34,941 bases of DNA from a virus. A program made the position numbers and the translations under genes. The stretch is taken from positions 1-34,941 of IMG/VR virus record IMGVR_UViG_3300025634_000102; one strand, given 5' to 3'. The notes under the pieces were generated by a model that worked only from the letters and a program-made list of their open reading frames with translations, had not been told where the DNA came from and searched no databases. Within the stretch, counting starts at the first letter, position 1. Each line of letters begins with the position of its first letter. Of this stretch, positions 1-34,941 are shown piece by piece.

Positions 1-552
1 TTAGTCCGCCGGCCAATGCCATCTATCAATCGCCTCAGCACTGCTCATCACCCGATTTGCCGGCTTCATATCCAGGCTGACGCGGTTGTGCATATCAAAT
101 CCCCACCATCGCATTGCGGCAGGAGCGGCGAGAGGCGGCGGGTTCACCTCAACCAAAGCCAGCCATTTTCGGCGGCAACCGCAGACCATGTTCGGCACAC
201 GCGCCGACCAATCGGTCAGCCATTGCCGATTGACTTCGGCGGCGGAATTCGACCAATCCCGTATATGCAATTCTTCCCATAGTTTGCGAGTGACCAAACG
301 CATTCGGACTAGCGCGGCGGCAGAATGTGCGGCGCGGCCAACCTTCGTCCTTAACCGGCTCCAAAGGCTCCGCTTAACGATATTGATACGAACCAGTGTG
401 GCGGAGCCGACGACGGCCGCGCCAGCCTCGCGGCGTTTACAATGCTTGCATTCGACCTTGTTTGGCGTCTCGGCGCATAGGCCGATGGCGCAGAACGAAC
501 GATAACTGTGCCCGATGTCGTGCGAAAAGATGCAGTCTGATCTATGGCTCAA
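1..552 (-). CDS. Hypothetical protein with N-terminal Cys/His cluster
   Basis: I do not recognise this protein of about 183 residues. I place the start at the TTG at 552, because it overlaps the upstream TGA as TTGA and follows a G-rich stretch that could serve as a ribosome binding site. Longer starts would overlap the previous gene by about 60 bases. The first 40 residues contain several Cys and His residues, including a CxxC (CKHC), suggesting a bound metal. The middle is rich in Arg and Leu and the C-terminal half is rich in Trp. The stop codon occupies the first three bases of the window. It is the last visible gene of the late operon, directly after a tail protein, so an accessory tail or post-tail role is possible but unproven. 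Confidence 0.5.
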   Translation of the reverse strand: MSHRSDCIFSHDIGHSYRSFCAIGLCAETPNKVECKHCKRREAGAAVVGSATLVRINIVKRSLWSRLRTKVGRAAHSAAALVRMRLVTRKLWEELHIRDWSNSAAEVNRQWLTDWSARVPNMVCGCRRKWLALVEVNPPPLAAPAAMRWWGFDMHNRVSLDMKPANRVMSSAEAIDRWHWPAD

Positions 553-1913
553 GAGAACACCCCCGGCATTGCCGATGGGCCGGCATAAGTGCCGGCGCAT
601 TGCACCCAACCCACTGTGTTGCCGTCGGTCAGCGCGCCGTCCGACGCGCCGCCCCAGACGAGCACTCCGCTTTTGAAGACGTTCAGAGTGTTACAATTGG
701 TCGAACCCCCGCAGCTCGCCGGGTCGGCGTAGACAACTTGAAAGTCCCAAGTGCTAAGGGAATCACTGCCCTCCCAGAGCAACGAATCAGGTCCGCTGGT
801 TTCGCAAACTCCAGGCGGCTCACCCTGGCCGGAAAGTACGGCGAACTCGTCCGTGTAACCATCCGGAAAATCTCCGCCTGCCTGCCAGACCTGGGTATTA
901 AAAGTCAGGGTTGAAAACCCGTTCGGCAAGCAGATACATGCAGGGCTAGGGCAGAGAGATGGATCGACAATGGTAACGGTCACGGTATCAGGCTTGGCAG
1001 GCGATTCTCCCGTCAGCACGGAGAAGACAGCGCCCGGCGAGCTTCCTCCCGCCGAGCCAACCCATTCGGTGCCGGTCGAATCGGCCAAGCTCAGGAAGTA
1101 GCACTCGAATGAAGCGTCAAAGTTTTCCTCCCAAGCGCCTGAAAACTGATCAACTCCAGTGTAGGTGCATCCCGTTTGCTGCGCCAGATAAGCGGTACGG
1201 AGTGTGGCGTTGGTTCCATCGTTCGATGGGATGACCGCCTGCACTTCAAGGCACGAAGGCAATGTGCCGCCGCAAGAGCCGCCGCAATCCATGAACGGCC
1301 CCGTTTGGTTGCCTCTGCCGCCGTGGCTGGCGCAGCCAGGCGTAGAGTCAATATCGCAGCCAATGTTGATGTAAATGTTCGTGTCCTCGCCGTCCGGCGA
1401 GCTGCCGTCATCATTGGAGCCGACGCCAGGAACTACGATCTGCACGGCGGGGCATTCACAATGATTCGAGTCCCAACGGAATCGCTTGCTAACCACGCTG
1501 ATTCCGGGAAAGTTATTAAACGCGCCGCCGGTGAGCGAGAGGCCATATTCAACAGTCACCACACAACCGTCGCCGGAGCAAAGGAGATCAATCCCAAGAT
1601 GTAGAGACCACAACTCCCCGTTACTGGTCTCACCGACCGTAACCTGATCGTTGAAACCATAATGGAGCACGCCACCTTCACATCGCTTACCCGCGAGAGC
1701 GCACGTCTGAGTCCCCAGAGCGGGCGCGTCAATTCCTATATACATTGCGAACGGTTCAGATTCGCAGCAATCGGCCGGCGGGCAGGTTGACGGGCAATTA
1801 GTCGAGCACGGATCATTGCCCGCGACGACAGCGAGGATGGCATTGGTGCCCGCGTCCGCCAACACGGCATTGGCCGATGCGTCTCCGAGGATACAGTCAG
1901 TCGCAACGACCAC
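549..1913 (-). CDS. Cysteine-rich tail-associated protein
   Basis: This 454-residue protein has 26 cysteines, many in close pairs, with a dense cluster near residues 36-50 (CSTNCPSTCPPADCC). The rest is rich in Gly, Ser, Thr and Asp and reads as beta-structured secreted or appendage-type sequence. No enzyme motif was seen. The start is the GTG at 1913, placed directly after the TGA of the upstream tail gene, with a GGAAGGTG-like ribosome binding site inside that gene. The position after the tail-tip gene suggests a receptor-binding or tail-tip component. The cysteine content is far above that of the neighbouring structural genes and suggests disulfide-stabilised folds outside the cell. The function is inferred from position only. 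Confidence 0.6.
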   Translation of the reverse strand: MVVATDCILGDASANAVLADAGTNAILAVVAGNDPCSTNCPSTCPPADCCESEPFAMYIGIDAPALGTQTCALAGKRCEGGVLHYGFNDQVTVGETSNGELWSLHLGIDLLCSGDGCVVTVEYGLSLTGGAFNNFPGISVVSKRFRWDSNHCECPAVQIVVPGVGSNDDGSSPDGEDTNIYINIGCDIDSTPGCASHGGRGNQTGPFMDCGGSCGGTLPSCLEVQAVIPSNDGTNATLRTAYLAQQTGCTYTGVDQFSGAWEENFDASFECYFLSLADSTGTEWVGSAGGSSPGAVFSVLTGESPAKPDTVTVTIVDPSLCPSPACICLPNGFSTLTFNTQVWQAGGDFPDGYTDEFAVLSGQGEPPGVCETSGPDSLLWEGSDSLSTWDFQVVYADPASCGGSTNCNTLNVFKSGVLVWGGASDGALTDGNTVGWVQCAGTYAGPSAMPGVFS

Positions 1914-4139
1914 TCAGCACCTTCCAACGATATTGAATGATTCGTAGGCGTGGCAAAGATGAACGATTCCCCCGGCGTCATTGTAAGCGTCGCCGGCGAT
2001 GGCCTGAACCGTTCCGCAAGCCAGAGGGCGCGGAGACTCCACGCTCGCCGCCGAGAGAAGAAGATTGCCGGCAGAGTCTCGCACGTCGTATTTCCATGTC
2101 GCCTGCAATCCGGTGGCGACATTCCCGTCGAGGCCGGGGTTGATTTTACTGATCTGCAACGCAACGCGGTACATCACATAAGGCGCAATTCCCGGCGACA
2201 CGGCCGCCGATGTCTGCCCGCCATAGAGCGGCGTCACCGGCTGCGTCGCGCCGCTCATGCCCAGCGCGGTTCGGCTGGCGGCCGAGGAATGCTGATTTGG
2301 ATAAGAAGCTCCGCCAGCCGAACCCCCGCCTTCTGAACGCGAGGCATGTTGTTTCAAATCAATCATGCCGGCGGCGGCGCTCCACCAGGTGTTGAGCTTG
2401 AACGAGGTGGTTAAAGCCTGCTGGTCGATATTGATCTCCGCGATCTGGCCATTGAGTTCAGCGGCAACAAAGCCCGTGGCGCGAACGACGTGCATGGGCG
2501 AGCCACTGTCCTTGAGGTAGCTCACGGCCAGCGCGGCGGCTTCCGCTTCAAGTTGTGTTTGATTAGTGGCCGGTGCGGCCGAACTTGGGATGGCGGAAGA
2601 GGTCGGCGGATAAACGCTGATCAGATTCCATTCCGGCCGGCTGATGAAGATAGTGTCCGGGTCAGATTTCGATTTTGCGTTCGCCAGGTCGGTGGTGCCA
2701 TAGCCGAGTTTCGTGACTGATTTAACGGCTTGCTGGAAACCGACACTGAAAAAGCTGGGCGATAGCAGCGATTTTCCGCTTTTTGTAGTAACTGTCGAAA
2801 CATCCTCAAACGTGCATCGAATCTTGAATTGAAGCGGCTCGAACGGCGTGAAGTTAGCCGGATATTGTCCGGATCCCACTTTGCCGAGCGGAATCGGCGA
2901 TTCAATGATGTCCGACTGGGGGTTGCCCAGGTGGTATTTGTTGATGCATGTGATGTTGACCTGGCTGTTGCTCCAAACCCCATTGGTTTGCGTGGCGAGG
3001 AACCCGCTGATGACCAGCGGATTCGTGCCATCGGTTTCAACAACGCGATTCAAGATCGGCGCTTCGTCGGCGGTATACGAAGTTCCGCGAAACCGCAGAA
3101 ACCGATAGAGCTGGTCCTTGAGCCGCGCCGAGTCAGCCGGTAAAGCCGGAGAGTTGGTGATGAAGCCCGAGTGGAAGAAATCAAGCGGCTGATGACAACA
3201 GGTTAAATCTTCAATGCGCACCCATTCAAGGTTCGAGTCCTGCGCGACAAATTCCCATGTGAGATTGTCGTCCACATCGCTCGGCCCCCAAACATCCTGA
3301 GTGATCAAGTTGGCGTTCGGGTAGGAGGTGAAGACGACTGTCTTGCCGCGCCGGTCAATGCCGGGGTGGGGTACGTCGAGGATCAATTGGCCGTCAGGAA
3401 TCGTCGGCGCGTCGCCATCGCCCAATTGGTGAATCGCCGCGGTGCCGTCGCTCAGAGGCACGAAAACATGGCCGCAATGCACCATGAGCTTAGCCAGCTC
3501 GGTTGGCGCGTGGTTGCCGTGCCACTGCAAGCCGCGCGGCGGCGGGATTTGCCCATCAACCGTGGTTGGCACGGTCACGGAGGTCAATCCCATCGCGTCA
3601 AGGCACATGCGAATGAGGTCAGAAGTGGGAACGAGCGACGTTGTGCCGATCGCGGATGTACCAGCGACATTCCCGTCGCCATCCGTCGTTTCGGCCACAA
3701 CGCCGCCGTCCGATTCAATCGGTGTCGGATTAACCAGGCCAACTTCCAGACGGCCGCCGCGCGGCATAACAAACCGCTGGCGCATGTCGGCGATATAGAG
3801 CCTGTAGCTGGTGATCGCGTTCGCCTGAGTCTTGGTATCTGAGGTAATGCCGACATCCGCCACGTCGATGTCCACGATGCTCACGCCGGCGATGGAGAGG
3901 TCTGGCGCGGCCGAATCGCTCGGTGCGTTGGTCTGCCAGAACCCCAGCGTGCCGGTTAAATCAACATTGCCCTTGGAATCGGGGGTGAGGTTGAGGTTGG
4001 CGTATTCGAGATAAGAGCACGTCGCCTGGTTGATGTCCGGCTCGACGCCGCCCTTGAGTTCAAAGGCCGATTCCAGAGCCAGGGCGATGCGCTTCTGGCT
4101 GCCGTTCTGCTGGAAGGTGACAATGTTAAATCCGCTCAA
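1914..4139 (-). CDS. Tail tip / tail hub protein
   Basis: This 741-residue protein follows the tape measure and a distal-tail-type gene, the usual place for the tail hub or baseplate protein of siphoviruses. The first 400 residues read as mixed beta domains with motifs common in such proteins, such as GNHAPTELAKLMVHCG near the middle. A Gly/Ser/Ala-rich stretch follows, then a compact beta C-terminus with a CHAYE-like ending. The start is a TTG at 4139: the preceding GGAGGTGG is an excellent ribosome binding site, and TTGA overlaps the stop of the upstream gene. No peptidase or lysozyme motif was recognised. The assignment rests on gene order and length, so the exact role (hub or fibre base) is uncertain. 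Confidence 0.55.
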   Translation of the reverse strand: MSGFNIVTFQQNGSQKRIALALESAFELKGGVEPDINQATCSYLEYANLNLTPDSKGNVDLTGTLGFWQTNAPSDSAAPDLSIAGVSIVDIDVADVGITSDTKTQANAITSYRLYIADMRQRFVMPRGGRLEVGLVNPTPIESDGGVVAETTDGDGNVAGTSAIGTTSLVPTSDLIRMCLDAMGLTSVTVPTTVDGQIPPPRGLQWHGNHAPTELAKLMVHCGHVFVPLSDGTAAIHQLGDGDAPTIPDGQLILDVPHPGIDRRGKTVVFTSYPNANLITQDVWGPSDVDDNLTWEFVAQDSNLEWVRIEDLTCCHQPLDFFHSGFITNSPALPADSARLKDQLYRFLRFRGTSYTADEAPILNRVVETDGTNPLVISGFLATQTNGVWSNSQVNITCINKYHLGNPQSDIIESPIPLGKVGSGQYPANFTPFEPLQFKIRCTFEDVSTVTTKSGKSLLSPSFFSVGFQQAVKSVTKLGYGTTDLANAKSKSDPDTIFISRPEWNLISVYPPTSSAIPSSAAPATNQTQLEAEAAALAVSYLKDSGSPMHVVRATGFVAAELNGQIAEINIDQQALTTSFKLNTWWSAAAGMIDLKQHASRSEGGGSAGGASYPNQHSSAASRTALGMSGATQPVTPLYGGQTSAAVSPGIAPYVMYRVALQISKINPGLDGNVATGLQATWKYDVRDSAGNLLLSAASVESPRPLACGTVQAIAGDAYNDAGGIVHLCHAYESFNIVGRC

Positions 4140-5356
4140 TGGCCACCTCCATTGTTCGGACGAGCCGGCATGAAGGTTGCGGCGTCGATGGTTGTTGAGG
4201 AAGTTTTGGCAGGATCGCTCATTAACTGATAATTCCAGCCGATGCGGAGGCGATGAATATCAACGTCGTCGTAAGTAATCTCCGGCGGCGCGGCCAGGAG
4301 ATAACCGCTCGGCACCGAAGGGAAATCGGGGTAAGTTCCAAGGCCGATCGCGCTTCCGCTCAGCCGCAACATGGCGACGGTCTGAGGCCTCTTGACCGCG
4401 ATGGGCGCGGCGCCGGGATAAGTCTTTAATTCAAACGTGTCCACATCGCCCATCAGCCCAAAGGTCTGGCTCCAACTAATCAAGCTTCCGTTGCCGCCCA
4501 CGCCACTGATGACAGTGTAGGTGGATCGCAGCCTGATCTGGTCGATGCCGGTGACGGACATTCCGGCGGAGACAATGTTGCCGCTGGTGGGTCGAAACGA
4601 AGTGTGGATGGCGACGGGATCGCCGCCGGAGAGAAGAAGATCATGCGTGATGGTCTGTGTGAGCTGGTTCTGTTCGTTGATCGAATTACTGATCGACGAA
4701 GTTCCTGACGCCACTCCGCCGGCCGGGAGCGGCGTGGCAAGTTGAATCGCCCGCATAGAGTAGGTGGCTTTTGATTCCGCGTTCTGCGCGACATCGAGTT
4801 CGTAGGTGACGATCCAATTGGGCGAGGCGTATTGCTGCTGGAACTGGCTGAGGATCGCGGCGTAGAAATAATCAGCCGCGTTGGGAACGTAAAACTCGCC
4901 GGTCTGAAGGATGGAGCGGAGTCCGTTGGGCGCCACAGAGGAGCGAAGTCGCGCGGGGGTGAAGGTTGAGTTCGAGAGGAAGCAGGTCGCATCGAGCGTG
5001 AATTTAACCTTGCGATTCAGTGGGCCGGAAGCTTCCGGTAATTGCTTGAATCCGCAGAAAGGTCCGCCGTTGGTGCAGATGCCTGCCTGGAGATATTTTT
5101 CCGGCACGCCGCCGATGCCATTGATGACGAGTGATCCGCCGGCGACGGAGAGGTTTCCCAGGGCGGCGAGCTTGGTATAGAAGGCGGCGGGGTCGGTGTC
5201 GTCGATGAAGCCGTCGATCTCGACGTGCACTTTAGTGGCGACCCAACCATAACCGGCGAGCGAGACGGGGGTTTCTTCCCAGAGATACTGCTCGACCATG
5301 AAAGTCGCGCCGTTGTAGCTCGCGGAGACGAACGAAGATGTATCGACGCCGGGCAT
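4136..5356 (-). CDS. Distal tail-type structural protein
   Basis: This 406-residue protein is encoded immediately downstream of the tape measure and overlaps the next tail gene by 4 bases. Its opening residues (SYNGATFMVEQYLWEETP) and a DGFIDDTDPAAFYTKLAALG segment near residues 48-67 look like the N-terminal beta domain of distal-tail or tail-completion proteins that sit on the last tail ring. No catalytic motif was seen. Several Cys and Gly residues cluster near residues 92-102. In this position a siphovirus normally encodes the protein joining tube and tip. I did not recognise a specific family, so this is a positional call. Confidence 0.5.
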   Translation of the reverse strand: MPGVDTSSFVSASYNGATFMVEQYLWEETPVSLAGYGWVATKVHVEIDGFIDDTDPAAFYTKLAALGNLSVAGGSLVINGIGGVPEKYLQAGICTNGGPFCGFKQLPEASGPLNRKVKFTLDATCFLSNSTFTPARLRSSVAPNGLRSILQTGEFYVPNAADYFYAAILSQFQQQYASPNWIVTYELDVAQNAESKATYSMRAIQLATPLPAGGVASGTSSISNSINEQNQLTQTITHDLLLSGGDPVAIHTSFRPTSGNIVSAGMSVTGIDQIRLRSTYTVISGVGGNGSLISWSQTFGLMGDVDTFELKTYPGAAPIAVKRPQTVAMLRLSGSAIGLGTYPDFPSVPSGYLLAAPPEITYDDVDIHRLRIGWNYQLMSDPAKTSSTTIDAATFMPARPNNGGGH

Positions 5357-5365
5357 GGTTGAAAA

Positions 5366-6589
5366 TTAGTTCCTGAATGACGAGGTCATTTGCGTAGATT
5401 TCGCCGCTGCCTTTGTGACCGCGTGTTGCAGATGCGGCTTGAGCTTCTGCTCTATCGACTTGCCGATTTTTTCTGGATCGACCGTGATATTGATCGCGTC
5501 GAAGTGAACGCCCGCATAGCCGGCTCCGCCGTAGGGGTTGTAGCCAACGTCTTTTATTCCACTTCGCGTGCCATCGCGGCCGGCGGCATTTACCGCTGGG
5601 TCAATCAGCAGGTGTTTGTCGTAATCAATAGTCTGAACCAGCTCACTCCAGCGATTGGCGAAGAAGCCGCCTGATCCGCCGTCCTTGTCGCCGGCGTTGA
5701 GCAAATCGCGTGCGCCTTCGACCGCATGTTTCACGCCCTCGACCAAACCCGGAATTTGCCCAAGGGCTTCGTTGAAGACGCCGAGCACTGGCCGCGCCAA
5801 TTCATTCTCCAGAGAGGTCCACTCCGCCTTCATGAGCGTCATTTGGTGGGCAAACTCATTCCCCATCTTCACGTCGCCCTCATCGACGGTGGCGTGCATA
5901 TTTTCCATCGTCCGCTGGAAATCGAGGATGCCTTCCGAGCCTTCATGCATCAAGGGCTTTAGTGCCGCGCCGGCGCGGCCCATCAAATCCTGAAGCACGC
6001 GGCCCTTATCTTCCTCCTTTGCTAATCCTTTGACTGCCTCAGCCACAGAGAGAAACATCCCCTGCATGTCGCCCATATGGCCTTTGACAAAATCCGCACT
6101 TAAGCCGATCTCGTTGAACTTTTTGGCCACATCGCCGCTGGGGTCGCTGGCGGCGTCAGACATATTACGAGCGAGGAATTTGAACGAGGCGCTCAACTCG
6201 TCAACGCCGACGCCATGCTCCTCGGCCAGAGGCGCGAGCGAGGAGAAGAAAGTCGAACTGACTCCGGCGAGTTCGGCTTCCTCCCCGATGTGATGGAACT
6301 CTTCGGCCACTCCGAAGGTGTTCTCACGCAAAATACCCATCAACGAAGCAGCCGCATGAATCCCGCCCAGGAGTGGCCCTTCGCTGAAACCCGCGGTGAT
6401 GCTTTGGATTTTGGCGGAGAACTGAGTCAGGCCGGTCGCCTCACCGAACGACTCGTTGACCTGCTCCATGATCTCGCGGACTTGCCCGCCGAAGCCTTCG
6501 GCGTGCGTGAACGATTCGCTGATGCCATGATCGAAGCTCGTGTGGTCGAGGTCGAGCCTGCCGGTAATTGCTCCCGCATCCCAAGCCAT
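5366..6589 (-). CDS. Tail tape measure protein
   Basis: This 407-residue, largely helical protein follows the chaperone frames. Alternating charged and small hydrophobic residues run through most of it, with a helical GVSSTFFSSLAPLAEEHG segment near 110-127 of the kind seen in tape-measure proteins and a Gly-rich break near 310-350. The start ATG overlaps the stop of the frameshifted chaperone frame as TAATG and is preceded by GGAGGT, a strong ribosome binding site. Tape measures set tail length at about 0.15 nm per residue, so a tail near 60 nm would be expected; that is an inference and short for a siphovirus. No lytic domain was seen. Confidence 0.75.
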   Translation of the reverse strand: MAWDAGAITGRLDLDHTSFDHGISESFTHAEGFGGQVREIMEQVNESFGEATGLTQFSAKIQSITAGFSEGPLLGGIHAAASLMGILRENTFGVAEEFHHIGEEAELAGVSSTFFSSLAPLAEEHGVGVDELSASFKFLARNMSDAASDPSGDVAKKFNEIGLSADFVKGHMGDMQGMFLSVAEAVKGLAKEEDKGRVLQDLMGRAGAALKPLMHEGSEGILDFQRTMENMHATVDEGDVKMGNEFAHQMTLMKAEWTSLENELARPVLGVFNEALGQIPGLVEGVKHAVEGARDLLNAGDKDGGSGGFFANRWSELVQTIDYDKHLLIDPAVNAAGRDGTRSGIKDVGYNPYGGAGYAGVHFDAINITVDPEKIGKSIEQKLKPHLQHAVTKAAAKSTQMTSSFRN

Positions 6590-7166
6590 TAGTGACCTCC
6601 GATAAAGGCGAACAGGTCAGAGATTGAGTTGCCCAGAGGAACCGAGATCACGCCATCACGCACGGTCTCGCCGCCGGCCGCGCGAGAAGGCGAAGGCGCG
6701 GCGGCGCGTTGCCGCTCGACGGATCGCCGGCGGGCGGCGAGCATGGCGAAAGCAAAGGGGCAGGGAAAGATCATGGCTGTCATCGCATCAGGCGCGATGC
6801 CTGTTTGAACCAATGTGTATGCCACGTCGAACGCTACTTGCCTTGAGTCTTGAAGCTCTCCGCGACCGCCGCTCGAATTGCCGCGCCGGTCGCTCGGGAG
6901 TTTTTTCGGGAGTGCTCCCAGAAATAGGCCAGATAGGCGGTGACCATTTTCAAAGCCATCTTGCCATCGTCGAGCGAGGGCGTCTCGCCGACGAAGACTC
7001 CGCTGAAGAGCTGCTTCGCCTGGGCGTCGGTCAGCGGAGCAAGGTCGCTCAACGCCGCGATCTCCGCGACGGTGGGCGGGCGAGTGGGGAATTCCGTGCC
7101 ATTCACGACGAGAACGCATTCCCAAGGCAGCACAACGTCGATCTGGTCGTTGATGTTGATCTTCAT
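6589..7166 (-). CDS. Tail assembly chaperone, -1 frameshift product (GT-type)
   Basis: Ribosomes that slip back one base at A AAA AAC (6906-6900) leave the 110-codon G-type frame after residue 89 and read 103 further codons, ending in the TAA at 6591-6589. The predicted fusion is about 192 residues. In lambda-like siphoviruses the GT fusion works with G to load tail tube protein on the tape measure. Supporting evidence is the position between tail tube and tape measure, the slip direction (-1, as in lambda), the open downstream frame with sensible protein sequence (FDVAYTLVQTG, AMIFPCPFAFAMLAA), and the stop overlapping the tape-measure start. Frame use is read from the sequence; actual slippage is predicted. 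Confidence 0.75.
6834..7166 (-). CDS. Tail assembly chaperone, G-type
   Basis: This 110-residue protein is made by standard reading and ends at the TAG at 6836-6834. It begins MKININDQIDVVLPWECVLVV, a beta-rich start, followed by the acidic and helical body expected for small tail chaperones. The ATG at 7166 has a GGAA-type ribosome binding site a few bases upstream. It lies directly after the tail tube gene and before the tape measure, the fixed place of the chaperone pair in siphoviruses. Residues 86-90 (SRKNS) are encoded over the slippery sequence described separately. I rely on position, size and the frameshift rather than on a recognised sequence signature. Confidence 0.7.
   Translation of the reverse strand: MKININDQIDVVLPWECVLVVNGTEFPTRPPTVAEIAALSDLAPLTDAQAKQLFSGVFVGETPSLDDGKMALKMVTAYLAYFWEHSRKNSRATGAAIRAAVAESFKTQGK
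6900..6906 (-). promoter_or_regulatory. A AAA AAC slippery heptamer for -1 frameshifting
   Basis: Read on the minus strand in the chaperone frame the codons are cgA AAA AAC, a canonical X XXY YYZ heptamer. Slipping one base back puts translation into the frame that runs to the tape-measure start. Downstream sequence is GC-rich (ccgagcgaccggcgcgg) and could fold, but I did not define a specific pseudoknot. Confidence 0.75.
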
Positions 7167-7199
7167 TTGAATTGGTTCCTGACGTTGATTCCAAAAAAT

Positions 7200-7760
7200 T
7201 CAATAGCTCGTCGCGCCGATGAAGCCATACTTCAATTGGGGCAACTTGAGCCGATCCGGCCAGACGTCAAACATCACCTCCCACTCGTCGTCTTTCATGC
7301 CGTCGCGCTTCATTGTGTTGGGCAGCGTGCCGGGCGAGGCGTGAGTGAGCGTGAGGTCAAACGTGTGATCGCCGGCCGCGAATAGATCGGCGGGATAAAG
7401 AACAATCGGGGCGGAGTAGATATACATGTCTATGTTCACGGCCGGCGTGATTTCCAAAGAATTCGCCGCGCCGCCGGCGACCGCCGTTCCCCATGGCGCC
7501 ATGATGGTGGCGAGTGCGAGGTTGCACTCGCGGAGCTTGATGCCGATTCCGCCTTCCAGACCCAGATGTCGCTTTCCGAGCGGGGCTTTACCGGTAGTGC
7601 CGGTTTTGATGATCTCGAAAATCTGTTTCAGCTTTGAGGGATCAACCTCGTCGGTGAAACCGAGATCGGTCAGCGTGCCGCCGACGCCGAGCGTTGATCC
7701 GACCGTCCATTTAATCAGCCATGGCCGGCGAGCGAGGTTGGAGGGAAGACTTTGAGACAT
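7200..7760 (-). CDS. Major tail tube protein
   Basis: This 186-residue protein sits between the tail terminator and the chaperone pair, the usual tail tube position. It is a mixed beta protein with Gly and Thr turns, a segment GLEGGIGIKLRECNLALAT near residues 67-85, and the phrase DHTFDLTLTHA near 132-142, compatible with a tube-fold beta sandwich. The ATG at 7760 has AAAGGA upstream. The bases just before it (7781-7810) are a host-type dispersed phrase. No alternative function is suggested. The assignment is mostly positional, since tube proteins diverge strongly. Confidence 0.65.
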   Translation of the reverse strand: MSQSLPSNLARRPWLIKWTVGSTLGVGGTLTDLGFTDEVDPSKLKQIFEIIKTGTTGKAPLGKRHLGLEGGIGIKLRECNLALATIMAPWGTAVAGGAANSLEITPAVNIDMYIYSAPIVLYPADLFAAGDHTFDLTLTHASPGTLPNTMKRDGMKDDEWEVMFDVWPDRLKLPQLKYGFIGATSY

Positions 7761-7780
7761 ATTCGATTCCTTTCGAGTTT

Positions 7781-7810
7781 CTTATCCGCGCTATCCGCGC
7801 CATCCGTGGT
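7781..7810 (-). repeat. Host-type leader phrase (accacggatggcgcggat type)
   Basis: On the minus strand the phrase accacggatggcgcgg is followed by two more short 'gcggat' units, ending about 20 bases before the tail tube start codon. It belongs to the same set of phrases found upstream of several other phage genes here. Confidence 0.6.
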
Positions 7811-7819
7811 AAAAACGGC

Positions 7820-8308
7820 TCAAGTCAATTTGCAAAACGCGACATCCAGATTGAACGACACTTCCGTCCGCCCGCGATCGTCAACGCCGATCTTGCCGGG
7901 CGTTTGAACCAGATCGACGCTGACCAGCCGCCAGGTTCCATCCGACGATTGATCCGCCGCCTTGTAGCCGTTGATTGTCACCATGCGGAGCGGCAGGCCG
8001 GTGGCGGCAAGGAAGCACTCATAGAGTGCCTGCGCACGAGCCTGAGCGGCCTCCTCGTCAAAGCCCAGCGTATAGCATTGGATGGCCGCGCGGGCCTGAG
8101 CTTCAAACTGGCGGGCGGGGCCGGCGTAATAGCGAAGGATGCTGACCGGGGCGGGCGTGCCGGCGATGGGTTCGACGATCTTGTTGCGCCAGATATTCGC
8201 GCCGGAGGCCGGCGGAAGGACGAGCGTAACCGCCGGCGTTTGCGCGGCGGCGGCGGCGATGACAAATTGAATCAGCGAATTCAGGAAGTTGTTGGGGTCG
8301 TTGATCAT
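7820..8308 (-). CDS. Tail terminator-type protein
   Basis: This 162-residue protein is encoded after the gp10-like neck gene and before the tail tube gene. It opens with NDPNNFLNSLIQFVIAAAAA, a helical start, then a VSILRYYAGPARQFEAQ segment near residues 55-71 and a C-terminal strand set (GRTEVSFNLDVAF). This pattern matches small tail-terminator or minor tail proteins that close the tail tube at the head end. Its start ATG shares a base with the TGA of the preceding gene, indicating translational coupling. I recognise the type mainly from gene order and from the 'TEVSFNLDV' style ending. Confidence 0.6.
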   Translation of the reverse strand: MINDPNNFLNSLIQFVIAAAAAQTPAVTLVLPPASGANIWRNKIVEPIAGTPAPVSILRYYAGPARQFEAQARAAIQCYTLGFDEEAAQARAQALYECFLAATGLPLRMVTINGYKAADQSSDGTWRLVSVDLVQTPGKIGVDDRGRTEVSFNLDVAFCKLT

Positions 8309-8670
8309 CAGCCCATCGCCTCCTTGCAGCGGCCGGCGACGAATGCAGACATCTTCGGCGAATCCTCACGCAGGGCGGCTTCGAGATATTTCGATTGCCC
8401 GACCTGGTGTTTGGCATCCACTCGCTCGTGCACGGCCGCGGCGTATTCGGCGTTGAACCCGATCACCTTGCCTACTTTTCCGCCCTCTTCGGTCGCAGGT
8501 TCGGTTGTCGCGCTTCCATTCAAGAACCCGGTCTTAACCGGAGTGATCTGTTGCGCGTGGCCGATGACAACCTCGCCAAAGACATCGACCGCCTTCAAAG
8601 CGGTTTCGCGCATTCTCGCCGCGCCTTCTCCGGCGCCTTTGATGAATGAAGATGGATCAAATTCAGCCAT
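8308..8670 (-). CDS. HK97 gp10-like neck/tail protein
   Basis: The 120-residue product has the hallmark of the HK97 gp10 family in the middle: ITPVKTGFLNGSATTEPAT near residues 42-60, then a YAAAVHERVDAKHQVGQSKY stretch near 76-95, and a helical end. Family members link head and tail or close the tail tube; the TPvdTGfLr and VHE motifs are conserved. The start ATG lies 6 bases after the stop of the preceding gene, and the stop overlaps the next start, so it is part of a tightly packed neck operon. Function is assigned with good confidence by family and place. Confidence 0.8.
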   Translation of the reverse strand: MAEFDPSSFIKGAGEGAARMRETALKAVDVFGEVVIGHAQQITPVKTGFLNGSATTEPATEEGGKVGKVIGFNAEYAAAVHERVDAKHQVGQSKYLEAALREDSPKMSAFVAGRCKEAMG

Positions 8671-8676
8671 GCTTTT

Positions 8677-9042
8677 TCAAACCGCCTTCAGGAAACATTC
8701 GTAATGACTGATCGCGCCGCGTCGCGGCGACACTTTTCGGACCATGTAAGTCCCGGCGACCGCGTCGCCATCGACCTGCACGATCACCTGGGCGTTGGTT
8801 AGGAACGCAAGCCCATCGCTCGCCGAGGCGGCAGAGGCGGCCGAATCTAATTGCGAAGCCGGAATATAAAGTGTTCCCGAAACATCGATCGCGAGATCCG
8901 CTATTGTTAGACGCTGCCCGGATGTCGGATCGTCGAGGCAGACGCGGATGGATTGAGCCGCGCCAGGTGTGGGAAAGCTGATGCTCCCGCCTGCGTTGAC
9001 TACCGGCGCATCGACCCGCGTGAGTGTGGCGTTGAAGAGCAT
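8677..9042 (-). CDS. Head closure / stopper-type protein
   Basis: This 121-residue protein lies between the head-tail connector and the gp10-like gene, where siphoviruses encode a head-closure protein. It starts MLFNATLTRVDAPVV and ends HYECFLKAV, with a central beta region including AGTYMVRKVSPRRG near residues 97-110. The sequence is beta-rich and compact, as expected of a stopper ring protein. No signature motif is certain, so the call rests on size, order and the tight spacing (2 bases after the connector stop, 6 before the next start). Confidence 0.5.
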   Translation of the reverse strand: MLFNATLTRVDAPVVNAGGSISFPTPGAAQSIRVCLDDPTSGQRLTIADLAIDVSGTLYIPASQLDSAASAASASDGLAFLTNAQVIVQVDGDAVAGTYMVRKVSPRRGAISHYECFLKAV

Positions 9043-9044
9043 GA

Positions 9045-9932
9045 TTAATCAATCCTCCCGCTGGTGAGGAGGTAATGTTTAAGGAGGTCGTAGGCGCGGG
9101 AGCAAAGCCGCGTGCGCACGCCCGGAGCCATGGCATCGTATTCCTCTCGCAGCGATCCGGTTCCCGCGCCTTTGAGGCCGTCATGAATGGCGTTCAAACG
9201 ATCTTCGCGGGTGGCAAGAATGATCGATCCAGCCTGAATGATGTTGGCCATGCGAACGTTTTGGGGGATGACCACGGCGCGAGCGAGCCAATCGAAGTCA
9301 AGAATTGATTCACCGTATCCCAAAAGCCCGCCAACATTTGAGGGATAACCGCCAACCCACGAGGCCGATGTAGACGATTCGTAGGCAATTCGAGGAAACT
9401 CCCGCAACTGGCCGGGTGAATATTTACGGCCCTGGTAGCGCATTCCGCGATCGATCTCATCGGCGCCGCGAGAAAGACTGGCTTGCTGAGGCGAGCTCGT
9501 CGCCGCGAGAAACGCCGTCTCTTCAGCACCGATCATTTGCCCGGCCAGGACGATGGCGTCAGCGGCGGAGAGATAACCCGCCCGCATGGATGGATTGAGA
9601 GTGCCGGCGGCGGCCGAGGCTTGAACCGAAGTCCATTGAATCGTTTGCAGGCCGACGAGTTGGTCGGTGGTTGCGGGCGTTGAAGCCGCCTGAGCGTAGT
9701 AGCGGCAGGTGTATTCGGCGGCGACAACGATGCCGGCGGGAAGGTCGCCGACATAAAGACCCGGCGTGAGGATGCTCGGGCCTTGCTCGGCGAGCGCGAC
9801 GGCATAGCTGGCCAGGTGAGCGGAGTTGTAAGCCTCGAAGGTCGAGCCGGTCCAATACAAACCCGCCGCGTTTGCGATGGTCGCGTAAAGCGTGAGGCCG
9901 GATTGATATTGTGCGGTGAGTTCGGAGGCCAT
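9045..9932 (-). CDS. Head-tail connector protein with extra N-terminal domain
   Basis: The 295-residue protein appears to have two parts. Residues 1-75 form a beta-type domain with LTLYATIANAAGLYW and TPGLYVGDLPAG. The remaining 200 residues read as a helical connector or adaptor: GADEIDRGMRYQGRKYSPGQ near 155-175, FPRIAYESS, then IPQNVRMANIIQAGSIILA and a C-terminal helix near DLLKHYLLTSGRI. The GRKYSPGQ.xEFPR pattern followed by IPxxVxxA is typical of phage head-completion adaptors that dock on the portal. The N-terminal part resembles small fibre-associated domains and may be a fusion. Placement just before the neck genes supports the connector role. Confidence 0.6.
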   Translation of the reverse strand: MASELTAQYQSGLTLYATIANAAGLYWTGSTFEAYNSAHLASYAVALAEQGPSILTPGLYVGDLPAGIVVAAEYTCRYYAQAASTPATTDQLVGLQTIQWTSVQASAAAGTLNPSMRAGYLSAADAIVLAGQMIGAEETAFLAATSSPQQASLSRGADEIDRGMRYQGRKYSPGQLREFPRIAYESSTSASWVGGYPSNVGGLLGYGESILDFDWLARAVVIPQNVRMANIIQAGSIILATREDRLNAIHDGLKGAGTGSLREEYDAMAPGVRTRLCSRAYDLLKHYLLTSGRID

Positions 9933-9938
9933 GGAGAA

Positions 9939-11306
9939 TCACGGGGCGAAAAAATTGCCGGTTGAATTTACTTGAACGCGGTTGCCGAGGATGTAAGGCG
10001 CGATGACCGCGGCCATCGCCGCAGTCGCCGCGGCGAGAATTTTAGTGTGCCCGCTTATCGTGGGATGCGTGCCGTCGCAGGTGTCGCCGCTGACGAACCA
10101 GCCGGCCGTCGAAAGGAACTTGATCGAAGAGGAAGGATAAGTGGTGAGCGTCGAAGCGATGGCGGCGACGATGGCCGCGTTGTAAGAATCGGCGTCGGCA
10201 TATTGGAAGATCGACATGCAGTAAATCAGCGTTGTCGGCCAGGCGGCGGCGATTGATGCGAGGACGGCGGCGTAGTTGGTTTGGAACTGGCCGGCGGTAT
10301 ATGAGCCACGATCATTCGTGCCCCATTGGATAAAGAGCAAGGCCGGCGGCGGCGAGACGCCGGCGAGCATTGCCGCCGTATTGGCCGTTCCATTCGCGCC
10401 GGCGCTACTGCCGCCGATGCCCCAGTTGTGCGGTTGAACGTTGTATTCGCGGCAGAACCGCCAGAACCAACCATTGGTCGTCACGCTGCTGTTGCATTCG
10501 TTGGTGTCGATCAGCGAGTCGCCAAGTCCCGCAACCGCAATCCGTTGCTCCGGAGGTTCAAGCGCGACGAGTGTGCCGCTCGTCGGGCCTCCGGCGGCGA
10601 AGGCATAGAAGAACGCGCCCACACCGCCGCGATAAACAAAGCAGACTTCGTAGACGTGATCCTTGGTGGCGTCGAGGTTGTCAAAACGAGTCATCTGCCA
10701 TGCACTGCCGCTGGGCGTGTTGGTCTGAACGAGATGGCCGTCAACAAAGCACTGAATCTGAAAGCCCTCGCCATACATCCAGAATTGGAGCGTCGCCGCG
10801 CGACCGAAAAAGAACACGCTGCTCGTCGAGCGAAGCCGCTGGAGGCCGCCGGACCAATTGGCTGTGACGGCCCACCCCGGAGCCAGGAGATAGCTGGAAA
10901 GGTTAGAGGCATTACCGAGAACGTAAAGATCAAATCCCTGCGACCGGCGGATGTTTGGGGTGGCCCCTGTGACCTTGACGCTGTTGGCGCTCGTTACGGC
11001 GAGGCCACTGGGTACGCCGGCGCAATTTAGTTGCACGGTGTGCCAGCCATCTGACAGCCCGCTGGCAACACTTACGTCGGCGAACGAATTGTTTCCCACG
11101 GCAACAGGGTTGAAGGCTCCGCCGTCGATGGATACTCCCACCGACGCGCCGGCGGATTGTCCCGTCATATTCACCGTGCAGGAGGTTCCCTCGAAATCGA
11201 AAATCATGGAGGGATTTTTAACGAGGACATTCCAACTTCCCACCTGCCCGCCCTGGAGCACTTGGACGATTCGATTATCTGTAGCGCTAAAAGTTGTGGT
11301 AGACAT
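9939..11306 (-). CDS. SGNH/GDSL-type esterase in the structural operon
   Basis: The C-terminal 200 residues of this 455-residue protein carry the SGNH hydrolase blocks in order: GDS with nucleophile Ser264 (GLGDSL), Gly299 in GIGGSS, Asn331 in GTND, and Asp411/His414 in DGTH. The nucleophile, oxyanion residues and the catalytic Asp/His pair are all present. The N-terminal 250 residues are beta-rich, with carbohydrate-binding-like sequence, and probably attach the enzyme to the virion. Such enzymes usually remove acetyl groups or cleave esters on surface polysaccharides. No signal peptide is seen, which fits a virion protein. It lies between decoration-type genes and the connector. Substrate is unknown. 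Confidence 0.8.
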   Translation of the reverse strand: MSTTTFSATDNRIVQVLQGGQVGSWNVLVKNPSMIFDFEGTSCTVNMTGQSAGASVGVSIDGGAFNPVAVGNNSFADVSVASGLSDGWHTVQLNCAGVPSGLAVTSANSVKVTGATPNIRRSQGFDLYVLGNASNLSSYLLAPGWAVTANWSGGLQRLRSTSSVFFFGRAATLQFWMYGEGFQIQCFVDGHLVQTNTPSGSAWQMTRFDNLDATKDHVYEVCFVYRGGVGAFFYAFAAGGPTSGTLVALEPPEQRIAVAGLGDSLIDTNECNSSVTTNGWFWRFCREYNVQPHNWGIGGSSAGANGTANTAAMLAGVSPPPALLFIQWGTNDRGSYTAGQFQTNYAAVLASIAAAWPTTLIYCMSIFQYADADSYNAAIVAAIASTLTTYPSSSIKFLSTAGWFVSGDTCDGTHPTISGHTKILAAATAAMAAVIAPYILGNRVQVNSTGNFFAP

Positions 11307-11319
11307 TCAATTCTCGGCA

Positions 11320-11766
11320 TCAAAGATGAGCGACGGAGGCCGGGTAGACCGAGCCGGCGATTTGCAGGGTCGTCGCGCCGGCGGATTTGGCGTAGAGGGC
11401 GAACTCCGCGCCGTTGGCGTTGATCTCGATCTGGAAGACTCCGCTCGCCGGCGTCTGGTAGACCGCCGGGTTTCCCGGCGTGATCACCACATCGACGATG
11501 TCGGCATCAACGTTGGCGAAGTCGCCATTGGAGCCGATGGCTAACGCCTGGTGATTGGGATCATCCTGAATGATCCCGCGCGTGATCTTGAGGTCGGTCA
11601 GCGCTGCGCCGGCTCCGACGACGCCGTTCAGCACCACGCGCTTGCCGCGAGCCATGATGAGGCAGATCGGGTACCAGACCGTCGCGTCGGTCACGACGGC
11701 GGCGTTGGATTGGAACGAGAAGTCCGGCAGGATCGCCACTCGTTGAATTGCGTTGTCGATGGCCAT
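11320..11766 (-). CDS. Small beta-rich virion protein, function unknown
   Basis: I do not recognise this 148-residue protein. It begins MAIDNAIQRVAILPDFSFQS and continues as alternating beta strands and Gly/Ala turns, ending QIAGSVYPASVAHL. The content (many Ala, Val, Asn, Thr, few charges) resembles small capsid-surface or tail-accessory proteins. It sits between a 307-residue Ala/Thr-rich virion protein and the SGNH esterase, 13 bases from the latter, and may be its anchor or partner. The ATG at 11766 has AGGAAGTG upstream, and a host-type 'ttttcag' phrase precedes it. Confidence 0.5.
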   Translation of the reverse strand: MAIDNAIQRVAILPDFSFQSNAAVVTDATVWYPICLIMARGKRVVLNGVVGAGAALTDLKITRGIIQDDPNHQALAIGSNGDFANVDADIVDVVITPGNPAVYQTPASGVFQIEINANGAEFALYAKSAGATTLQIAGSVYPASVAHL

Positions 11767-11778
11767 TTTTCACTTCCT

Positions 11779-11803
11779 GGCTGAAAACTAAAAACTGAAC
11801 ACT
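11779..11803 (-). repeat. Host-type leader phrase (gttttcag type)
   Basis: On the minus strand this reads gttcagtttttagttttcag, a member of the 'ttttcag' phrase set also seen at 26,051 and, reversed, at 27,011. It ends about a dozen bases before the start codon of the gene ending at 11,320. Confidence 0.6.
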
Positions 11804-11810
11804 TCGCAGA

Positions 11811-12734
11811 TCAACCGGCAAACGTGAAGTCGATGCGAATGGTCAGATTGACCATCGTCGTCGCCGCCGCCGTCTTGGTGATCGGCAGGACAACCACGTC
11901 GCCGGCCGTGACGTTGAGTTCAGTGCCAATGCTGAGCGTGGTCAGCGTCATGTTGTCGGCGACGAACGCCGCGAGTGATGCTCCGCCCGTGGCCTTGGTG
12001 GTGTTGGCGGCCGCAGCCTGGATGATCGCCTGCGAGCCGCTCCCGGCCGCGCCCTTGTTGATGCAGGTGAACGACCAGTAGTTTGTGTCGCTGGCCGTGA
12101 CGGCGGTATCACTGATGACCGTCACCTTGGAGATCGCGCCCGTCGCCGGGGCTTGGAACATGGCCAGCGTGGTTGCCGAAACGTTCTGCAACTGAATCTC
12201 GATGGTCTTGGTCGCGCCGGACGAGCTGAGCATGGCGCCGGTTATGCTGCCGTTAGCGGGAGCGCACAGGAAGTCTTTGACGTTGACGACGGAGGTGATC
12301 GTCGATCCGCTGGTGATCACCTGGTAGAGCTGGCAGCGTCCGGCCGTGAAGCCGGCGGTGTTGCTATAGACCGTGCCGTTGCCGTCAGCCTCGACGTAGT
12401 TAGTCGAAGCCGCCGCCATGGTGAGATTGCCGGCCGAGATCGCGACGACGGTCTGGCCCTTGAGCACGCGGCCGGCGAGCCAGGCGAAGACGAACCCGTT
12501 AGCATTGCCGTAGAGGCCATTGGTGTTGACCTGGTCAACGCTGAACTGACCGCCGCCGAGGGCGAGTGAATCGACATCGTTGGCGGCGGCGGTGATGCCG
12601 TTCGCCGCCGCCGAAAGCGCTGCCCAGATCGAGTTTAGAGCCGCGCCGAGTTTCGGCGAACCTCCAATACCCGCCGCCATGTTCGAGCAGTCCTGGTCCA
12701 TGGCGTTGGTTTGACTGACGTTGTATTTGGACAT
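11811..12734 (-). CDS. Ala/Thr-rich virion protein, possible capsid or fibre decoration
   Basis: This 307-residue protein is dominated by Ala, Thr, Gly and Asn with few charged residues, as in repetitive beta-structured virion surface proteins. It opens with a short helical stretch (NAMDQDCSNMAAGIGG, LNSIWAALSAAANGI) that could attach to a capsid or tail part, then a beta body (TVVAISAGNLTM, GTELNVTAGDVVVLPI). No enzyme motif was seen. It is placed between the capsid-decoration cluster and the SGNH esterase. AAGGAAG lies a few bases before the ATG at 12,734. A head fibre or decoration role is inference from sequence style and place. Confidence 0.5.
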   Translation of the reverse strand: MSKYNVSQTNAMDQDCSNMAAGIGGSPKLGAALNSIWAALSAAANGITAAANDVDSLALGGGQFSVDQVNTNGLYGNANGFVFAWLAGRVLKGQTVVAISAGNLTMAAASTNYVEADGNGTVYSNTAGFTAGRCQLYQVITSGSTITSVVNVKDFLCAPANGSITGAMLSSSGATKTIEIQLQNVSATTLAMFQAPATGAISKVTVISDTAVTASDTNYWSFTCINKGAAGSGSQAIIQAAAANTTKATGGASLAAFVADNMTLTTLSIGTELNVTAGDVVVLPITKTAAATTMVNLTIRIDFTFAG

Positions 12735-12785
12735 TAGCGTCTTCCTTGTCGTCTTCCTTGACGGTTAACGTTCGAGGCCTATCGC

Positions 12786-13154
12786 TCAAACAGTCGCCGA
12801 GAGCTTCTCGGCTTCGTCGGCGGCGAGCTTGGCGCGGTTATTACGCTCCGCCTGGTCGGCGATCTCGACGGCCGTCTGATCGGTGCGAGCTTCCGTGAAC
12901 GGATGAATGTTTTCCACCTCTTCCTCTGAAAGCTCGCGGATGTCGTAACCAGGCATAGAGCGGAAATAATCGAGGCTTTTCGGGTCAGTGGTGATTCCCT
13001 TCCCTTCGCTGAATTTGATGCCAGCTCGATTGCCTTTGAACTGGGGATTTTTCGGCGTAATGACGAGGAAGGTGGCGATCACGTTGTCGCCTTTTTTCAA
13101 ATCCAGCCCCGGCTTTTTAGCAGGCGCGGCTAAGACTTCTTTTTCTTTAGACAT
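12786..13154 (-). CDS. Small head-associated protein, function unknown
   Basis: The 122-residue product starts with a Lys-rich segment and has a central beta motif (IKFSEGKGITTDPKSLDYFRS, residues 46-66) followed by an acidic helix and a Lys/Ala-rich end. The 'FSEGKGxTxD' and 'PGYDI' phrases recall short proteins encoded next to capsid genes in some siphoviruses, but I cannot name the family. It lies downstream of the cement-type gene and upstream of the Ala/Thr-rich virion gene, on the same strand and closely spaced. The charged helical C-terminus could support partner binding. Low certainty of role. Confidence 0.4.
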   Translation of the reverse strand: MSKEKEVLAAPAKKPGLDLKKGDNVIATFLVITPKNPQFKGNRAGIKFSEGKGITTDPKSLDYFRSMPGYDIRELSEEEVENIHPFTEARTDQTAVEIADQAERNNRAKLAADEAEKLSATV

Positions 13155-13207
13155 TGCTTACTCCATTGAATTACTTTCGAGTCCCGATCCCGATCAACAC
13201 TGCGACA

Positions 13208-13663
13208 TCAACCGGCAGCGTTGACAAAGGGCTGAAGGTAGGTGTCGCCAATATTGATGATCGGCGTGGTTCCCGCCAGGACCATGATCACCCGCACGTA
13301 GGGCTGAGTAATCTGCGCCAGAATCATCAGTAGACCGCCCAACGCCTTGTCAATCGTGTCCGTCACAGTGACCGATGCGCCGCCGATCGTCGCCGTGCGG
13401 CTGGCGTCGGTCCAAGTGGTGTTGTCGGAGGAGACCTGAACACGGAAAGAATAGCTCTCGTCGCCGGTGGTGGCGTCGTAGCTGGTGATCGGGATGGCGA
13501 CCATCATGGGAATGCCGCCGTCGTCGTCGGGGTAGGCGTCGGAAAAGACGCTGCTCCCCTGGCTGATGCTGATGGACGTGTTGGTGGTAGTGACGGTGAG
13601 GCTTCCCGCCAAAGCGACGAGCTTCAGCGTTGCGTCAACCGGGCCGACAGATTTGTTTTGCAT
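13208..13663 (-). CDS. Capsid cement/decoration-type protein
   Basis: This 151-residue protein lies directly downstream of the major capsid gene, where decoration (cement) proteins are usually encoded. It is nearly all beta: LTVTTTNTSISISQG near residues 23-37, SYSFRVQVSSDNTTW in the middle, and QPYVRVIMVLAGTTPI near 118-133. The pattern (a beta jelly-roll-like body, aromatic residues near the C-terminus, few helices) resembles cement proteins of the Bbp16 type from Bordetella phage BPP-1; this is a likeness, not a proof. It would clamp capsid hexamers from outside. Confidence 0.5.
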   Translation of the reverse strand: MQNKSVGPVDATLKLVALAGSLTVTTTNTSISISQGSSVFSDAYPDDDGGIPMMVAIPITSYDATTGDESYSFRVQVSSDNTTWTDASRTATIGGASVTVTDTIDKALGGLLMILAQITQPYVRVIMVLAGTTPIINIGDTYLQPFVNAAG

Positions 13664-13737
13664 GACTAACTCCGTTTTTGTTTGAACTCTTAAACCTTTG
13701 ATTTCTAAACGCTCAACCCCGCCTTCTGGTGGATGGC

Positions 13738-14646
13738 TTACAAGAGACCCTTGAGACGGGCAACGGTGCGCGGGTGGAATGTGCCGATGCCGACAACGAG
13801 TTCAACCACGTCGAGGTAATACTCGCCGAGACATCCGACCTGGCGAACCTTGATCTCGCCGTCGAGGCCGATGATTCCTTGCAAATATTCCTCGTCAGCG
13901 TCGCCGCCGAGTTTGGCGCAGTAGAGTGAAGTGGTCACGCTGGAATTTCCGCAGGTTTCATTCTGCGACAGGATCGGCGTCTGCTGGCCATCTTCGTCTA
14001 ACACGATGATGGGAATATCGTTCCAGGATTTGATCTGTATGAGGTTCTGTGCATCTTGAGAAAACGCACTGATGCCGGCCTTCAGTATTGTGAGTTGACG
14101 GCGAATGTATTTATCACAGATCAGGACCTTGTTTTCCTCACTGCCGACAACGGCGTCGATGGTTTGGTCAACCATGCCGCGGGTGCAATTCGCGCCGTTG
14201 GTTCCAGCGGTGATCAACTGGCTGCCGGAGCATCGCGCCTGGAGGCCGGTGAATTGAGTGGGATCGACCGCCGGGTCGCCCTTGATTACATATTTGTCAA
14301 AGTTCAGGCCGGTGGAATTCACCAGCCCGCCGATTTCGCGTGCCCGGACGGTTTGGCCGTTCGGGCTTTCCACGATCACGGAGTCGGGGGTGGATTTTCC
14401 ACCCATCACGACGAGCGTCTCGACTTCAGGGGTGATTAAACTTTGGCCTGCGGTATAGAGCGCATTAAGAGCGCGACCGCCCGCCGCCGGCTGAGCCTTG
14501 CGGACGGCGTATTTATAGTCGAGTCCGGTCGCCTTCAGGAACTTGAGAACTTTCAAAAACGCCGATTTGTTCGTCACGCGCTCAACGAGCTTGTGCGTCA
14601 TTGGCGAGGGCGATTGTGCGGCGTAAGAGATCAAAGAGAGAGCCAT
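13738..14646 (-). CDS. Major capsid protein, HK97 fold type
   Basis: The 302-residue protein is in the canonical position (terminase, portal, scaffold, then capsid) and is of typical size. The start ATG at 14646 has AAAGGA just upstream. Residues 1-60 are helical; the middle alternates strands with a GLNFDKYVIKGDPAVDPTQF stretch near 112-131; the C-terminus ends with FHPRTVARLKGLL, a style of ending common in capsid proteins. No protease or scaffold delta-domain is fused. A hairpin at 14,665-14,695 separates it from the scaffold gene and probably helps set the higher expression it needs. Confidence 0.75.
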   Translation of the reverse strand: MALSLISYAAQSPSPMTHKLVERVTNKSAFLKVLKFLKATGLDYKYAVRKAQPAAGGRALNALYTAGQSLITPEVETLVVMGGKSTPDSVIVESPNGQTVRAREIGGLVNSTGLNFDKYVIKGDPAVDPTQFTGLQARCSGSQLITAGTNGANCTRGMVDQTIDAVVGSEENKVLICDKYIRRQLTILKAGISAFSQDAQNLIQIKSWNDIPIIVLDEDGQQTPILSQNETCGNSSVTTSLYCAKLGGDADEEYLQGIIGLDGEIKVRQVGCLGEYYLDVVELVVGIGTFHPRTVARLKGLL

Positions 14647-14664
14647 GTTTGAATCCTTTCAAAT

Positions 14665-14695
14665 TCTCCCCCGCGACCAAAAATCGCGGGGGAGA
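14665..14695 (-). terminator. Perfect hairpin between scaffold and capsid genes
   Basis: A 12-base-pair stem (tctcccccgcga / tcgcgggggaga) closes a 7-base loop. On the minus strand it lies just before the capsid gene's ribosome binding site and is not followed by a long U run. It may act as a processing or attenuation site, or protect the 5' end of the capsid message, rather than as a true terminator. Confidence 0.5.
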
Positions 14696-14718
14696 TCAAA
14701 ATCCATTTTTCAAAATCA

Positions 14719-15336
14719 TTAGGCGCCGGTTGCCGCTCCGGAGGCGGCGGCGGTTACTCGCGGCAAGCTTCCGACCGGCTTCAAATCGCGTTCGAGCACT
14801 TGCTCCAGCGAGAATTTGGAATCGTCAATCACCGCGGCGACCTTCGTGCCATCCTTCGCAGCGCCGCCGATGGTCTGCGCTGTCACGCCCAGCTTCGCTT
14901 GATCCGCCTTAAACTGCGTGCGGATCGTCTGCTCGGCCGCCGCGAGTTTCGCGGGATCGTCCGTGTTGGGGAGTTGGGCCGAATAGGCCGAGGGAAGATC
15001 GTTCATCTTCGTCGCCACGAATCCATCGCGGGCGGCCCTGACCGCATCGGTGGCGTTCTTGGCCGTGAGCGCGTCCGTCACGGTCTTGGTGACCAGAGAC
15101 GCGATGCTCTCAGCGGTAAGCGGCGCGGCCTTGCCCGCCGTCTCTTTCGCGGCCGCGTCCGTTGCGGCGGGCGGCGAGAGTAGCTTGGCGATGGCGTCGC
15201 CGTGAGTCTTCTGTCCTTCGATCAGCGCCTTCAGCGGCGTGGTGATGTCGGAGATCAGACCCGTGACGGCAGATTTCAATTCCGCAAACTGTGCGGCCAG
15301 ATCGGGCGTATCGCCCGCCTTTGTGGTGTCGGGCAT
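14719..15336 (-). CDS. Capsid scaffold-type protein
   Basis: The 205-residue protein is highly helical and rich in Ala, Lys, Asp and Thr, ending in a Gly/Ala-rich tail; it looks like a scaffold. It lies between the minor head protein and the major capsid gene, the usual scaffold position. I start it at the ATG at 15336 because AAGGAG is placed ideally 6 bases upstream; an in-frame ATG at 15375 would add 13 residues but has only a weak AGGTG. No protease triad was seen, so a separate maturation protease, if any, is not visible here. Confidence 0.65.
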   Translation of the reverse strand: MPDTTKAGDTPDLAAQFAELKSAVTGLISDITTPLKALIEGQKTHGDAIAKLLSPPAATDAAAKETAGKAAPLTAESIASLVTKTVTDALTAKNATDAVRAARDGFVATKMNDLPSAYSAQLPNTDDPAKLAAAEQTIRTQFKADQAKLGVTAQTIGGAAKDGTKVAAVIDDSKFSLEQVLERDLKPVGSLPRVTAAASGAATGA

Positions 15337-15386
15337 AGCCGGCTCCTTTTTGAAAAAGTTCTTGATTAAACTCATCGTTGCACCTG

Positions 15387-15959
15387 TTACTCGTTTGGAT
15401 CGTCAACGCGCCCGAACAACGCCTTCGCCGTCGTCGCGTACTTCGGTTTGACTTGCTGATAAATCTGTAAATCCTTGAACCGCCGCTGCGCCTCCGACGT
15501 GTCGCAGCCCAGAAGTTTGTCGGCGTCGTCCACGCCCTGCGCCATCGACTTCTCCCTGTCCGTCGCCAACTCGTCGATAAACGGCCGGGTTCCCTTCGAG
15601 CAGTTCGGGTGAAACGGCGGCGCTCCGAACGGCGGACCTCCGCCCGGCAGTTCGTCGATACTCGGATATTTGTCGCTCTTGCCTTTGAGCGTGAAGACCT
15701 GCCCCAAAAACGCCGTGCAAAAATTCTTGCTCACCAGCCCGACGATTGAGACCAGGTCGATTCCTAGTTCCTGCAACCGCGCGTGCCGGGCGTGAACGGT
15801 TGCCTGCCGTGTCTTGGTGCGAACGACCATGCTCGCGTAATACTTCGCCTGAAAATTGATGGTGTCGCCGTTCTTGTCCTTGACCGGCACTGTGCCATCG
15901 CCGATGGCGAGAAACTTGTCGCGCAGAGCGAGAATGGTTTGCTGCGGCTGACCTAGCAA
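15387..15959 (-). CDS. Minor head protein (MuF/SPP1 gp7-like), C-terminal part after an in-frame stop
   Basis: This carries the recognisable domain of MuF-like minor head proteins: a VRTKTRQATVHARHARLQEL helix, then SKNFCTAFLGQVFTLKGKS, and a PGGGPPFGAPPFHPNCSKGT loop, the usual Cys/His region. The coding frame continues upstream without interruption to the TAA at 16010-16008, with sensible residues LTEADIDRVLAGGVLLGQPQ in between. The nominal TTG at 15959 has no good ribosome binding site, so independent initiation looks weak. I read this as the second half of one gene of about 355 codons broken by a nonsense codon, or read through. Confidence 0.75.
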   Translation of the reverse strand: MLGQPQQTILALRDKFLAIGDGTVPVKDKNGDTINFQAKYYASMVVRTKTRQATVHARHARLQELGIDLVSIVGLVSKNFCTAFLGQVFTLKGKSDKYPSIDELPGGGPPFGAPPFHPNCSKGTRPFIDELATDREKSMAQGVDDADKLLGCDTSEAQRRFKDLQIYQQVKPKYATTAKALFGRVDDPNE

Positions 15960-16007
15960 AACGCCGCCGGCTAAAACGCGGTCGATGTCCGCCTCTGTCA
16001 GATTGAG

Positions 16008-16451
16008 TTACCCCGTCTTGCGCAGTACGGTTTTTGCCTGCTCGCCCATGGCTCCCGACGCTTTGCCCAGGTCGCCCAGAATCTCTTTCGAGAAGAGTTC
16101 GATGGTCCGTCGATCGGGGAACGAAAACGAGGCTTTGATCGGCACATCCTTCGGCGACAAGCCCGCTTCCACCGCCTGCACCTGGGCGCGTTTGATTCCG
16201 TCCGAATAGACCTGCGGAAGGTTCTGGCCCACCCACGCCGCAGATTGCCCGTTGAGTTGGTGCATCAGAGCGTCGATCTTGTGCAGCAATTCCGCCGCGC
16301 GTGCCTGGCGGAAGAGCCGGCCGTTCTCCGTGCCGCCGGGCGGGTGCAAGACCCATTGCTCCAGTTGCTTGGCCGCCCGCGCGTAGATCGCGGCGAGTTC
16401 CTCGGCCGCTGATTGCGGCACCCCGCTGTTGCCCAGTTCCGGCGTCGCCAT
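16008..16451 (-). CDS. Minor head protein (MuF/SPP1 gp7-like), N-terminal part ending at in-frame TAA
   Basis: This 147-residue product starts at the ATG at 16451, with AGGA about 9 bases upstream, just after the portal gene. It is helical, with ELAAIYARAAKQLEQW near residues 18-33 and a charged C-terminus (LGDLGKASGAMGEQAKTVLRKTG). In MuF-type proteins an N-terminal helical region precedes the Cys/His domain, which here is encoded in the same frame directly after the stop. MuF proteins bind the portal and are packaged in the head. If the TAA is real and not suppressed, the head protein is truncated and the prophage may be defective. Confidence 0.7.
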   Translation of the reverse strand: MATPELGNSGVPQSAAEELAAIYARAAKQLEQWVLHPPGGTENGRLFRQARAAELLHKIDALMHQLNGQSAAWVGQNLPQVYSDGIKRAQVQAVEAGLSPKDVPIKASFSFPDRRTIELFSKEILGDLGKASGAMGEQAKTVLRKTG

Positions 16452-16466
16452 GGTTGATGTCCTTGC

Positions 16467-18218
16467 TCATGCCGCCACCTCATCATCCGCTTCGGCCGCG
16501 TTGTCCGCCGTCTCAGGATCATCCGCCGCCTCTTGCAATTTGCCGCCGGGAGCACCTTCGCCGGCCGGAGGCTGTTCGCCACTGCCCCCAGCGTTGCCCG
16601 CCGCACCGAAGCCACTTGCCCCGCCCGCGCCGAATAAGACGCTCGGCGTCTTCGCCGCGTTCTCTTTTGCAAGCTCCGCTTCCTCCGCCGCCACCTGCGT
16701 GGCATCGCCGTTCAGCCGGAGCATCAGCGCGTTGTGAACGCTCATGGTTCCAGCGGCGCGGTAGACGCTGACCGTGTTGGCAAGGTCGATTTCATCGACA
16801 GGTAAACCGTCTTGAAGCTCGCATTGGGTTTCGCCGGTGTCGTAGCGATTGCCGGGAATGGTTTGTTCCAGTGCCTGGGCGACGCAAATCATTTGCGTGA
16901 TGCCGCCGGTCCAGAACGATGATTTGCGCGCGGCTTTGCGAACCGAGGTATAAGCCTGCACGCGAACCGTCTTGTACGCCTCCGCACCGCCGCCGCCGGG
17001 GCGGATGCCGATCAGGATCGGCGACACTTCGACTTGCTGAAGCAAAGCATCACGCTGGAAATTCCGATCCTCCAGTGCGTATTGCAACTCCGCTCCCGCC
17101 CAGCGGAGATAGGCGGGTATTCGGTTCGGATCGACATAGAAGAACGCGGCATTGGAGGCTCGAATATTTCCCTGCGCGTCCGCGGCTTCGACGGGGAACG
17201 CCATCTTCGGATCGGCGTGTTTAGCCAGCACGCGGAAGATTTGCGTCTCCTTGGCATTGAGGATGTCCTGAAGCGGAATGGCGCCGTCGTAATCGCTCAC
17301 CGGACGGCCGCGTGAAAACTGGTTGGGAATCCAAACGATTGTGTTGTAAGGGATGCCGGTCTGCTGAACCGGCACCAGCATGTTATCTTCCAGGTCTTGC
17401 GCCATCAGCGGGTATTGCGGCGGCGCGAGCATGCCTTGCGCTGTCATAATCGCCGTGCCGCGTTCGGGAGCCTGGGCGTCGGCGTTATTGTCGTCCACCG
17501 TGGCTGTTGCCGGCGCGGGTGCGGGGGACGCTCCGTTCCAGAATTTCAGGTCGATTTCCTTGCCGAGCTTTCCGTCTTTATCGAGCTGGTAAAGATGCCG
17601 CTCGATGCGGCCGGGGAAGTAGCTTTGCTTGAGGAGAAGATTGATCGGGCAATCCTTGGTGCCGATGTCCTTGACGAGCAACCGGTCGTATTGGGCAAAC
17701 TGGCCATCGGGTTGAATCTCGCCGACCGGGAAAATCTCGTCAACGGGAACCTGCTGAAGATAAACTTCGCCGCGCCAGACAATCGCTTCAATGATCGCCT
17801 CGGACTCGTAGGCGCAGTCCATCGCGCACGAGTAGATCAGCCGGTGAAGCTTGGATCGCTTGATGAGTTTGGCGAGAAATCCCTTTTGGATTTCGTTGTC
17901 GCATTGAATGAGCGGAGCGCGGCCGAAGAGCATGTCCGCGTTGATGAGGCTGGAGAGTCCGAGCAGGTTCATGGTGATGTAGGGCTGAATCTTTTGCTCG
18001 GCGGCATACATGGGCTGGAAATCAGCTTGCGACCGGCGTTCGTCGAGGAAGTACGTTCGGTGGTTGCCGTCGGCGAGCAGGCGAGCCTGGCGGATGCGCT
18101 CAAGGCGTTCCTGTTGCGCGCCGGAGAGGAACGAGGCGTAGCCACCGCCGCGCATGGACTGCCAGTTGGGCATGGTCGAGTAGACCCAGACAGCCGGGAT
18201 TTTGACGGGGATTTGCAT
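16467..18218 (-). CDS. Portal protein, SPP1 gp6-like
   Basis: The 583-residue protein lies between the large terminase and MuF genes, as portals do. An early helical region contains PYITMNLLGLSSLINADMLF near residues 79-98, a pattern typical of SPP1 gp6-type portals, followed by a mixed domain with HRLIYSCAMDCAYESEAI near 125-142. The last 60 residues are Gly/Ala/Glu-rich and probably disordered. Mu itself has a DUF935 (gp29) portal, so this head module is not purely Mu-like. The portal forms the dodecameric DNA channel and binds terminase. The ATG at 18218 begins 2 bases after the terminase stop. Confidence 0.8.
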   Translation of the reverse strand: MQIPVKIPAVWVYSTMPNWQSMRGGGYASFLSGAQQERLERIRQARLLADGNHRTYFLDERRSQADFQPMYAAEQKIQPYITMNLLGLSSLINADMLFGRAPLIQCDNEIQKGFLAKLIKRSKLHRLIYSCAMDCAYESEAIIEAIVWRGEVYLQQVPVDEIFPVGEIQPDGQFAQYDRLLVKDIGTKDCPINLLLKQSYFPGRIERHLYQLDKDGKLGKEIDLKFWNGASPAPAPATATVDDNNADAQAPERGTAIMTAQGMLAPPQYPLMAQDLEDNMLVPVQQTGIPYNTIVWIPNQFSRGRPVSDYDGAIPLQDILNAKETQIFRVLAKHADPKMAFPVEAADAQGNIRASNAAFFYVDPNRIPAYLRWAGAELQYALEDRNFQRDALLQQVEVSPILIGIRPGGGGAEAYKTVRVQAYTSVRKAARKSSFWTGGITQMICVAQALEQTIPGNRYDTGETQCELQDGLPVDEIDLANTVSVYRAAGTMSVHNALMLRLNGDATQVAAEEAELAKENAAKTPSVLFGAGGASGFGAAGNAGGSGEQPPAGEGAPGGKLQEAADDPETADNAAEADDEVAA

Positions 18219-18220
18219 TT

Positions 18221-19681
18221 TTAGGTGTACCCCGCCGGGAGTTCGGGAAGTGATTCAGGGAGTGATCGCACCGCGTTCTTCGCGCCCGCCATGCGTGCCA
18301 GGGCGAGCGACCAGGCGATGTCGCAGTGGCTGGACATCAGGAGCACGTTGTCAGTTTCGTCGAGCGCCAGTTGACCGCCGGTGTCATCTTTTTGTATGGC
18401 ATAAACGTCGGTGGCGATGAACTTGTATTTTTCGAGTCCCGGCAGGGTTTGTGTGCAATCTCCGAAAGCGGTGGCGAGGTTGCTGGCGAGTTCCTTTTTG
18501 CGTGTGCCGCCGAAGTTGACGCCCGTCCAGCGATCGCGGAATTTTCCTTCGAGGAATTCGTTTGACTCCATGCCCAATCCGGTGGAGTCGCCGCACCCGA
18601 CTGAGCCATATCCGCCCGCTTCCATCGCCGCAGTGACCACGCCCCTCTGCGTGGCGAAGGGAACTCCGTGCATGAGGATCACGAAGCGCAATTGCTTCGG
18701 CCGGCCCATGCGGTTGAGGTTGCCCGTGACGACGGACAAATGCCCGCGCCGCGCCACGTCCCAGCCGATCTCGACGCGGCCGCCAGCGGCGCGGAGATTC
18801 ATGTTGGTAAAGAAGTCGAGCGGCAACGCCCCGCCCGCGTCGAGTTGGGCGATGCTGAAATCCAGCCCCGCGCCGAGTGCCGCGGCGGCTTCGATTTGCG
18901 CCCACTTGACGAGTGATTCGAGGTCGCCGGTAAACTGGCACATGTATTCACGCGGCCATTTGCCTTCGTCGTTGTACAGGCGGCGGAAGGCGGCGATGGT
19001 TGTGGGGTTGCCCTTGTTATCGCGGAGAACGAATCCTTCCTGATTCACCGATTGTTCGATGTCGCAGGTGTGAACGCTGTAAGTTTCGCTATCGCGCCAG
19101 AGTTCGTAGAACTTGGTGTTTTTTCCGCGCGGCGTGCTGATGACGATGACCTGGAATCCGCGCGTGGTAATCGGAAAAATCACCGACCAGTGGGCGTAGC
19201 CGCCGCCGGGGAAGAGGCCGAACTCGGTGAGGATGATGTTGCCGGTGAGACCGGCGAGTGTGTCAGGATCGCGGCCGGGAAGGCTGACCACGCGCCCGCC
19301 AGAGGGGAAGGTGATCTCGCGGGCTTTGCATTGGAAGATTTGGTCGATGGTTTTGTCGCGTTCAGTGAAATCGGTTTCAGAGTAACGCAGCTCCTGTTGC
19401 AGCTTTGCGACGCGACGATAGGCCTCGGCGAATTGTCGGCATTTTGCGAAGGTCGCGTCGGCCTGGCGTTGTGTGATGGAGACGATGAACCACGATTGCC
19501 CGGTGCGGGCGGCATTCTCGACGGCCTTGGCGGCGGCGGTGAAATCTTTGCCCTTTTGCCGGTGCCAGTTGACGACGATGACGCGGGCTTGATCCTCGAA
19601 GAATCGCTTCTGCGAGGCGTCGAAGCGAACCATCGGTTCGATGTCGAGATTAGCGGCGGCGGTGGCGGCGGTGGCGTTCAT
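18221..19681 (-). CDS. Terminase large subunit, Mu gp28-like
   Basis: The 486-residue protein has an ATPase part with a Walker-A-like RQKGKD at residues 41-46 and a Walker-B-like hydrophobic strand ending in TE (NIILTEF, residues 148-154; the usual Asp is Thr152). The nuclease part carries three Asp residues in the expected order: Asp308 in GWDVAR, Asp365 in GDSTGLG, and Asp454 in HCDIAW. These suit an RNase-H-like packaging nuclease. It starts at the ATG at 19681, overlapping the small-subunit stop as TAATG. Function: ATP-driven DNA packaging and cutting, headful-style in Mu-like phages. The changed Walker B residue deserves checking. Confidence 0.85.
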   Translation of the reverse strand: MNATAATAAANLDIEPMVRFDASQKRFFEDQARVIVVNWHRQKGKDFTAAAKAVENAARTGQSWFIVSITQRQADATFAKCRQFAEAYRRVAKLQQELRYSETDFTERDKTIDQIFQCKAREITFPSGGRVVSLPGRDPDTLAGLTGNIILTEFGLFPGGGYAHWSVIFPITTRGFQVIVISTPRGKNTKFYELWRDSETYSVHTCDIEQSVNQEGFVLRDNKGNPTTIAAFRRLYNDEGKWPREYMCQFTGDLESLVKWAQIEAAAALGAGLDFSIAQLDAGGALPLDFFTNMNLRAAGGRVEIGWDVARRGHLSVVTGNLNRMGRPKQLRFVILMHGVPFATQRGVVTAAMEAGGYGSVGCGDSTGLGMESNEFLEGKFRDRWTGVNFGGTRKKELASNLATAFGDCTQTLPGLEKYKFIATDVYAIQKDDTGGQLALDETDNVLLMSSHCDIAWSLALARMAGAKNAVRSLPESLPELPAGYT

Positions 19682-20190
19682 TAACCAAACACCGACTTTC
19701 TGATTTCCGCCAAATCCTCGGCGGTGATGGTGCGGGTGGGCGAGGCCTGAACCTTCGCGGCGGCTTCCTTGTCGAAGCGGAGTGAGAGTTTTTCCTTGGT
19801 GTTGGTGAGGTTGAGCAGAGATCGCGTCATGCGCTGCACATCGAGCGGGTCGATCTTTTGTTCAGCCTGCAAGGCCGTGGCCTGCTCGAAGACCACTTGC
19901 GTGAGTTGCATGGCGGTTGCTTCGGCTACCGAGTCAAATCCTTTGCCCGCCGCGACGGCTTCTTTCATGGCGGCGGCGAGTCCGGTGGATTCGGCGAACC
20001 GTTCGCTGAGCATTTCCTCGCGGAATTGGAGCATCCAGCGGCCCACGGATGAGCGGCTTAGCGTGAATTGCCGCTCCAAAAGCCATTGGTGCAATTCGTC
20101 GATGCTTCGGCCTGGCTCGCGCGCAAAAATCTTCAGTTCGTCCAATTCGGACGAGGAAAGGAGTTCGTGAACTTTGAACGGGGATGGCAC
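19681..20190 (-). CDS. Terminase small subunit, Mu gp27-like (DUF3486)
   Basis: The 169-residue protein resembles the DUF3486 small-terminase family of Mu-like phages: DELHQWLLERQFTLSRSSVGR near residues 31-51 is the characteristic HTH-like DNA-binding region, followed by a long helical body and a C-terminal strand. It precedes the large terminase with a TAATG overlap, as in Mu. The small subunit recognises the packaging start site. The ATG at 20190 has GGAGG-type sequence about 15 bases upstream. Confidence is high for family and position. Confidence 0.85.
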   Translation of the reverse strand: MPSPFKVHELLSSSELDELKIFAREPGRSIDELHQWLLERQFTLSRSSVGRWMLQFREEMLSERFAESTGLAAAMKEAVAAGKGFDSVAEATAMQLTQVVFEQATALQAEQKIDPLDVQRMTRSLLNLTNTKEKLSLRFDKEAAAKVQASPTRTITAEDLAEIRKSVFG

Positions 20191-20192
20191 GA

Positions 20193-20564
20193 CTAGTCCT
20201 CCCCCTCAACGGTGATCCGCGAGTCGGCGATGTCCGGGTCGGGGGGAATCGTTTCGAGTTTTAGGCTGGTGCCTTTGGCGGTGATGCGGTAGCTGACAAA
20301 TCGCGGCCCGAACGGCTCGCCCTGACGGCGGGTGTGCAGCGTTTCGGTGACTAAGCCCTTGTTGATCAGATCACGCATCAGGCAGAGGAAGTGATCCGCG
20401 CCATCGAAGTCGAAGTCGCCGGCTCCTTCGCCGCCAACGGCGGAGAAGAGCGGCAGTCCGCCGTATCCGCCGGTGGGCGAATTGCGGCAGAAATAGAGCG
20501 TGGTCAGGAGCCGGTGGCGCAGCTCCTTGTCGCGGGCGATATTAGCGCGGTCGAATCCGATCAC
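20193..20564 (-). CDS. Winged-helix protein of the Mu-like phage VpaChn25_0724 type
   Basis: This 123-residue protein has a winged-helix pattern: an N-terminal helix (ARDKELRHRLLTTLYFC), a recognition-type segment (DHFLCLMRDLINKGLVTETL, residues 58-77) and a beta wing with FVSYRITAKG. Small proteins of this kind lie between the DUF2730-like gene and the DUF3486 terminase in many Mu-like phages, as here. Their role is unknown but DNA binding is likely. The start is a GTG at 20564, whose GTGA overlaps the stop of the preceding gene; GGAGGGG is directly upstream. It may help terminase or late regulation. Confidence 0.65.
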   Translation of the reverse strand: MIGFDRANIARDKELRHRLLTTLYFCRNSPTGGYGGLPLFSAVGGEGAGDFDFDGADHFLCLMRDLINKGLVTETLHTRRQGEPFGPRFVSYRITAKGTSLKLETIPPDPDIADSRITVEGED

Positions 20565-21028
20565 GATTGCCCCTCCATGCGGGTTTTGAGCGTGGCGTTC
20601 AGCCCGGCGATGGCGTTGCTCATGCCCATGGTGGCGTCCTGGAATCCCTTGAAATTCTTACTGACCGACTCCTCGAATGACTTGAAATCCGCCTTGGAAA
20701 CCATGTTCATGATCACCCACTCCGAGAGTTGGTGCAGTTGGGTCGTGGCCTTTAGTTCCATCTGCTGAATTCGGTCGCGTTGGAGGCCAAAATTCTCGTC
20801 TCCATTTTCAAGCCGCTGCTCAATGCGGCGGATGCCGGAATTGATCTGCTTGACCTCGCCATCGATCATCTTCGCCGCCATCTGCTCGATGCTTACTTTG
20901 AGTTTATCTCGCTCCGCTTTTCCGGCGTCGGAATCCTGCTTGCGATTTTGCATCCAAAGGATGATCCCCGCCGAGAGCAGGAGCGCGAGAAAATCGAAAA
21001 TCGCTTGAATGACGAATGGCCAGGACAT
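20561..21028 (-). CDS. Membrane-anchored coiled-coil protein, DUF2730-like
   Basis: The 155-residue protein begins with one membrane segment (AIFDFLALLLSAGIILWMQ, residues 9-27), then a charged linker and a long coiled coil with heptad-like residues to the C-terminus. This matches the DUF2730 (Mu gp25-type) small membrane proteins that precede terminase genes in Mu-like phages. Role is unknown; some such proteins are thought to act near lysis or at the membrane. The ATG at 21028 has AAGGAAG about 8 bases upstream. The end overlaps the next start by 4 bases. Confidence 0.6.
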   Translation of the reverse strand: MSWPFVIQAIFDFLALLLSAGIILWMQNRKQDSDAGKAERDKLKVSIEQMAAKMIDGEVKQINSGIRRIEQRLENGDENFGLQRDRIQQMELKATTQLHQLSEWVIMNMVSKADFKSFEESVSKNFKGFQDATMGMSNAIAGLNATLKTRMEGQS

Positions 21029-21059
21029 ATCGAGCTTCCTTGCTCAGTGCGGGTAAACT

Positions 21060-21275
21060 TCAAAGTTTGATGCCGGAAGTCTCGCCGCCGCATTTGACGA
21101 TCTGGCCAGTATTGATCGAAGAAAACAGGTTCTTTTCTCCGTCTGGGCGGCGACCGAGGGACGTCTGGACACTGACGTTGCAAAAATCGGCCGCTCCCTC
21201 GACGAGGTGAGTGACTATGCCGGGAATGAGGACGCGGTCGCCTATTTTGAGCAGCGTTCCGTTTGCATCGTGCAT
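21060..21275 (-). CDS. Small SH3-like phage protein
   Basis: This 71-residue protein starts at the ATG at 21275, with AAGGA 8 bases upstream, and not at the much longer Pro-rich reading upstream in the same frame. It carries GTLLKIGDRVLIPGIVTHLV near residues 6-25 and a CNVSVQTSLGRRPDG segment, ending in SSINTGQIVKCGG. This pattern recurs in small hypothetical proteins of many phages near lysis or terminase genes, and looks like an SH3-type beta barrel. The function is not known. The leader phrase at 21,284-21,313 lies just upstream and supplies the ribosome binding site. Confidence 0.6.
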   Translation of the reverse strand: MHDANGTLLKIGDRVLIPGIVTHLVEGAADFCNVSVQTSLGRRPDGEKNLFSSINTGQIVKCGGETSGIKL

Positions 21276-21283
21276 GGCGTTTT

Positions 21284-21313
21284 TCCTTTGCGCTCTTCGC
21301 GCCGTCGCGGTTA
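21284..21313 (-). repeat. Host-type leader phrase (ccgcgaaggcgcgaag type)
   Basis: On the minus strand this reads aaccgcgacggcgcgaagagcgcaaagg in two parts: aaccgcgacggcg then cgaagagcgcaaagg. The final aaagga provides the Shine-Dalgarno of the gene starting at 21,275. A near-identical phrase precedes the gene at 25,109. Confidence 0.65.
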
Positions 21314-21321
21314 ACTTTAGT

Positions 21322-21579
21322 TCAGGCAACGGCGGTGACGGGCGTCGAGGGCGCGGCGGGCGATGTCGCACTCGGCCCGAACAACGCTTCCGCGTTGGCC
21401 AGGGCTGAATCGAAGCCCTGATGGGCGGTGTCCTGGGCGACGGCGGCGGTTGTCGCGGCCGCGTCGGCAGTGGCGGCGTCGGAGGCGGTCTGATTGGCGG
21501 TGGCGACGGCCTGGCTGAATGCGTTTCCGGCATCGGTCAGGTCTTTGAGTGTCGCTGCAAGTTTCGTTTGGTCGATCAT
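21322..21579 (-). CDS. Ala-rich helical small protein
   Basis: I do not recognise this 85-residue protein. It is almost wholly helical and very rich in Ala, Thr and Asp (SQAVATANQTASDAATADAA) with a Pro/Ser/Thr-rich tail, suggesting a coiled coil with a flexible end. I start it at the ATG at 21579, preceded by GGAG; an in-frame extension of 20 residues upstream reads through the host-type leader phrase and is unlikely to be translated. It lies between a lipoprotein and a small SH3-like protein, and may be part of a membrane or lysis set. Confidence 0.5.
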   Translation of the reverse strand: MIDQTKLAATLKDLTDAGNAFSQAVATANQTASDAATADAAATTAAVAQDTAHQGFDSALANAEALFGPSATSPAAPSTPVTAVA

Positions 21580-21606
21580 GATTTTCTCCAAAAAAGGTTT
21601 TGTTTT

Positions 21607-21636
21607 ATTCGTGCCGATTCGTGCCCATTCGTGGAT
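21607..21636 (-). repeat. Host-type leader phrase (cacgaatgggcacgaat type)
   Basis: On the minus strand this is gatccacgaatgggcacg followed by aatcggcacgaat, ending about 27 bases before the start codon at 21,579. It is the same style of short tandem phrase as those upstream of other genes in the element. Confidence 0.6.
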
Positions 21637-21645
21637 CAAATTCCT

Positions 21646-22293
21646 TCACGCCGCCGGAGCGGCCTGCAATACCGCGGTGGCGACCGGCGCGGCGAGAGAA
21701 GGATGGCTGATGGTTGTCGTTGTGGAGGCGGTGATCGGCACCGCCGATCCGGTGAGTGCGGCCAGTGCGACCTTGTGATTCTGCAGATCAGCCAGCACGC
21801 CGCTTTTGCTGACGGTCTGGAATATGCCGAAGCCGAGCAGAATCGCGGCGCCTGCGAGTTGGCCATAGGGTCCAAGGGCGTTCAGACCTGAAACGTCTGG
21901 AGCCGATCCGGTTTGCATGGACGTGACGGCGGATTGGGCGGTGTTGAGCAGCGATTGTGCGGTCTGCTCGGCCTTCTGGGCCGTCGCCAGGCCGTTGGCG
22001 GCCATGGCGTCGGCCTGCTGTAAAACCGCGACGGAATTGCTCGCCTGTGTCGTCGCGGCGGTATTGGCGGGGAGCGTGGCAAGCAACGCTTGTGCGCTGG
22101 CGACGGAGGCGTCGATCTTGGTCTTGGCGTCCTCGGCGAGGGCAGTGGCCTGCGTGGTGGCGGCGAGATAGCTTTGGGCATTGGACAAATCGGCTTGTGC
22201 CGTCGCCAATTGGGCTGGATTGCAGCCGAAAAGAAGAATCGGCAATGCGATCATGGCGAGAAACAGGCACGCAATTTGAGATCGAATTTTCAT
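21646..22293 (-). CDS. Lipoprotein with coiled coil and membrane segment
   Basis: The 215-residue product starts at the ATG at 22293, with GGAG 6 bases upstream. Residues 1-24 form a lipoprotein signal: basic MKIRS, hydrophobic run, and a lipobox ending LLFGC, with Cys24 as the lipidated residue (Phe at -2 is unusual). An Ala/Thr/Gln-rich coiled coil follows, with a likely membrane segment around residues 143-161 (AGAAILLGFGIFQTV). Placement at the head of the late operon, near other small membrane proteins, suggests a spanin-like or lysis-related role, but no family was recognised. A terminator-like hairpin at 22,305-22,343 lies just upstream. Confidence 0.6.
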   Translation of the reverse strand: MKIRSQIACLFLAMIALPILLFGCNPAQLATAQADLSNAQSYLAATTQATALAEDAKTKIDASVASAQALLATLPANTAATTQASNSVAVLQQADAMAANGLATAQKAEQTAQSLLNTAQSAVTSMQTGSAPDVSGLNALGPYGQLAGAAILLGFGIFQTVSKSGVLADLQNHKVALAALTGSAVPITASTTTTISHPSLAAPVATAVLQAAPAA

Positions 22294-22304
22294 GCGATTG
22301 CTCC

Positions 22305-22343
22305 AAAAAGGGCAAGCCCCGCCGCGAGATTGCGGGCGGGGGC
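22305..22343 (-). terminator. Terminator-like hairpin with U run
   Basis: On the minus strand an imperfect GC stem (gcccccgcccgc / gcggcggggc, one bulge) is followed by ttgcccttttt. It sits 12 bases before the lipoprotein start, so it could end transcripts from the repressor side or act as an attenuator that a late factor overrides. Confidence 0.4.
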
Positions 22344-22363
22344 GAGAAGGCACCATGGCCTCC

Positions 22364-22389
22364 CCGGGGCGGCGCGAACGCCGCCCCGG
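22364..22389. other. Perfect 11-bp GC hairpin
   Basis: ccggggcggcg and cgccgccccgg pair perfectly around the loop cgaa. There is no U run directly on either side. It resembles the hairpin at 24,533-24,558 in base composition and in its GCGGCG core, suggesting a shared structural motif of the control regions. Confidence 0.5.
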
Positions 22390-22921
22390 ATTGGCCTCGC
22401 TATGGGGGGGGGGTTATTTTCGTAAAAATCCCGCCGCGCAAACGCCGATTTGGCGGCGGGACGCTCCGCTTCCGTGCGGGGCAGGTTGAAAAACGCGGCG
22501 AGGCGCATCAGGCCGCGTCGCGCTGAGGTTCCCCGACCGAGATCAACGTGTGCGGGTACCCGCCGCGCCAGTTGGATGGCCGTTAATTTTCCATCGACGG
22601 TTTCGGTGGGTTGTGAATGTGGAATTGGGAGGAATTTTTGCGCGAAGGCGCGGAGGGTGAGATCCGGCGGCGGAGTTTGATCCGCGTGATCTACGCCATC
22701 CGTGGTTGATCGCCGCACATCCATGCGCGAAATCCAAAACGAGAACGCCCATGCGTGATGCCTGTCCACGTCGCTCAACCAGCGCGGGGCAGGCCGCATG
22801 GGCCATCAGTTCGTTCCGTTTTCGCGTTCATGCGAAGCGGTAGTGACTCGCTCGCAGGTGATGATCTTGCTCAAGTGCTTTCGGTAAGTCAAGGGGCGTC
22901 CAATTAAATTCTAAATATTTT

Positions 22922-23401
22922 TCAAGTTAAATCTTCGCGGATTTGCAGCCCGCATCGCGGACAGATCAGCACATAGCCGCTTCGGAACATGAGGTAGAGG
23001 AGGCCGGGAATGATGAATAGGCAAAAAAGGAAAACGAGGAGAAACAGCGATCCGCGAGCACGGCGACGTGGCTTGCCTCGATACCCGCAGTTGGGATTCG
23101 GGCAGATGATCGCCCCGCGCGGAAGGGATGCGGGTGAAGCCACCATTGATTTGGCGACTGCGTCGATGCCGCGCATGGCGGCGCGAAGAATGACGGGCTT
23201 CGTTCGCCTCCTCACCGGTTGCGGAAGTGAAGCTGTTTTGATCTCTGTAAGCTCGTTATCCTTTTTGAGTCGTTCGTAGCATTCGGGGCACAAAACCCAT
23301 TTGCCGTGGATTTGCGGAGCATCCATTCGCTTGATAATCAGTAGGCAATTGTCGCATTTTTCCCCTATATCCACGCCGTTTTCCGTCATATTAGCACCCA
23401 C
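22922..23401 (-). CDS. Zinc-ribbon membrane protein
   Basis: This 159-residue protein has a CxxC pair near the N-terminus (CDNC), a second CxxC near residue 38 (CPEC), another Cys pair before a single membrane segment (CPNPNC, then LFLLVFLFCLFIIPGLLYLMF), and a last pair after it (CPRC). The paired cysteines suggest zinc ribbons on both sides of the membrane segment. The GTG at 23401 overlaps the repressor stop as TAGTG; an ATG four codons later is an alternative. It is co-transcribed with the repressor, so it may act in lysogeny or superinfection exclusion. The function is unknown. Confidence 0.6.
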   Translation of the reverse strand: MGANMTENGVDIGEKCDNCLLIIKRMDAPQIHGKWVLCPECYERLKKDNELTEIKTASLPQPVRRRTKPVILRAAMRGIDAVAKSMVASPASLPRGAIICPNPNCGYRGKPRRRARGSLFLLVFLFCLFIIPGLLYLMFRSGYVLICPRCGLQIREDLT

Positions 23402-24105
23402 TATAGTTCAACAATCTTCCTGACCGCCCTCATCATCTTCACGATCTCCGTCTTCTTCGTCCGCGCGGTGCGGTAGCGAATATTGATCGGACTGAGGATG
23501 AGCTTCTCCGGGTCGCTCGGATGTATTAATACACGCTTGAAGGTCGATGTGCCACCCAAAAGCTGAACGTAATAGCACTTCCCTGCACGCAAACCTTCCT
23601 TAGCAAAAGACTCCGCCCAAAAGACGACGGTGTCGCCCTCCTTGAAATCAGGCTCCATGCAGTCGCCGCGAATGGTCAACGCCAGATCGCCCGATCCGCT
23701 TGGAATCGCGATACCGTCGCTCGCGTCGTCGGTGAACGTCTCCCTCAGTGGCTCGGCCGCGATGGGAAGGTCAAATTTCGGTATGACCTTAGTCCCCTTA
23801 GCGCTGTCTATATATACTCCGGGCGGGGCGACGGGCCTCGGGTCATTCGCTAGATCAAATTCCTCACTCGCCTGAATCTTGGCCCGATCCCAATCGGCGA
23901 GGCTGTCATAATCGAGCGATTCCGCTAATTCTTTCTCTCTCTCCCGGCGGATGCGAATCTTTTGCTGCCTCAGCCATCGCGTCACGGTTTGAAGGATGAA
24001 TTTATTCTCCCTCGCAAACGCCGAAACATTCATGCCCGTCTCGGCGATCCTGTCACGCAGCCAGCGGCCTTCGTGGAATTCTTTTTTGCCTTCAACCCTT
24101 TTCAT
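23401..24105 (-). CDS. Phage repressor with S24-type domain, nucleophile replaced by Cys
   Basis: The 234-residue protein has an N-terminal HTH (about residues 14-48) and a C-terminal S24/LexA-like domain. In LexA and lambda CI the nucleophile is the Ser of G-x-S-M; here the motif reads RGDCM, with Cys149 in the Ser place. The general base Lys190 (TFKRVLI) is present, and the 41-residue spacing matches the family (lambda CI Ser149/Lys192). No Ala-Gly cleavage site is evident to me. It is divergent from the early operon and probably controls it. The Cys may cleave slowly, not at all, or respond to redox. The ATG at 24105 is followed by a basic start. Confidence 0.8.
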   Translation of the reverse strand: MKRVEGKKEFHEGRWLRDRIAETGMNVSAFARENKFILQTVTRWLRQQKIRIRREREKELAESLDYDSLADWDRAKIQASEEFDLANDPRPVAPPGVYIDSAKGTKVIPKFDLPIAAEPLRETFTDDASDGIAIPSGSGDLALTIRGDCMEPDFKEGDTVVFWAESFAKEGLRAGKCYYVQLLGGTSTFKRVLIHPSDPEKLILSPINIRYRTARTKKTEIVKMMRAVRKIVEL

Positions 24106-24272
24106 CGCCGCAGTTTAAGAAGCGTCCGGCGGTCGCGTAAGAGAAAAAATCATAATTCGCGCTTGCATTTGTCGATGTGTTATACCATAGTGGAGCATAA
24201 TAGAGCGTTACGAAGCGCAACAGAGCGCTTTAGAACACAAGGAAGGCGAGAAAATAGAGGAAGGAGCCTGTA
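24106..24272. promoter_or_regulatory. Divergent control region between repressor and early operon
   Basis: The 167 bases separate the repressor from the early operon. On the minus strand TCGACA (24,175-24,170) and TATGAT (24,154-24,149), 15 apart, form a reasonable promoter for the repressor. On the plus strand TTGCAT (24,163-24,168) and CATAGT (24,186-24,191), 17 apart, form a weak early promoter. The two overlap, giving a face-to-face switch. Downstream are three related short units (tggagcata, agagcgttacg, agagcgcttta) between about 24,191 and 24,235 that could be operators. An AAGGAG ribosome binding site serves the first early gene. Assignments are by eye. Confidence 0.45.
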
Positions 24273-24506
24273 ATGCCAAAGAAGGAAATTGACATGCCAT
24301 CTAGAAGCTCCTTTCCTGCCCGTGCCTCAGTCGATCTTCAGGCACTCGGATTCCTTGACCGCCAAGCCAAGCTCGAGAACCGCACGCGACAGATGCACCT
24401 CGGACTTCTCTTAAATCGTATAGCCATCCTCGCGGAACATTACCCCGACAAGTTAGCGCAGATGCTCGAACTGGCCAAGAACCATCGGAGCCGATCCGCC
24501 GCATGA
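24273..24506 (+). CDS. Ribbon-helix-helix DNA-binding protein
   Basis: The 77-residue product has an RHH pattern: a short strand (ARASVDL, residues 17-23), helix one (ALGFLDRQAKLEN) and helix two (RTRQMHLGLLLNRIAILAE). Small RHH proteins often control phage early promoters, taking the place held in Mu by Ner. It is the first gene of the early operon, and AAGGAG lies 6 bases before the ATG at 24273. It may bind the divergent control region next to it. Function is inferred from fold and place. Confidence 0.6.
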   Translation: MPKKEIDMPSRSSFPARASVDLQALGFLDRQAKLENRTRQMHLGLLLNRIAILAEHYPDKLAQMLELAKNHRSRSAA

Positions 24507-24532
24507 AAGTGACTCGCTCCGGCACTCAACCA

Positions 24533-24558
24533 GCCGGGCGGCGACAACGCCGCCCGGC
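24533..24558 (+). other. Perfect 10-bp hairpin between early genes
   Basis: gccgggcggc and gccgcccggc pair perfectly around gacaac. No U run follows. It may attenuate transcription or protect the message between the first early gene and the next. Its GC core resembles that at 22,364-22,389. Confidence 0.5.
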
Positions 24559-24587
24559 AGTGCCGGGGATATGAAAGGAAAGAGGAC

Positions 24588-25112
24588 ATGTCACAGGAAG
24601 GCACGAAGGCACGAAGGCACGAGCGAACCTCGCACATTGCGATTGGTCGCGTAATCCAAGATGTGCTTATCGAGTTCCACCTCGCTTCAAGCAAGCACGC
24701 TCCGATGAATTCGGCGCACGAAGCTTATTCGGTCATTCTCGAAGAGGTTGAAGAGTTTTGGGACGAGGTGAAGAAAAAGCGGAGCGAACGAAGTCTTCCC
24801 AACATGCGGTCGGAACTGATTCAAATCGCCGCCATGGCTGTCCGCGCAATCTGTAATCTAAATCTTGCCAACAACCGCAAGCTGCTCGATCCTCGCAACG
24901 GCTCTTTAATTCCACCCATGAATATCGACCGCTCCGCCGGCGGTGATTCGGGACACGTGGATACCGCATCATCGGCGAAAGCTGCCAGGGCGAAGCCCGC
25001 GCGTCGCGGGCGTGCCTCGGTAGGCGACGACACGAAAAACGTCAGCCCCACCGGCGGAGCGGCGGATTCATCGAACCGCGAAGGCGCGAAGATCGCAAAG
25101 GGGAACGCATGA
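24588..25112 (+). CDS. MazG-like nucleotide pyrophosphohydrolase-type protein
   Basis: The 174-residue protein carries a MazG-like helix pair: EEVEEFWDEVKKK near residues 52-64 (the EExxE metal motif) and MRSELIQIAAMAVRAI near 73-88, with a preceding NSAHEAYSVI as in phage MazG-like proteins. The second motif (ELIQ) departs from the strict ExxD. The last 60 residues are low-complexity. The N-terminus (EGTKARRHERTSH) is encoded by the host-type tandem phrase gcacgaag, so the true start could be later. Such proteins hydrolyse nucleoside triphosphates, or alarmones, to support phage growth. GAGGAC precedes the ATG at 24588; the 3' end overlaps the next gene by 4 bases. Confidence 0.65.
   Translation: MSQEGTKARRHERTSHIAIGRVIQDVLIEFHLASSKHAPMNSAHEAYSVILEEVEEFWDEVKKKRSERSLPNMRSELIQIAAMAVRAICNLNLANNRKLLDPRNGSLIPPMNIDRSAGGDSGHVDTASSAKAARAKPARRGRASVGDDTKNVSPTGGAADSSNREGAKIAKGNA
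24596..24624 (+). repeat. Host-type tandem phrase gcacgaag
   Basis: Three direct units of gcacgaag lie just inside the start of the MazG-like gene, so they code for Lys/Ala/Arg-rich residues. They belong to the leader-phrase set of this element. Confidence 0.65.
25073..25103 (+). repeat. Host-type leader phrase (ccgcgaaggcgcgaag type)
   Basis: gaaccgcgaaggcgcgaag continues as atcgcaaagggg and provides the Shine-Dalgarno of the HTH gene at 25,109, inside the 3' end of the MazG-like gene. It matches the phrase at 21,284-21,313, in the same orientation relative to its gene. Confidence 0.65.
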
Positions 25113-25309
25113 GCAATCCAACTCCTCCATTCCTTCTCTGCAACAAACTCCTCGCCGCGCGTAAAGCCGCCGGCATGAGCAAGACGGCCGTCGTGCGCAT
25201 CATCAACATCGGCATGGAGACGCTCACCTGCGTTGAAGACGGACGCCGCTCTGTCACCCCGTCCGAACTCGCGCAATTCAACTCACTCTACAAATCCGAG
25301 GTCAAATGA
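25109..25309 (+). CDS. Small XRE-type HTH protein
   Basis: The 66-residue product fits a single helix-turn-helix domain: LLCNKLLAARKAAGMSKTAV near residues 9-28 as the first helices and VVRIINIGMETLTCVEDGRR near 28-47 as the recognition part, ending SVTPSELAQF. Small proteins of this kind act as Cro-like or early regulators. ATGA overlap with the upstream gene suggests translational coupling, and a leader phrase supplies an AAAGGGG ribosome binding site. Function is inferred. Confidence 0.6.
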   Translation: MSNPTPPFLLCNKLLAARKAAGMSKTAVVRIINIGMETLTCVEDGRRSVTPSELAQFNSLYKSEVK

Positions 25310-26046
25310 AGCATAACGATTTCACCCCCGGTGAAGAAGTTCACCCTTCTACCCAGATTCCCAAGAATTCCGTCGCCGATCCCGCGCGGCAGCGCCGCGA
25401 CAACTGCGACGCGAGTCAATCGCCGGCCGGTTCGCCGGCATCTATCCCGGCATGGCCGGCGGGGAGATTTAAGCTCGTCCGCATCCACGGACGATCCGTC
25501 GCTGATCTTCTCCTCACCGACCGCGTCGCCGCAGATGGCGCTATCTCTTTCCTTCGCTACAAGGGCGTACCGCTAGACATCGAGATTCACTCAATCATTT
25601 CCGTCTTACACTCACGCGACTTTTTCCTCTTGATCTCACACCCGTCATTTGCAGAGACTGTAGCGGACTGCGACCTGGAAATCCTTCCGAGCGTGAGTGA
25701 CGAGGAACTCCGCCTTTACAAAGTGGTGCGCGCCGATTCGCCCGCCACCGAGCAGCTCGCCTGTATGGTGCCGTTCATAGTTGAAGCGTTGGAGTATTTT
25801 CTGCCCGCCGGCAAAGACCTCCGGGGATTACTGAATCTTTACGACAAACGCATCACGCCATGGAAGATCGAGGCGGCAAAGACGGTGCTCGGTGAGGCCA
25901 GGGCGATCCTCGAACTCGATAAGCCCAGCAAGGCGATTGTCCGTGAAGGCGAACGGGGCAGGGAACTCAATATAACGCTGCCGCCCTTTGAGGATGGCCT
26001 TCATACTTCGGCGATGGACGTTCGCAAGCCCGAACACAATCAATAG
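25306..26046 (+). CDS. Early hypothetical protein
   Basis: I do not recognise this 246-residue protein. The first 50 residues are polar and low in hydrophobics (rich in Pro, Ala, Ser and Arg), and may be disordered or a mis-set start. Residues from about 53 onward look folded: RFKLVRIHGRSVADLLLTDRV, DIEIHSIISVLHSRDFFLLIS, then a helical C-terminal part (FIVEALEYFLPAGKDLRGLL, WKIEAAKTVLGEARAIL). ATGA overlap with the previous gene marks it as part of the early operon. There is no membrane segment and no enzyme motif that I can see. Confidence 0.55.
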   Translation: MKHNDFTPGEEVHPSTQIPKNSVADPARQRRDNCDASQSPAGSPASIPAWPAGRFKLVRIHGRSVADLLLTDRVAADGAISFLRYKGVPLDIEIHSIISVLHSRDFFLLISHPSFAETVADCDLEILPSVSDEELRLYKVVRADSPATEQLACMVPFIVEALEYFLPAGKDLRGLLNLYDKRITPWKIEAAKTVLGEARAILELDKPSKAIVREGERGRELNITLPPFEDGLHTSAMDVRKPEHNQ

Positions 26047-26050
26047 TGGA

Positions 26051-26074
26051 AGTTTTCAGTTTTCAGTTTTCAAA
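26051..26074 (+). repeat. Host-type leader phrase (gttttcag type)
   Basis: agttttcagttttcag continues with ttttcaaa, three units of 7 bases, between two early genes. It is followed directly by the AGAGGAG ribosome binding site of the gene at 26,088. Confidence 0.65.
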
Positions 26075-26087
26075 AGAGGAGCATCCC

Positions 26088-26429
26088 ATGTCACGCAGTG
26101 AATCGCAGAATGGCGTCGAGTTTGAAGTCATCGAGCAATGCCGTTGCCTTCGATGTGATAGCGCGATTCCGCGCGAGCATGTCGTCGCCTCCGTTGCGCG
26201 GCAAAAGCCGAACACCATCGCTCCGACGACGCAAAACGTGAGTGTGTTCTGCGAATTCTGCGACATCGTTTGGGAGCTTCGCCGTGTCCTACGCGATGGC
26301 AACTGGCACGTTGCCGGCGCCATCACCATCGCCCATCTTCCCAGTCGCCGGCGATGGGTTATCGACCAGATCGACGCGATCAAAGGCAACGTTCAACGGC
26401 GCGAATCAGATCGCCTCCTCGCCTGCTGA
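26088..26429 (+). CDS. Small putative zinc-binding protein
   Basis: I start this 113-residue product at the ATG at 26088, because AGAGGAG lies 7 bases before it; a start at 26046 would read through the leader phrase. It has two CxxC pairs, CLRC near residue 20 and CEFC near residue 57, about 35 residues apart, as in a zinc ribbon. A helical C-terminus follows. Small zinc-ribbon proteins of unknown role are common in phage early operons. No further function can be stated. Confidence 0.5.
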   Translation: MSRSESQNGVEFEVIEQCRCLRCDSAIPREHVVASVARQKPNTIAPTTQNVSVFCEFCDIVWELRRVLRDGNWHVAGAITIAHLPSRRRWVIDQIDAIKGNVQRRESDRLLAC

Positions 26430-26479
26430 TTTCCGGTCTTACCCATTCCATCCGCCGCATCAGCGGCGAACGAGGTTTT

Positions 26480-26806
26480 ATGCCAACCACAGAATTCGCC
26501 ACCGACCGCCAGACCCTCAGCCGCAAGGCGGACCTGATCGCGTTCAATCAGCGGATCGAGTCGCTGGTTGCACACATCTCCATGTTGAGCGGAGTGGGCG
26601 GAGACATCGACATCAAAGGCGTTCCCGTCACGCAACGGATCGCGGCTTTGCAGGATTACCTGAAGATGCTCCGTGCCGCCCGCAATGTGCTTTTGACCGC
26701 CATCGACTCGAATTGTTTCCCGGAAAGCTGGCCCGCGACAGGCGAACCCATCGACAAGCTGTTCGAGGCCATCGCCATGGACGACATCAATCAGTGTGAA
26801 GTTTAG
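26480..26806 (+). CDS. Early helical hypothetical protein
   Basis: This 108-residue protein starts at the ATG at 26480, with GAGG a few bases upstream. It is largely helical: TLSRKADLIAFNQRIESLVA near residues 12-31 and VTQRIAALQDYLKMLRAARN near 49-68, with a polar end. No motif identifies it. It sits in the early operon between a zinc-ribbon-like gene and a basic peptide gene. The longer reading upstream in the same frame (from 26,270) overlaps the preceding gene fully and is not supported. Confidence 0.5.
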   Translation: MPTTEFATDRQTLSRKADLIAFNQRIESLVAHISMLSGVGGDIDIKGVPVTQRIAALQDYLKMLRAARNVLLTAIDSNCFPESWPATGEPIDKLFEAIAMDDINQCEV

Positions 26807-26834
26807 CCACAGATGAACACGGATGAACACGGAT
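26807..26834 (+). repeat. Host-type leader phrase (acagatgaacacggat type)
   Basis: ccacagatgaacacggat is followed by gaacacggat, directly after the stop of the preceding gene. AAGGAAGG follows, the ribosome binding site of the peptide gene at 26,858. Confidence 0.65.
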
Positions 26835-26857
26835 CATTTCAAGGAAGGAAGGCCCAC

Positions 26858-27013
26858 ATGCTCGCAAAACATAAAGTTCGGAAGGTAATGCGGCTCGCCC
26901 AAAAACGCCGCCAAGACAAGGAACGTTTCGACCGCAGCCAGGAGCGGATCGAGAAGCGGAATCGGGAAAATAGCACTAATGCACTAATGATCGCCGCTTC
27001 TCGCATTAACTGA
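26858..27013 (+). CDS. Basic 51-residue peptide, helical
   Basis: The product is rich in Lys, Arg and Gln with a helical core (RKVMRLAQKRRQDKERFDRS) and could bind nucleic acid or a protein partner. The start at 26858 has a strong purine-rich ribosome binding site. A start at 26813 would translate the leader phrase and is rejected. Family unknown, so the gene itself is only fairly likely. Confidence 0.4.
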   Translation: MLAKHKVRKVMRLAQKRRQDKERFDRSQERIEKRNRENSTNALMIAASRIN

Positions 27014-27033
27014 ACACTGAAAACTGAAAACTG
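27011..27033 (+). repeat. Host-type leader phrase (ctgaaaactgaaaactg type)
   Basis: tgaacactgaaaactgaaaa continues with ctgg just before the phage sigma-factor gene. It is the reverse of the 'ttttcag' unit at 26,051, so this family can lie in either orientation. Confidence 0.65.
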
Positions 27034-27056
27034 GACCGACGTAGGAAGGACACGGC

Positions 27057-27785
27057 ATGGACGCCGCCGAACGGGAACTTTGGATGCAATTCTCTGCCGC
27101 AAAAGGTTCTGAACGCCTTCGCTTGCGAGACTGTCTCCCGGCGAGGTTTGATCCGCTCGTACTCAAGGTCACTCGAAAGGTGAAGGCTTCTTTACCCGCG
27201 AATATTCAGTTCCAAGACGTCGCGCAGGATGGACGAATTGGGATGCTGCGTGCGATTGAGCGATTCGACTTGTCACGCAAAAAGACCTTCGGCGCTTTCT
27301 CATTTCGCCATATTTACGGCGCAATCATAGACGCCATGCGTTTGCTAGACGAAGTTCCGCGATTGGCTCGTAAGCGTGGCCTTTGCCCCGTGACTTTTCA
27401 AATGGGTGAGCGATCCGTTCGCGGCGGTCTTATCGACGGCGAAAATCCCTGCCATGACATGCAGAATTGGGCTGATCCGCGCGTAGCTCGGCCGGGCGCC
27501 CGGATCAGCAGCGATGACGACATCGCTCGCCTTCTGGCTCCATTGCAAAAGAGAACGCGGGAGTTCGTGACGATGTACTTCATAGATGGATTGACCATGA
27601 AAGAGATCGGAAAGCGATTCGATGTCGGTGAGGCGACGGTGAGCAATGCGATCGGTCATGGGGTTCGCGTTCTGCGTGGCACTGCCGGGCTTGCCCTTCC
27701 ATCTCGCCGCGCCGACTACGGCCGCACCCGGCCGATTCGCGTTAATCGCAACAAGCGAGTTCTTCGCTTGGCGGAGGCCGCGTGA
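27057..27785 (+). CDS. Phage-encoded sigma factor, FliA/WhiG-like
   Basis: The 242-residue product has sigma region 2 near residues 50-95 (QFQDVAQDGRIGMLRAIERF, then a KKTFGAFSFRHIYGAIIDAM helix that fits core binding and -10 melting) and region 4 near 155-205, including LTMKEIGKRFDVGEATVSNA, a helix-turn-helix for -35 recognition. Regions 2 and 4 with a short linker suit FliA/WhiG-type factors. The ATG at 27057 has AGGAAGG upstream. The stop overlaps the transposase start as GTGA. A sigma gene here could direct late transcription in place of Mor/C. No matching GCCGATAA-type late promoter was found by eye. Confidence 0.75.
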   Translation: MDAAERELWMQFSAAKGSERLRLRDCLPARFDPLVLKVTRKVKASLPANIQFQDVAQDGRIGMLRAIERFDLSRKKTFGAFSFRHIYGAIIDAMRLLDEVPRLARKRGLCPVTFQMGERSVRGGLIDGENPCHDMQNWADPRVARPGARISSDDDIARLLAPLQKRTREFVTMYFIDGLTMKEIGKRFDVGEATVSNAIGHGVRVLRGTAGLALPSRRADYGRTRPIRVNRNKRVLRLAEAA

Positions 27786-29806
27786 GCATGGTTCTCGCTT
27801 CATCTTCCTTCACCGCCCCGGCCGCGGCCGGGATCCGCTGGCTCTCCCTCTCCGACGCCGCTGCACGCAGCGGCAAGAGCGAGGGGCATCTTCGCCGCCT
27901 TTGCGGCGAGCAATGGATGCCTGACGGTCTGGCCGCCCTGCGCACCCCGCCTGACGGCGGGTCACGCCAGACCTGGTTCATCCGCGAAGACGCCGATCCG
28001 TCCCTCGCCCGCGTCGCCACCGCCGAGCAGATCGGTGCGGAACTCGACCTGCGCACGCTCACCGGCGATCAACGCGCCGAGCTTTTACGCCGCGAGCAGA
28101 TCGTCAGGGATTGGCTCAGCCGCCGCGCCGCCGCCGTCGCCGCCAGCTTCAATATCGCCGAAGCCATGGAGCGGTTTCTCTCGCTGGTTCCCGGCCTCTG
28201 CAGGGCCACGCTTTACAATTGGACGGCGGAATACGAGCGAGCCGGTCGCGCCGGTCTGGTCGATGGACGCTGGAACACGGCAGACCCCAACGAAGCCGTC
28301 GGCGCCGCCGATGAATTCTTTGAGGAAGTCCAGCGGCTTTGGCTGACTCAACGCGGCCGGTCCAAGCGGCTCTGCTACGATCATGCCTGTTTCAAGGCGA
28401 CGGATAAAAGCTGGGCGGTGATTCCCTACCGCACGATCTGCCGCAAGCTCGACGCGCTGCACCCGCACCTGGTCAAGATCAACCGCGAGGGGATGCGCGA
28501 ATTCGACGCCAACCACGGCCCCTTCCGCTCTCGCGATTATTCCGTGCTGGCCAGCAACGAAGTTTGGGAGAGCGATCATCACCAATTTGATGTCTGGGTT
28601 CAGAGCGCGGCCAACCCCGCTAAATATGTTCGCCCCTGGCTGACCGCATGGATGGACGTGCGATCCCGAATGTTTGTCGGCTGGTGGATCGGCGAAGACG
28701 CGGGAACCTCCGCCACGATCGTGCGGGCGCTGAAGCTGGCGATCACGGTCAACGGGGTTCCGCAATCGGTTCACGTCGATAATGGCAAGGATTACGACTC
28801 GCGCATCTTGCAAGGGATGAGCAAGATCGAGCGGCACAACTGGAAGAACATCGAGATCAACGAGCGGCCCAAACTGCTCGGCATCTTCCCCATGCTCGGC
28901 GTGACGGTGCATCACGCGCGGCCGTACAACGCCAAGGCGAAGACGATTGAGCGTTCCTTTAACACCGTGTGCGGCCGGTTCTCCAAGATGTGGGAAACTT
29001 ATTCCGGTGGCTCGACGCAAACCCGCCCCGATGATCTCGGCCAGCAACTTGCCGCCGGCCGAGCGCCGACCTTCGCCGACTTTTGCGCCTCTTTCGCCGA
29101 CTGGGTGGATTCTGACTATCACCATCGCGTTCACCAAGGCGATTCGATGGGTGGGAAATGCCCCGCCGCGGTCTACGCCGAGCAGCTCGCCGCCAAACGC
29201 GCGGTGAGTGAGTCGGCAATGAAGATGGCGTTCCTTCGTTTCAGTAAGGCACTCAAGATTCGCCGAAACGGCGTAACGTTTGAAGGATTGACCTACGGCG
29301 CGAACCAGCTCGCTGAGTGGCAGGGCAAGAGCGTGATCGTCGGCGCGAGCGATGATGACCGTAATCAAGTCCACATCTTCAACCCCGACCTGTCGCTTCT
29401 GTGTGTGGTGCGGTGCAACGAGAAGCTGCCGTACATGGGCGCATCGAAGGAACAGATGGCCGATGCCGGACGCGATCGCAAGGCGGCGCGGCTGACCGCA
29501 CGCAAGGCGTTTGAGCAGCGCCCGCGATTGGTGGAGTCGATGGCCGACACGCTGGCGCGTCGCGCCGCCGAGCAGCGTGGCGCGGCGACACAAGCCGAGC
29601 CGCAATCCATCGAGCCGATCCGCACGCCGTTTGATGTGAAGGCCGCGCTGACCGAGCAAGAGGGAAGCTCGATGCGCATCGCGGCCGGCGGCGGCGGCGG
29701 CGATTCGATGTCGGTCTTCGGCTACCGCTCGCGCGACATCGAAGAAGATGAACCGACCCCGGCCGCGTTCGAATATCGACGCCCCGACGATGGAGGTGCG
29801 GCGTGA
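27782..29806 (+). CDS. MuA-like DDE transposase
   Basis: The 674-residue protein matches MuA in length and in order of catalytic residues: Asp265 (ESDHHQF), Asp333 (VHVDNGKDY) and Glu390 (AKTIERSFN), close to MuA Asp269, Asp336 and Glu392. An N-terminal HTH part (LSLSDAAARSGKSEGHLRRL, residues 21-40) and a DNA-binding part with LYNWTAEYERAGRAGL near 144-159 precede the core. A basic C-terminal region includes RDRKAARLTARKAFEQ. It joins phage ends to target DNA and replicates by transposition. Start GTG at 27782, GGAGG upstream, overlapping the sigma stop. Confidence 0.9.
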   Translation: MSMVLASSSFTAPAAAGIRWLSLSDAAARSGKSEGHLRRLCGEQWMPDGLAALRTPPDGGSRQTWFIREDADPSLARVATAEQIGAELDLRTLTGDQRAELLRREQIVRDWLSRRAAAVAASFNIAEAMERFLSLVPGLCRATLYNWTAEYERAGRAGLVDGRWNTADPNEAVGAADEFFEEVQRLWLTQRGRSKRLCYDHACFKATDKSWAVIPYRTICRKLDALHPHLVKINREGMREFDANHGPFRSRDYSVLASNEVWESDHHQFDVWVQSAANPAKYVRPWLTAWMDVRSRMFVGWWIGEDAGTSATIVRALKLAITVNGVPQSVHVDNGKDYDSRILQGMSKIERHNWKNIEINERPKLLGIFPMLGVTVHHARPYNAKAKTIERSFNTVCGRFSKMWETYSGGSTQTRPDDLGQQLAAGRAPTFADFCASFADWVDSDYHHRVHQGDSMGGKCPAAVYAEQLAAKRAVSESAMKMAFLRFSKALKIRRNGVTFEGLTYGANQLAEWQGKSVIVGASDDDRNQVHIFNPDLSLLCVVRCNEKLPYMGASKEQMADAGRDRKAARLTARKAFEQRPRLVESMADTLARRAAEQRGAATQAEPQSIEPIRTPFDVKAALTEQEGSSMRIAAGGGGGDSMSVFGYRSRDIEEDEPTPAAFEYRRPDDGGAA

Positions 29807-30648
29807 GCACACCAATGTATACCTATCACCCCGCGTGCCTGTATTACCCAGAAATCTCCCCGGTTGAATTAGAGGAGATGGCGAACAGCATAAAGAGGGA
29901 AGGGCAAAAGCTCCCCATCTTAATCGACGATCTGAACCGCATCATCGACGGGCGAAACCGCTACAAGGCTTGTTTGTCATTGGGCATCGTTCCCCGGTTC
30001 GAAGTCATCAAGGACGACGCCATTGCCACTACCATCGCGATGAACATTAAGCGGAGAAAAGACACATCCCTCCAACGGGCTTGCATCGCAGTGTTGGCGG
30101 CTGACAGTGTCAAAGCCTCGCGTCGCCGCGGCAGGTCTGGTTACACCGACAAAGGCGGAGGTCAGTTCGAGATGTTGGCGCGGATGTTTGCCACACATAT
30201 GAGCTCTATAGCGTTCGCCAGAAGGGTTTTTAATTCTGACCCGACAATGTTTGAGGAACTTCGTTGTGGCAGGATTACGGACTGTTCTTGCCGTCGCAAA
30301 GTATTAAAGCGTCAAGTCGTTTGTATTAAAATTGAGGATGTAGCCTATGGCGCGTCTCGCCGCATCACGATCGAACGACCACTTGATTTCACACTAGAAA
30401 ACTTCATGGATCGGCTTAACGCGGCATTCCCTGAGCCGCGTGCTCCCTCGGGTACTCTCCTTCTAAACCGCGATAGGATTGCCCGGATAGAAAAGAGTAG
30501 AGCGTTTTGGGAAAGTAATCGTGCCCTTCTCGGCACTATGACAGACGGGAAGTTGGCCGCGATGTTTGGAGTCACAAAGCAGTGTATTTTGCAAGCTCGC
30601 GCACGTCTCGGAATTCCCCCATTCAGCAGCCGTGGAGTCTCCGCATGA
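29803..30648 (+). CDS. ParB-like nuclease/DNA-binding protein
   Basis: The 281-residue product has a ParB/Srx-like N-domain: LEEMANSIKREGQKLPILID near residues 23-42 and RIIDGRNRYKAC near 46-57 (the GRNRY takes the place of the ParB GERR). The C-terminus has a HTH (DGKLAAMFGVTKQCILQARA) and ends RLGIPPFSSRG. Mu encodes no such protein between A and B. GC is visibly lower than in the genes on either side, hinting at separate origin. It could condense or partition DNA, or regulate. The GTG at 29803 overlaps the transposase stop; an ATG four codons in is possible. Confidence 0.7.
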   Translation: MSTPMYTYHPACLYYPEISPVELEEMANSIKREGQKLPILIDDLNRIIDGRNRYKACLSLGIVPRFEVIKDDAIATTIAMNIKRRKDTSLQRACIAVLAADSVKASRRRGRSGYTDKGGGQFEMLARMFATHMSSIAFARRVFNSDPTMFEELRCGRITDCSCRRKVLKRQVVCIKIEDVAYGASRRITIERPLDFTLENFMDRLNAAFPEPRAPSGTLLLNRDRIARIEKSRAFWESNRALLGTMTDGKLAAMFGVTKQCILQARARLGIPPFSSRGVSA

Positions 30649-31859
30649 CTGTCTCACCCCTTCAACCGCAAGACCCTAATCTGCCGCAAGAATCAGCGGC
30701 TCAGCCTCAACACGGAAGTCAATCCCGCGACGTTCTTATAGATCGTTCGCGGATTAGAGGAGCAAATCGCATGTTCAAGGAAGGCACGGACGCCTCCTCA
30801 GTCACCGAGGAGCAATGGAAGCAAGTCGCCGACGACGTGAAGTCGTTGCAGCAGCATTACAAGCTGACAAAGAAATACATCGCCAAGGCCGCCGGCTACA
30901 GTGAATCCGTCATCAGTGAATTTCTCAACGGCGGGTACAAGGGCAACAACGGCGACGTAGCGATCAACCTTGATTCGTGGCTGGTCGAAGAGGAGGCGCG
31001 ACGCGCCCGGCCGGCCACCACGCAATTCGTTTGGACGGAGGTCGCCAAAAGCATCCGGGCGGTCGCTGACTTTTGCTCCGACAAACGCAAGATTGGTCTG
31101 ATTCACGGCCCCGACACCAGTGGCCTGGGCAAGACGATGGCGTTGACCGCCATCAGCCAGCAACTCGGCCCGCGCCGCTGCACGCTTGTAACCATCGACA
31201 AAGTGGACGCCAACCCGACCGGATTGCTCCGCAAGATTTGCTCCGCCATGCACGTTCAGGACAGCGGCAGCAACCGCCAGCGGTTTGAGCGGTTGGTCGA
31301 GGAGCTGAAGGGTTCGAGCCATTTACTTTTGATCGACCAGGCTCACAACCTGCGCGGCAGCAAAGAGGACAAACCATTCTACATCCTCACCGACCTTTAC
31401 GACGCGACCGGAACCGCCCAGCTTTGGTGCGGCACTTCTGACCTGGTCGCCTATTTACAGAAACAGCAGATCCGCCAGGCAGATGAATCGCTGGCGCAGA
31501 TCAGGCGCCGGATTTACCCGGTGGTCGATCTGATGGAGAAGGCGCGATCGGGCGACGGCGGAACTCCGCTGGTTACGGTTGACCAGGTCAAGGAGATGTT
31601 CGCCCGCAACACCATGAAGCTGACCACTTCGGCGGCACGGTTCCTTTGCCAATTGTGCAACCTCCCCGACAGCGGCGCGGTTGGGTTCTGCGTGAGTCTG
31701 GTCGAGTATGCCACCTGCATCGCTGAGATGAACAATCTCAAAGCAATCGACACGCCACAACTCGTCGAGGCGATGCAGCTCGGCCTCACACGCGATCGCG
31801 CCATGAAGTTGATGGCCCGGTTGCCGGAACAAACTATTCAAGCCCGGAAGGCGGGATGA
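30645..31859 (+). CDS. MuB-like transposition ATPase
   Basis: The protein has 404 residues from the ATG at 30645, which makes an ATGA overlap with the ParB-like stop; an ATG at 30771 with GAGGAG is an alternative. An N-terminal HTH resembles that of MuB (YIAKAAGYSESVISEFLNGG, residues 78-97). The P-loop is GPDTSGLGKT (Lys163), longer than usual and with Asp where the first Gly normally sits. Walker B is LLLIDQAHN: the usual Glu after Asp231 is Gln232. An RRRIYPV sensor-like stretch lies near 287-293. MuB picks target DNA and activates MuA. The residue changes raise the question of whether it hydrolyses ATP. Confidence 0.8.
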   Translation: MTVSPLQPQDPNLPQESAAQPQHGSQSRDVLIDRSRIRGANRMFKEGTDASSVTEEQWKQVADDVKSLQQHYKLTKKYIAKAAGYSESVISEFLNGGYKGNNGDVAINLDSWLVEEEARRARPATTQFVWTEVAKSIRAVADFCSDKRKIGLIHGPDTSGLGKTMALTAISQQLGPRRCTLVTIDKVDANPTGLLRKICSAMHVQDSGSNRQRFERLVEELKGSSHLLLIDQAHNLRGSKEDKPFYILTDLYDATGTAQLWCGTSDLVAYLQKQQIRQADESLAQIRRRIYPVVDLMEKARSGDGGTPLVTVDQVKEMFARNTMKLTTSAARFLCQLCNLPDSGAVGFCVSLVEYATCIAEMNNLKAIDTPQLVEAMQLGLTRDRAMKLMARLPEQTIQARKAG

Positions 31860-32335
31860 CCTTCAACATGCCGATCACCGCCGACCAAGTTCGCCTGATT
31901 CACGTTGCCGCCGGCATCGCGGGGATGAACGACGCGCAATACCGAGCCGTCCTGGCCAACGTCGGCGGCGTCGATACTTGCAAGAAGCTCGATCAAACGA
32001 CCTTCGAAGACTGTATGGCCGTCATCGAAGATCAGGGTTTCGGAGAGACCGAGAACGATCCGGGCTACTGGCGGCGAAAGGTGGGCAACCGCCGCTTCGT
32101 CGCCAACGAGCGGCTGGTTTACCGCATCGTGGCGATGTCTGAGGAATGCGGCTACCCGCTGGCGGGTTTGGTCGAACGTTTTACCGGCGGCCGCACCCGC
32201 GACGCCAAGGGACTGACACCGATCGAGGCGCATCAGTTGATCGAGTGCATGAAGCAAATGATTCGTCGCGGCGAGAAATCCGCGACGCCTCAACCGCCGC
32301 TTCCATTGGGTGAGGTTTTGAAGGCGGCGGGATAG
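31856..32335 (+). CDS. GemA-like / Mu gp16-type regulator (DUF1018)
   Basis: The 159-residue protein matches the DUF1018 family at the N-terminus: ITADQVRLIHVAAGIAGMND near residues 7-26, AQYRAVLANVGGV, then FEDCMAVIEDQGFGE. A second conserved part follows (YWRRKVGNRRFVANERLVYR, LTPIEAHQLIECMKQMIRR). In Mu, gemA/gp16 follows the transposition genes and modulates host gene expression and DNA topology; here also it follows MuB with ATGA overlap. The exact biochemical role is unclear for the family. Confidence 0.8.
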   Translation: MTFNMPITADQVRLIHVAAGIAGMNDAQYRAVLANVGGVDTCKKLDQTTFEDCMAVIEDQGFGETENDPGYWRRKVGNRRFVANERLVYRIVAMSEECGYPLAGLVERFTGGRTRDAKGLTPIEAHQLIECMKQMIRRGEKSATPQPPLPLGEVLKAAG

Positions 32336-32377
32336 CCGCCCCGCTAAATCTGGCGACGGAGTCGCCGAAGGTTTATC

Positions 32378-32710
32378 ATGGATGATCCCACAACTCCAAC
32401 TCTTCCATTCGGAAGCACCTCCCTCCTCGCCGGCAACGTCGCGGCACAGTCAATCCCCGCCCGTTATTCCGCAATCCTCCACATCCTCATGGATGGCCCC
32501 GCCGCCATCTGGCAGATCGCCATCAAGCTCAAAGTCCTCGATCACCAGATCAGCGGACGTTTTGGCGAGCTTTGTGGCCGAGGTTTTATTCGCCCTGCCG
32601 GGCGCCGGATTGTAAAACCGGCGACGGGTTGCGCCACCGAGGTCTACGAACTGACAACCGAGGGCATCGCGCGGGTTGTTAAACAGGATCGGGGGAACGA
32701 TGAGGATTGA
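32378..32710 (+). CDS. Winged-helix DNA-binding protein
   Basis: This 110-residue product has an N-terminal Pro/Thr stretch and then a winged-helix region: YSAILHILMDGPAAIWQIAI near residues 30-49 and LDHQISGRFGELCGRGFIRP near 54-73, with a beta wing (TEVYELTTEGIARVV). It could regulate early genes or the methyltransferase that overlaps it by 11 bases. Small hairpins lie just upstream: GGCGGC/GCCGCC at 32,323-32,340 and GGCGAC/GTCGCC at 32,352-32,366. GAAGG precedes the ATG at 32378. The role is inferred from fold alone. Confidence 0.5.
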   Translation: MDDPTTPTLPFGSTSLLAGNVAAQSIPARYSAILHILMDGPAAIWQIAIKLKVLDHQISGRFGELCGRGFIRPAGRRIVKPATGCATEVYELTTEGIARVVKQDRGNDED

Positions 32711-33572
32711 AACAGACCCTTCCTCGGCCTTTAAGGTTTACGACATGAATGGACAGGCCGGCATTCATGCCGCCGCCTGCGTCGGCCCCGCTCTTCTCTT
32801 TCGCGGCGACGCGATTCGAGTCTTGGCCGAGTTCCCCGACAACTCCTTGGATGCGATCATCACCGACCCGCCTTACGGTTGCACCGACAACCCGTGGGAT
32901 AAGAAGATTGATCTTAATTCGTTCTGGACCGAAGTCAGCCGGATCGCCAAGCCCACGGCCATTGTTTCGATTTGCTCTCAACAACCCTTCACGACCGACT
33001 TGATCAACTCCCGTCGCGGCGACTGGCGTTATGAATTGATCTGGGCAAAATCGCACCCGACCGGCTTCCTCAATTCCGCCACACGGCCATTGAAGTCGCA
33101 TGAGTCGATTCAGGTCTTTTCCCGTAAGTGGTCCGGCGTGACGTTCAATCCTCAGACCACGGCCGGCAAGCCTTACGCCCAATTGACCGGCGGCGTCTCC
33201 AGCAATTGGGGAAGATTCAAGCGAGTGAAGACGGTTAATCGTGGAACCCGGCATCCGAGGTCGGTGCTCTACTTCACTAGCTCGCGGTCAAAGGGTCAGC
33301 ATCCGACCGCCAAGCCATTGTCGATGGGAGAGTGGCTAGTCCGGTCATTCACAAATCCCGGTGATATGGTTCTTGATCCATTCATGGGGCATGGAACCTT
33401 CGGCACCGCGGCGGTTGGCCTGGGTAGGAAGTTCATCGGCGTTGAGATGATGGTGTCGTATTTCAATGTCGCTTTGAGCCGTATCAACGACGCCTATTTG
33501 GAGCAACAGGCGCAGTATTCGCGCGGTGCAACTGGTTTGAATGCGCGCGAATCGCGCGCGGCGCGCGGATAA
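32700..33572 (+). CDS. Orphan DNA methyltransferase (DPPY, beta-class order)
   Basis: From the ATG at 32700 the protein has 290 residues. The catalytic DPPY (residues 56-59, ITDPPYG) comes first and the AdoMet motif DPFMGHGTFG comes near the C-terminus, the order of beta-class N6-adenine/N4-cytosine enzymes. A variable target-recognition part lies between. No restriction enzyme is nearby, so it is probably used for self-protection or regulation of phage DNA. The start overlaps the previous gene by 11 bases, with purine-rich sequence upstream. The 3' 100 bases and the following DNA are repeated in decayed form 427 bases downstream. Confidence 0.85.
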   Translation: MRIETDPSSAFKVYDMNGQAGIHAAACVGPALLFRGDAIRVLAEFPDNSLDAIITDPPYGCTDNPWDKKIDLNSFWTEVSRIAKPTAIVSICSQQPFTTDLINSRRGDWRYELIWAKSHPTGFLNSATRPLKSHESIQVFSRKWSGVTFNPQTTAGKPYAQLTGGVSSNWGRFKRVKTVNRGTRHPRSVLYFTSSRSKGQHPTAKPLSMGEWLVRSFTNPGDMVLDPFMGHGTFGTAAVGLGRKFIGVEMMVSYFNVALSRINDAYLEQQAQYSRGATGLNARESRAARG

Positions 33573-33800
33573 TTACACAATATTGCTAATACTATAACTC
33601 GTTGATTTTGCGCGGTTAATAAATATTCAGCGATTCGCGCGCAATCTAAAATAGGCCATGAATTCGCCCAAAAATCCCTCGAAATCTAATGTAAATAAAC
33701 TTGCTAACTGGTTGTAAGTTTCCTCGCATTATCCGCTCGATTCATCCCACATCATCCCGGATCATCCCATCTAATCCCGCATGGCCGGTCACACCGGCCA
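33469..33800 (+). repeat. Right-end repeat, copy A
   Basis: This 332-base unit covers the last codons of the methyltransferase and the AT-rich DNA after it (tgctaatactataactcg), ending in the palindrome tggccggt-cac-accggcca (33,782-33,800). It is repeated at 33,896-34,216 with roughly 70-75% identity by eye. An inverted repeat (tgcgcgcgaatc / gattcgcgcgca) flanks the AT-rich core. It may hold the transposase end sites of the prophage. Confidence 0.6.
33727..33800 (+). repeat. ATCATCCC iterons and palindrome at the right end
   Basis: Five spaced units of the type (t/c)(a)TcATCCc recur about every 10-13 bases: cattatccg, gattcatccc, acatcatcccg, gatcatccca and ctaatcccg. The palindrome tggccggt/accggcca follows. 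A period of about one helical turn suits ordered protein binding along one face, as in transposase-binding or partition sites. The same array is partly kept in copy B. Confidence 0.5.
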
Positions 33801-33862
33801 CCCTACTTGGCATTTCCGGCCAACTACTTGGCACGAGCCTACCGCGCGCACCGAAAGCCTTC

Positions 33863-33995
33863 CCGTTCACGCGGCCGTTGAAGTCGCGTGAGTCGTCGCT
33901 TTGAGCCGCATCAATTATGCCTATTCAGAGTGAGCGTCGCAATATTTGCGCGATTTGACTGGTTTGAACGCGCGCGAACAGCGCGCGGCGCGCGG
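33863..33995 (+). pseudogene. Decayed methyltransferase fragment
   Basis: The DNA gcggccgttgaagtcgcg matches the methyltransferase gene at 33,081-33,107, and the next bases (tcgctttgagccgcatcaa) match 33,469 onward, so about 361 bases have been lost between. That is not a multiple of three, so the frame is broken, and a stop follows within a few codons. The 3' end (gaacgcgcgcgaacagcg) still resembles the true gene end. It looks like the remnant of a second, related methyltransferase gene. Confidence 0.65.
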
Positions 33996-34216
33996 CAAAT
34001 CATACAATATTGCTAATGACGTAACTCGTTACTTTTCCAATATTAATAAATATTCCAGTATTCGCGCGCAATGCCAAGTAGGCTGAGAATTCGCCCGAAA
34101 CGCCGCTAAAATGCCAACTGTGAAAATTTGCGGCTCTCGTTTAATATTCCTCGCATTATCCGCTAGATTCATCCCACATCATCACATATTATCCCGTGCC
34201 ATCTCGCTTGGCCGGT
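33896..34216 (+). repeat. Right-end repeat, copy B (decayed)
   Basis: Copy B parallels copy A over its whole length, including the methyltransferase 3' end, the AT-rich core (caatattgctaatgacg), the ATCC-type iterons (34,153-34,195) and the tggccggt half-palindrome at 34,209. The other half of the palindrome is missing because the sequence passes directly into the sigma-factor gene, whose stop lies inside it. This fits an older end sequence from a related element. Confidence 0.6.
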
Positions 34217-34941
34217 CACAGGCGATGTGGGGGCTTGCTGCATAACTTCGAAACCTTTGTTCTTGCTTTCTGTCTTCGGCGGTGCGGCGCGACTTCGGCG
34301 GGGTCCGGTTCGCGCGAATAAGGTGCGATCTCCAAGTCAAGTTTGAAATCCTGGGCGGCAAGAATTTCGAGGCGTTGGCGAAGAGCCATATATGCGGTGG
34401 CCAGATGGCGGTCGAGCGTAGAGCGATTCTCGTTCAAAGCCCGGGCAATTGTTGAAAGCGATTCTCCCTCCAACATCATTTGCATCGCCTTTCGTTCCAA
34501 TTCAGGAACCGACGCGAGGAGTCTCTTCAACATCTCGACTAAGTGTGCATGCGTCGGAATCACCGACGCGTCGCCCCTTTCTTGAAGGCGACCGCGCAAC
34601 GCTTCGTCCCAAAACTGATCAAGCTCACCGCTATTCGACGACAGGCTTTTCGATTTGGAAATGCGGTTGCGTCGCCTTCGCCGTTGTTCACGCAGCACAT
34701 TCAGCACAATCCGCTTAACCCATGGCCAGACCGCCTTCGTGTGATCGTAACGGGGCGCGAGTTTGTGGATGCGAAACAATGCCTCCTGCGAAGTGTCCGC
34801 AGCGTCGGTCGCAGTCAATCCGTGCCGTTGGGCGAAATGTTCAAAAATCGCATGGTAGTTTTCGATAAAATCTCGTCGAACTTCGGGCGGCCACTGTTTG
34901 AACCAGTCAGACGAAGACTTGGCTTGATTCGATCCACTCAT
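34216..34941 (-). CDS. RNA polymerase ECF-type sigma factor (host)
   Basis: The 241-residue product has sigma-70 region 2 near residues 30-95 (ATDAADTSQEALFRIHKLAP, VWPWVKRIVLNVLREQRRRR) and region 4 near 130-190 (LLASVPELERKAMQMMLEGE, SLSTIARALNENRSTLDRHL). The sequence type is common in ECF-like factors of Planctomycetes. The ATG lies exactly at the right window edge, so the true start could be further out. The stop (34,218-34,216) lies inside the half-palindrome of repeat B, so the last residues may have been rewritten by element DNA. It is probably the chromosomal flank rather than a phage gene. Confidence 0.75.
   Translation of the reverse strand: MSGSNQAKSSSDWFKQWPPEVRRDFIENYHAIFEHFAQRHGLTATDAADTSQEALFRIHKLAPRYDHTKAVWPWVKRIVLNVLREQRRRRRNRISKSKSLSSNSGELDQFWDEALRGRLQERGDASVIPTHAHLVEMLKRLLASVPELERKAMQMMLEGESLSTIARALNENRSTLDRHLATAYMALRQRLEILAAQDFKLDLEIAPYSREPDPAEVAPHRRRQKARTKVSKLCSKPPHRL

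Follow-up and report, generated by a model that had tools for sequence, protein, structure and literature searches.

Can a Mu-like transposable phage place its later genes under a sigma factor of its own? The question is raised by a gene of the sigma-70 family that directly precedes a transposase gene, in a phage record with no recognisable Mor activator. A preliminary description of this locus proposed that the phage uses its own sigma factor for the late switch. In this study, the reading we favour is that the phage carries an alternative sigma factor in its early operon, whose most likely targets are later genes of the phage itself; we put the probability of this reading at about one half.

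A transposable prophage with two diverging arms

The window, by which we mean the whole stretch of DNA analysed, is the entire virus record G000 of 34,941 bases, and it is a B3/Mu-like transposable prophage whose host is probably a planctomycete. A transposase (TnpA) with rve/Mu-transpos_C domains, a TnpB ATPase and GemA are all present, together with head, tail and packaging genes within the one record. The late (structural) arm occupies the minus strand from 549 to 22799 and is transcribed leftward, with genes for the tape measure (5366-6589), head-tail adaptor (9045-9932), major head protein (13738-14646), portal (16467-18218) and terminase large subunit (18221-19681), all on that strand. 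A CI-like repressor gene (23401..24105, minus strand; phrog_4, 5.3e-15) is separated from the early operon by a divergent control region (24106..24272), which from its layout and sequence is a candidate for the early promoter on the plus strand. The plus strand carries the sigma gene (27057..27785) and, after it, genes for TnpA, a Mu/B3-type DDE transposase of 674 amino acids from a GTG start (27782..29806; phrog_310, 1.7e-88; Mu-transpos_C, 3.8e-8), a ParB-like protein (29803..30648), TnpB, a MuB-like transposition ATPase (30582..31859; phrog_296, 8.1e-42), a GemA (Mu gp16) family protein (31856..32335; PF06252, 5.9e-9) and an N6/N4 DNA methyltransferase (32676..33572; PF01555, 6.1e-25). B3-like phages, including the transposable prophages of Leptospira, have the same two diverging arms around regulatory genes with gemA near one end, a layout that has been described as two arms apart, regulators between them and gemA near an end (PMC8705779).

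Single-sequence scans yielded no close relatives of the sigma factor or of TnpA in viral contigs, nor of TnpA in genome contigs, and relatives of both were then detected with alignments. TnpA led to four related virus contigs (L099, L100, L101 and L011; 31-36% identity) and to L090, which belongs to a Phycisphaerales MAG, making a planctomycete host likely. Two of these sister phages have a single early-operon ORF (L100:6472-7809 and L099:6580-8199) with matches to the ParB-like protein as well as to the methyltransferase; the window has a separate gene for each.

Near the right end, a repeated block (33468-33793 and 33895-34220; offset 427, 77-84% identity) spans the 3'-terminal part of the methyltransferase gene plus an AT-rich tail. 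Since both copies end in TGGCCGGTCACA, TGTGACCGGCCA is probably the right terminus of the phage, present twice, and the right end is likely the TGTGACCGGCCA at 34220 or 33793; no left end was recognised within the record. A second sigma ORF, of the ECF type (34216-34941), has its stop codon inside this probable right end. We do not count it as a phage gene; it is probably part of a host flank abutted or interrupted by the prophage, and has no close match in 119 Planctomycetota genomes.

A sigma-70 protein lacking sigma-3

The sigma gene (27057..27785, plus strand) encodes 242 amino acids from an ATG start preceded by AGGAAGG, a good ribosome-binding site. The frame is intact, as are the core motifs in regions 2 and 4. 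Matches above the Pfam cut-offs to both Sigma70_r2 (PF04542; 4.3e-11, 42.9 bits) and Sigma70_r4 (PF04545; 2.3e-8, 33.8 bits) place the product in the sigma-70 superfamily. The protein consists of sigma-2 with region 3.0 (residues 3-108), a disordered linker (110-150), sigma-4 (153-209) and a basic tail. In line with this, an AlphaFold2 model is confident for sigma-2 (3-106) and sigma-4 (153-209), leaves the linker and tail disordered and contains no sigma-3, and a Foldseek search with the model matched sigma factors, WhiG among the best.

The gene had been described as of FliA/WhiG type, a label that fits in part. The best PDB matches of the protein are indeed WhiG and FliA. The likeness is limited to region 4 and to regions 2 to 3.0 (residues ~2-108), and it is pronounced only in the latter, where identity to planctomycete members of the FliA/WhiG (sigma-28) family is 35-41%. 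On the other hand, members of that family have sigma-2, sigma-3 and sigma-4, whereas the window protein has sigma-2 and sigma-4 only, and it scores 85.1 bits against the NCBIfam FliA/WhiG family TIGR02479, below the curated cut-off of 189.6. Furthermore, the DWVPR motif reads DEVPR, so that a tryptophan near-invariant in an alignment of 18 sequences, of which 17 come from other virus contigs, is replaced by glutamate. This substitution makes a non-canonical -10 specificity plausible.

Homologues without sigma-3 occur in other phages. The best full-length homologue among 392 Planctomycetota genomes (36-37% identity) also lacks sigma-3 and sits in a prophage, ~3 kb past a repressor-like gene and ~5 kb ahead of a terminase. 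In L203 such a homologue lies directly before the terminase and portal genes, and in L183 and L194 among tail genes. These neighbourhoods would fit a function in controlling phage genes but are no proof of one. In another phage contig (L166:695-1692), a gene for a CsrA-like regulator overlaps a gene for a sigma-3-less FliA-like sigma factor, with an excisionase-like gene following. FliA-like sigma factors were found in 54 other viral loci, and none of 40 tested viral records bearing them matched Mu-transpos_C. Three 'phage' matches of the sigma factor (H41, H43 and H44) were rejected, their records being flagellar operons of bacteria despite the phage label; MT835847, MT837366 and MT837854 (L007, L008 and L009), filed as bacteriophage, have the gene content of bacterial flagellar/chemotaxis operons.

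Overlap with the transposase gene

As first described, the sigma gene ends inside the transposase start: the two ORFs share GTGA at 27782-27785 (plus strand), which holds only if the GTG start is used, since an ATG at 27788, directly 3' of the sigma stop, is an alternative start for TnpA. It had also been proposed that the sigma factor is thereby tied stoichiometrically to transposition. That claim finds no support, because exact 4-nt overlaps are routine in this phage (9 of 40 same-strand neighbour pairs, including TnpA/ParB and TnpB/GemA), the transposase start lies just 3' of a ribosome-binding site of its own (GGAGG, ~27773-27777) and the ParB-like gene overlaps TnpA by GTGA in the same way. 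The overlap is ordinary operon packing, which may aid TnpA translation and carries no evidence of a fixed ratio. Translational coupling of the two genes is possible; it is common in compact operons and uninformative on stoichiometry.

Sigma factors and Mor in Mu-like records

The reported absence of a Mor or C activator gene is borne out by the Mor profile (PF08765), which has no match in the window record. Mor is not required of Mu/B3-like phages (PMC8705779), and its lack is not special, since the Leptospira transposable prophages of B3-like layout are also without Mor/C (PMC8705779). Those prophages differ from the window phage in that we found no sigma factor of their own mentioned in that study. 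In phage Mu itself, Mor activates Pm in concert with the sigma70 holoenzyme of the host (PMC4390567). Like Mu, the window phage has A, B and GemA as its transposition module along with a repressor, and in both an early-operon factor would open later genes; the window candidate, however, is a sigma factor instead of a Mor/C activator and sits before tnpA instead of after it.

Across 48 Mu-like records, Mor was above the cut-off in 28, sigma-70 region 2 was found in 11 (the window included) and no record had both. Thus Mor was above the cut-off in 0 of 11 sigma-bearing records vs 28 of the 37 others; one sigma-bearing record (G040) has a weak Mor match below the cut-off. In the ten sigma-bearing records other than the window, the sigma-70 gene lies on the tnpA strand, 4.0-7.7 kb 3' of the tnpA match, at a median distance of 4412 bases, compared with 4508 for Mor. 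Nine of these ten form one clade, and the Mor/sigma label requires ~3 changes on the TnpA tree, so that a hypergeometric P of 7e-6 for mutual exclusion, which treats the records as many independent events, is invalid and overstates the evidence; an independent-pairs test had no power. What the data leave is a positional swap, with sigma in the place of Mor, in a single well-supported lineage; L117 and the window may be separate cases.

An annotated example of a sigma-bearing Mu-like phage is phiRTG5 of Fusobacterium. Phages of this type encode TnpA, TnpB and a sigma-70 protein on one strand, as the window does, and have no Mor above the cut-off in the tested records. Their sigma factors fall into three sequence subtypes; they belong to another subfamily than that of the window and lie where Mor does in others, ~4.4 kb downstream of tnpA.

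A probable lineage-specific addition

The closest viral relatives provide an argument against a simple exchange of activators. None of the four (G001-G004) has a match to Sigma70_r2 or Mor, and a sigma gene before tnpA is absent from all nearest relatives examined. In the TnpA tree of the 48 records, the window is nested within a clade that is sigma-less and Mor-less (support 99). Late expression in this clade therefore needs no such sigma factor and must be achieved in another way, and the window gene is probably a lineage-specific addition rather than a like-for-like replacement of Mor, although the absence from relatives is provisional because the completeness of the records is uncertain. 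Third-position GC content is 0.60 in the sigma gene and 0.57 in the ParB gene, compared with 0.77 in tnpA, 0.73 in tnpB and 0.76 in gemA, and the lower value of the sigma gene relative to the latter three suggests later acquisition. Lineage-specific acquisition beside tnpA would be the simplest history.

Promoters of the late genes

A shared promoter motif before the late genes, proposed earlier as a check, did not emerge. Sites of the FliA/WhiG type (TAAA-N15-GCCGATAA), which may not be this sigma factor's own specificity, were no more frequent than by chance: TAAA-N14-16-GCCGATAA with at least 10 of 12 matches occurred 3 times in the window vs 1-12 times in ten shuffles, and never before late genes. 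The stretch preceding the late arm (22800..22921, minus strand), a candidate for the late promoter, contains no FliA-type site, and its best sigma70-like match is weak (9/12, null 0.05). No gapped word was common to more than two of ten late-gene upstream regions, as in shuffles. With only ten regions and no predetermined specificity for the sigma factor, the scans have little power, and they neither support nor exclude the sigma hypothesis. Short intergenic near-repeats (ACTGAAAACTGAAAACT, CACGGATGAACACGGAT and GGGCACGAATCGGCACGAAT) were noticed by eye at 26810-26835, 27015-27035, 21580-21620 and 11775-11800.

Possible targets of the sigma factor

Action on the phage's own later genes is favoured by an intact gene with core-binding and -35-binding domains in the early operon of a phage without Mor, and by sigma-70 genes at the Mor position in ten other Mu-like records. 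Under this reading, the sigma factor would be made early together with the transposase once the repressor is lost, would bind the host core RNA polymerase and, through a specificity other than that of canonical FliA, would direct the enzyme to promoters of the phage itself, those in front of the late arm being the likeliest. The lack of sigma and Mor in G001-G004, the few tree changes (~3) behind the Mor/sigma exclusion, the missing late promoter motif, the GC3 of the gene and the tail-gene setting in L183 and L194 all weigh against it. The idea of a late switch run by the phage's own sigma factor is a sensible hypothesis, for the early-operon sigma factor of this Mor-less transposable phage is real and a sigma-70 protein takes the place of Mor in other Mu-like phages. 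Sister phages without either regulator weaken it, and the scans lend no support to a late promoter set.

The main rival holds that a host-like accessory sigma factor reprogrammes motility, stress or dormancy genes of the host and is dispensable for phage growth, which we consider rather unlikely. Phage sigma factors as such are already known, and host-like ones can be factors that the phage is able to do without and that affect host networks (Schwartz et al. 2022, PMC9429907). The window gene most resembles the host family FliA/WhiG, is absent from the nearest relatives and has a GC3 unlike that of the transposition genes. Against this, it lies within the early operon beside the transposase and not at a genome edge, and the loss of sigma-3 and the change from DWVPR to DEVPR lower the chance that it uses standard FliA promoters of the host. 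The host-like sigma factors of Bacillus phages are likewise phage-borne homologues of host sigma factors (PMC9429907), but they act on sporulation networks, whereas the window phage is a transposable one, with nothing to indicate a spore-former.

Alternatively, the sigma factor could drive or reinforce the early operon, as positive feedback on escape from repression, instead of the late arm. The gene does lie inside the operon that would be driven, and 24106-24272 is the main control region; no motif supports it, however, the best sigma70-like match in that region (10/12) falls on the repressor strand, the strand searched, and one transcript from an early promoter would already cover tnpA, so we regard this as improbable. 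Slightly less probable still is a recently inserted or decaying passenger without a fixed role and coupled by chance packing, for although the window record alone among the relatives detected has the gene and overlaps of 4 nt are routine for this phage, its intact frame and core motifs and its good ribosome-binding site speak otherwise.

Returning to action on the phage's own genes, a broader proposal can be made only tentatively: that transposable phages have more than once swapped Mor/C for a sigma factor of their own, in this planctomycete lineage a sigma-3-less, FliA-like protein co-expressed with TnpA that would turn the phage from transposition to late expression, with promoter specificity of its own. 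A transposable phage under sigma-factor control did not turn up in the open-licence literature searched. If the sigma factor does run the late switch, Mor/C acting with host sigma70 would not be the fixed means of middle and late control in Mu-like phages, and a sigma factor could replace it. The sigma-or-Mor distribution, mostly at one position, is testable in cultured Fusobacterium phages such as phiRTG5, with no need for an uncultured planctomycete host. Records of phiRTG5-type Mu-like phages of Fusobacterium with sigma-70 in the place of Mor are L004, L043, L046, L048, L050, L051, L060, L068, L083 and L084.
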